44,057 nt of DNA from a virus: positions 1-44,057 of the IMG/VR virus record IMGVR_UViG_3300030020_000046; one strand, written 5' to 3'. The first letter of the stretch is position 1. Every line of letters begins with the position of its first letter. A program made the translations under genes and the position numbers. This document shows positions 1-44,057 of this stretch, piece after piece. The notes beneath the pieces were generated by a model that did no database searches, had not been told where the DNA came from, and saw only the letters and a list, made by a program, of their open reading frames with translations.

Positions 1-72
1 CCAACTAATAACCCCCCCGAATATCTTGAAAAATTAGAAAAACTAATCGTCGCCGCAGCGCCCCACGGGTAA
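1..72 (+). CDS. C-terminal end of an upstream gene (partial)
   Basis: An open frame runs from the first base to a TAA at 70-72 and encodes 23 residues, including EYLEKLEKLIVAAAPHG before the stop. The segment is amphipathic and Leu/Lys-rich, as at the end of many helical phage proteins. The start lies outside the window. No function can be assigned, and it could be a chance open frame, since only 23 codons are visible. Confidence 0.4.
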   Translation, partial: PTNNPPEYLEKLEKLIVAAAPHG

Positions 73-277
73 TATCTAGCTCTCCCCGAAGGATTTAGGA
101 GAAAGTAATATTAACGAGACCAAAAAATGGACAAACCTATTTTGCTACCGAAGTAAAATGTCAAATTCTATTAACTTTTTGGAGGTTATTCAATCCATTC
201 GAGCAAAAAATGGACGACAATGTAAAATTTTTAAAAGTATTTTTTCATAAAATTAGGGGGTTATTATATAATATGAT
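73..277 (+). other. Intergenic leader before the HNH gene
   Basis: No convincing gene is seen. The stretch holds a 9-codon frame at 127 and a 30-codon frame at 158-250, neither with recognisable content. The string AAAAAATGGAC occurs twice (near 122 and 206). The last 30 bases are very AT-rich and carry a TATAAT box. Confidence 0.4.
267..272 (+). promoter_or_regulatory. TATAAT box before HNH gene
   Basis: TATAAT lies 11 nt before the ATG at 278. No good -35 element is found 17 nt upstream. It is listed because the same arrangement recurs before four other genes here. In AT-rich DNA such a hexamer can occur by chance. Confidence 0.3.
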
Positions 278-838
278 ATGGAACAATTACTATTATTTGA
301 TTACTGTCCAAAATGCCTTAAAAAAGAAAGATTAGGGAAAAGAAAAAAAAATTCTTATTACTATCGTTGGAGTTATTGGAAACCTGAATCTGAATGTGAG
401 GGATGTATGATTAATTTGAGTATAAAAACACTTGCGAGTGTTAGACGATATCTTGCTCGAAGAGAATATTACAGAAAAAGAGCTAAAAACCTTTCTGGTA
501 TAAAAAGAATTCGTAAATCTCTAAGGTTAAGACTAGGAAAATTCCTCAAACAAGCTATTAATAACCCAACTAAAAAACATTATAAAGGTAAAAATAAATT
601 AGTTGGTTGTAATAATACAGAATTAAAAAATCATTTGGAAGCTAGATTTGTAGATGGTATGAACTGGGAAAATTATGGAAAAATGTGGCACGTGGACCAT
701 ATAAAACCTTGTTCATTATTTGATGTTACCAAACAAGAAGACTTACTAGCTATTAATCATTATACTAATTTACAGCCCTTGTGGGCATCAGACAACCTAA
801 AGAAAAGTGATACATATGTCCAAACCAAAACAACCTAA
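278..838 (+). CDS. HNH homing-type endonuclease
   Basis: 186-residue protein of the phage free-standing HNH endonuclease type, which nicks or cuts DNA at a target site and usually serves its own spread. Two Cys pairs (C10/C13 and C40/C43) could form a zinc-binding site at the N-terminus. The basic middle (about 50-110) would contact DNA. The catalytic part is at the C-terminus: GMNWENYGKMWHVDHI around 127-142, with H138, D140 and H141 as the expected metal and catalytic residues, then NHYTNLQPLW at 160-169 and NLKK at 173-176, the usual second half of this family's beta-beta-alpha-metal fold. The next gene overlaps its 3' end and encodes a paralogue that has lost the active site. The ATG at 278 is preceded by a TATAAT box and a weak purine stretch at 255-260. 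Confidence 0.88.
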   Translation: MEQLLLFDYCPKCLKKERLGKRKKNSYYYRWSYWKPESECEGCMINLSIKTLASVRRYLARREYYRKRAKNLSGIKRIRKSLRLRLGKFLKQAINNPTKKHYKGKNKLVGCNNTELKNHLEARFVDGMNWENYGKMWHVDHIKPCSLFDVTKQEDLLAINHYTNLQPLWASDNLKKSDTYVQTKTT

Positions 839-1418
839 ACAATTTGTTTTATTTAAAATTTGTACTTGTTGTCAAAAAGAAATGGCATATGATTCATTTA
901 GAATTCAAATGTCTTGTCCTGATGGTATGGCCTGCTACTGTATCACTTGTACGAAAACAAAACAACAAATAAAATACAAAACCCAAGATTTAGAAACCAA
1001 ACTAAAAAAAACCAAATATTTGTCGGAACGGTATTTAAAAAACAAAGAAAAAATCAAACCTTATCTTTTAGCTTATATTAAAATCTATAACAAACAGCCT
1101 TGGACAAAAATCCCTCATAATCTTAGGAAACGCCTCGCCGACAAGACTAAATTCAAAAGCAAAATTGGCCTAAAAACCAAAGAATTAAAGGTTTACCTTG
1201 AATCACTATTCCTTCCCGAAATGACTTGGGAAAACTATGGTAAGGTTTGGGAAATTCGTTTAATCCGTCCTATAAATGATTTCGATTTAAATAATCTAGG
1301 GGAGGTAAGCCAAATTAACCACTACCGGAATCTTAAGCCTTCGTTCTCCCCGCAATTTCTGAAATCTAGGGAGGCTTTGGGGGTTTTGAGAAATCAAGAG
1401 ACAAAAATTCCGGGATGA
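816..1418 (+). CDS. Catalytically degenerate HNH paralogue
   Basis: 200 residues from the ATG at 816. A GTG at 807 would add three residues, but the ATG has the better upstream purine stretch. It overlaps the preceding gene by 23 nt. The layout copies the neighbour: an N-terminal LFKICTCC with Cys pairs C16/C19 and C42/C45, a basic middle, then MTWENYGKVW (136-145) and NHYRNLKP (168-175). In the active-site position the neighbour's WHVDHI reads WEIRLI here (145-150), so both His and the Asp are replaced by Glu, Leu and Arg. HNH cleavage therefore looks impossible, while the zinc-finger and scaffold motifs are kept. It may be a decaying duplicate, or a DNA-binding protein derived from a nuclease. 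Base composition rises in GC toward its 3' end. Confidence 0.75.
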   Translation: MSKPKQPKQFVLFKICTCCQKEMAYDSFRIQMSCPDGMACYCITCTKTKQQIKYKTQDLETKLKKTKYLSERYLKNKEKIKPYLLAYIKIYNKQPWTKIPHNLRKRLADKTKFKSKIGLKTKELKVYLESLFLPEMTWENYGKVWEIRLIRPINDFDLNNLGEVSQINHYRNLKPSFSPQFLKSREALGVLRNQETKIPG

Positions 1419-1551
1419 CCCTATTCCAATCGGTCGAAAATTCTAATTACATAAAAAATATCAAAATCTAAATCTAATTATACGAAAATCATCTTTTTTG
1501 CCTTGTATAGTTCTCCTAATTATACTTTAAATGTCAATCCCGCGTTAATAT

Positions 1552-1560
1552 GTGTAAATA
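1552..1560 (+). promoter_or_regulatory. GTGTAAATA motif (candidate late promoter)
   Basis: GTGTAAATA starts 20 nt before the ATG at 1572. It is a variant of the GTGTAATTA element that recurs before virion genes in this window. It also supports the start at 1572 over a TTG at 1503. Confidence 0.4.
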
Positions 1561-1571
1561 CCCTTGAAAAA

Positions 1572-1802
1572 ATGTATATCACAGGTTCAATCGTGGATTT
1601 CGAGAAAAGGCTTCACCAGTTGCCAACAGGCCAGAGTGATTTCACAACAGGATTTTTAGTCGAAGGGTCGGGGTATTCGGGCCAAATTACCGCCGCCCAA
1701 CTTAAAAAATGGAATAACGAATTCCAGAAGATAGGCGAAACCATTCTTAATAGTGAAAAATATTATTCAACCCCCGCCTTATCTATTCCTACGAATGGGT
1801 AA
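1572..1802 (+). CDS. Small protein, tandem paralogue 1
   Basis: 76 residues of unknown function. The start at ATG 1572 is chosen because the protein then begins MYITGSIVDFEKRLH, which aligns with the start of the next gene (MYISGTFQDFETRLH), and because the promoter-like motif lies 20 nt upstream. An upstream TTG would add 23 residues with no counterpart in the paralogue. A second shared block lies near the middle: QITAAQLKKWNNEF here and IDASYLIQRWDREF in the paralogue. There is no signal peptide or membrane segment. It sits just ahead of a large fibre-like gene, so a role in fibre assembly or attachment is possible but unproven. Confidence 0.6.
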   Translation: MYITGSIVDFEKRLHQLPTGQSDFTTGFLVEGSGYSGQITAAQLKKWNNEFQKIGETILNSEKYYSTPALSIPTNG

Positions 1803-1805
1803 AAT

Positions 1806-2066
1806 ATGTATATTTCTGGGACATTCCAAGATTTCGAAACAAGGCTGCATGAGTTTTTTTTTGTAGCAGCAGATTGGCCATCTTTTGCCCAAGAAGCGGC
1901 TTCTTATTATTCTTTTGTGAATTCTATTGATGCATCATATCTTATCCAGAGATGGGACCGCGAATTCATTAAAAAAGGCTTTTTGTTTGTGGGGGCGTTT
2001 TCTATTGATGATAATGGACAGTATATCTTGGATGGAAATGGCAATCCAATCATAAATGTCAATTAA
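1806..2066 (+). CDS. Small protein, tandem paralogue 2
   Basis: 86 residues, starting 3 nt after the stop of the preceding paralogue, so the two are probably translated from one mRNA. It shares the N-terminal MYI-G-DFE-RLH pattern and the later W-EF block with that gene. Its C-terminus (DDNGQYILDGNGNPIINVN) is a short Gly/Asn-rich hairpin-like repeat of the kind seen in fibre proteins. The product is soluble, with no known domain recognised. Function is unknown; the position just upstream of the tandem SGNH protein suggests a tail-related role. Confidence 0.6.
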   Translation: MYISGTFQDFETRLHEFFFVAADWPSFAQEAASYYSFVNSIDASYLIQRWDREFIKKGFLFVGAFSIDDNGQYILDGNGNPIINVN

Positions 2067-2078
2067 AAATCAAAATCA

Positions 2079-2089
2079 GTGTATTATAT
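2079..2089 (+). promoter_or_regulatory. GTGTATTATAT motif (candidate late promoter)
   Basis: The 13-mer AGTGTATTATATC beginning at 2078 is repeated exactly at 25137. GTG lies 15 nt before the ATG at 2094 and there is no Shine-Dalgarno sequence between, so a transcript from this motif would have a very short leader. Confidence 0.45.
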
Positions 2090-2093
2090 CTAT

Positions 2094-4859
2094 ATGAATA
2101 TAAGAAAAATTTTTTCAACAATCTTTGCCACCTTGTTTTTAACGGGAATATGTTTTGGGGGTATTTGGACGAACTATCCAGTGGTAAGTTCTTTAAATGG
2201 TAACGAGACATTTTTAGTTGCGAGCGGTACGAATACAGAACAAATCACTGGAGGAAATTTAAGTACTTGGGCGGTACAAAACAAGTCAACTAATTTGATT
2301 TTAACTGGTTTACCTTCTTATTCCCCCGAAATAGTTTCAATTGTCACCAACGCGACATCCACTATTCCGTCTGGTTGGACCGAGTATTATATCACACCAT
2401 ATAATTTAGCCACAAATCCATTTACTATTTTGGGTTCTTATGGATGGTTTGTTTATGGAGGGCCGGGAAATGGAAAAAATGGAGTTTATTATCCAAATAC
2501 AAATGCCATAACTGGATATCTACAATTTGTTGGTGTAGGTCTTGAGGATATATCTCAGATTTCACTAGGTTTTAGATTTTATGGAAATGTTTTCGCAATA
2601 GACCATTTTCCTACTGGGAATTGCACACCTATGATAATTGTAGATGGAATTGTACAGTACGCCGACAACAATCCATACTCTTATGCTATACCAAGCGATG
2701 GTGCATTAGAATGGCTAACTACAGTCACTTTAAATACAACTAATTGGCATACAGTGATAATTAAAAATATCAGTACTTGTATCGGGATTGAAACCCCAGT
2801 ACAATTTGCCATTGAACCGTTGCTACCAAAAACACCCGTTTATGTATGGGGTGATAGTGTAACAGAAGGAACTGGAGCACCTAACGGTAATGGTTCTTAT
2901 TTTGATTATTTGAATATCGACCCTGATTGTAAAAATATTTGGATTAATAATATGGGAGAAGGTGGTACTGGTTGGGTAAATACTGACCCATCAGGACCAA
3001 GAACGAATTTGTGGGGAAGAATTGTGGATATGCAAACTTTAAATCCTAAATATATGATAATTTCCCTTTCTAATGATGGGGGTTATGCAACTAATAGTAT
3101 CCTAACAAACAATACTCTTTATACCTATTGTTATATGGCTATGACAAATATTGTCGCCTTATTCCCAAATCAAAATAGATTACTTGGCGGTGAAATGCCT
3201 TTAGGTCAACAGTCAAATCCGGGAGATAATACTTGGTTAGCTACTCAGATTATAAGAGCCGCTGGTTTGGCTTCTGGGTTTATAACTTCTTCAAATCAAT
3301 TTATTGACTATACTAGTCCAGCACTAATAACGGGTAATGCTAATGTAGGTTCAATTGTAAACGGTACCGCCATTACACTTACTGACCCTTATTATGGTTC
3401 AGCTTTTCCGCATCCTAATGTCGAAGGTCATTATAATATCGCTCAAAGAATTAAAGCAGCAATGATGGCTAATTGGCCTGAGCTATTTATCCCTACAAAT
3501 AGTGTGGCCAACCTTAATGGTAGTTTTAATGGCACCTTCACCGGCAACGGCAACGGGCTTACAAATGTGAACGCGGGCGCTCTGGTGGGAGGAATAGGCA
3601 CGCTGGTAATAACGAATGCTGTTTTGCTGAACGTGAGTGGCAACGGCGGCGGGTTGACGAACTTGAGCGGCTATAACCTTGTTGGACAATTAGGCCAACA
3701 AAACGGTGTAACGGTAACGGTGGTACAAACGAACGCGAGCTATACCACATACGGTTATTTTGGGAATACAAACTGGTTTGGTTATACAATCAGCGGCAAT
3801 ACTTACGGAGGAAATTTAAGCCTGACAAATTCACCATATTTTTCGTACTGGTGTGGTTATCTAACAAACTATCTTGCGTTTGGCGCGGTTAATGGCCTAA
3901 CGGGTTGGTCTGATGTGGGTCCACCGGGTGCTCCATACGCGCCACAAAATCACGATTTAAGGGGTGAAACGCAATTTATCGGCAATAGTCTGGGTCTGCT
4001 TCTGTATTCCGGCCCTTATTGGTTTAATAGTGACACACTTCCCGAAGTCCAGAAAAATTGGGTCACTCTGACGCCCCAAAGCGGGAATATTCTCTCATTA
4101 GTTTTGACGTGGCCGAACTTTGGATTTCACCACATTGAAGTGCATGGAGTGGGAGGAACAATCGTGGGAATGTTTGAGCCGGTGACAAACTCCTTTGTTT
4201 CAGTTCAAAAACCCTATTCGACCGGCATTATTGGGGGGGACAGCATCACTGCGGGGGTCGGTAGTTCTTCGGGTGCTGACGGTCCTGATGCTTACCCTTC
4301 GATATTACAGGATACTCTGATGCCTCAAGGGATAAACTTAGTGCCTCAAGCGGAAGGCGGGACGGGTTACATTGCGACCAATATTTACAATGGTCAAGTG
4401 GTCGGGCTTCCAATCATTCAGCGGCTAACAAACTGTATTCTGAACTTTCACCCGAGTTTCATTATTTGGGCGGAAGGCATAAACGACCCCACAAATGGTT
4501 TGTACGCGGCGGCGACCAACGTTTATTTATTGACCAAATCTTTTCTGCCAAACTGCAAGCAAATCGTCATTGCGCCATTCCCTGGAATCACTTCCCCTGT
4601 TGGTTCGGAAGCGCCATCCGACCTGATTATTAGCAATGCGGCGGCGACGTGTGGATTGCCGGTGCTTCTTCCAGAGCCAAACGCGGCGGACTCATGGATT
4701 CAGGGAAGCTATTTAGTCCCCGGCTCGGGAACGGCCTACACTTATTACTCCGGCAACGGACCGCATCCGAATGCGGCAGGGCATCTTTATTACGCCAAGC
4801 AAATCATCAGTTTTGTTATGGCTAATCTTACCACAAACGCCACCCCGGTTATCTGGTAA
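2094..4859 (+). CDS. Tandem SGNH-hydrolase tail protein with signal-like N-terminus
   Basis: 921 residues from ATG 2094 (a GTG at 2079 would add five and would use up the promoter motif). Residues 1-22 are a basic start, a hydrophobic core and a small-residue end (TGICFG), like a secretion signal. Next comes the module WTNYPVV-LNGNETFL-QITGGNL, related to the LTGTELV-type module of phage fibres. There are two SGNH esterase domains: the first with GDS (S255), SND (N327) and PHPNVEGH (H440), the second with GDS (S717), GIND (N797) and PHPNAAGH (H891). Each is preceded by a beta-rich region, as in carbohydrate esterase family 2. A linker at about 470-545 has repeats ending in GNGLTN and GGGLTN. 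The likely role is deacylation of host surface glycan. The second half (from about 3500) is visibly richer in GC than the first, which suggests module acquisition. Confidence 0.72.
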   Translation: MNIRKIFSTIFATLFLTGICFGGIWTNYPVVSSLNGNETFLVASGTNTEQITGGNLSTWAVQNKSTNLILTGLPSYSPEIVSIVTNATSTIPSGWTEYYITPYNLATNPFTILGSYGWFVYGGPGNGKNGVYYPNTNAITGYLQFVGVGLEDISQISLGFRFYGNVFAIDHFPTGNCTPMIIVDGIVQYADNNPYSYAIPSDGALEWLTTVTLNTTNWHTVIIKNISTCIGIETPVQFAIEPLLPKTPVYVWGDSVTEGTGAPNGNGSYFDYLNIDPDCKNIWINNMGEGGTGWVNTDPSGPRTNLWGRIVDMQTLNPKYMIISLSNDGGYATNSILTNNTLYTYCYMAMTNIVALFPNQNRLLGGEMPLGQQSNPGDNTWLATQIIRAAGLASGFITSSNQFIDYTSPALITGNANVGSIVNGTAITLTDPYYGSAFPHPNVEGHYNIAQRIKAAMMANWPELFIPTNSVANLNGSFNGTFTGNGNGLTNVNAGALVGGIGTLVITNAVLLNVSGNGGGLTNLSGYNLVGQLGQQNGVTVTVVQTNASYTTYGYFGNTNWFGYTISGNTYGGNLSLTNSPYFSYWCGYLTNYLAFGAVNGLTGWSDVGPPGAPYAPQNHDLRGETQFIGNSLGLLLYSGPYWFNSDTLPEVQKNWVTLTPQSGNILSLVLTWPNFGFHHIEVHGVGGTIVGMFEPVTNSFVSVQKPYSTGIIGGDSITAGVGSSSGADGPDAYPSILQDTLMPQGINLVPQAEGGTGYIATNIYNGQVVGLPIIQRLTNCILNFHPSFIIWAEGINDPTNGLYAAATNVYLLTKSFLPNCKQIVIAPFPGITSPVGSEAPSDLIISNAAATCGLPVLLPEPNAADSWIQGSYLVPGSGTAYTYYSGNGPHPNAAGHLYYAKQIISFVMANLTTNATPVIW

Positions 4860-4860
4860 C

Positions 4861-4989
4861 ATGACCAAACCCCTCGCCATCCTCAGTCGCATCGCCGGAC
4901 TACAGTACGTTTGCACGAACTCCGCGTTGACGCACGGAATTATCTATACAAATACCGGAGGGTTCCCCCTCAGTGTCGGTACTTTCTAA
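4861..4989 (+). CDS. Small ORF, possible gene remnant
   Basis: 42 codons beginning MTKPLAILSRIAG one base after the upstream stop. The start resembles that of the gene at 6419 (MTKLLAIFLSLL), and both follow a fibre gene ending in TGGTAA. The rest (ending GGFPLSVGTF) does not continue as a signal peptide or any known domain. It may be the fused ends of a deleted fibre gene, or a chance frame in GC-richer DNA. Function unknown. Confidence 0.3.
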   Translation: MTKPLAILSRIAGLQYVCTNSALTHGIIYTNTGGFPLSVGTF

Positions 4990-5042
4990 TATGAGTAAAT
5001 TCATGATTATTTTGATTGGAGTTTTTTTATAACATATTAAAA

Positions 5043-6416
5043 ATGAAAAAATTAACATCCCTATTCTCTTTTATAGCCAGTATTTTATTATTCTATCAGA
5101 CTTCGTTCGCGGGGTCTTGGCTAACTTATTCGCAGGTAACAAACTTAACTGGCAGTGAAACATTTTTGATTGGAAATTCAAATAATACCCAAAACCATCT
5201 AATTATGTCCAGTAATCTATTGAATTGGATTAATCAGAACCTCATTGTAAGCAATTCCACCAGTGGAATTACTAATAATAATGCTGGAGCAGTCACGTTG
5301 ACAAATTCTGGAAATAATATCACTGGCACCTTCATTGGCAATGCGACCTCGGCAACCAGCGCAACGACTGCCTTGACAGCCGGTGTATCCTCCAACCTTG
5401 TGTCTGGCGCTAGCATCACAAACGCAACCCTCACTGGAAATACCACCATAAATAGTTTAACAGTAGTTTCAAATGCAACCTTCTCTAATGTTACGGCTAC
5501 TAATTTTGTTCTTCTTTCTCCGATAATTGGAGATGCTAGTGGGTTGACTAATTGGCAGCACGACATTTTGATTGCGGGTGCGAATGTGACCATAACCAGC
5601 GTTACGAATAGTTCTACAGGCCAGAGAACAAATATGATAGCGGCGAGCGGTGGAGGTGGAGGCAGTATTTTTCCTAGTTTATCCATTACTAACTCTCTCT
5701 ATACTAATGATATTTTATGGGCTGCTTCAAGTGATATTCTTTATTTCTCAGTTTTAAGTGCTTCTGGGTCAAATACGTTCCTATCTGTAGATACAAATTT
5801 AGATATTAATTTAGGAATTAATAGCGGCGGTAATATTAATATTGGAGCTACTGGGTCATATACTACATTTAACGGAGGTTTATCATTCCCTTCTCTCAAT
5901 AATTATAGTATAGGCGCACCTTACGGATTCAATGTTAGCAGTTACTGGGGAGGATTTCAACTTGCAAGCACTTGTCCAATTACTTGGTCAAGTGTCAATA
6001 CTCCGGGTGATTCAACGGTTAATGAAATGGCGTTGATTAGAACTTCTGCATACAATTTATTATTAACTGGAGGGAATACTAATGTTAGTTATGTTACTAG
6101 CGGAGGATTAGGATATTCTCTTCCTATTACCTTGACACTAAATGGCAGCATTCAGGTAACGAATGGAATTGCGTCATACACCGCTCATATTCCAGTTGCT
6201 GTCACCGTTGGAGCGTCAACATTCAATTTCACGAACAATGCACCTGTTGCGTTGGAATGCTATTTTAGCGATGCGGCAGCGTACAGTGTTTCAAAGAACG
6301 GTGTGGCGGTTTACCAATCACTTGCGGGCGACGATTACTTCGTTCTTCAACCCGGAAGTAAATGCGGAATTACCTACTTATCAACCACGCCAGCCATGTT
6401 GACAAATTCGTGGTAA
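5043..6416 (+). CDS. Fibre-like protein with signal-like N-terminus
   Basis: 457 residues from ATG 5043; the TTG at 5016 would put polar residues before the signal and is rejected. Residues 1-27 have MKK, a long hydrophobic core and SFA-G as a likely signal peptidase I site. The next 40 residues repeat the shared module (W-TY-V-LTGSETFL-NLLNW) seen in the genes at 2094 and 11416. Residues about 90-180 are Thr/Asn/Ala-rich low-complexity repeats ending in GDASGLTNW, then a poly-Gly hinge (GGGGGS) near 205. The C-terminal 95 residues look like a compact beta head. No enzymatic motif was found. It is probably a receptor-binding fibre or secreted adhesin-like protein. The GC content varies along the gene, with GC-rich patches near 5330-5420 and after 6120. 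Confidence 0.55.
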   Translation: MKKLTSLFSFIASILLFYQTSFAGSWLTYSQVTNLTGSETFLIGNSNNTQNHLIMSSNLLNWINQNLIVSNSTSGITNNNAGAVTLTNSGNNITGTFIGNATSATSATTALTAGVSSNLVSGASITNATLTGNTTINSLTVVSNATFSNVTATNFVLLSPIIGDASGLTNWQHDILIAGANVTITSVTNSSTGQRTNMIAASGGGGGSIFPSLSITNSLYTNDILWAASSDILYFSVLSASGSNTFLSVDTNLDINLGINSGGNINIGATGSYTTFNGGLSFPSLNNYSIGAPYGFNVSSYWGGFQLASTCPITWSSVNTPGDSTVNEMALIRTSAYNLLLTGGNTNVSYVTSGGLGYSLPITLTLNGSIQVTNGIASYTAHIPVAVTVGASTFNFTNNAPVALECYFSDAAAYSVSKNGVAVYQSLAGDDYFVLQPGSKCGITYLSTTPAMLTNSW

Positions 6417-6418
6417 TT

Positions 6419-9400
6419 ATGACCAAACTCTTAGCCATCTTTTTAAGTCTACTGTTTTTTTGTATCAGTGTTGAGTCCAGCATCTTGCCTTATTCAGCAG
6501 TCATTACTAATGCCGTTAATGAGTATACTCTTGATATGGGAGGTACTAATACTATAGTAGGAGTATTTACTTCAGGTACCAACTATTCATATACTCCTAT
6601 GTGGCCAAACAATGTAAATACTACATGGCAAACTAATCCTATAGGTGTTGTCAATGTTTATGTAGGAAATAGTTCTCCGGCTACTAATTTAGTAGGAACT
6701 CAATGGGTTCCCTATGATGCTAACTTTTCTAATGGGGCATTCAATGCAGGAAGTGTGATAGAGAGTCAGACATCAATAAGATTCACTCCAATAGTAGGAA
6801 GATATGTTACTCTATCATTACTTACTAACCAAAATTGGTCAGCTACAAATGCTTATTGGACACTAATTTCTCCACCAGCAAACCTGATTTGGGATTGTTT
6901 TACTAATCAAATTCACGGTTCTTTAGGTAGTTATACTAACTTGGACGCCGTCGTGGCTGCTACCAATTCCTTAGGTGGAGGATTACTACAATGCTCTTCT
7001 GACCTCAGTTATTATTTGTCAGAGTTAGAAGGAAGACCCGTACCAATCATTTTACCTTCTCAGACTAATTCGTATCCCGGAACTATTTATCGAGTAGTAG
7101 ATTTACAAAACAACGCAACATCATACGCCATACAGAGCAGTAATCTATTAAATGGAGTACTGCCAACAAATATTACAGCAACAATACAAGGAACAAGAGA
7201 AGTTGATTTTACTGGGTGGCCATATATGGATGTTTGGTATGGGGTTTTGAATTTCTTGGAATCTCAGGGGGTTAGATGGGTATATCCTGATGAAGATGGA
7301 GATTATATACCTTATAATTCTGGAGTTTCTTTATCTTCCTTGCCATACAATTTAAACCCGAGTGTAAAAAGTATCTATGCTAATTTTGCAATAGGTGATT
7401 TCTATCCTTGGACGAGAATAGACGGACCTACCAGACAAGGTTATCTGTACTGGTGGAGGAATCACTGGACTAGTACTTACAGTGGGTCATATTTATTTTC
7501 AGGGTCAGAAATTAAGTATGAGGCCGCACTGGGAATAATCAATTCAAATTATACTGAAGGATTCGGCAGTTATCCTCATAATTATAATATAGTAGTTCCC
7601 ACAAGGATATTAGAGATGACTAATCAGGTGATTAATGGAATCTTAGTTGATACTAATTGGTGGGGTTATTTTGGAGGGCAGTTAGTTAATCCGACTAATG
7701 GAGTTTATGATGCTGCTGGATTGGGTTCATATAGTGGAATTGTATTAACTTGGTCACAGTCAAATACTAATTTAAGCACTTGGTTGGCTAATAAAGTGTA
7801 TAATTGTGACACTTCAAGTCCTCCTGATGTTAACTACGCGTTAACGTATAAGTCTTTCTCTAGGTATTATGGTATATATCCTATTGATGATTCTTCATTC
7901 TCTACTAATGCTGCCGAAGTATCTTTAAATACTCCATTTAAATCAACAGGTGATGCTTGGGTTGGTAATCCGGGTTTGCCTATTTCTTATTCAGGAGAAT
8001 ATTGTTATTTATTAACTAACGTAGCTAATAAGGTAACTCAGTTAGGTGATACTAATGCCATTGTGTCCGGTTTAGCCTATGCTAGTTTAAATAGTGCGCC
8101 AACTAATTTTGGTAAACTCCCTAGTAATTTACACATGCAAGTATGTGTATATGGTCAACCCGTACTCCCAACGTCATCTTCCTATAATGCCTCCATTTCT
8201 AATAATTGGGTAAATTGGAGCAGTATGACTACAAATCTCGGGTCGTATGGGTATGATTTATTATTGACTGATTACGCCCAGAAAAATCCTTTATTAATAA
8301 TTCCTGAAGTAAACGGTTTGATTGATAGAATAAAATTCTTGCAAAGCAAAGGAGTATTTGAGGCAGGATGTCAGGGCAATCCAGACCAGATACCTTATAA
8401 TCCTTGGGATTATTATGCTTACCCGCGTACATGGTGGAACAACACGCTGACTGAATCTACTGTATTAACAGAGTTTTTTACTGGGTATTATTCTGAGTCG
8501 TCAGTACCTATGTTAAATTTTTATAATGCCTTTGAACAGAGTGTTGTAACTAATAATATAGCACTTCATGGATTAAGCAGTGGATATTCTGAATCTATTT
8601 TTCCGGGTACTTTTACATTTCCAGTATTATATTCGATGCAGACTAATCTTACTTTAGCATATACTGAATGTACTAATTGGGTAACTTTATCCAGACTAAA
8701 TACCGTATCGAATCAGTTTGCATGGATACTTCAACAATTAAATTTAACTGGAACTAATTTAAATAATCCTACGGTATTCGCTGGAGTAGGCACTAATTCT
8801 ATTAAAACATTGCAAAGCAGTAACTTCGTAGCCATAGCAACTACAGCAGGAAATCCTTATTTTGGAGCAAATGGTGGTTATAATCAGTCAGATTACTCTC
8901 AACAGTATGGAGGACAGTATTCTTGGACTTTAGTAAATCAGTATAGCAGCATACAGAATACGCTTAATTTTACGAATAGTGGATACTACAGAATTATAGT
9001 TAACGGTGGATACGGATATTTAGGGAATCCCGGATTATGCAGAGTAACTATTGGAGCTAACTCAGCTTCAGTGACTTTCACTAATGAGGGAGATGCTTCA
9101 GGGTATATCTCAGGATATACAAACGTACTGTATGTTAATTCGGGTGCCAATACTATTCAGATTGATTCTTTTAACGAGACAAATAATTCTGCCAGTCCCG
9201 GAGTAATATACACGGCTTCGTTGCAATATTTATCAAACTCTCCTTCATTAAGTATTAATGTAACTAACTATGGAGCGTTAGGAGACGCAGTTCAATTTTA
9301 CGTCAATACAACTTCCAATTTAAATTTGGTAACTACAACAAATATCATCTCGAATAGTGTTATTGGAGACGCCATTGAAGTATTCAACGCAGGACCAATT

Positions 9401-11392
9401 ACTCCTTTTGGAACGAATAGCTTTAATATCTATACCAACGGGTATTTAGACCTTGTAGCTACCGTTACCAACGTGGTTAATGGAACAAACCTCTATCTTT
9501 CCAAGGTATGCTCCAACACTTTGACTCATACTTTCGCTACGTTAGGCCATGATAATGAATCTGCATTTAACACTGCACTCACTGCTTTATATACAAATAA
9601 TACTGGTTCTAGCATTCTATACATCCCTACTGGAAATTATCTAATTCTAGCCACGAATCAAGATGTTACATATAACTGGTATGGAGTTCATCTGAGTCAG
9701 GGTGGATTTACGATTCTGGGTGATGGAACTAATCTTACTCATCTAATAGGTCAAGGAGCTAGAATATCAGAACCTGTTGCCATGGGTAGTGAAGGTCCGG
9801 GAATTTTTCCATCTGGAACGAATTCTCCACAAAGAGGATTCATGTTTGATGAATTTACACCGACAAATTTAGTAGGGACAAATACTCCTCTTATATTTAC
9901 AGGGATTAATATTGATGGTGGAATTCCTAATGTGGCTACGGAGGATAACTTTAGGAATAATAGTTATGGTGTTGGTGGACAAAATCAAGTGGATGGATTT
10001 GGATGGGATGTTACCCACGATGCTTTTGTGGCGACATTCCAATGGACTACAAATGTTCCTAATTGGAATAGTACTGATTTTAGCGTTTTGTCTACTAATA
10101 TGTTGTGGCAAGGATGGCAGGGCGAAGTATTAAAGAATCCAGACGGTTCAACTAACGCTAATGTCTTTACTTATATTAATACCACGTTTTATGATTGTAG
10201 AGCAGACTGCGCTAATGCTGGTGCTAATATGATTATTACAAATTGCACATTCAATGATGTATTGGCTCCAATTGAATGGTATGGAAACAGATGTACTATA
10301 CCTAATTATTTGGAAAATTGCCTTATAACTAATTGTTTTGGCGAATGCTCTATTGGATTCTCAGCTAGTTATAGTAATATACCATTCTTCTATTTCATTA
10401 ATAACGACTGCTACTATACAAATCCTGCGGGCGGTAATATCTTCCTTAATCTCAATCACTTGGTTAATTGCGTGGTATCTAACAACTATTTCTTTAATTC
10501 TGGAAATAATGATATCGCTATCGTCACTGGTTCTGACAGTGCAGAAACTGCCTTTACCTGTCAATCAAACATCTTAATTACAAGCAACCTTTTCGTGAAT
10601 GCTGACATTGCTGTATCTTCATTTCCTAGCCTTACATCTCTTAATCCGTCTCTGGATATAAGTCACTCAGAGAATATATACGTCACTGGTAATACGATGC
10701 AAAGTACGAATATAGCTAATCCAATTGAAACCTTGTGGTTAACCTACGGCTGGACGACTAATATATTCATCAGCAATAATAATTATAGCCAGTTCAATTC
10801 TCCCGGTTCAAACAGTGTCATAGTAGCTCCAGCCCTGTACAATTACGGTTTAACATGTGACTCTTCGCTGATTACTAATCTAGTGTACAAGGCAATTGTT
10901 TATACGTATATGACCAATGGCGTCACATACACTAATAATGTTGTTCCTACGAATTCTGGAAACACTATACTTTCCAGCAATTATTTTCAAATAAACTATC
11001 CTTCTATTTCCACGAACAATAACTACTGGACTGAGATAAGTAACAGCGGTGGTATAGTAGGAACAAATGGAATTTCCACAAACTATGTCAGTTATGCTTT
11101 GGGTTCAAAATATTATTTAACTTCCCCGAATAGACCGTTAGTAATCATCAACAATGATTCTAACGCTATTCCCGTCAATTCTCAGATTATAATTTATAAT
11201 TCCGGGCCTAGCAACGATTTCATATACGAGAATTCTCTATCTGGGGCAGTGATAACTCTAACGAACAATACCTCGACAGTATTTAACTGGAACTCAGGAA
11301 CTTGGACTACGTCTGGTGGAGGCAGCAGTGGCGGTGGTGGCGGAAAAGTAACCATAAGTACTTTAATAGTCCATACTTTTATATCACAATAA
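6419..11392 (+). CDS. DUF4838-like glycosidase plus pectate-lyase-fold tailspike
   Basis: 1657 residues from ATG 6419, 2 nt after the previous stop. Residues 1-20 form a signal-like hydrophobic start. Residues about 155-720 resemble DUF4838 proteins of PVC-group bacteria, related to the alpha-glucuronidase N-terminal and catalytic region: the segment LESQGVRWVYPDEDGDYIP near 278-297 is the typical block. Residues about 795-940 look like a carbohydrate-binding beta sandwich. From about 943, NVTNYGALGDA and DNESAFNTAL (near 1044) match the opening of pectate-lyase-superfamily right-handed beta-helices, followed by many short Asn-rich rungs to about 1540. A Gly/Ser stretch (GGGSSGGGGG) lies near the C-terminus. 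The likely role is binding and degrading an acidic surface polysaccharide. Catalytic residues could not be fixed by eye. Confidence 0.62.
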   Translation: MTKLLAIFLSLLFFCISVESSILPYSAVITNAVNEYTLDMGGTNTIVGVFTSGTNYSYTPMWPNNVNTTWQTNPIGVVNVYVGNSSPATNLVGTQWVPYDANFSNGAFNAGSVIESQTSIRFTPIVGRYVTLSLLTNQNWSATNAYWTLISPPANLIWDCFTNQIHGSLGSYTNLDAVVAATNSLGGGLLQCSSDLSYYLSELEGRPVPIILPSQTNSYPGTIYRVVDLQNNATSYAIQSSNLLNGVLPTNITATIQGTREVDFTGWPYMDVWYGVLNFLESQGVRWVYPDEDGDYIPYNSGVSLSSLPYNLNPSVKSIYANFAIGDFYPWTRIDGPTRQGYLYWWRNHWTSTYSGSYLFSGSEIKYEAALGIINSNYTEGFGSYPHNYNIVVPTRILEMTNQVINGILVDTNWWGYFGGQLVNPTNGVYDAAGLGSYSGIVLTWSQSNTNLSTWLANKVYNCDTSSPPDVNYALTYKSFSRYYGIYPIDDSSFSTNAAEVSLNTPFKSTGDAWVGNPGLPISYSGEYCYLLTNVANKVTQLGDTNAIVSGLAYASLNSAPTNFGKLPSNLHMQVCVYGQPVLPTSSSYNASISNNWVNWSSMTTNLGSYGYDLLLTDYAQKNPLLIIPEVNGLIDRIKFLQSKGVFEAGCQGNPDQIPYNPWDYYAYPRTWWNNTLTESTVLTEFFTGYYSESSVPMLNFYNAFEQSVVTNNIALHGLSSGYSESIFPGTFTFPVLYSMQTNLTLAYTECTNWVTLSRLNTVSNQFAWILQQLNLTGTNLNNPTVFAGVGTNSIKTLQSSNFVAIATTAGNPYFGANGGYNQSDYSQQYGGQYSWTLVNQYSSIQNTLNFTNSGYYRIIVNGGYGYLGNPGLCRVTIGANSASVTFTNEGDASGYISGYTNVLYVNSGANTIQIDSFNETNNSASPGVIYTASLQYLSNSPSLSINVTNYGALGDAVQFYVNTTSNLNLVTTTNIISNSVIGDAIEVFNAGPITPFGTNSFNIYTNGYLDLVATVTNVVNGTNLYLSKVCSNTLTHTFATLGHDNESAFNTALTALYTNNTGSSILYIPTGNYLILATNQDVTYNWYGVHLSQGGFTILGDGTNLTHLIGQGARISEPVAMGSEGPGIFPSGTNSPQRGFMFDEFTPTNLVGTNTPLIFTGINIDGGIPNVATEDNFRNNSYGVGGQNQVDGFGWDVTHDAFVATFQWTTNVPNWNSTDFSVLSTNMLWQGWQGEVLKNPDGSTNANVFTYINTTFYDCRADCANAGANMIITNCTFNDVLAPIEWYGNRCTIPNYLENCLITNCFGECSIGFSASYSNIPFFYFINNDCYYTNPAGGNIFLNLNHLVNCVVSNNYFFNSGNNDIAIVTGSDSAETAFTCQSNILITSNLFVNADIAVSSFPSLTSLNPSLDISHSENIYVTGNTMQSTNIANPIETLWLTYGWTTNIFISNNNYSQFNSPGSNSVIVAPALYNYGLTCDSSLITNLVYKAIVYTYMTNGVTYTNNVVPTNSGNTILSSNYFQINYPSISTNNNYWTEISNSGGIVGTNGISTNYVSYALGSKYYLTSPNRPLVIINNDSNAIPVNSQIIIYNSGPSNDFIYENSLSGAVITLTNNTSTVFNWNSGTWTTSGGGSSGGGGGKVTISTLIVHTFISQ

Positions 11393-11398
11393 AAAATA

Positions 11399-11408
11399 GT
11401 GTAATATA
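11399..11408 (+). promoter_or_regulatory. GTGTAATATA motif (candidate late promoter)
   Basis: GTGTAATATA begins 17 nt before the ATG at 11416, with a short AAGG between them that could serve as ribosome binding site. Confidence 0.45.
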
Positions 11409-11415
11409 AGGTATA

Positions 11416-13284
11416 ATGAATATTAAAAGATTTTTCTTTGTAATGGCGGTGACTTTTCTAGTAACAGGGACATGTTTTGGTCTTAATTGGACGAATTATC
11501 CAATAACGGGCGTTTTAAATGGCAACGAGACGTTTTTGGAAGCTAGCAATTCTATAACCTACCAAATTACTTCGGCTAATTTATTTAATTGGTTTACAAA
11601 AAGTGCAACTAATGCTAATGAAATATGGATTTCTCCTGTTGGTATTAATGGCTCTGGCAACGGTAGTCAGGCAAATCCTTATATAGCCACTAATGCTGTA
11701 ACATTTGACGGTTTATTTCCTTGGACTAATTTTTTTCCAATTAATACGAAAATCCATTTAAATGCCGGTACATTTCATGACACTAATGGACTGGTTATGC
11801 AGACTGGTTATGATATTGATGGGGCTGGACGAAACAAAACAATTATCCAGCGTGACCCCGGTGCTGGTGGTTATAATAATGATATTATTGGTGGGAATGT
11901 TGGGTATCTGCCACTTGGTCGTAGTAATATGATGGTTGAGAATCTTACTATTGACATGAATGAGCAAAATCAAGCTTGGAGTAACACTTATTATAGAGCA
12001 GTTACTTTAACTGGTGATAATGCTACGATTAAGAACGTCGAAGTAATTAACTGGGGATTAGCTATTACAAATCAAGAACAGTTTATACTTAATATTTGGA
12101 CTTATGGCGGTAATTTTTATGGCTCAGTACAAACGAACGCTGTTCATCATGCTTTAATTGATGGTTGCATTTTGGGTTCTTGTGCTAATATGGTTATGGC
12201 TCCTAATGCTGGAGTGGATTTTCTTAGTATGGGTGGATATGGTTTTAACGGCAATGCTTCAAATAATTCACCACCAGTACTTTCCATACCAGACACTCTA
12301 ACCGTTACAAATGGCTGGCTGTTGGGCGGTGAGATTAAAAACTGTTCCATGGACACTTCAGTTACGACAGATACGACAGGAGGATTAATGACTCCGGGAT
12401 ATTTTAATTTTATTTGTAATTTTGGGTTTATCAAAGGTTTTAAGGTAGACGGAAATTATATTCGTGATATTAACCAAATCGCTCTCGCTTCTGCCGCAGT
12501 TGGAATTTACTCTGAGTCTAATGCTTGGCAGGACTGGGAAATCTGTAATAATTACATGGTTAATGTTTTTAAAGGTATTTTTATAAATTCCACAACTTCT
12601 TATCTTGAAAATAATTTAAATATCCATGATAATACAATTTTCTATTCTGGCAGTCAAAACTCAATTGGAATTCATATTTTAGGATTAACTTCCACAAACC
12701 TAAATAATGTAACGATTAGAAATAACATGTCCTCAGCTTATTTAGGGGCAGTAGGCACAAATACTGAAGCACTTTTACTTTATAATACGACGAATACCGT
12801 AGTAACAGGAAATTACTTTAATAATTACGGAGGGTTGGATGCCTATATTTATAATAATGTTTCAATGCTGACTTGGTTTGCCAACTGGAATGGGCAAGGA
12901 ACTAATCCTATTCAAAATGCGACTAATACTTATTATCCAAACACTTTAAAGGCAGACGTATTTCAAGGTGGGATATTTAGTGGTCAGTTACTTGTAATAG
13001 AAAATCCAATATCAATTACGTCTTGTTGGACAAATACTTATGGCGGTCGTGGGACTTTAACTATTAGTTACGCTATAACAAATTCTGTTTCTTCACCAAT
13101 TGCATCATTTTTAATAACGAATTATTCATCTGGTCAATTTAGAAAACGATTGGTCAACGCGCCATTGACATCAAATACTGGTAATGATATTAGTGATATT
13201 TCTATCCCCGTTTCTCCAAATGATATTTTAGCTTTTACAAATCTAGTAAACGTGGGATTAGTAAGTTCCGAATTCACTCAATAA
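11416..13284 (+). CDS. Right-handed beta-helix tailspike with signal-like N-terminus
   Basis: 622 residues. The first 70 closely match those of the protein at 2094, also at DNA level: a hydrophobic start ending VTGTCFG, then WTNYPI-LNGNETFL-QITSANL. From about residue 73, EIWISPVGINGSGNGSQANPY is the usual beginning of secreted parallel beta-helix proteins (modules of the type WVSPTGSD-G-NP). Rungs follow with repeated N-x-I/V and G-N-x patterns, for example NVTIRNN and NTVVTGNYF, up to about 510. The last 110 residues form a separate beta-rich head. It is likely a tailspike that binds or cleaves polysaccharide. No catalytic site was identified. It has its own GTGTAATA-type motif and a short AAGG. 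Confidence 0.62.
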   Translation: MNIKRFFFVMAVTFLVTGTCFGLNWTNYPITGVLNGNETFLEASNSITYQITSANLFNWFTKSATNANEIWISPVGINGSGNGSQANPYIATNAVTFDGLFPWTNFFPINTKIHLNAGTFHDTNGLVMQTGYDIDGAGRNKTIIQRDPGAGGYNNDIIGGNVGYLPLGRSNMMVENLTIDMNEQNQAWSNTYYRAVTLTGDNATIKNVEVINWGLAITNQEQFILNIWTYGGNFYGSVQTNAVHHALIDGCILGSCANMVMAPNAGVDFLSMGGYGFNGNASNNSPPVLSIPDTLTVTNGWLLGGEIKNCSMDTSVTTDTTGGLMTPGYFNFICNFGFIKGFKVDGNYIRDINQIALASAAVGIYSESNAWQDWEICNNYMVNVFKGIFINSTTSYLENNLNIHDNTIFYSGSQNSIGIHILGLTSTNLNNVTIRNNMSSAYLGAVGTNTEALLLYNTTNTVVTGNYFNNYGGLDAYIYNNVSMLTWFANWNGQGTNPIQNATNTYYPNTLKADVFQGGIFSGQLLVIENPISITSCWTNTYGGRGTLTISYAITNSVSSPIASFLITNYSSGQFRKRLVNAPLTSNTGNDISDISIPVSPNDILAFTNLVNVGLVSSEFTQ

Positions 13285-13310
13285 AATATTAAAATTATTA
13301 TTGATATCTA

Positions 13311-13319
13311 GTGTAATTA
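13311..13319 (+). promoter_or_regulatory. GTGTAATTA motif (candidate late promoter)
   Basis: An exact GTGTAATTA, 44 nt before the ATG at 13355, in the gap between the beta-helix gene and the PhoH-like gene. Apart from this motif, the gap holds nothing recognisable. Confidence 0.45.
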
Positions 13320-13354
13320 GGATTAACATTTGGTTAGTTCGCGGTCTTTAATAT

Positions 13355-14065
13355 ATGAGTACTAAAAATAAAAAACAGCAATCCCGCCAGTCTTCAGAAA
13401 ACCCAATCATTAAAGAAAGGTTTACTTATAATGAAAAACAATTAGAAATAATAAAAACGGGATTATCCAAAGAGTGCAAATGCATTTATATAAATGGAAT
13501 TTGGGGTACATCAAAATCGTATTTAGCGGTATTAATTTCTCTAAAGCTTTTATATCAAAACAAAATTAACCAAATAATCTATGTAAGAAATCCAGTAGAA
13601 TCTTCTTCTTTTGGTATCGGTTACATTCCCGGAGATATTGCCTCAAAAATGCTACCATTCAATCAAATATTTTTTGATAAATTATCTGAACTACTTTCTA
13701 AATCTGAGATAGATAGGTTAACCAAAGAAAATAAACTCAATTGCCTTCCATTAGGATTTGCTCGTGGTTTATCAATTACGTCTGCCTCTATCATAGTTGA
13801 CGAAGCCGCTTCACTTACTTATGATGATATATTACTTCTACTTAGTCGGTGCGGAGAACATACAAAAATATTCTTTATTGGAGATAGTATTAACCAAAAT
13901 GATATAGGAAGTAAATCTGGTTTTAAGAAAATGTTTGATTTATTGTCGGATTCTGAAAGTAAAGAAAATGGTATTTTTACCTTTGGAATGAATGAGGAAA
14001 AAGATATTGTCCGCTCGGGTTTTGTTAGGTTTATAATGAAAAAGACTGGAAAAATAAAATTCTAA
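13355..14065 (+). CDS. phoH: PhoH-like ATPase
   Basis: 236 residues, the length of a stand-alone phage PhoH domain. These are P-loop ATPases of superfamily 1 helicase type with a proposed role in RNA metabolism or stress. Visible blocks: YNEKQLEII near 25 (Q-motif-like), the P-loop GIWGTSKS at 48-55, IIYVRNPVE, the Walker B SIIVDEA at 145-151 and FIGDSINQNDIG (sensor region, family form GD-xQ-D). The P-loop has Ser where G-x4-GK-S/T expects the second Gly, so nucleotide binding may be altered. Lys and Ser are kept. The gene stands alone behind a GTGTAATTA motif and is followed by a 47-codon frame. Identification by the set of motifs is good; the cellular role is not evident from context. Confidence 0.82.
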   Translation: MSTKNKKQQSRQSSENPIIKERFTYNEKQLEIIKTGLSKECKCIYINGIWGTSKSYLAVLISLKLLYQNKINQIIYVRNPVESSSFGIGYIPGDIASKMLPFNQIFFDKLSELLSKSEIDRLTKENKLNCLPLGFARGLSITSASIIVDEAASLTYDDILLLLSRCGEHTKIFFIGDSINQNDIGSKSGFKKMFDLLSDSESKENGIFTFGMNEEKDIVRSGFVRFIMKKTGKIKF

Positions 14066-14071
14066 TAATCA

Positions 14072-14215
14072 ATGATAATAATGACCCCAGAGGAGTTGTA
14101 TTTAATGAGATGGTGGGACACGCCAGAACACAAAGTTTGGCAGAAACTGGCTGGTGTAGACCCGAATAACAAACCCGCGAATTATATTTTTATCTACTCG
14201 CCGGAAGACGATTGA
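14072..14215 (+). CDS. Small hypothetical protein
   Basis: A frame of 47 codons (44 if started at the second ATG, 14081) beginning 6 nt after the PhoH stop. It reads MTPEELYLMRWWDTPEHKVW at its core, rich in Trp and acidic residues. No domain is recognised and no good ribosome binding site is visible. Its last 26 nt overlap the end of the minus-strand gene tail to tail. It could be a real small gene translated with PhoH, or chance. Confidence 0.4.
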   Translation: MIIMTPEELYLMRWWDTPEHKVWQKLAGVDPNNKPANYIFIYSPEDD

Positions 14216-14642
14216 TTATTTCATCTTTTTTGTAAATTTTAGGTTTACCTTCTTTAATAAAAAGGACGTACTTTATTCTTTCTTCGTCGTTTTTAATTAT
14301 AAATTCTTTTACGTCTGTAATATTCTTAAAGGTCGCGAAGTCTATTGAGACACCAGAATAATGCTCGCTAGGAGGCTGATAGGCAGATTCTTTAATTACC
14401 CGCTTGACATTAATAGGGTCAGAAATGGCAATCTTGTTCCATAGAACGCAAATATTATCATTAGAGTAATAATAGCCCTGATATTTATTAATATTGTCTT
14501 GAAAAACTTCTAAAGCCTTATCCAAGCTACCCTCTCTAATAACAAAAGAACTTTTGGGGTGGTATTTAAGCATTAACTCTTGACAATGAATGAAAAATTC
14601 GACCTTTTCGTTCTGGCTGAGTGACTTAAAAAGAATGGGCAT
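14190..14642 (-). CDS. Hypothetical protein, only minus-strand gene
   Basis: 150 residues beginning MPILFKSLSQNEKVEFF, mixed alpha/beta and charged, with no Cys pairs, signal or membrane segment. No family is recognised. The C-terminal part (KYVLFIKEGKPKIYKKDEIINRL) reads like a small globular domain ending in strands. It is the only gene on this strand in 44 kb and lies back to back with the operon at 14700, separated by 57 nt. A TATAAT box lies 11 nt before its ATG. Codon use looks like that of its neighbours. An early or accessory function such as host interaction is a guess from orientation only. Confidence 0.65.
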   Translation of the reverse strand: MPILFKSLSQNEKVEFFIHCQELMLKYHPKSSFVIREGSLDKALEVFQDNINKYQGYYYSNDNICVLWNKIAISDPINVKRVIKESAYQPPSEHYSGVSIDFATFKNITDVKEFIIKNDEERIKYVLFIKEGKPKIYKKDEIINRLPASR

Positions 14643-14647
14643 GTTTT

Positions 14648-14653
14648 ATTATA
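14648..14653 (-). promoter_or_regulatory. TATAAT box, minus strand
   Basis: TATAAT on the minus strand, 11 nt before the ATG of the gene at 14642. It shares the 57-nt divergent gap with a + strand TATAAT box at 14687. No clear -35 is seen. Confidence 0.35.
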
Positions 14654-14686
14654 TCAAAAATATCTATTAACTATACGAATTAATTG

Positions 14687-14692
14687 TATAAT
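14687..14692 (+). promoter_or_regulatory. TATAAT box before sigma-factor operon
   Basis: TATAATAAGTCATATG runs directly into the start codon at 14700. The same string, with T for C, stands before the gene at 34728 (TATAATAAGTTATATG). Transcription from it would give a near-leaderless mRNA. No convincing -35 is visible. Confidence 0.4.
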
Positions 14693-14699
14693 AAGTCAT

Positions 14700-15143
14700 A
14701 TGAACGCCTTAGAGAAATATTGCCATAACTGCGGTAAAAAAACAACCATCGACTCGAAATTTTGCGGGTCGTGCGGAACGTCATTAACGTCTATTGACTC
14801 AAAACCACCGTCACAAAACGCCAAAGCAGCCCAACAGAATACATTTACTCCAGTAGCAATCGGACGAGGGGGAGATGATGACGATAACAGTATTCGTGCT
14901 GACCGCGTTAACAGTTTATCCGAACTTGGTATTGATTTAAATAATATTGATATTTCTGTTGTAGGATTGGAAAGAAATCAAGAGAGTATCGCATCGGTAG
15001 TAGCGGCGGGGGGAGGATTACCACAGGGATATAAAGAACCGGCTCGTATAGGACGTTTTTCTTCCGACCCAAATGTTATAAAAGAAATTTTAAAAGAAGG
15101 AGCTTCTCTTAGACAGGGCGAGTCGATAGAAATTAAAGGCTAA
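14700..15143 (+). CDS. Zinc-ribbon protein
   Basis: 147 residues. The first 30 form a zinc ribbon: C8-x2-C11, ten residues, C22-x2-C25 (YCHNCGKK and FCGSCGTS). A flexible, Gln/Pro/Ala-rich linker and a Gly/Asp stretch (GRGGDDDDN) follow to about 63, then a small domain with GIDLNNIDISVVG. The C-terminus is polar. Function is unknown; zinc ribbons of this sort commonly mediate nucleic acid or protein contacts. It heads a run of closely packed genes (zinc ribbon, sigma-like, HTH-type, small Cys protein, nuclease, terminase), and its TTG-started neighbour follows 5 nt later, so translation is probably coupled. Confidence 0.6.
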   Translation: MNALEKYCHNCGKKTTIDSKFCGSCGTSLTSIDSKPPSQNAKAAQQNTFTPVAIGRGGDDDDNSIRADRVNSLSELGIDLNNIDISVVGLERNQESIASVVAAGGGLPQGYKEPARIGRFSSDPNVIKEILKEGASLRQGESIEIKG

Positions 15144-15148
15144 ACCTC

Positions 15149-15835
15149 TTGAAAAAGACTCCAATCGATATTAATAATTTCGAGAAATTAATTCCCGAAA
15201 TTCAGGATGAAATAATAAAGCACAAACACCGATGGACGCTTACTTCATTAGCCAGTATGGACTTCCAAGATGTTAGCCAGATTGTTCTAATACATCTTTG
15301 GAATAAATGGGACCAGTACGATGATTCAAAACCACTAAAGCCTTGGGTTAATCGTATAATTACAAATCAAATTAAAAATCTAGTAAGGAACAACTATACT
15401 AATTATGCCAGACCCTGTTTGAGGTGTGATGCGTCCATTGGGGAGGATGGGTGTAAAATTTACAAGGAACAATGCGAAGCCTGTCCTCTATACGCTCATT
15501 GGAAAAAAAATAAACAACCGGCGACCTTCGTAAAGCTCCCCCTTTCAATAGAAAATCATTCCAATGAAGTCCACGAAATAAAAGATTCCTCTCATTATTC
15601 AATTAGTAATGAGGAAAAACTTCATATTATAATGAAAAAGATTCTAAAACCAATAGAATATAAGGTATATAAGGGTCTTTATATAGACAATAAAGAAGAA
15701 GAAGAGGTAGCTAAAAGTTTAAATTTTGTAAGTAACGAAAAAGGGCGTTCTCCGGGATATAGACATATTAAAGAATTAACAAAATCTATTCAAGAAAAGG
15801 CTCGTCAATATATTCAAGAACATGGACTAGAGTAA
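15149..15835 (+). CDS. Sigma-like transcription factor with Cys-rich insert
   Basis: 228 residues from a TTG start at 15149; the next Met (residue 37) would remove the first helices. Residues 20-85 look like sigma-70 region 2: DFQDVSQIVLIHLWNKWDQY followed by the PWVNRIITNQIKNLVRNN block, as in ECF-type and phage sigma factors. Residues 90-112 carry five Cys (C90, C93, C102, C109, C112), a likely zinc-binding insert in place of the short region 2-4 linker. Residues about 160-225 resemble region 4 (ILKPIEYKVYKGLYIDNKEEEEVAKSLNF, here split as two helices of an HTH). It would direct RNA polymerase to phage promoters, and the GTGTAATTA motif is a candidate target. The recognition helix was not confirmed. 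It could instead be a diverged regulator. Confidence 0.62.
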   Translation: MKKTPIDINNFEKLIPEIQDEIIKHKHRWTLTSLASMDFQDVSQIVLIHLWNKWDQYDDSKPLKPWVNRIITNQIKNLVRNNYTNYARPCLRCDASIGEDGCKIYKEQCEACPLYAHWKKNKQPATFVKLPLSIENHSNEVHEIKDSSHYSISNEEKLHIIMKKILKPIEYKVYKGLYIDNKEEEEVAKSLNFVSNEKGRSPGYRHIKELTKSIQEKARQYIQEHGLE

Positions 15836-15836
15836 T

Positions 15837-16943
15837 ATGGACCCAAAAGAAAATATAGTCTTAACAGTCGAACAAGATAAACAAATATTAGATTTCTGGA
15901 ATCGTACTCCGTCAAATCCACCGGGATTAAAAGAAATCACCGAACACCTTTTTCCGGGAATGAACTACGATGGCAGAAGTGGGTTCGGACGAGCCATAAA
16001 AACCACTCTCGCGAAATTTAATCTGAAAGCCAAAGGCGTACATGAAATTCCCAGTAAGACTTCTGTTATTAAATTGAGCGACGAACATCAGGCATTTATT
16101 ACTAACAATGTGGCGACAATGAACGCATTGGAAATTGCTAAAATTATTTTTAATAATAATCTTCTTTCTAATCTTAATGCCGAAGTACGTGCTGTAAATG
16201 AATTTATAAAAACTTTAGATACTAAGGTAATTTTTAATTCGGCTGGAAATGACGACATTCCATCTGGAGAATATATCCCGCCAAACACTCTTGATAAAGT
16301 ATTAAGACGCACCAATAAATACGTTAACGGTTCTCTTGACAAAGATAAATTAACAAGCAAACAAAAGAAGGGTCTTGAAATGTTAATTAATTATCTTCAT
16401 ACTTTTCGTTTTATTCGCCAAATGAATACTTATGAAAGTGAGGAAGACCGCAATTCGTGTGAAGATGCTTTTATTAGATATACTTATGACAAACCTGATT
16501 TAACCCAAGAAGAAATTGACCAATATATCGAATTGGCTAATCAAGGAGTTCGCGCTATTAGCATACAAAGACGAAGTGAGGGAATGCAACGCCAGCAGGA
16601 AACAATCCAAAACTCTGGTGGGGACCAAAAACTTTCTATGTCATTGGTAGAGGCCATAGGTAAAGCCGGAACTGAGCAGGACCAATGTTTAAAAAGAATT
16701 AATGATTTATTGGATGATTTGAAGGAAAAGAGGAGTAAGAGATTATCAAAACAGATTCAGGAGAATGCTTCTATCTTGAATTTAGTTCAAGCTTGGAGAT
16801 TTGAAGAAAATCGTATTAAACTTTTAAAACTCGGTGAATTAGAACAGGAGAATAACCGTAATGAAGCTGAAAAATTAATGAATATGGCAGAAGTACGTGC
16901 TCTGATTCTAGGTTTGAATAAAGATGATTATATAAAGGACTAA
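15837..16943 (+). CDS. HTH-type protein upstream of terminase, candidate small terminase
   Basis: 368 residues, starting 1 nt after the sigma-like stop. The N-terminal 75 residues look like a winged-helix or HTH domain (QILDFWNRTP, LKEITEHLF, FGRAIKTTLAKFNL). The middle is helical, and the C-terminal 110 residues (from about 255) are long charged helices likely to form a coiled coil (LKRINDLLDDLKEKRSKRL). DNA-binding head plus oligomerising helices, and a position three genes before the large terminase, fit a small terminase subunit that recognises phage DNA. The length is greater than usual for that family and no family signature was recognised, so it may be another DNA-binding regulator. 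Confidence 0.45.
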   Translation: MDPKENIVLTVEQDKQILDFWNRTPSNPPGLKEITEHLFPGMNYDGRSGFGRAIKTTLAKFNLKAKGVHEIPSKTSVIKLSDEHQAFITNNVATMNALEIAKIIFNNNLLSNLNAEVRAVNEFIKTLDTKVIFNSAGNDDIPSGEYIPPNTLDKVLRRTNKYVNGSLDKDKLTSKQKKGLEMLINYLHTFRFIRQMNTYESEEDRNSCEDAFIRYTYDKPDLTQEEIDQYIELANQGVRAISIQRRSEGMQRQQETIQNSGGDQKLSMSLVEAIGKAGTEQDQCLKRINDLLDDLKEKRSKRLSKQIQENASILNLVQAWRFEENRIKLLKLGELEQENNRNEAEKLMNMAEVRALILGLNKDDYIKD

Positions 16944-17137
16944 TGAAACAGAAACATAAATACGAATGTGGTAACTGCCGATGTAGTGGTAATTATAGCA
17001 CTTGCGCTTCATTCATGGCTCATGCCGTCAGGGATTTTCCAAATAGTAAGCCGGAATATTTTGAAGGTCTTGGCCGACCAACGCCGCTACATCCTCTATA
17101 TCAATTATGGTGTACTGCAAATGGAAGAAAAACATAA
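16943..17137 (+). CDS. Small cysteine-containing protein
   Basis: 64 residues, start overlapping the previous stop by one base (TAATG), so translation is coupled. The N-terminus has YECGNCRCSG (C9, C12, C14) and C21, with a further Cys at 57, suggesting a metal-binding knuckle. The C-terminal part has PTPLHPLYQLWC. No family is recognised. Its reading frame overlaps a longer frame of the next gene, but the tight TAATG and ATG spacing on both sides supports it as the real gene. Confidence 0.6.
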   Translation: MKQKHKYECGNCRCSGNYSTCASFMAHAVRDFPNSKPEYFEGLGRPTPLHPLYQLWCTANGRKT

Positions 17138-17138
17138 A

Positions 17139-18056
17139 ATGATTTCCTGCAAATTATGTGTTCAAACTTTTGACTCTGATACGCTTTTTCATAAGCATCT
17201 TAGGTCTCATAAAATTACCCAATGCGAGTATTATCAAAAATACTTTCCGCGTTTTGATGCTTATGATAAATCCATTATTCTTTACAAAAACAAGGAGCAC
17301 TATTTTAATACTGATTTTAATTCAAAAGATAATTTCAAACGGTGGTTCGGTTCGGTTGATTTGGAAGTTAAAAAACTTTATGTTCGTGAATTCTTAATTA
17401 AAAGAAAACAAAAAAAATCACTTATTTATGCTCCATCTCAAATTGAGTTGCGAACATTGATGATGCCCGGAATAAGATACATCAATGAAAAATTAGGAGG
17501 ATATAAAAAATTGTGCAATGAATTAGGTTTGATTAATAGATTTTCTCAGGGCGGGTTTGATAGTTCTAAATTTAAAGATGTATCTAAGAAGGTAATCTTC
17601 ACTGATTCCAGAGAACAGACGCCTTTGAAATTTGATAATCAAACGAGAAAAGATACTCTATCTTTTGGAGACTACCGCATGACTAATTCTAATATTTATA
17701 TCGAGAGAAAGAGTTTGGGGGATGCGTGGGGTACATTAACTGGAGGATATGAGCGTTTTGAAAGAGAAATAGTTCGCGCAAAAGAGGCTGGTGCTTATTT
17801 GATTGTTTTGGTAGAAAGCGCATTTAATACATTGGAAGAATATCCAAAACAAAGACAAGTATACGGCAAAATTAAAATACCAGTAGAATTAGTCTACCAT
17901 AATATTAGAGAACTAATGCAAAAATATGATGACTTACAATTTTTATTCGTAGACAATAGGAAAAAGGCCAGCGAAGTTATTCAAAAACTTTTCTCAGTTG
18001 ACGAACAAGTTAGAAAAGTAGACCTACAATTATTATATGACATAAATCAACTATGA
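17139..18056 (+). CDS. ERCC4-type nuclease with C2H2 zinc finger
   Basis: 305 residues from ATG 17139, 1 nt after the preceding stop. An in-frame ATG at 17121 and an upstream frame from 16968 overlap the small Cys gene and are less likely. Residues 4-24 form a textbook C2H2 finger (C-x2-C-x12-H-x3-H, with F and L in the core positions). Residues about 150-290 are an ERCC4/XPF-like nuclease: TDSREQTPL near 155, LSFGDYRM near 175, then YIERKSLGD at 187-195, the ERK-S-x2-D active site. The family cuts branched or flap DNA. Placement directly before the large terminase, with an ATGA overlap, suggests a role in resolving replicated DNA before packaging. Confidence 0.75.
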   Translation: MISCKLCVQTFDSDTLFHKHLRSHKITQCEYYQKYFPRFDAYDKSIILYKNKEHYFNTDFNSKDNFKRWFGSVDLEVKKLYVREFLIKRKQKKSLIYAPSQIELRTLMMPGIRYINEKLGGYKKLCNELGLINRFSQGGFDSSKFKDVSKKVIFTDSREQTPLKFDNQTRKDTLSFGDYRMTNSNIYIERKSLGDAWGTLTGGYERFEREIVRAKEAGAYLIVLVESAFNTLEEYPKQRQVYGKIKIPVELVYHNIRELMQKYDDLQFLFVDNRKKASEVIQKLFSVDEQVRKVDLQLLYDINQL

Positions 18057-19936
18057 TTTTTTATCCCGAAAAATACAGAAAAAAGAAAGCAGATATAAAT
18101 AAAGAAATATTAAACATCCATGGAGAAATGGATGAGAATACTGCCAGAATTACTTTGGCTAAATTCCTTTTTTATAACCTTGGATTTACGGCGGATATGA
18201 TTGCTGGTATCAAGCTTTATCCAGACCAAATAATAAATATCAAAGGTCTAATGGACGCAAATTACTCCCTTTGTGTTTGGGGTCGTGGTTGTGGTAAGAG
18301 CTATATTGCCGCCGTGTATTGTCTGCTTCAGTGTATTTTCTTTCCCGGTTCAATGATTCTTATAGCTGGTCCGACATTCCGTACAGCACGTCTTATTTTT
18401 AATTATATAGAAAAGATATGTGATAATCCTGATGCTCAATTATTATTTCAGGCCATGGGAGTTAAAAGCAAAAGAAATGACCAATTTAGTTGGCTGGTTA
18501 ACGGTGGAGAAATTACAGCCATTCCTCTTAACGGCGAAAAGATTCGTGGTTTCCGTGCCAACATTCTTATCATTGACGAATTCTTGTTGATGAATAAAGA
18601 CATGGTCGAAAAGGTTTTGATTCCGTACTTGGTGGCTCCTCAAGATATTAAAGAACGCCAAATTATTCGAGCCAAGGAAACAGAATTAATAAGAAGGGGT
18701 GTTTTGAAGGAAGAAGAAAGAATGAATTTTAAAAACAACGCGAAGTTTATAGCTCTTTCGTCTGCCAGTTATACTTGTGAATATCTTTATGAAAAGTATA
18801 GTGAGTTTGTAAAAGAGATTTATAGCCCTGATATGCCAGAAGAGGGTGCTAAATATTTTGTGAGTCAAATGGCTTGGGATTCTGTTCCTGCTGATAGAAT
18901 GGAAAAGTCTATTATCGAATTAGCTCAAAGTGAAAATTCAAGTTCGGCTAATTTCAAACGCGAATATGGGGCGCAATTCATCGATGGAAGTGATAGTTAC
19001 TATTCAATGAAAAAGATGATGGAATGCACCATTCCAGACGGAGAAACTCCAACGCTTCTTTTGAGAGGAGAAAAAGGAAAGAAGTATATTGCTTCCATTG
19101 ACCCCAACTGGTCTAATTCTGCTACTTCTGATAATTTCTCTATGACAATCATAGAAGCGGACAATGATAAATTCAAGGAAGGCAAGGTGGGCGGTACCGT
19201 GGTCCATAATTATGCCAAATTCGGAAGAGACTTGAAAGACCATATCAAGTATTTCTTTTATTTGTATACTTCTTTTGATATTCATATGATTTGTATCGAT
19301 TATGCCGGATATCAATTTATTGAATCATGTAATGAACACGAATTATTTAAGAAGGCAGGAATCGAACTTAAGATTTTCGAATTTTATCCAGAAAAAGATG
19401 GAGTAGAACTTGAGAAAGAACTAAAAAATGCCCGTAGAGATTACAACCGCACAATTCATAAGATTGTTTTTACACAATATTTTACTACTGATTTCATTCG
19501 AAAGGGCAATGAATATTTACAAGGATGTATTGACTATAAGAAGATTTGGTTTGGCGCTGGTATAAAATCAGATGTCTCGGCGTTCGATAAGGCAATTGCT
19601 TCTGAGATAGATTTGTCTCTTACTGGTGTTGAAGAAATTGAAAAGAAGGCCACCGACTCAGAAAGAAAGAGTGGTGGTCTTATACAAATGATTGATGACC
19701 AAGAGTTTCTTCTTAAGCAGCAGAAATATCAATGTGCTTCTATTGAAGTAAAGACTACCGCCAAAGGAACACAAAGTTTTGACCTTCCACAAGTTATGAA
19801 GAGAAATAACACATCAAGTAGAATGAGAAAGGACTCATACACAACATTAATGTTGGGTTGTTGGGCACTCAAACAATTTTATGACCTACAAAATATGCCA
19901 GAAGAAAATAACACATTCGAACCAACTTTATTATAG
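18053..19936 (+). CDS. terL: Terminase large subunit
   Basis: 627 residues. This motor packages DNA into the prohead and cuts it. N-terminal ATPase: Walker A in VWGRGCGKSY at residues 77-83, LIAGPTFRTARL as the adenine and motif region, and Walker B ILIIDEF near 170-176. C-terminal RNase H-like nuclease: the first Asp in YIASIDPNW (near 349), the second in ICIDYAG (near 415), and the third likely in SAFDKAIASEID (near 510). The start overlaps the nuclease stop as ATGA. The protein ends with a TAG inside a GTGTAATA motif. Nothing is missing. The neighbours downstream are fibre and portal genes. Confidence 0.93.
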   Translation: MIFYPEKYRKKKADINKEILNIHGEMDENTARITLAKFLFYNLGFTADMIAGIKLYPDQIINIKGLMDANYSLCVWGRGCGKSYIAAVYCLLQCIFFPGSMILIAGPTFRTARLIFNYIEKICDNPDAQLLFQAMGVKSKRNDQFSWLVNGGEITAIPLNGEKIRGFRANILIIDEFLLMNKDMVEKVLIPYLVAPQDIKERQIIRAKETELIRRGVLKEEERMNFKNNAKFIALSSASYTCEYLYEKYSEFVKEIYSPDMPEEGAKYFVSQMAWDSVPADRMEKSIIELAQSENSSSANFKREYGAQFIDGSDSYYSMKKMMECTIPDGETPTLLLRGEKGKKYIASIDPNWSNSATSDNFSMTIIEADNDKFKEGKVGGTVVHNYAKFGRDLKDHIKYFFYLYTSFDIHMICIDYAGYQFIESCNEHELFKKAGIELKIFEFYPEKDGVELEKELKNARRDYNRTIHKIVFTQYFTTDFIRKGNEYLQGCIDYKKIWFGAGIKSDVSAFDKAIASEIDLSLTGVEEIEKKATDSERKSGGLIQMIDDQEFLLKQQKYQCASIEVKTTAKGTQSFDLPQVMKRNNTSSRMRKDSYTTLMLGCWALKQFYDLQNMPEENNTFEPTLL

Positions 19937-19943
19937 TGTAATA
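19936..19943 (+). promoter_or_regulatory. GTGTAATA motif (candidate late promoter)
   Basis: GTGTAATA begins on the last base of the terminase stop, 20 nt before the ATG at 19956. An AAGGG follows close to the start codon. Confidence 0.45.
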
Positions 19944-19955
19944 CCTTAAGGGATT

Positions 19956-22208
19956 ATGGCATATGACTCGTCAATTAGGCTAAAGCAATTAAACCAATCA
20001 GAATTATCTGGTTTCGTGTCTGGGATTCTTGCACTATTTCCATTTCAAAATATCTCTGGTAATCTAATTCCTTCTGGTTCAGGGGTTTACAATATTGGGT
20101 CATCGTTATATCCTTATGCTCAAATATTCGCTAATGAACTAAGTTTGGCTTCTGGTTCTGGAATAAATTTTGGCAATACGAGTTTTAATGCTTATACTTC
20201 TGGAAGCGGGGCATATATAGACGTTGGTGGATATGTTTTTTCTTTTAATGGTGACTATGTTTTTATTCAGGGGCCAAGTGGATTACAGGGTTTGTCTGGG
20301 GTGCAGGGGCCGACAGGTGCGACAGGCATAAGTGTTACTGGAATTACTTATAACACTACCAGTCATATACTTTCTTTTTACCTATCTAATAATACATCAA
20401 CTGGTTTTAATTTTCAAGGACTAAGTGGAGCTACTGGTACTTCAGTTACTGGGTTTTTCCAAAGTGGTAATTATATTCTTCCTCAATTTAGTAACTATCA
20501 GGGGTTGGGTGCGCCGATTTCTTTAATAGCTGGACCACAGGGTATGCCCGGAGGTGTTACTCTTAATTTCCAACAATCGGGTACATCTTATACTTCTGGC
20601 GCTAATCCTCCCGACTCTGGTTTTCCAAGTCAAGTAATTATCAATCCTTATTTTAGTGGTAATAGTTTCCCAGATATTACTCTGATGCGCGGGATGAGTT
20701 ATACCTTAAATTCTAGTGGATTAAATACTCACACATTGACATCTGGAGATATTACTATTATGTCTGGGTTTTTCTCTGGACAGTCCCTTCCGTTCCAAGC
20801 CGGAAATAAAATTAACTATTACGAAGACGCTTATAACACAGGTTACTGGAGGCCAGTCTTTTTTCCGAGCGGTACCGCAACTGGATTTTATAACTCTAAT
20901 ACTACCCCAAGTTTATTTGTAGAAACGACTAATAGCGTGGTTTACTATAACTTAGTCAATAATCCTTATAGGACACAGATTTCTTTTACCACTAGCTTCG
21001 CGGCACAGAGTCAGTATCAATATGGGTTTGTACTTTATACATTAGGTCAAGATACGACGACAGATTCAATGATTTTGAGTTCATCAACATCTACTGGGTT
21101 TGCTGTTGTGGTTGGTAATGCTATTTTCTCTTCGCAAGCTGGTCCTGCGGGAATTCAAGGACCAATTGGACCAAGTGGAAATATAGGTCCAACTGGTAAT
21201 ATAGGACCAGTTGGAGCAACAGGAGAAAATGGTGCGGATGTCGTTGGATATACATATTCTGGCGTCGGTAATAATATTTATATTCAGTTCCAATTAGCGA
21301 ATGGAATAACTCAGCCTTGGATTCCATTACCAGCGGGAGGACCATCAGGAGCTTCTGGCGCAGTTGGCACATTAAGTAATAATTTTCAAGGAAACTTTGC
21401 TTCTGGTACCACATACTACAATGATAATATAGTATTCTCTTCGGGGTCATCCTTTATCAATACAGGAACTACTATTAGCGGAATTTACCCCCCTAATGTT
21501 CCTTGGCAGATGCTTTGTCAATCCGGTACCATCGGCGCAACTGGTCCTGTAGGGCCAACGGGGGCAACTGGAGCAGCGGGTTCGATATCCAATCATTTTT
21601 CGGGAACTTATTCTGGACTACCGAATGTGTATATTCCTAATTCAATAGTTGTACAGTCAGGTTCAAGTTATATTAATACCGGCGTATCTAATATAAGTGG
21701 TATCGCGCCTCCGAGTGTACCATGGCAAATTTTAGCGTCGGGTGGAGCTACTGGCCCTCAAGGAGCGGCGGGTGTGCCAACGACTTTGAGACCTGAAAAT
21801 TTCTTTAGTTTGGTATATGGGAACGGTATTGGTTCTGCTAGTAGTGGAGTTTTATTGGACCCCGCGAATTACGACATGTACTCACTACAGATATCAAGTG
21901 GGTCATCTGGTGCAGCGGCTGGAGTTAACCCAGTTTCCATAACTATTTCGGGCGACAATTTCGCCACTGGACAATCATTAATAATAAAGGTGCGAAATAT
22001 AAACGTACCACAGAATAATGGAACTTCATCACAGCTTTTTAATTTAAGTTCTGTTACGGTAACGGGAGTTTTAAAACAAATAAAATGGCCATCTAACGCG
22101 TATTCCTTTCCAAATTCTGGAACAGCCAATGTCTATTCGATAATAAGATTCCCTGATGAGACTGGATATTCGGCATTTTACGGTACATATGCTAATCCAT
22201 ATCAATAA
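19956..22208 (+). CDS. Collagen-like tail fibre with shared docking N-terminus
   Basis: 750 residues. The first 20 (IRLKQLNQSELSGF at 7-20) are almost the same as in the fibre at 35135, also at DNA level, and probably dock to the virion. Four collagen-like Gly-x-y stretches lie at about 106-124, 396-426, 527-542 and 597-606 (for example GPIGPSGNIGPTGNIGPVG). Between the last three lie two copies of a roughly 60-residue module with IVFSSGSSFINTG and PPNVPWQML, the pattern found between collagen repeats in other phage and bacterial fibres and related to chitin-binding type modules. The C-terminus is a beta-rich head. It lies between terminase and portal, an unusual place for a fibre. It follows a GTGTAATA motif and AAGGG. 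Confidence 0.75.
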   Translation: MAYDSSIRLKQLNQSELSGFVSGILALFPFQNISGNLIPSGSGVYNIGSSLYPYAQIFANELSLASGSGINFGNTSFNAYTSGSGAYIDVGGYVFSFNGDYVFIQGPSGLQGLSGVQGPTGATGISVTGITYNTTSHILSFYLSNNTSTGFNFQGLSGATGTSVTGFFQSGNYILPQFSNYQGLGAPISLIAGPQGMPGGVTLNFQQSGTSYTSGANPPDSGFPSQVIINPYFSGNSFPDITLMRGMSYTLNSSGLNTHTLTSGDITIMSGFFSGQSLPFQAGNKINYYEDAYNTGYWRPVFFPSGTATGFYNSNTTPSLFVETTNSVVYYNLVNNPYRTQISFTTSFAAQSQYQYGFVLYTLGQDTTTDSMILSSSTSTGFAVVVGNAIFSSQAGPAGIQGPIGPSGNIGPTGNIGPVGATGENGADVVGYTYSGVGNNIYIQFQLANGITQPWIPLPAGGPSGASGAVGTLSNNFQGNFASGTTYYNDNIVFSSGSSFINTGTTISGIYPPNVPWQMLCQSGTIGATGPVGPTGATGAAGSISNHFSGTYSGLPNVYIPNSIVVQSGSSYINTGVSNISGIAPPSVPWQILASGGATGPQGAAGVPTTLRPENFFSLVYGNGIGSASSGVLLDPANYDMYSLQISSGSSGAAAGVNPVSITISGDNFATGQSLIIKVRNINVPQNNGTSSQLFNLSSVTVTGVLKQIKWPSNAYSFPNSGTANVYSIIRFPDETGYSAFYGTYANPYQ

Positions 22209-22227
22209 AATTAATATCATTTATTTA

Positions 22228-22236
22228 GTGTAATTA
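22228..22236 (+). promoter_or_regulatory. GTGTAATTA motif (candidate late promoter)
   Basis: An exact GTGTAATTA, 25 nt before the portal ATG at 22253, in a 44-nt gap. Confidence 0.5.
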
Positions 22237-22252
22237 TCGCTATTATAAGAAT

Positions 22253-24382
22253 ATGGCAAAGAAAAAATTAAAGGAACTTCATCAACTTGGGGCGACGGTT
22301 GGACCTCCTTCCTCATTGGAGTCGAAAAAAGTCGCCAAACCCGTAAAAAGTAAATCCGCACTACCAGAGATGGTTTCTACCGCGTCGGATTGGGAAGGGG
22401 TGACAAATAATACAACAGTACGTCGTGACATTGCGGGTTCTGTAGAGAGAACCAATAGATTTACTAATATTGAAAATGGTTTAACCCCGTACAGGAATTC
22501 TAGCGCAATATATGGGAATAGTGCTGTTGACATTCGCGATGCCGTGATTCTTTGCCAAAAATGTTACTGGAATTTCAGCTTATTCCGAAACATAATAGAT
22601 TTAATGGGTGAGTTTAGTATCGATGATATCTTATGGACAGGCGGAAACAAACAATCAAGAGCGTTCTTTGAAGCTCTTTTTAACAAAATTGGTATTTGGC
22701 AACTTCAAGACTGCTTTTATCGCGAATATTACAGAAGTGGTAATGTTTTTATCTATCGTTTTGATGCTGATGTCAAACCCGGAGACGTTAAAAAAATTGT
22801 TCAAAGTCTAGCATCTACCAAAAAGACGAGTGTAGGAGACCCAGTGCTAGACCAGAACCAACCGATGAAAGCTCCGATGGAAGCCCCCGACAATCACATG
22901 GGATATCCAACTGGTTATCCCAAGAATAAAAGTGGAGATAATAACCCGCTACTTGAGGAAGGAGACATTAAATTAGAGGTTGAGCCGATGAAAATGCCCG
23001 CTCGATATATTATTCTAAACCCCGCCGACATAAATATGTTGGGTACTGCTAATTTTTCGTATGGTATTTACTATAAGGTTTTGACTGAATATGAAGTCTC
23101 GCGCTTAAGAAATCTTCAGACCGAAGAAGACATTGAGGTTTATAATTCACTTCCTAAATTCACTCAAGACCAAATCAGGGCTGGTGTGCGTAGTGTTTAT
23201 ATTCCATTAGACACCAAGAAGGTTAAAATAGTTTTCTACAAGAAACAAGACTATGAACCATTCGCCGTTCCTATGGGTTTTCCAGTTCTGGAGGATATTA
23301 ACGCCAAAATAGAAATGCGCCGTATTGATATGGCTATTACTAGGACAATGCAACAAATTGTTCTGTTAGTAACTTGCGGTACTGACCCAGACAAGGGTGG
23401 TATTAATCAAAAAAATCAAGAAGCTCTTAAAAAAATATTTTCTAATCAATCAGTTGGAAGAGTTTTGGTAGCCGACTATACGACCGAGGCCAAGTTCATT
23501 ATTCCTAACATTGCGGAATTACTTGACCCCAAGAAGTATGAAATTATTGATAAGGATATTAACATTGGCTTAAATAACATATTCTTGGGTGGAGAAAAAT
23601 TTGCTAATCAGCAAAAGAAGGTAGAAGTGTTTGTTAAGAGGTTGGAACAGGCTAAAAAGGCATTCCTTGAAAATTTCTTAATTCCAGAAGTTAAACGTAT
23701 TGCTAAGTCGTTGAATTTCAAGAGTTATCCTACTCCATATTATGACGATGACCAATTCCGAGATGACGTTTCTTATGCGAAAATTTATACTCAATTGGCT
23801 TCAATGGGGATTTTGACACCAGAACAGGCGATTACGGCCATCGATGACAATAGACTTCCAGAGGTAGACCAAATGGTACCCGCCCAAGAAGTCTATAAAG
23901 AAAATCGAGCAAATCAACTTTATATTCCACTTATACCACCCCCACAACAAGGTGGAGATGACGATAGTGGTCCAAAAGGTAATGTGCCATCAGCAGGTAG
24001 GCCACAGGGTTCCACTGGGCCTCAAACTTCAAAAAAAATAACTCCAATGGGGTCAAAAGCAAGTGAAACAATACAATTTAGTGTTAAAAAACTTGCTGAA
24101 AACATGCTCTTAGCCCAAGCCGCCGAAAAAGATATTTGTTCGTTTCTTAAAAAGAAATATAAAGTCAAAAAATTAAATGAACTTCAAGAAAGTGTAGCCA
24201 ACGAAATCTTGACGGTGATTGTCGCGAACGAAGAAAGTAATAATTGGTCTAGCGTAGTTAAAGAATATTGCGAAAGCCCCGTTGATAAAAATCCAGAACG
24301 CGTTAAAGAAGTATTAAGTATTGGGTCTATTCATCAAGTCGAAAATTATATGGCCGCACTTCTTCTTGCGAGTAAGAAATAA
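22253..24382 (+). CDS. Portal protein
   Basis: 709 residues. The portal forms the ring at the packaging vertex through which DNA enters and leaves. Typical features: VILCQKCYWNFSLFRNIIDLMGEFSIDD near 90-120, FYREYYRSGNVFIYR near 155-170, ARYIILNPADINMLG near 250, then a long helical stem and TPEQAITAIDDNRLPE near 520, where portals usually end in a helical crown. A Pro/Gly-rich linker (near 565-600) leads to about 110 extra helical residues, a C-terminal extension of unknown role. The N-terminal 60 residues are low in structure. It has its own GTGTAATTA motif and precedes the fibre-like genes with a TAA overlapping their ribosome site. Confidence 0.85.
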   Translation: MAKKKLKELHQLGATVGPPSSLESKKVAKPVKSKSALPEMVSTASDWEGVTNNTTVRRDIAGSVERTNRFTNIENGLTPYRNSSAIYGNSAVDIRDAVILCQKCYWNFSLFRNIIDLMGEFSIDDILWTGGNKQSRAFFEALFNKIGIWQLQDCFYREYYRSGNVFIYRFDADVKPGDVKKIVQSLASTKKTSVGDPVLDQNQPMKAPMEAPDNHMGYPTGYPKNKSGDNNPLLEEGDIKLEVEPMKMPARYIILNPADINMLGTANFSYGIYYKVLTEYEVSRLRNLQTEEDIEVYNSLPKFTQDQIRAGVRSVYIPLDTKKVKIVFYKKQDYEPFAVPMGFPVLEDINAKIEMRRIDMAITRTMQQIVLLVTCGTDPDKGGINQKNQEALKKIFSNQSVGRVLVADYTTEAKFIIPNIAELLDPKKYEIIDKDINIGLNNIFLGGEKFANQQKKVEVFVKRLEQAKKAFLENFLIPEVKRIAKSLNFKSYPTPYYDDDQFRDDVSYAKIYTQLASMGILTPEQAITAIDDNRLPEVDQMVPAQEVYKENRANQLYIPLIPPPQQGGDDDSGPKGNVPSAGRPQGSTGPQTSKKITPMGSKASETIQFSVKKLAENMLLAQAAEKDICSFLKKKYKVKKLNELQESVANEILTVIVANEESNNWSSVVKEYCESPVDKNPERVKEVLSIGSIHQVENYMAALLLASKK

Positions 24383-24387
24383 GGAGG
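24381..24387 (+). promoter_or_regulatory. Strong Shine-Dalgarno AAGGAGG
   Basis: AAGGAGG overlaps the portal stop codon and stands 7 nt before the ATG at 24395. It is the best ribosome binding site in the window and shows that the host ribosome uses a normal anti-Shine-Dalgarno. Confidence 0.7.
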
Positions 24388-24394
24388 CGTAACT

Positions 24395-25135
24395 ATGTCC
24401 TTCGGCGCTTTTAGCCTTTTTTCCTTTTTCCAACAGCCTAATACCGGAATAATTCCAACCTCCTTAAACTCTTCTATTTTAAATGCGGGAAACGGAGCTT
24501 CTGGTACTATAGCGGATTTTAATTGGTATTATCCCTATGGTGGAACAATAATTCTTGACGCCTTATTAAATTCTCATAGTAGATTTGGGTTTTATATTTG
24601 GGCTGATTCATATGGAGCAGTTGTTGAGGGGTTACATTATACGACTGTATCCACAGCTTTTTCTGGAAATTTTGGTGCTAATAGTGATAGTGTCTTTTTT
24701 GGAGATAAATTCTATGGAACAATTTACCCACAATTAAAAGATAATATAATTAATTATACTTCATTTTCTGGATTGCAAACCGGCGTTCATTATGACAGCA
24801 TTTCAGAATATAATTTATTTAGTGGAAAATTAACTGGAGAATCTTTTGATATTATCTTTTGTTTGGTTGGATTTTCGGGAGATATTTCTTCCAATGCCGA
24901 CCCGATGTATTTTAATACCCAATTTAGTGGAAATATTAATCATTACGATATTGAAAGTATTTCTTTTAATAACGAGGTAAGCGGAAGGTTTTGGCCATTA
25001 AACCAAGATTCTGGCCAAATAGTTTTTTCTTTTTTGGGATATTCTATAGGTACCGGCCTTTATGTAATTCCATTTTCCGGTAATGACAGCGGAAACCTTT
25101 CCTTTTCATTGGTGGGATATAGTGTCGGTCCATAA
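24395..25135 (+). CDS. Beta-repeat virion-like protein
   Basis: 246 residues beginning MSFGAFSLFSFFQQP. The body is built from repeats about 25-45 residues long with an FSG core: FSGNF, FSGLQ, FSGKL, FSGDI, FSGNI, VSGRF. They alternate with aromatic strands, as expected of an extended beta-solenoid or fibre shaft. No signal or enzymatic motif is found. It lies directly behind the portal with a strong ribosome binding site, which points to a virion component made in quantity. Exact role unknown; candidates are a head or tail fibre. Confidence 0.5.
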   Translation: MSFGAFSLFSFFQQPNTGIIPTSLNSSILNAGNGASGTIADFNWYYPYGGTIILDALLNSHSRFGFYIWADSYGAVVEGLHYTTVSTAFSGNFGANSDSVFFGDKFYGTIYPQLKDNIINYTSFSGLQTGVHYDSISEYNLFSGKLTGESFDIIFCLVGFSGDISSNADPMYFNTQFSGNINHYDIESISFNNEVSGRFWPLNQDSGQIVFSFLGYSIGTGLYVIPFSGNDSGNLSFSLVGYSVGP

Positions 25136-25137
25136 AA

Positions 25138-25148
25138 GTGTATTATAT
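25138..25148 (+). promoter_or_regulatory. GTGTATTATAT motif (candidate late promoter)
   Basis: Identical to the motif at 2079 including flanking bases (AGTGTATTATATC). It is 41 nt before the ATG at 25179, which has its own AAAAGGA. Confidence 0.5.
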
Positions 25149-25178
25149 CATATAATAAACTAGGTAAAAGGAATTTTA

Positions 25179-27680
25179 ATGAAAAGCAATATAAAATGCA
25201 GTATGAAGGGTCGGTATAAAGTCGAAATCTTTAGTGGTAAAACACTAATGGAAACAACCGATTGGTTTGATAACGACATTACCAACACGGGAGTTCTTTA
25301 CCCTTTTACTTATCCATTCGCTAGATGTTTTATGTTTTTATCTATTGGTAGCGGTCAATTTACAGAACAAACCAATGGTCTTCAAAGTTATACTGGATTT
25401 TATAGCGGAGCAACGCCAATAAATACCTTCCAGACACAGGATGGGAATTATCAGACAGGAAGTTATATGGGATGGCCATTTTATGCTTCTGGATTAATTG
25501 GAAGTTCGGCTTGTGGAACTCAGTTTACTCCAAGTGGAGTTAATCTTTTTAGGGCATGGAATCTCCCATCAGGAACTGGTGCAATTGGAGGAACTGGATT
25601 AGAAATCGACTCATTTATGGTTTCCCCTTCGAGTGGTTCTGACCCAACAGGATGTTATCCATTTAGTTGCGTAAATCAATCTGTGTTTATTGCTTCTGGA
25701 TATAATGCGACGATTTATTACATGCTTTCTTTGAATTTTAATGATTACGCTCAACCTTATGTTTATTTTCCAACTGGCGTAAGTGGTAATGGCTACTTTA
25801 ATACAGGAAACGCCATTGTTGGAGGAGTCGATACAACATTAGTAAGTGGTTGGGCTAACCTGAGTGGAATTTATAGGCAATTATTTCCCGGTATTCAGTG
25901 TGTTGATAATTATGGCGGCTGTGTTGTCACTGACCATGGAGCAATGCTTGAACCAAATTTGGTAAATGCTTATAATTTATACTTCTATTTATCACCTGAC
26001 ATTTCTCAATATGCGGTATCTAAATATGATAGTATAGGACATTTTGGTAATTCGGCGGAATACGATGGTTATAATTCTTATGGTCTATGCGCTAATTATT
26101 CAGAATATACATCCTATACCGGAGCCACAAATCCAAGTGCGGCAATTACCAACGTCTCTAATCCGGGAGCACCAGCAGATGAAAATACTTTTTATTATTC
26201 GGGAGATTCAGTACCTAATTCGTCAGTTCAGTTAAGTTATGTAAACCCTCCTGTTTTAACCGCCACAAACGAAAATTTACATTTATCTAATTTACCAAAT
26301 ATTTCTGGATATACGGGTTTAGTTATAAGTAGTACATTTCAATATAATAGTCAAAGTTTCGTTAATGCAACTGGACAGACTATAGATTACGCATCTCCCG
26401 GTGGTAGTTTATTTAGTAGTACTATTCCTAATTATGGACAACCAGCCGTATTTTCTACTGCACTTCGCAGAATTCCTCCTACAATTACGGGGGGAAGAAT
26501 TCAAAAGGCCACAAAATCATCCAGAATATCTCCAATCCAAGCATTAGGATGGAATGCTCGTTATGGTTCGTTGGTTTTAGCTAATATAAACGGATTAACT
26601 AATATAGGTTCTTTACAAACAATTCCAAATTATCCTTATATGGAATATTTGTTTTTTGATACCTCTGGAAGAGCAGCTAATATGCCACATTATCGTATTA
26701 TCCCAGAAATTTATTTAACAAATCGTGGTACTGGAGTTTATCAAGCCGTATTTAGTATAACCGGACAGGGCGTAAGCGGTGCATCTGGAAGTCCTATTCA
26801 AAGACTATTGAATGTAACTGGATTTATGGGTGGTTACAACGCCGGTAATACTACTGGATTATATACTAACTATCCTTGGACGGGCTATATAGACCCAGCC
26901 GCTCCGGGAGACGGTAATTTAGCACAATCGGGAATTATATTCAGCGGGGTAAATATCCCGTCTAATCTAACTGGAAGTTATAGTACGGGGACATATGGAT
27001 ATGGAGCAGTTTACGGAATTATAACTCCTTATTCTGGATTTACTGGTTTACCTTATGATTGTTGTCTTCTTGATAATCCAGTATGGAGTGGTTTTTCAGG
27101 CGACCAAGGAATAAGAACATTACCGAACCCAACGGGTGAAACCGGATTACTTTGCTGGCCTTATCCGGGTTCCAAAATAGGTTTGGCTATAACAGGACTT
27201 CAATATTGGTATCCGACTTTTTACACTGGTTACGTTTATTCTGATACAAATAATTATATTAGTCAAAGTGGTTTTCAGTTAGTAGGTAATGTAACGGGTT
27301 CTGTTGGAACATCTATTCTTTCTTCGGCGGGCGCGGGTACTTATACGATTGGAAGCGTGTCTATTACCGTGAATTCTTCTCATCAGATAACAGCCTCAAC
27401 AGTGACAGGAATAGCGAGTATTGTTGCGGCAGCAAATGCAACATCGGGTTTCGTACCAACTAATTTGTGTGCGCCTTCTGGAAAGATTCATCACTTAGAA
27501 TATTATACAGGAAATAATTTTACTGGCGGCTATAGACTTCTCCCAAATTACGCCTCGGGAAATAATAATTTTACAGGAGTCGGGGGTAACACTTATTCTC
27601 CAATTCGGGGCGGAGCATTTCCGGGATTAAGTTCCCAGAATGGTATGCAGATTTATTTTGATTTTATTTGGTCAGCTTAA
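25179..27680 (+). CDS. Large virion-like protein, paralogue of next gene
   Basis: 833 residues, beta-rich and Gly/Ser/Tyr-rich, like tail fibre or baseplate-associated proteins. The N-terminal 60 residues (GRYKVEIFSGKTL, DNDITNTGVLYP, FARCFMFLSIGSG) align with the start of the next gene and look like a common attachment domain. The middle has repeated SGYTG and TGLY-type patterns. There is no signal peptide, in contrast to the fibres at 2-13 kb. Start ATG 25179 follows AAAAGGA by 8 nt. Function in the virion is likely. No catalytic motif was recognised. Confidence 0.55.
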   Translation: MKSNIKCSMKGRYKVEIFSGKTLMETTDWFDNDITNTGVLYPFTYPFARCFMFLSIGSGQFTEQTNGLQSYTGFYSGATPINTFQTQDGNYQTGSYMGWPFYASGLIGSSACGTQFTPSGVNLFRAWNLPSGTGAIGGTGLEIDSFMVSPSSGSDPTGCYPFSCVNQSVFIASGYNATIYYMLSLNFNDYAQPYVYFPTGVSGNGYFNTGNAIVGGVDTTLVSGWANLSGIYRQLFPGIQCVDNYGGCVVTDHGAMLEPNLVNAYNLYFYLSPDISQYAVSKYDSIGHFGNSAEYDGYNSYGLCANYSEYTSYTGATNPSAAITNVSNPGAPADENTFYYSGDSVPNSSVQLSYVNPPVLTATNENLHLSNLPNISGYTGLVISSTFQYNSQSFVNATGQTIDYASPGGSLFSSTIPNYGQPAVFSTALRRIPPTITGGRIQKATKSSRISPIQALGWNARYGSLVLANINGLTNIGSLQTIPNYPYMEYLFFDTSGRAANMPHYRIIPEIYLTNRGTGVYQAVFSITGQGVSGASGSPIQRLLNVTGFMGGYNAGNTTGLYTNYPWTGYIDPAAPGDGNLAQSGIIFSGVNIPSNLTGSYSTGTYGYGAVYGIITPYSGFTGLPYDCCLLDNPVWSGFSGDQGIRTLPNPTGETGLLCWPYPGSKIGLAITGLQYWYPTFYTGYVYSDTNNYISQSGFQLVGNVTGSVGTSILSSAGAGTYTIGSVSITVNSSHQITASTVTGIASIVAAANATSGFVPTNLCAPSGKIHHLEYYTGNNFTGGYRLLPNYASGNNNFTGVGGNTYSPIRGGAFPGLSSQNGMQIYFDFIWSA

Positions 27681-27681
27681 T

Positions 27682-29430
27682 ATGCCTGTTAATCACTTAA
27701 ATTTAGGCGGTCAGTTCAAAGTCGATGTTTACAATAAAAGCGGGGAATTATTAAGAACGTCGAACTATATTGATAATTTTATCACAAATTCGGGAACACT
27801 ATATCCTTACTATTTTGCGTTTGCTGACTGCTTTAGATATTTAAGTTTAGGAACGGGAACTGGAGTCAATTCTACTGGAAGTGGCGTTTACCCAGCTACT
27901 ACTGGATTAATGAGTGGGGTTTCTGGATTTCAATATTTAGATTCTGGGTTTTATACTACAGGAGGATTTTTAGCTGCTGGTTGTGGTAATTACGCTAATC
28001 CGGCGTCAAACACAATAAGTTTAATTAGACAATGGGGTTTGCCAGATATAACGGGTGATATTTTTAATTCAACTTATAATTTTAAAGAGATAATGGTTAG
28101 TCCCGGTAGACCTTATGTTTCTGGTTATACAGACCTTTCTTATACTACGCTAACTGGATTATGTAGTTGCTCAGAAATAGCGTATTCCTTGGCTGAAGAT
28201 GGTTCCCACGTAACTGGCAAGGATTGTTCTCAGATAGCTAGCTATTATTCACTTTTACAAGGTCTCCCAGAACAAATAAATAATCAATATGGAAGTAGTG
28301 CTGGTACAAGGACAAGACTAAAACTGTGTGATGCGTCTGCGGCTTTCGCAAGAATCACCGGAAACTTTTCTGTAAATTCTGGAGATGTGATGACGGTAAC
28401 TTATCAATTAAATATAACTTTTAACACCGGGATACAAACTGGAATTTATACTGGAATTCCTCATCCTCCAGATGCAAATTGGAGTACTTTGGGATTTGTT
28501 TCTAATATCACTAATCCGGGAATAAAATTAATTATAGATAGCACAATGGCCCAAAACAATCAAACCATTTCTGCTCCAAATAATAATTGGAGATTACAGC
28601 AATATGATTACGTTTATGGTTCTTTTACTACTTCTAATTTATATGGGGAATCTTTTATCCCATCGTTAGGCATTCCATTAGAACCTTCTTGTATTTATGA
28701 TATTGGTGGTTCTTTTTCTGCTTATGTTTCTGATGATAATACTCAATTTTTAGTAAGTACAACCGGAGGAGAATGTCCAACTGGACTATATAAACCTTGG
28801 AATACTGCTGGGAAAACACTACCTCAGAATTCTGGTATTTTACCTTTTAATATCCTAGTTAGCGGAAATAGTACTTCTGGAGCGTATTATCAAAACTCTA
28901 ATTATTGGTATCAAAATCCATATAATATAAGAAGTTCCACAAGTTCCGTCGAATATCCAAACACAGGAGACGTTTCTACATCTTCAACTCCAACACCGAA
29001 AGTTTATAGTGGTGTACAATCCCGTTCTTATTTTTCGAGTGGTTATCGTGGGGGTTCTATTACAACGTCTTATCAATTTCCACAGTTTTATATTAATTTA
29101 GGGATTGGAGCCATACAATACGTTCGAAGTTATATTCTTGGATATATTGACCCAGTGACAATTTCAACTACTTATAGCGTTGGTCCTAATGCTGATTATA
29201 TAAATGTAGTACCATTTTTTGATTGTCTGTTATCTGGATTAAGTGGTTCAGGATATTTCATCCCAACCATACAAACTGGTGGCAGCAACAACTCTCCAAC
29301 TACTAAAATTATTAATTCAAGTTCTTTAGAATATAATTATCTAACTGGACAGGGTGGTAGTTTATTTCCAATATTTAATAGTATACTTACTTGGACGGCA
29401 GCGTGTCCTTCGGGAGTGATAGGTTGTTAA
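27682..29430 (+). CDS. Virion-like protein, paralogue of preceding gene
   Basis: 582 residues from ATG 27682, 1 nt after the preceding stop; an overlapping start at 27640 is rejected because the alignment with the paralogue begins here (GQFKVDVYNKSGE, DNFITNSGTLYP, FADCFRYLSLGTG). Beyond the first 70 residues the two proteins differ, so a shared docking domain with exchanged bodies is likely. Several Cys occur in pairs (LCSCSE, near 158). No enzymatic motif is seen. It is followed by a GTGTAATTA motif and the protease gene. Confidence 0.55.
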   Translation: MPVNHLNLGGQFKVDVYNKSGELLRTSNYIDNFITNSGTLYPYYFAFADCFRYLSLGTGTGVNSTGSGVYPATTGLMSGVSGFQYLDSGFYTTGGFLAAGCGNYANPASNTISLIRQWGLPDITGDIFNSTYNFKEIMVSPGRPYVSGYTDLSYTTLTGLCSCSEIAYSLAEDGSHVTGKDCSQIASYYSLLQGLPEQINNQYGSSAGTRTRLKLCDASAAFARITGNFSVNSGDVMTVTYQLNITFNTGIQTGIYTGIPHPPDANWSTLGFVSNITNPGIKLIIDSTMAQNNQTISAPNNNWRLQQYDYVYGSFTTSNLYGESFIPSLGIPLEPSCIYDIGGSFSAYVSDDNTQFLVSTTGGECPTGLYKPWNTAGKTLPQNSGILPFNILVSGNSTSGAYYQNSNYWYQNPYNIRSSTSSVEYPNTGDVSTSSTPTPKVYSGVQSRSYFSSGYRGGSITTSYQFPQFYINLGIGAIQYVRSYILGYIDPVTISTTYSVGPNADYINVVPFFDCLLSGLSGSGYFIPTIQTGGSNNSPTTKIINSSSLEYNYLTGQGGSLFPIFNSILTWTAACPSGVIGC

Positions 29431-29449
29431 TACCAAATATCAAAAATTT

Positions 29450-29458
29450 GTGTAATTA
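29450..29458 (+). promoter_or_regulatory. GTGTAATTA motif, palindromic form
   Basis: Exact GTGTAATTA followed by CA, making TGTAATTACA, a perfect 10-bp palindrome shared with the site at 35118. It is 18 nt before the ATG at 29468, which has AAAGGA close upstream. Confidence 0.5.
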
Positions 29459-29467
29459 CAAAGGATT

Positions 29468-31069
29468 ATGTCACCAAAAGAGTTACCATTTCATAATATA
29501 TTTGCGTCAGTAATTCGTCCCGTAGTTTCCGAAGAAAAGGACAAACTACTCGCTATTGCTTCAATGGATGAACTTTCTAAATTTGTTCCTAATATTGATA
29601 CACTTCGTAACATAGACCTTCTTCCTGTCGCTTTCGATGCTTGTGTTGTTAACCGTGGAAACAAGAACGGCGATATCATTAATACTGAGATTGCTCTTGC
29701 CACCTACAAGACATTTATCAACAAATTTATCGACACAGAACATAATAGACAGAAGGTCATTGGTGTTATTTTAACTGCTTCTTTAAGTGAGTTTCATACT
29801 AACAAAATTCTTACAGAAGACGACGTAAGAGGTAAAGATATTCCTTTTAATATAACTTTGGGTGGTGTTTTATGGAGAGCGGTAAATGGCGATTTGTGTG
29901 ACCTTGTAGAAGATTCAAGTGACCAAGACTCAGATAATTATCGCAAAGTATCGGCTAGTTGGGAACTTGGATTCTCTGGTTATGATGTTGTAGAATTAGA
30001 ACCGGGAGACAAAAACTTATCAGAAGGAAAAATCATTAAAGACCCAGAATTTTTAAAGAAAATTGACAAATACCTAAAGTCTTCTGGTGGTTCTGGTTGT
30101 AAAGATAATAAAAACTATTATCGTATGCCTAATGAAAATGTAATAGCCATGGGTATTGGTTTAACTGAAAAACCAGCCGCAGAAGTTAAGGGTATTGCAA
30201 CTAATGTTGACCAAAAAGAACCTGAAGCAAAGGCGGAATCTGTTGCCTCTGAAGACCTAAATAAAAAAAATATCACAACAATTGCAGAAAGTATTTCACA
30301 AACACAACAAATCAATGTAAAAAGAGAAAGAACAGCTATTATGAAAATTAATTCAATCACAGACATTACGGATGAAAATTTAAAACAGTGTTCGGCTTCG
30401 GCTGTCGCTGAGTTCATTCAGTCAGAACTTTCAAAGGCTAGTAAGACCTTTACTGAAGAAAAGGCGCAACAAGCTCAAGCGGCACAACAAGTTCAGGCTA
30501 CTGCTCAAGAACTTAATAAGAAACTTGACGAAATGAAGGCATCTTTGGATGCGATGGCTAAGGAAAAGGCCGACCGTGATAAAGTTGATGCCTTTAATAC
30601 TCGTATGAGCGAAACGGTCGCTTCTTATGAATTGCCTGATGAAGTAGCTACGATTGTTGCTGATGATTTGAAGAATATTTCAACTGCCGAAGCTTATGCT
30701 TCATGGAAAACCAAGGCTGAGACTCTTTTGAAGCCATATTCTAAGTCCGCTATTGCTGCTGCTAAGAAAGCTAAAGCTGATATGGATGAAGCAGAAGCAT
30801 CCAAGAAAAAGAAAGATATGGAAGACGCCGAAGCTAAGGTTAAGGCTGATAAAGATGCTGCTGACAAGGCTGCTAATGACAAAGACGGTAAAAAGGGTGC
30901 CAATGCCTCAACGGAAGCGATTGCATCAGCCGTAGAAGGTGCTTTGGATAATGCTAATGTCACGAAGGGCGGTTTGCCAAATAGTTCAAGTGCCGTAGCA
31001 CAGGGACTAAAAGAAAAATTTAAGACCGCATTTGCGGAAGAAGGTTTTATTATCACACCAACGAAATAA
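29468..31069 (+). CDS. Prohead protease fused to scaffold
   Basis: 533 residues. The N-terminal 175 resemble phage capsid maturation serine proteases: NKNGDIINTEIAL near 65, the His in DTEHNRQKVIG (H92), and VSASWELGF with S162 or S164 as the likely nucleophile. A variable linker follows. From about 292 to the end the protein is charged, rich in Ala, Lys and Glu with coiled-coil stretches (QQAQAAQQVQATAQELNKKLD), as in internal scaffold proteins that the protease later removes. An in-frame ATG at 30341 after a purine-rich stretch could give the scaffold alone, 242 residues, as in lambda C/Nu3. The gene stands directly before the decoration-like and capsid genes, as expected. Confidence 0.7.
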   Translation: MSPKELPFHNIFASVIRPVVSEEKDKLLAIASMDELSKFVPNIDTLRNIDLLPVAFDACVVNRGNKNGDIINTEIALATYKTFINKFIDTEHNRQKVIGVILTASLSEFHTNKILTEDDVRGKDIPFNITLGGVLWRAVNGDLCDLVEDSSDQDSDNYRKVSASWELGFSGYDVVELEPGDKNLSEGKIIKDPEFLKKIDKYLKSSGGSGCKDNKNYYRMPNENVIAMGIGLTEKPAAEVKGIATNVDQKEPEAKAESVASEDLNKKNITTIAESISQTQQINVKRERTAIMKINSITDITDENLKQCSASAVAEFIQSELSKASKTFTEEKAQQAQAAQQVQATAQELNKKLDEMKASLDAMAKEKADRDKVDAFNTRMSETVASYELPDEVATIVADDLKNISTAEAYASWKTKAETLLKPYSKSAIAAAKKAKADMDEAEASKKKKDMEDAEAKVKADKDAADKAANDKDGKKGANASTEAIASAVEGALDNANVTKGGLPNSSSAVAQGLKEKFKTAFAEEGFIITPTK

Positions 31070-31098
31070 ATTAACAGAAACAACAGGAGAAAAAAAAT

Positions 31099-31683
31099 AT
31101 GCCATTACTAAGACCATTGAGAGATTATAACGAGAAAGATGTATTGAATCTTTACACGTTTTCGGGCCAGACAAGTTCAGGCCAAATTGTTAACAAGGGA
31201 ACTCTTGTTGCTATTCCAGCCAGCGGGGGTTGGAGAAATGACCTAGAGCCATTGAATATTCTTGGCCAATATGGTGATTTTAGCGTGAACAACGTTCAAG
31301 CTTTGCGTTACGGGACTTCTGCTTATGTTACATATTATGGTACTGGCAGTTATACTTCTGGTTTCGTCGGCGAATACCCAATCGGTATTACCCTGTTTGA
31401 TATCCGCGAATTGGACGAAAACAACATTCCTCTTAAGTATAACCCTCGCAAGGCTGCTGAGTTGGAAGCTTGTATTTCCGGTCAAACGGTTCCTATCGTT
31501 ACCCGTGGTACCTTCCTTTATTCTGGTCTTACTGGTAACGTTCAAGGAGGTCAGGCTCTTTATGGTAGCACGAGCGGAACGATTGTTGCGCTACAAAATA
31601 CTGGAGTTCTTCCACAAATTGGTATCGCTCTCGGTGGAACAGGTGCAGATGGTTCTGCTCTTATCAGATTGGGACTTTACTAA
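31099..31683 (+). CDS. Candidate capsid decoration protein
   Basis: 194 residues, Gly-, Ser- and Thr-rich and all-beta. The second half has SGQTVPIVTRGTFLYSG and GGTGADGSALIRLGLY, similar in style to decoration and head-stabilising proteins found between protease and major capsid genes. AGGAG stands 9 nt before the ATG. Codons favour the set used in the capsid gene, which suggests high expression. The role is inferred from position and composition. Confidence 0.5.
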   Translation: MPLLRPLRDYNEKDVLNLYTFSGQTSSGQIVNKGTLVAIPASGGWRNDLEPLNILGQYGDFSVNNVQALRYGTSAYVTYYGTGSYTSGFVGEYPIGITLFDIRELDENNIPLKYNPRKAAELEACISGQTVPIVTRGTFLYSGLTGNVQGGQALYGSTSGTIVALQNTGVLPQIGIALGGTGADGSALIRLGLY

Positions 31684-31718
31684 GATTAATAATTAAATAA
31701 AAAAAAGGAAAAACATTT

Positions 31719-32909
31719 ATGCAAATCCAACTTAAAAACACTCCAGAACAAATTGAGCTTATCAAGGCCATGGGTTCTTCCAAGCAGTCGGTTGCCCGTG
31801 AAGCCACAGAAGCTATTGCTGCTTTCTTGGCCCCCGTCCTTAAGAAAGTCTTGATGACTGCGGGTACGGCGTCAACAATCTATCGTGATATGGAATATGA
31901 CGAAGATTCAGACCCATCTATTCCACTCGATTTGTTCTACAATGAAGGTACTGGATACGTATCTATTTGGAGTCAGTCACAAGCTGGTGGTCTTCCTACT
32001 TCACAAGTTTCTGGTATGGCTGAAATCAAGATTGGTACTTACCGCCTTGACTCTGCTGTATCTTTCAACAAGAAATACGCCCGCAAGAGCCGTTTGGACG
32101 TTGTTTCCAAGGCCATTGAACGTATGGTCAACGAAGTTTTGGTTAAGCAGGAGCGTAATGCTTGGGCTGTCGTTTTGAAGTCTCTCGCTGAAGCCTACAC
32201 CCCAATTCTTGGTCCCGGTCAGTCTTCTACCAGTACCTATGGTCACACGATTGCGGCTACTAACGCCGGTCAGTTCCTTTTGGCTGACTTAAACAATCTT
32301 ATTCTCCGTATCAAGAGAATCAACGAATCGTACAGCGCAAACACTCCAGTTCAGCCTTACTCACACGGTATTACTGACCTGTATGTTGCTCCTGAAATCA
32401 AAGCGATGGTTCGTGCGTTTGCTTACAACCCAATTAACACCACTTCCAGCGATTCAACCGCTATTGGTGGTATCCGTGGTCAATTCCTTTCCGAAAACCT
32501 CCGCGACGAGATTTTTAGAAACGCTGGTATGCAGAGTATTTACGGCGTTAACCTCGTAGAACTCGTCGAATTCGGTAACAGTCAGAAATACAACGTTTTG
32601 TTCAACCAATTCGCTGCTTCTAGCAATGCTGCTACTCAGGTTCAAGGTTCATCGACCTACAGCGCAACTGGTTCCGCTTCTTGGACTTCATCGACCACTC
32701 AGCAAATCGCTGTTGGTATTGATAATACTCGCGGTGCGTTTGTTCGCCCGGTCGCAGTTCAAGCTGAATCCGGTGGAACGTTCTCAGTTCTTCCCGATGG
32801 TCAATTCGACATGTACGGTTCCAGAGTCCAGAAAGTTGGATTCTATGGATTTCTCGAAGAGGGTCGCGTGTGTCTCGACGCCCGCTCGGTCGTTGGCATC
32901 GTGATATAA
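31719..32909 (+). CDS. Major capsid protein
   Basis: 396 residues. Position after protease, scaffold and decoration genes, and the length, fit the HK97-fold major capsid protein. The N-terminal helix (to about 60) is followed by a D/E-rich loop (MEYDEDSDPSIPLDLF) resembling the E-loop and by long alpha segments (RKSRLDVVSKAIERMVNEVLVKQERNAW split by strands). Codon use is strongly biased toward C-ending codons and the GC content is higher than that of the neighbours, as expected of the most expressed gene. A strong terminator follows within 20-50 nt. No HK97-like crosslinking Lys/Asn pair can be assigned by eye. Confidence 0.82.
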   Translation: MQIQLKNTPEQIELIKAMGSSKQSVAREATEAIAAFLAPVLKKVLMTAGTASTIYRDMEYDEDSDPSIPLDLFYNEGTGYVSIWSQSQAGGLPTSQVSGMAEIKIGTYRLDSAVSFNKKYARKSRLDVVSKAIERMVNEVLVKQERNAWAVVLKSLAEAYTPILGPGQSSTSTYGHTIAATNAGQFLLADLNNLILRIKRINESYSANTPVQPYSHGITDLYVAPEIKAMVRAFAYNPINTTSSDSTAIGGIRGQFLSENLRDEIFRNAGMQSIYGVNLVELVEFGNSQKYNVLFNQFAASSNAATQVQGSSTYSATGSASWTSSTTQQIAVGIDNTRGAFVRPVAVQAESGGTFSVLPDGQFDMYGSRVQKVGFYGFLEEGRVCLDARSVVGIVI

Positions 32910-32928
32910 TCGTCAATGTTTTCAATGT

Positions 32929-32959
32929 AACGGTGGGTTTTATAGCCCACCGTTTTTTT
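32929..32959 (+). terminator. Rho-independent terminator after capsid gene
   Basis: A 9-bp stem AACGGTGGG / CCCACCGTT with an 8-nt loop and seven T. It would end transcription of the head operon before the homing endonuclease. Confidence 0.88.
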
Positions 32960-32970
32960 ATTATTTTTAC

Positions 32971-32999
32971 TTGACGAAACAAGAAACTTGACCTATAAT
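32971..32999 (+). promoter_or_regulatory. Sigma-70-type promoter of homing endonuclease
   Basis: TTGACG at 32971-32976 and TATAAT at 32994-32999, separated by 17 nt. It is close to the consensus and lies just after the terminator. A transcript would begin about 4 nt before the ATG at 33010. Confidence 0.7.
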
Positions 33000-33009
33000 A
33001 ATGATAGGT

Positions 33010-34719
33010 ATGAGAAACATTTGGAAACCAGAAGAAGATAAGATTATTATTGATAAGTATGAGACTATTCCGTTGCTGGAGATAGTAAAACTGCTCCCCG
33101 GTAGAAATTATAACGCCGTAAAAGCAAGGCAAACATTTTTGGGCGTTTGTAAGAAATACCAAAAAGACGAATTATTCTTTGAAGTACCAAATACGGTTAA
33201 TAGTAGTATTAGTGGAATTATAGCAAGCGATGGGCATTTATCACCCAAGAAAGGAAACAGGGCTGGAAGAGTATGCCTCGGCATTAACACGAAAGACATA
33301 TTTTTGCTGCAAGAATTTAATCGTTTAGCCAAATCCAATTATATGATTTCCTCTACTGAAAAACAAGCAATATTTCTTGACAAAAGAAGCGGAAAAACCT
33401 ACCATTATTTAGATAAAAAATCTAGATTGGAAATTTCTTCAGCCGATAAATGGTTAGAAGACTTATATAAAAATTGGAATATCCATTCCGGCAAAAAGAG
33501 TCATAATCTCGAACCGCCAAAAGAATCAAACAACCTAGACAATTATCTTGCTTATATTTCGGGGATTATTACTGGAGATGGTTCTATTTTTGTAAACGGT
33601 CCTCAAGCCGAAAATTGTATTAGAATATCTATTTTAGGAACGGAGAAACTCCTCATTTGGATAAAGTCAACGGTAGAAGCTTTTCTTAATGACAAAATTA
33701 AAGCTAGTATTCATCCAGAACATAAAAACAAGAACCTATATACCTTTAATATAAATGGCATCAACGCCGCTAGAATCATTCATAAAATTAATTCCATGGA
33801 AGTACTAAAATTGGCTCGCAAATGGGAAAAACCAGAAGTATTAGAAATTATTGAAATATTAAAAAATAAATATCCCTCATTATTTAATGAGCCATTAAAA
33901 AATAAAATACTTTCAATAAATCAATTACTTAATCAATGTGAAGTGGAATTTACACAAGAAGATAAAATATTTAATATACCGAGTAAAAATATAATTATTA
34001 AGGTCGTAGAACTATATAATTCTAAAGAACCAAATGGCCAATTAAATTTTTTAAAACAATCTGTTGATAAACGAGTTATACAAATCTTCGAGAATGAACT
34101 CTTAGACAAACCTAAAATCGTCTTCAGTCGCCTCAAACACTACTTGGGGCTAGTCAAAAGACGTATTTTTGCGCGTAAATGTGAAGTCCGACTAATTGAT
34201 TTTAATACCAAAAACAAATTTCTAGATAAATACCATATCCAAGGACAGGATTATGGTTCGGGAATATTCTTGGGACTTTTCTATAAAAACCGGCTGGTTA
34301 ACGTAATGACATTCTCGGTTAGAGATAACGACTATGAACTATCCCGCTTTTCGGGGATAAATCATTTTAATGTCTGCGGCGGGGCATCTAAATTATTATC
34401 TTTTTTTGAGAAAAATTACCATCCACATCACGTTTTCTCCTTTGCTGATAAAAGATGGTCTGTCGGGAATCTTTATTACCAATTAGGCTTTCAATTAACC
34501 AAAGAAAATGAACCAAGTTATTTTTATTTCCACCCCCCGGAAAAGAAACTCCATCATAAGTTTGGATTTAGGCATAAGTATTTAATTAATAAGTTGTTAA
34601 ATTACGACGCTAGTAAAACTGAATGGGAGAATATGAGCAGCCATGGATGGCAACGCATCTACGACTGCGGCTTAATAAAATTTGAAAAATCATATACAAA
34701 TACCCAAGTTCCCCTATAA
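33010..34719 (+). CDS. LAGLIDADG homing endonuclease with HTH and extra C-terminal domain
   Basis: 569 residues from ATG 33010 (ATG 33001 would lie immediately after the TATAAT box). Residues 1-42 are a Myb/SANT-like HTH (WKPEEDKIIIDKY, LLPGRNYNAVKARQ). Two LAGLIDADG motifs follow: SGIIASDG (68-75, D74) and SGIITGDG (184-191, D190), so one chain can form the full active site. From about 385, a C-terminal domain has LGLFYKNRLVNVMTF, GGASKLLSFF, FADKRWSVGNLYYQLGF and RIYDCG, the block found at the end of several phage homing endonucleases and possibly GNAT-like. It is a free-standing mobile gene inserted between the capsid and neck genes, with its own promoter, and presumably targets a nearby site. 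Confidence 0.82.
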   Translation: MRNIWKPEEDKIIIDKYETIPLLEIVKLLPGRNYNAVKARQTFLGVCKKYQKDELFFEVPNTVNSSISGIIASDGHLSPKKGNRAGRVCLGINTKDIFLLQEFNRLAKSNYMISSTEKQAIFLDKRSGKTYHYLDKKSRLEISSADKWLEDLYKNWNIHSGKKSHNLEPPKESNNLDNYLAYISGIITGDGSIFVNGPQAENCIRISILGTEKLLIWIKSTVEAFLNDKIKASIHPEHKNKNLYTFNINGINAARIIHKINSMEVLKLARKWEKPEVLEIIEILKNKYPSLFNEPLKNKILSINQLLNQCEVEFTQEDKIFNIPSKNIIIKVVELYNSKEPNGQLNFLKQSVDKRVIQIFENELLDKPKIVFSRLKHYLGLVKRRIFARKCEVRLIDFNTKNKFLDKYHIQGQDYGSGIFLGLFYKNRLVNVMTFSVRDNDYELSRFSGINHFNVCGGASKLLSFFEKNYHPHHVFSFADKRWSVGNLYYQLGFQLTKENEPSYFYFHPPEKKLHHKFGFRHKYLINKLLNYDASKTEWENMSSHGWQRIYDCGLIKFEKSYTNTQVPL

Positions 34720-34720
34720 T
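34715..34720 (+). promoter_or_regulatory. TATAAT box before small head/neck gene
   Basis: TATAATAAGTTATATG overlaps the end of the homing endonuclease and reaches the start at 34728. It nearly equals the string before 14700. No good -35 is visible. Confidence 0.35.
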
Positions 34721-34727
34721 AAGTTAT

Positions 34728-35084
34728 ATGCCAAAAACAAAAAAACTCGAAACATTAAAACAAACCCACGGCAAAGTTAATAACTTTGAAGTCACGACCC
34801 TAGACCAAATTTGGGGTAGCAGCGATAACACACCATTCGGCACTACTGATATTGCTGAATTCGAAGCTAAACTTAAAGATATGACTCGTTCTGACTTGGA
34901 AAATTTCGCACGTCAACACGGTAGTATTATTGTCGAAAGTTCGGAACGTATTCGTAACGAACTAATGAAAGTTTTCCGCAATTATGTTTCTTTGTTGCAA
35001 AAACCACCTACTAGACCCCAAACTTCTAATACAAAAGTCTCTGAAGCAGTTCAAAGAATCTTAAATGAAGGTAAAAATATTTAA
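34728..35084 (+). CDS. Small conserved head or neck protein
   Basis: 118 residues. The core FEAKLKDMTRSDLENFARQHG near 45-65 and ERIRNELMKVFRNYV look like a helical SAP-type motif found in small proteins near the capsid genes of many large phages (pattern L-M-xxDL-xxA-xxxG). The N- and C-termini are disordered (KPPTRPQTSNTK). The gene sits just after the mobile endonuclease, so it was probably adjacent to the capsid gene before the insertion. Confidence 0.5.
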   Translation: MPKTKKLETLKQTHGKVNNFEVTTLDQIWGSSDNTPFGTTDIAEFEAKLKDMTRSDLENFARQHGSIIVESSERIRNELMKVFRNYVSLLQKPPTRPQTSNTKVSEAVQRILNEGKNI

Positions 35085-35117
35085 GTTTTAGATAATTCTG
35101 TTTTTGATGCCGTATAT

Positions 35118-35126
35118 GTGTAATTA
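35118..35126 (+). promoter_or_regulatory. GTGTAATTA motif, palindromic form
   Basis: GTGTAATTACA, 17 nt before the ATG at 35135. It is the same 11-mer as at 29450, containing the palindrome TGTAATTACA. Confidence 0.5.
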
Positions 35127-35134
35127 CATTTATT

Positions 35135-36307
35135 ATGGCATTCGATTCGACAATTAGGCTAAAACAACTAAACCAATCTGAACTTTCTGGTTTTATTATT
35201 TCTTTGGTTCAGAGTTATTTATCTGGTAATACGGGTGTTCTAACTGGGTCTTTTTACCCGCTTAATACTAACCCAAATGATTATCAAGAATCAGGTGTTT
35301 TTGTTAGTCAAAATACTTTAGATAGTGCAATTAACCAAGCTACCTCCTACGTTTTAAGTCAAATACCCATAATAGAAACAAGCGGTTTTCTTTTAAATAC
35401 AGGAAATCAAACACTTTCTGGTAATTTAACTGTAAGTGGTTCGGTTAATAGTACAACGGGATATTATATTAATTCGACACAAATTGCTGATAATCATGCA
35501 AATGGTTATTTTAATCGTTTCAATATAAATAGCGGATTTTTATTTTTAGCGTCTTCATATACTGGAGGCAGTATGAATATGTATCAAGCTGGTAATAGTT
35601 GTTGGGCTATGTATAACAACAACGTCGCTGGAGGAGACACTAATTATACCATATCTGCAAACGGAAATAATGGCTATACATTCGTTGCTAGGGGTTCTTC
35701 TAACCAATTTCAACTTTATGATTATCAAACATTAACTAATATATTAACTATTGATGGAAGTAATAATGATAATATTGGTTTTTTTAATGACAGTCCTCAA
35801 TATACATTGGATGTGAGCGGCGATGGAAATTTTACTAGCGGAATTTATATAAATGGAAATATTGTTGCTCAAGACTCGACTGTTGTTCACTTAAATGGAT
35901 TTGAATCCATTGGTGGTTCCAAAGTCTTTAATGCAACTCAATATTTTAATTTTCCACTAAATATTGATTCTTCAATTAATGCATACAGCGGTATTACTAC
36001 ATCATCTTCTTTTGGACTACAGACTGGCACACAAACGACATTGGATTGGAAAAGTCGTTTAACTTATGATTCATCTGGTAATCAATCAATTGATTGGCAA
36101 AATAGACAATTAAAAGCTGGTTCTTTGGTTTTAATTGATTGGTTTAATGGTATAATTTCGGGTAGTTGGAACGTTACCTCATTAAATGCTAACAGTTATT
36201 CTATTGGGGGAGTTTCTGGTAAATCGACTACTATATCATATATTAAAACGGGTGGAGCAACTGGAACAATGACTTTTACCAATGGTCTTTTAACGTCTAA
36301 CACATAA
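35135..36307 (+). CDS. Tail fibre with shared docking N-terminus
   Basis: 390 residues. The first 20 (IRLKQLNQSELSGF) match the collagen-like fibre at 19956. The shaft includes a pattern common in long fibres near 210-245: NIGFFNDSPQYTLDVSG followed by GIYINGN. No S74 chaperone motif is present at the C-terminus, which is Gly/Thr/Ser-rich (GGATGTMTFTNGLL). It is likely trimeric and a receptor binder. It follows GTGTAATTA, with no strong Shine-Dalgarno. Confidence 0.68.
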   Translation: MAFDSTIRLKQLNQSELSGFIISLVQSYLSGNTGVLTGSFYPLNTNPNDYQESGVFVSQNTLDSAINQATSYVLSQIPIIETSGFLLNTGNQTLSGNLTVSGSVNSTTGYYINSTQIADNHANGYFNRFNINSGFLFLASSYTGGSMNMYQAGNSCWAMYNNNVAGGDTNYTISANGNNGYTFVARGSSNQFQLYDYQTLTNILTIDGSNNDNIGFFNDSPQYTLDVSGDGNFTSGIYINGNIVAQDSTVVHLNGFESIGGSKVFNATQYFNFPLNIDSSINAYSGITTSSSFGLQTGTQTTLDWKSRLTYDSSGNQSIDWQNRQLKAGSLVLIDWFNGIISGSWNVTSLNANSYSIGGVSGKSTTISYIKTGGATGTMTFTNGLLTSNT

Positions 36308-36308
36308 T

Positions 36309-36731
36309 ATGGCAAATCCATTTGATATTTCAATAGAGCAGGGGACGACATTAAATCTAACCGTTATCGCCACAGACCAAAGTGGAAATGTGATAAATTT
36401 ATCGGGATATAATACCACAGGTCAAATATTTTATGGTTATGGTTCTGATGTATCTTTGATGCCATTAAATGTTACAATTGACCCATCTTTTGTTAGTGGT
36501 CTGATGTATGTTAACCTAACCTCTTCTGGTTCAGCAAAACTACCCGTTACTCAAGCAATATATAACGTTTCAGTAAATAATAGCGGTTTTTCTTATGTCG
36601 TTAGTGAAGGTTATGTTTTTATTTCTCCGGGATTAGGATACTCTATTTGGTCGGGTGCCAGTGGGCAATATGGTAACGCTTGGGAATATGCTAATAGTTG
36701 GCAATCCGGTAGTAGTGGAATAAGCGAATAA
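36309..36731 (+). CDS. Ig-like / BppU-type virion protein
   Basis: 140 residues, starting 1 nt after the preceding fibre. FDISIEQGTTLNLTVIATD and GNVINLSGYNTTGQIFYG fit the small beta-sandwich found in baseplate and fibre accessory proteins (N-terminal BppU-like type). The C-terminal 35 residues (GASGQYGNAWEYANSW) are Gly/Trp/Ser-rich. It is probably made with the fibre and attached to it or to the tail. No enzymatic sign. Confidence 0.5.
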   Translation: MANPFDISIEQGTTLNLTVIATDQSGNVINLSGYNTTGQIFYGYGSDVSLMPLNVTIDPSFVSGLMYVNLTSSGSAKLPVTQAIYNVSVNNSGFSYVVSEGYVFISPGLGYSIWSGASGQYGNAWEYANSWQSGSSGISE

Positions 36732-36753
36732 ATAATTAATTTAGTATAAATAT

Positions 36754-37281
36754 ATGAAGATTGTAGATTTAGCAAATGAAATTTGGATTGAGCAGGGAAT
36801 GCCTACGACGACTTCTATTGCGGCGATTGCGTTTTTTCTGAGGGCTAATGTTTCAAAATTAAACCTGTTACTCTACGAAGATTTCTGGGTCGAACCAACC
36901 ACTCTAGAAATCAGACACGGAAACTGCCTTGATAACAATGGAAATCCTAAGTATATAGGACGTAATGCGGCGTCGATTTTTAAGTTGATGTACCTTGTAT
37001 ATCAGGCGAATTTAGACATCAGGAATATGTTGAATTCTGTCATAACTGACTCGGTCTTAAAGGCTACTGACCAAGAATTCAGTATTGAAAAAGTTAATAA
37101 ATCGGAATTGTTAAAAACACTTACCGCTCTTAAAAAAGACACACTTCAAGAATTACAAATGCAAATTCATTTTTATCGCTCATATCATGGTCAGCCTCAA
37201 CAGGTTGCATCAGATGATTGTATTCCGGGACATTTTGAAGGAGTAGAATGGAATGGGTATATAAGGCCGGGTCCGATTTAA
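36754..37281 (+). CDS. Head-tail neck protein (candidate)
   Basis: 175 residues, predominantly helical: ANEIWIEQGMPTTTSIAAIAFFLRANVSKLN at the start is like head-completion proteins of several large phages, which begin with a helical domain containing ELG-P-x-SIPAI-YWLR. A helical region near 110-145 (SELLKTLTALKKDTLQELQ) follows. The C-terminus is extended with Gly/Pro. AGTATAAATATATG lies before the start and resembles the T4 late promoter TATAAATA, but this may be chance. Between head and tail genes, a connector function is likely. Confidence 0.55.
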   Translation: MKIVDLANEIWIEQGMPTTTSIAAIAFFLRANVSKLNLLLYEDFWVEPTTLEIRHGNCLDNNGNPKYIGRNAASIFKLMYLVYQANLDIRNMLNSVITDSVLKATDQEFSIEKVNKSELLKTLTALKKDTLQELQMQIHFYRSYHGQPQQVASDDCIPGHFEGVEWNGYIRPGPI

Positions 37282-37290
37282 GGAAAACGT

Positions 37291-37746
37291 ATGTCAAGTC
37301 TCGTAACATCAACTGAACAGGGTATTCTTACAGGTTTATTCGATAATGTCTTTCAAACTTTTACAAGAAATGTCGTGGTATGGAAGACACCTATTAAAGT
37401 ACCCATTCCCGCATCACAACAGCCATCTGGACTGTTCGGATTTGGAAACGCACCAGAAGAACAACAATATCAATATACGCCTGTCAGCGGTATATATCCA
37501 GCAGTTATTCGTTATTATGAAAGAACCAAAATAGGTGAAGCCGACCTATTAAAAGAAACGAATGTTTTTATACCAGAAGGAGCAGTGAGGATAAAGGTTA
37601 GACCTGATGCTCAGGCTTTTATAGAAAGCGGTATAACTGATAAATTTAGTTTTGATGGAAGAGACTTTGTTTTTGAGGGGATTTCCGAGGCTAGAATTTT
37701 TCTTGGAAGTACTTATACAATGTACCAACTCAAGCCCAAAATCTAA
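37291..37746 (+). CDS. Head-tail connector protein (candidate)
   Basis: 151 residues, all-beta, with a disordered loop near 40-60 (SGLFGFGNAPEEQQ). The C-terminal half (AVRIKVRPDAQAFI, DKFSFDGRDFVFEGISEARI) has the pattern of stopper or tail-completion proteins, as in the position that follows the adaptor. AAGGAAAA stands before the ATG. No family was recognised with certainty. Confidence 0.45.
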   Translation: MSSLVTSTEQGILTGLFDNVFQTFTRNVVVWKTPIKVPIPASQQPSGLFGFGNAPEEQQYQYTPVSGIYPAVIRYYERTKIGEADLLKETNVFIPEGAVRIKVRPDAQAFIESGITDKFSFDGRDFVFEGISEARIFLGSTYTMYQLKPKI

Positions 37747-37747
37747 A

Positions 37748-38389
37748 ATGAGCCTTCTCTACTTCCGCATAGACCGCAATGCCATTCAAAAAGCCTTAGA
37801 AGAAAGGGTCGCTTTTGCGCCACAAGTCCAAGTTAAGGCTAACTTAATCGTAGCAAACTTATTTGGTAGAGCGTCACAAAGCCTAATGAAAAACTTCTTA
37901 GAGCATCCCGTGACACAAGAACTTAAAGCCGGGGCGTCAGACCCAGATACTGCCAATATCAGCGGAACAACAAATGGAGAAGGTAATTTATTTGGATTTT
38001 TGGGATTTTGGCAGGGACAAGACCCAACAGAAGAATTGGAAAAATTATTAGGAGAAATTGATTACGAAAAAAGTTCAACCAAAAGAAATATAATTGATTA
38101 CAAAATAACCAATTATCCTACTAAATCTGAAATTTCGGAAGCCACTGAATTAAATTGGGGTGATAATGGAGTAGGGTGGGCTTTTGCAGTCGAAAATGGT
38201 GATTTTGGTGGTGGAGCGGCTCTAAGCCATTTTATAGTTAGGGCTTGGTCGGGAAGTAGGTCTCAGTCGGGATTTCAAATTAAAGACCAGTATTCTGAGG
38301 AAAATTTTTCTCCGACACCTTATATTACGGAAATTCTAAAAAATTTCAGAAATAGAATTAATAATTCATCCAGTAAATTCCTTGCATAA
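37748..38389 (+). CDS. Neck or tail completion protein (candidate)
   Basis: 213 residues from ATG 37748, 1 nt after the previous stop. An overlapping in-frame start at 37652 is rejected as it would intrude 95 nt into the upstream gene. The N-terminus is helical (IQKALEERVAFAPQVQVKANLIVANLFGRA split across two helices). The Gly-rich middle GDFGGGAALSHFIVRAW near 155-172 is followed by a helical end. Position and size fit a tail completion or neck protein. No signature found. Confidence 0.45.
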   Translation: MSLLYFRIDRNAIQKALEERVAFAPQVQVKANLIVANLFGRASQSLMKNFLEHPVTQELKAGASDPDTANISGTTNGEGNLFGFLGFWQGQDPTEELEKLLGEIDYEKSSTKRNIIDYKITNYPTKSEISEATELNWGDNGVGWAFAVENGDFGGGAALSHFIVRAWSGSRSQSGFQIKDQYSEENFSPTPYITEILKNFRNRINNSSSKFLA

Positions 38390-38398
38390 GTGTAAGTA
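38390..38398 (+). promoter_or_regulatory. GTGTAAGTA motif (candidate late promoter)
   Basis: GTGTAAGTA begins right after the previous stop, 18 nt before the ATG at 38408. It is one base different from GTGTAATTA at the seventh position. Confidence 0.4.
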
Positions 38399-38407
38399 TA
38401 ATTGATT

Positions 38408-39238
38408 ATGATACCAATGTTAGATAACCTTCTCGTATCAAGTTTTATGTTATTTCTTGATAATCAGATACTTACCCAAGGAAGCTCTTTCTCAAACCAG
38501 AGTGGACTTTTTTTCCCTGATAATGATGAATTTATAGGAGATTATACTTATTCTTGTAGTTATTTACAACTTGTAAATGATACTTCGATTTCGGGGGCTA
38601 ATATTATGTCCGGTGTTTATCTTAATAATACATTTGTGGGTATTGGAACCAGCGGGCTTTCTAAAATCAACCATTACGATGGAAATGTAAGTTTTAGTAA
38701 TCCTTTACCAAGTGGAACCATTATTAGTGGAAATTTTTCTATAAAAGATTTTAACGTGTATTTATCAGATTCACTTGATTACAAGGTAGTTATGGATACA
38801 AAATTTTCATCAAATCCAAAATATTCACAACAAGCGACGGGTGTACCATTAGGTGAAAAAGTCATGCCAGCTATATTTCTAATTCCAAAAACACAAGAAG
38901 CAAAAGACCTTGCGTTTGCTGGGCTAGATGATAATTTTATGAGGATTCGCGGCGTCATAGTATGTCAAAACGCCTACCAACGAGTGGGTATAAGTAATAT
39001 ATTAAAAAACCTCAAACTAAAACAATTCCCCCTTATTGCGAGCACAAGTTTTGATTACCTTGGAAATTATACAGGAATTAATTATAATTACTTTGGTTCG
39101 TCTTATTATGGTGCGTATTCCCCATTTGTTCGTAAGGTAACAATTACTGACATGCCAAATAGCGAGTCATATACCGATTCAACTCGCCAATTTAGTACCG
39201 TAGATTTTTCTATCTCCCTATGGGCCACACACCAATAA
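38408..39238 (+). CDS. Tail-terminator-region protein
   Basis: 276 residues from ATG 38408 (a TTG at 38402 is rejected as unneeded). It is beta-rich, with LDNLLVSSFMLFLDNQIL at the start and GVPLGEKVMPAIFLIPK near 145, then a helical segment DLAFAGLDDNFMRIRGVIV. The C-terminus repeats Tyr/Gly (GNYTGINYNYFGSSYYG). The place just before the tube gene would fit a tail terminator or a tube-associated protein. No sheath-like features are seen. Function is not recognised. Confidence 0.4.
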   Translation: MIPMLDNLLVSSFMLFLDNQILTQGSSFSNQSGLFFPDNDEFIGDYTYSCSYLQLVNDTSISGANIMSGVYLNNTFVGIGTSGLSKINHYDGNVSFSNPLPSGTIISGNFSIKDFNVYLSDSLDYKVVMDTKFSSNPKYSQQATGVPLGEKVMPAIFLIPKTQEAKDLAFAGLDDNFMRIRGVIVCQNAYQRVGISNILKNLKLKQFPLIASTSFDYLGNYTGINYNYFGSSYYGAYSPFVRKVTITDMPNSESYTDSTRQFSTVDFSISLWATHQ

Positions 39239-39314
39239 AAAATCAAATAATGATTTCCCAAGACGACAATTTTACTGTAAATAAACCTAGATACTAAAAT
39301 AGGAAAATTTCATT

Positions 39315-40226
39315 ATGGCAATAAATAGAATCGCATATTTCGCTCAAAGTGGTAGTCTTACTTATGGTGGGACAACAGTTGTTCTCCCAATCAACCACGC
39401 AAACATCGAAGTTAATCGTCCGGTTGAAGCTATTACTTCATTCGGTTCGTTTAATTCATTAAACTTAGCTCAAACCGCATTAACCACTTGTAAATCTAGT
39501 TTAAAGGGTTATTTGGGTTCAGGTTCCGGTATCACAACCCTTTCTGCTGCTGTTATTAACGCTTTAATTTCTGCTACTCAAACCGGCACTGGTGCGGGTG
39601 GTATTGTTATTACCGTGGCTCCTGATGGTTTTTCAATGACTGGTGTTCTTACAAATTTGGGTCTTGATATTTCAATGGGTGCTCTTGGTATGTTTGACCT
39701 TGGATTCGCTGGTGTTGGTAATCCTTATATCGTGCAGCCTAGTGGAGCTACTGGATTGGTAGCTGGCGCTGCTCCTCTTGCTATTTCGCCTATTACTACA
39801 ATGTCTGTTGGAAGTTCTGGCTTATTGAGTGGTGTCGCTGCGACATCTGTTAAATTTTCCTATGATTTACCAACAGAAAATCTTTCCGCTTTGGGTGACA
39901 ACCCTAATGCTACTCAGGGTAATTTGATTAGCATTATCGCTACTAAAGCTCCTTACAAGACAAGTATGACCGTAGAAGGTTACGGCGTTGACCCAACAAT
40001 TCTTGATGCTGTTTTGGCTCAAGGTGTTTCTATTGGAACTATTAACATCATCCTTCCTCACGGTAAGGTTAATTCTCGTTCGTTCAGCAACGCCGCTGGT
40101 CAGGTTAGTGCGTCCTTTAGTTATTCCGCCGAAGACGTTTCTGCCACCCTTACTGATATAGTTATCAGTGGATATGTTCAGACTGGTATCAATATTACTG
40201 GATTCGGTCCTGCATACGGTGCTTAA
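39315..40226 (+). CDS. Major tail tube protein (candidate)
   Basis: 303 residues, rich in Gly, Ser and Thr, low in charge and Cys-poor, with beta patterns. The start AINRIAYFAQSGSLTYGG and the blocks VVLPINHANIEVNRPVEAI and VSASFSYSAEDVSATLTDI fit a tube protein. Evidence for tube identity: strong AGGA ribosome site, codon use as in the capsid gene, a strong terminator right after it, and position before chaperone-like genes and the tape measure gene. The alternative is a sheath, but it is too short and no sheath-like domain is seen. A 76-nt gap before it holds only AT-rich DNA with TGTAAATA at 39276. Confidence 0.65.
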   Translation: MAINRIAYFAQSGSLTYGGTTVVLPINHANIEVNRPVEAITSFGSFNSLNLAQTALTTCKSSLKGYLGSGSGITTLSAAVINALISATQTGTGAGGIVITVAPDGFSMTGVLTNLGLDISMGALGMFDLGFAGVGNPYIVQPSGATGLVAGAAPLAISPITTMSVGSSGLLSGVAATSVKFSYDLPTENLSALGDNPNATQGNLISIIATKAPYKTSMTVEGYGVDPTILDAVLAQGVSIGTINIILPHGKVNSRSFSNAAGQVSASFSYSAEDVSATLTDIVISGYVQTGINITGFGPAYGA

Positions 40227-40245
40227 TCGTAATAGTGAAATTTAC

Positions 40246-40270
40246 AACCCCGCTTCGGCGGGGTTTTTTT
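40246..40270 (+). terminator. Rho-independent terminator with UUCG loop after tube gene
   Basis: Stem AACCCCGC / GCGGGGTT closed by a TTCG tetraloop, then T-rich DNA (seven T in all from 40264). It is a stable form, as after highly expressed genes. Confidence 0.9.
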
Positions 40271-40278
40271 GTTTTAAT

Positions 40279-40288
40279 GTGTATAATA
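40279..40288 (+). promoter_or_regulatory. GTGTATAATA motif (candidate promoter)
   Basis: GTGTATAATA directly after the tube terminator, 31 nt before the ATG at 40310. It would restart transcription of the chaperone-like genes. The site contains a TATAAT as well, so it could belong to either motif class. Confidence 0.45.
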
Positions 40289-40309
40289 ATATAGGATAAA
40301 GGAATAATT

Positions 40310-40582
40310 ATGGTTGAAGATTGTATTATTAAATTACAGATGGAAAAGGAAATTAAGGCTTTATTTAAATACTACCTTGGTTTAGTAGAGGACTTAAAAT
40401 TAGACGATGAAAAACACGCTGCTATTCGCAAGAAAGTTCTAGATTCTTCCAACGACACCCTCAGAGAAATACTTCAATTTTTAAGTTATTTTGATTTCGT
40501 TATCAACGCGCAACGCGTAGAGGAAGCGTCTAAAAGAATTATCTATCGAAAGACTATCACATCAACCCCAATTATACTATAA
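40310..40582 (+). CDS. Small helical tail-region protein
   Basis: 90 residues with AAGGA 9 nt before the ATG, helical and charged (KALFKYYLGLVEDLKLDDEK, LREILQFLSYFDFV). It lies between the tube and the chaperone-like genes. No family recognised. It may be part of the tail assembly set or an independent small protein. Confidence 0.5.
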   Translation: MVEDCIIKLQMEKEIKALFKYYLGLVEDLKLDDEKHAAIRKKVLDSSNDTLREILQFLSYFDFVINAQRVEEASKRIIYRKTITSTPIIL

Positions 40583-40583
40583 T
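40578..40583 (+). promoter_or_regulatory. TATAAT box before chaperone-like gene
   Basis: TATAAT overlaps the stop of the preceding gene and lies 15 nt before the ATG at 40593. No -35 is clear. It is listed with low confidence because of AT-rich surroundings. Confidence 0.22.
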
Positions 40584-40592
40584 ACTACTACT

Positions 40593-41411
40593 ATGGAAAA
40601 AGTTCAAAAATACATCTACGAATCGACAGTACTAAAGGAAATCGAGGAAAAAGTCCCAGAAACCCGCATTGAAAATGGCGAGACTATCGAAGTTATCAAG
40701 ACTGTCAAAAAAAATAAACCTTTTAAAATTGCCGTTCTTAAACCCGACCGCAAAAAGTATAAAGAGGCTGAAATATTTTACGCCAAAAGACTAAGTTATT
40801 TTCTCAAAGAAGGACTCCTACCTCATTCTCTAGTGTCGAAGCGTTATCTTAATGATGGTGGTCCATTGAGTGAAGATGAGAAGCGGTTAATGCAATCATT
40901 ACGAGATACTTACGTAAAACTTCAGGAAGAGTACTTTGCCATGAAATCTCCACTTACCGACTTTCAAACTGAACGTCGAGCGGCTATTATTTTTGAGTTA
41001 AATGAAATTAACAAAACCATCCGCGATATTCAAAACAACTATTCGGAAATTTTCTCTAATACCGCCGAAGCTAAGAGTAGGGCTGAAACGATAGAATTTT
41101 GGATATTGAATATTAGTTTAGTCGATTTGGATGATAAGGGATATAAGCCGGTTTTCGGTGAGGGTGACTTCGATGCTAGAATGAAAACTCTTGATGAAAT
41201 TGAGGAAAAAAGTGACCCATTTATGAATGAAGTTATAAAGAAACTCTCATATTTTGTATCTTTTTGGCAAACCGTAGGAACAGAAGTCAAACTTGACGAC
41301 TTTAAATCTGCTGAAGAAAACTATAATCTTAGCGTAACCGAGTATGCAATTAAGGAAGAAAAAGAAATTCCGCCAGTAACGACCGAAGTGGTTGAAGCCA
41401 AGGCTGCTTAA
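40593..41411 (+). CDS. Tail assembly chaperone-like protein 1
   Basis: 272 residues, mostly helical and highly charged. The region PFKIAVLKPDRKKYKEAEIFYAKRLSYFLKEG near 43-75 (a positively charged, helical block) and the final acidic tail (EEKEIPPVTTEVVEAKAA) look like phage assembly chaperones. Position between tube and tape measure is the classical one for tail assembly chaperones that protect the tape measure protein. It ends 2 nt before the next gene, which lies in the -1 frame relative to it. Confidence 0.42.
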   Translation: MEKVQKYIYESTVLKEIEEKVPETRIENGETIEVIKTVKKNKPFKIAVLKPDRKKYKEAEIFYAKRLSYFLKEGLLPHSLVSKRYLNDGGPLSEDEKRLMQSLRDTYVKLQEEYFAMKSPLTDFQTERRAAIIFELNEINKTIRDIQNNYSEIFSNTAEAKSRAETIEFWILNISLVDLDDKGYKPVFGEGDFDARMKTLDEIEEKSDPFMNEVIKKLSYFVSFWQTVGTEVKLDDFKSAEENYNLSVTEYAIKEEKEIPPVTTEVVEAKAA

Positions 41412-41413
41412 AT

Positions 41414-42274
41414 GTGTCTCAGGTCATCAATATCTCAGAAATTGACGTTTTAAAATTAATTTATTTTGAAATTCTTGATGGTTTTAGTTATGACCCTAAG
41501 TCTTCTTTATACATCAAACACTTTTCGGATAAAGACAGCCATTCAATTTTAAAAAAAAGAACTGAACTATTCTATTATTACGAAAAAGAAGGTGTTCCTC
41601 ACGAATCCTACTTACTAAAAACAGCCATTGATAATGAGGAGTGGTCTAAAGATAAAGAAGAACAAATCCTTCAATTAAAATACGAAATTTCAGATAACGA
41701 GAGAAATCTTCCCAATCTTATTTACCAACAGCGTCCTATTATTGAAAAAATCATCAACGAAAGAAAAAAACAACTTTCAGAAATCTTATTTGAGAGAAAG
41801 CAGGTTCTGGGAAGGAATATCGAAGACTTAATTGATGATGACGTAAATGATTATGTAATTTACCTGTCCTTTTACAAGGATTCAGAATTAACCGAACATG
41901 TTGAAAAAACATATGAAGATTTTCAACTATGGGAGCCTACTAATATCAATGAATTAGGCGCTTCTTTATCCGAACAATACAAAAAGTTTTCAGAAGACAA
42001 TCTTAAAGGTATAGCATCTTTACCAATGTTTCTCAATAAATTAACTTATGTAAAAAACGATATAAGTAAGTTCTTAAATAAGTCCATATCTTCAATGTCC
42101 CATCATCAGAGTTATCTGTTTTCTTTGGGCACACGTAATCTAAACGTCCGTGAAAATACCAAGGGAAGTCCTCCAGATTTGAACCTTGATGCAAAAATCA
42201 AAGACGTAGCTGCTTGGTATGACCTTCATTATTCTTTAAATATTGGTAAGAGAAATCAACAAGAAACTGTGTAA
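41414..42274 (+). CDS. Tail assembly chaperone-like protein 2
   Basis: 286 residues with a GTG start at 41414, two bases after the preceding stop (TAAATGTG, the ATG within is out of frame and closes after 13 codons). It is helical and charged, with QRPIIEKIINERKKQLSEIL near 105. It is in the -1 frame relative to the preceding gene, and that frame is open upstream only to 41396. No standard slippery heptamer is visible in the short shared stretch. Reinitiation by coupling is the simplest reading. Its stop codon lies inside a GTGTAATTA motif. Confidence 0.45.
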   Translation: MSQVINISEIDVLKLIYFEILDGFSYDPKSSLYIKHFSDKDSHSILKKRTELFYYYEKEGVPHESYLLKTAIDNEEWSKDKEEQILQLKYEISDNERNLPNLIYQQRPIIEKIINERKKQLSEILFERKQVLGRNIEDLIDDDVNDYVIYLSFYKDSELTEHVEKTYEDFQLWEPTNINELGASLSEQYKKFSEDNLKGIASLPMFLNKLTYVKNDISKFLNKSISSMSHHQSYLFSLGTRNLNVRENTKGSPPDLNLDAKIKDVAAWYDLHYSLNIGKRNQQETV

Positions 42275-42277
42275 TTA
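42269..42277 (+). promoter_or_regulatory. GTGTAATTA motif (candidate late promoter)
   Basis: An exact GTGTAATTA that contains the TAA stop of the preceding gene, 38 nt before the tape measure ATG at 42307. CAGGAATAAGAG lies before that start. Confidence 0.5.
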
Positions 42278-42306
42278 GTGGTAACAACACACAGGAATAA
42301 GAGTTT

Positions 42307-44057
42307 ATGGCAGATTTAATGCAATTGGGCGTGTTGGTTGTGCCTCATTTTGATGAAGCTACAGCTAATGCAAGTGCAAAAAAGATAGGAGCAAGTTTAT
42401 CCCAGAATATTAGTGCTGGGATGAACGCGGCTTCGCAACCATTGGGCAAGATAACTGGCCAATCTTCAGATTTCCAAAAGTCCATGTCAGCCGCTAATGC
42501 TCGTGTGTTAGCCTTCGGAGCATCAGCAGGAAGTATTTATTTGGTATATAACGCCTTCAAAAAAATGGTATCTTCTACCATTGAGGTTGAACAGAGTCTA
42601 GCAAATATAAATACAATCTTAAAACTTGGTTCTAGCGGGCTTAACCAGTTTTCGGCTAATATGTTTAAAGCCGCCGCACAAACTGGACAGACATTCCAAA
42701 CAGCTAGTAAGGTGGCGTTGGAATTTGCTCGTCACGGTGTTAGTGCTACCGAGACAGCTAATCGTATGACCGCAGCCATGCAGTTAATGAGAATTTCAGG
42801 ATTAGACGCTGCTGATTCCGTTAATGCAATTACGGCGGCTATTAACGCCTTTAGTAAAGAAGGACTTTCTGCTAATGATATTGTTAGCAGATTAACCGCC
42901 GTTGATACTAAATTTGCTGTTAGCGCACAAGACTTGGCAAAAGCCATTGGTCGTGTCGGTTCTACTGCAACAGAAGCTGGAGTTCAGTTTAATCAATTAT
43001 TGGGATTAGTTACCGCTGTCCAGACCGCTACGGCTCGTGGTGGTGCCGTTATTGGTAACGCTTTCAAGTCTATTTTTACAAGGTTAGGAAGACCAGAAGT
43101 TATAAACGATTTGGAAGCCGTTGGAGTGCAAACAAAAAATGCGGCAGGACAAGTTCTTCCTTTAATTAGTATTTTAAAGAATCTCGCGTCTCAATACAAT
43201 AACCTTAATTATGCTCAAAAGTCATTCGTCACAGAAGCTGTTGGTGGTGTTTATCAAGTTAACATTTTAAAGGCTTCTTTAAATGATTTGGGACATGGAT
43301 TTTCTATTTACGACAAGGCTGTAATTGCTGCCGGTCAATCAACTGGTCTTATCGAACAACGTATGGTATCTCTTAATGATACTATCGCTTCCAAACTTAA
43401 TACCACAGTTTTAACATTCACAAAACTAGTTTCGTCTTTAGGAAATGTAAGTATGGGTAGTGGAGCAAAAAGTCAGTTAGACTCTTTTAATAGTCAAATA
43501 CAAAAAATCGCAGACAGTCTAGATTCAATTACTGAAAAATCCGACACGGGGGATAAGATTAGTAAAAGTATTGGTCAAGGTTTTGCGAAAGGTCTTGGAG
43601 ATATTATTTCTGGTCCCGGTATTCAAATAGCAGCGGCTTTGATTGCTAAAATTACAAAAGGATTCGGGGCGTTCGCTATCGCTTCTGGAAAAACTGAATT
43701 AGGTTATAACGAACCAGCCGAAAAACAGAAAATGATTCAACAGGGAATTGGACAAGTTCTTTCTCAGAATAATGGATTGATGGAAAAATATATCGCCCTT
43801 CTTAATGAGGCTAATTCTATTGGTGGAGCTAAAGGAGTACAATTAAAAAGACAAGCTCTAACAGAACTTTCTAGTGGAGTAATGCAAAGGGTATATGAAG
43901 GAAATGTTAATCAAGCTTTCTCAGCTAATACAGTAAGTGCTGTTGGAAAAGAAATTGGTGCAAATATATCGGTAACTCCTGCTGGTGGTTTTTCTGTTCC
44001 AAATGCAGCAATGCCAGACCCAAGCGAACCATATCATATTTGGGACACCCAAAATCA
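42307..44057 (+). CDS. Tail tape measure protein (partial, runs off the window)
   Basis: An open frame from ATG 42307 continues to the last base, 583 codons so far, with no stop. The protein fixes tail length by spanning the tube during assembly. Features: helical N-terminus, then the TP901-type core (about 60-300): RVLAFGASAGSIYLVYNAF near 64, TIEVEQSLANINTIL, FQTASKVALEFARHGVSATE, RISGLDAADSVNAITAAINAF and QFNQLLGLVTAVQTATARGG with GNAFKSIFTRL. This is the usual domain of Caudoviricetes tape measure proteins. The C-terminal part, with possible membrane or peptidase segments, lies outside the window. Start is supported by AGGAATAAGAG and MADLMQLGVLVVPHFD, a typical beginning for these proteins. 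Confidence 0.85.
   Translation, partial: MADLMQLGVLVVPHFDEATANASAKKIGASLSQNISAGMNAASQPLGKITGQSSDFQKSMSAANARVLAFGASAGSIYLVYNAFKKMVSSTIEVEQSLANINTILKLGSSGLNQFSANMFKAAAQTGQTFQTASKVALEFARHGVSATETANRMTAAMQLMRISGLDAADSVNAITAAINAFSKEGLSANDIVSRLTAVDTKFAVSAQDLAKAIGRVGSTATEAGVQFNQLLGLVTAVQTATARGGAVIGNAFKSIFTRLGRPEVINDLEAVGVQTKNAAGQVLPLISILKNLASQYNNLNYAQKSFVTEAVGGVYQVNILKASLNDLGHGFSIYDKAVIAAGQSTGLIEQRMVSLNDTIASKLNTTVLTFTKLVSSLGNVSMGSGAKSQLDSFNSQIQKIADSLDSITEKSDTGDKISKSIGQGFAKGLGDIISGPGIQIAAALIAKITKGFGAFAIASGKTELGYNEPAEKQKMIQQGIGQVLSQNNGLMEKYIALLNEANSIGGAKGVQLKRQALTELSSGVMQRVYEGNVNQAFSANTVSAVGKEIGANISVTPAGGFSVPNAAMPDPSEPYHIWDTQN

Follow-up and report, generated by a model that had tools for sequence, protein, structure and literature searches.

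Signal-peptide proteins with fibre- and enzyme-like bodies are encoded in an optional slot upstream of phoH in a tailed phage

The stretch of DNA analysed here (the window) is a virus record of 44,057 bases with genes almost entirely on the plus strand, encoding PhoH, a T4-type terminase large subunit (TerL) and a tail tape measure protein. Because a record of 100,200 bases (L006, also called G001) is among the relatives with identical TerL, g1 and g4 (genes defined below), the phage genome must be at least about 100 kb. The closest terminases of named phages are less than 25% identical to that of the window. No phage-type integrase was found when we looked for one in this phage, and an integrase reading was rejected; promoter and terminator scans gave no excess over shuffled sequences. 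Two endonuclease genes were seen, one HNH-like by eye (positions 278-1418) and one of the LAGLIDADG type (33001-34719), and HNH-like copies recur at varying sites across relatives. By eye, the remaining genome of G001 (L135-L139) encodes epimerase (sugar-nucleotide)-, transketolase- and glycosyltransferase-like proteins, which suggests phage-made glycan synthesis.

Between two small genes of a conserved family (MYITG..RLH) and phoH lie four genes, g1 to g4, whose features are collected in Table 1. They start with ATG at 2094, 5043, 6419 and 11416, and the open reading frames of g1, g2 and g3 open further upstream, at GTG 2079, TTG 5016 and ATG 6362, respectively. A short reading frame between g1 and g2 (MTKPLAILSRIAG.., positions 4861-4989), with a start like that of g3 (MTKLLAIFLSL..), is possibly a decayed signal-peptide gene.

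Table 1. Features of the locus between the MYITG-family genes and phoH (a slash marks a predicted cleavage site)
Feature	Position	Strand	Basis
Small MYITG..RLH-family protein, conserved; left border of slot	1572..1802	+	family alignment, 30-76% identity in relatives; HMM matches
Second copy, MYITG..RLH small family; left border of slot	1806..2066	+	family alignment; HMM matches
g1, 921 aa: signal peptide, module, GDSL-like domain, GNGNGLTN linker, GDSL hydrolase	2094..4859	+	
g1 predicted signal peptide, cut CFG/G	2094..2159	+	scorer
g1 module W..YP..ETFL..QI..NL..W	2160..2282	+	alignment/profile
g1 GDSL-like domain 1	2745..3473	+	weak likeness to domain 2 (24.5%, E 0.01); motif reading
g1 GDSL domain 2	4236..4784	+	PF13472, E 4e-13
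g2, 457 aa: signal peptide, module, repetitive shaft-like middle, C-terminal domain	5043..6416	+	
g2 predicted signal peptide, cut SFA/G	5043..5111	+	scorer
g2 module	5112..5240	+	
g3, 1657 aa: signal peptide, DUF4838, then beta-helix-like part (by eye); without module	6419..11392	+	
g3 predicted signal peptide, cut VES/S	6419..6478	+	scorer
g3 DUF4838 domain	7988..8515	+	PF16126, E 1e-9
g4, 622 aa: signal peptide, module, probable beta-helix body (by eye)	11416..13284	+	
g4 predicted signal peptide, cut CFG/L	11416..11481	+	scorer's own cut 4 residues earlier, VTG/T
g4 module	11482..11604	+	
phoH-like gene; right border of slot	13355..14065	+	PF02562, E 4e-34; order conserved in relatives

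The N-termini were scored with a heuristic of our own that looks for a basic n-region, an uncharged hydrophobic core and a small-x-small site. In a calibration with 73 genes of E. coli K-12, it gave a positive call for 12 of the 13 exported proteins, for 1 of the 15 in the inner membrane and for none of the 45 in the cytosol. The predicted cuts are MNIRKIFSTIFATLFLTGICFG/GIW in g1, MKKLTSLFSFIASILLFYQTSFA/GSW in g2, MTKLLAIFLSLLFFCISVES/SIL in g3 and MNIKRFFFVMAVTFLVTGTCFG/LNW in g4, and by this E. coli-calibrated heuristic each protein has the basic n-region, the core of 10-16 hydrophobic residues and the small-x-small site of a Sec/SPase I substrate. The first-pass annotation had described a cluster of four genes with secretion-signal-like N-termini at this locus; they are where it placed them, and all four score positive, with no poor score among them. 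Shuffled N-termini passed an earlier version of the scorer in 1.4% of cases. Across the 78 genes of G001, five pass, namely g1-g4 and the N-terminus of an NAD-epimerase-like Rossmann protein, a false positive; the other long SG-rich proteins of the structural block carry no signal. Since only these four genes and one false positive pass among 78, and since the module described below again follows a signal peptide in diverged relatives, chance is excluded as the source of the signal peptides. Two more specific readings were rejected: the lipobox [LVI][ASTVI][GAS]C of lipoproteins is absent (the residue preceding C is I in ICFG and T in TCFG), and the C-terminal PEP motif, transmembrane helix and basic tail of PEP-CTERM/exosortase substrates have no match in G001. 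No signal for secretion beyond the outer membrane was seen in g1-g4.

In g1, g2 and g4 a module of about 41 residues, W..YP...L.G.ETFL...QI..NL..W, begins at the predicted cleavage site, and g3 lacks it, in agreement with the first-pass annotation, which had assigned a common module to three of the genes. A profile search of the records at hand recovered six distinct full modules, those of g1, g2 and g4 and one each in the relatives L013, L014 and L037, and all six directly follow a signal peptide; none occurs without one. The signals of L013, L014 and L037 have diverged, yet the small-x-small and G-x-W junctions are kept, so that the junctions look alike (CFG/G.W, SFA/G.W, CNA/G.W, VFG/G.W and VQA/G.W). 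A degenerate DNA pattern of the module found only known loci and chance frames, one strict module pattern run against 84,980 genomes gave two hits, both by chance, and a module match is absent from the 124-kb relative G034. The module had also been proposed as the counterpart of the LTGTELV module of phage fibres. A likeness is indeed visible by eye, as in the similar layout of the signal-less fibre L059 MANKKISQLFENPYPRTGDIFPIVQDGVTYKVT, but it reached significance in no search, and no signal-less fibre is among the matches of the module HMM. The left-border MYITG gene was considered as a homologue of the module (BLAST E 9e-7, HMM 0.026), but profile-profile comparison gave a probability of 0.2% and we do not claim homology. 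Signal-less repeat proteins at 19956-22208 and 35135-36307 share a different N-terminal module, MA[YF]DS[ST]IRLKQLNQSELSGF, which is found in relatives too.

When the locus is compared among relatives with TerL identities of 63-90%, the gene order is constant, with the small MYITG-family protein followed by phoH and the terminase operon, and what lies between the first two is variable. The slot is empty in L016 and L018 (7 bp) and in L011, L015 and L021 (66-98 bp), most of the empty-slot records being short fragments. L117, with a TerL fragment 90% identical, has a slot of 691 bp whose sole gene is an HNH gene on the opposite strand. The slot holds one signal-peptide gene in L013 (534 bp), two in L014 (2,419 bp), three together with a 70-aa membrane protein in L116 (6,691 bp) and four in the window (11,289 bp). 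The four genes thus fill an optional slot between the MYITG-family gene and phoH, an arrangement that is new here; as an optional insertion between conserved genes it is placed as auxiliary or moron genes are. Of the same-strand slot genes that reach 75 aa, 10 of 10 carry a signal peptide, which is far from chance when the background is about 2.5%, and the slot genes of different phages have at most their N-terminal ~65-90 residues in common.

Exported genes also gather upstream of phoH in relatives with TerL identities of about 50%, in which signal peptides are found on 38 of the 143 same-strand genes lying up to 12 kb upstream versus 10 of 399 downstream. These counts come from related and hence not independent phages, so that their p value serves as an indication only. 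The ten downstream genes encode short proteins (at most 166 aa), several of them lipoprotein-like, and the upstream set includes C39-type peptidases, a malectin domain, and PEP-CTERM and autotransporter-repeat proteins. In L042, for example, an exported C39-like peptidase (1407-2000; PF13529, E 2e-13) and a short exported Cys-containing protein (2002-2400) lie upstream of phoH, and the arrangement is similar in L047, L048, L051, L066 and L074 (TerL ~48-50%). L037 encodes a malectin (carbohydrate-binding) signal-peptide protein (4128-4628) beside a beta-roll signal-peptide protein. Upstream of the terminase operon, L080 (1-4209) and L079 (285-2402, minus strand) have signal-peptide genes whose products combine PEP-CTERM-like C-termini with beta-strand repeats of the autotransporter type and appear to be exosortase substrates carried by phages, and PEP-CTERM matches were found in the relatives G031 and G030 (the latter below the cut-off). 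This PEP-CTERM cargo hints at a diderm, exosortase-bearing host, perhaps of the Verrucomicrobiota.

The bodies behind these N-termini have both enzyme- and fibre-like traits. Domain 2 of g1 has the GDS, GIND and HPN motifs of SGNH/GDSL hydrolases, but in block V the canonical Asp ahead of HPN is replaced in both g1 domains, which leaves hydrolase activity uncertain. Shaft-like repeats run through g1 and g2, and by eye g4 and a portion of g3 look like beta-helices; the TN dipeptide makes up 2.7-3.5% of g1-g4 versus at most 1.6% of all other genes of at least 240 aa, and many structural-block proteins are SG-rich. An AlphaFold model of g4 alone was unusable (pLDDT 33), the minimal homologue in L013 gave a weak beta-sandwich model (pLDDT 54) with which Foldseek found nothing significant, and PDB sequence searches returned no useful match. 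The body of the L037 signal-peptide protein resembles beta-roll proteins that lack a signal and are encoded near the portal gene of L080, L073 and L070, and some cargo may therefore be fibre-derived; together with the fibre-like bodies, this likeness makes a virion role conceivable for the cargo.

The main rival to export is that g1-g4 are alternative virion fibres or spikes carried on the particle, with the hydrophobic N-terminus cleaved or serving as an anchor or trimerisation helix. The shaft-like repeats, the module layout, which by eye is similar to that of N-terminal modules of signal-less fibres, the beta-roll body of L037 and the structural genes on the same strand all favour it. We nonetheless regard it as unlikely, since the slot of close relatives is empty or lacks a signal gene, signals are missing from the other long SG-rich proteins in this phage's structural block, and the small-x-small junctions keep a constant position. 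Tail fibres are expected in the structural block and in all close relatives, whereas these genes lie outside that block in an optional slot, and g1-g4 have no match in PHROG (E 0.01) and none in INPHARED save for the GDSL part of g1; the identification as phage tail-type proteins in the first-pass annotation is thus not established. That the signal-peptide scores mislead, the N-termini being membrane-lytic or signal-anchor elements, is highly improbable: the scorer is home-made, but its calibration, the short hydrophobic cores and the cleavage motifs kept in diverged homologues argue against it.

It is also conceivable that g1-g4 are host-like secreted carbohydrate-degrading enzymes, auxiliary metabolic genes that serve cell nutrition or the breakdown of environmental polymers rather than adsorption or release. 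Enzyme-type domains are present, the PEP-CTERM cargo of relatives is host-like, and published precedents exist in the GH5 endomannanase and chitosanase of soil viruses (PMC9485262). We consider this quite improbable, since three of the four proteins carry a module so far found only in these phages, with no real match to the strict pattern in the genomes searched, and the make-up of the cassette is unlike a metabolic pathway.

The export signals, and the slot that is empty or filled by other exported proteins in relatives, lead us to suggest that g1-g4 are probably sent out of the infected cell rather than being ordinary virion parts. We favour reading the cassette as accessory exported cargo whose bodies are fibre- and enzyme-like (GDSL esterase, DUF4838), not as core tail fibres, and we think it reasonably likely that g1-g4 are an optional cassette of exported cargo acting on glycans in a tailed phage whose genome measures some 100 kb or more. 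Action on glycan after export had been proposed for these genes before; the export-type signals, the post-signal module and the GDSL and DUF4838 domains fit it, and we infer actual export, enzyme activity and benefit from these sequence features. During infection, the proteins would cross the inner membrane through host Sec and be trimmed by signal peptidase I, so that in mature form three of them would start with the W..YP..ETFL module. Beyond the cytoplasm they may bind and trim envelope or neighbouring glycans through the GDSL esterase or deacetylase, DUF4838 and beta-helix-like bodies, and they could remain in the periplasm or exit via a host secretion system or at lysis. By altering or occupying surface glycans they might allow progeny to escape trapping on debris or exclude kin phages, and receptor removal or occupation is the benefit we would favour. 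A free receptor-binding protein, in that case one that lacks a signal peptide, reportedly blocked adsorption of its own phage (PMC12946066), which makes receptor occupation a workable idea without implying that it happens here. More tentatively, the slot might be dedicated to Sec-exported fibre-derived proteins, in which bodies like those of tail fibres follow a signal peptide and a post-cleavage module, released or displayed outside the cell as decoy or receptor-destroying fibres separate from those of the virion.

To our knowledge, the phage proteins for which export through host Sec is known are mostly lysis proteins and small exclusion proteins. Morons and superinfection-exclusion lipoproteins are likewise optional genes between core genes and are often exported; the cassette differs in lacking a lipobox and in its much larger, multi-domain proteins, several to a slot. 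Tail fibres and tailspikes with esterase or beta-helix bodies have similar shaft-like repeats, GDSL- or beta-helix-like bodies and N-terminal module layout, but the cassette has signal peptides, is optional, lies outside the structural block and lacks PHROG matches. SAR/Sec endolysins and spanins (PMC12571629, PMC10194101) also use host Sec, but they are short lysis proteins, whereas here glycan-type proteins of 457-1657 aa occupy a cargo slot. Soil viruses encode glycan-active auxiliary proteins, a GH5 endomannanase and a chitosanase, whose genes are similarly optional and of glycan-enzyme type in environmental phages (PMC9485262); signal peptides are unmentioned there, whereas here the slot is a dedicated one, a phage-type module is shared and each filler gene that reaches 75 aa has a signal peptide. 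Our searches of open papers turned up no description of such an arrangement.

If this reading is true, phages maintain a swappable exoproteome, here in a conserved slot that holds only exported multi-domain proteins of glycan type and that is filled in some and unfilled in other close relatives, one of them 90% identical in TerL. The interval that separates the MYITG gene from phoH would then be a simple genomic handle for finding such exported phage proteins.
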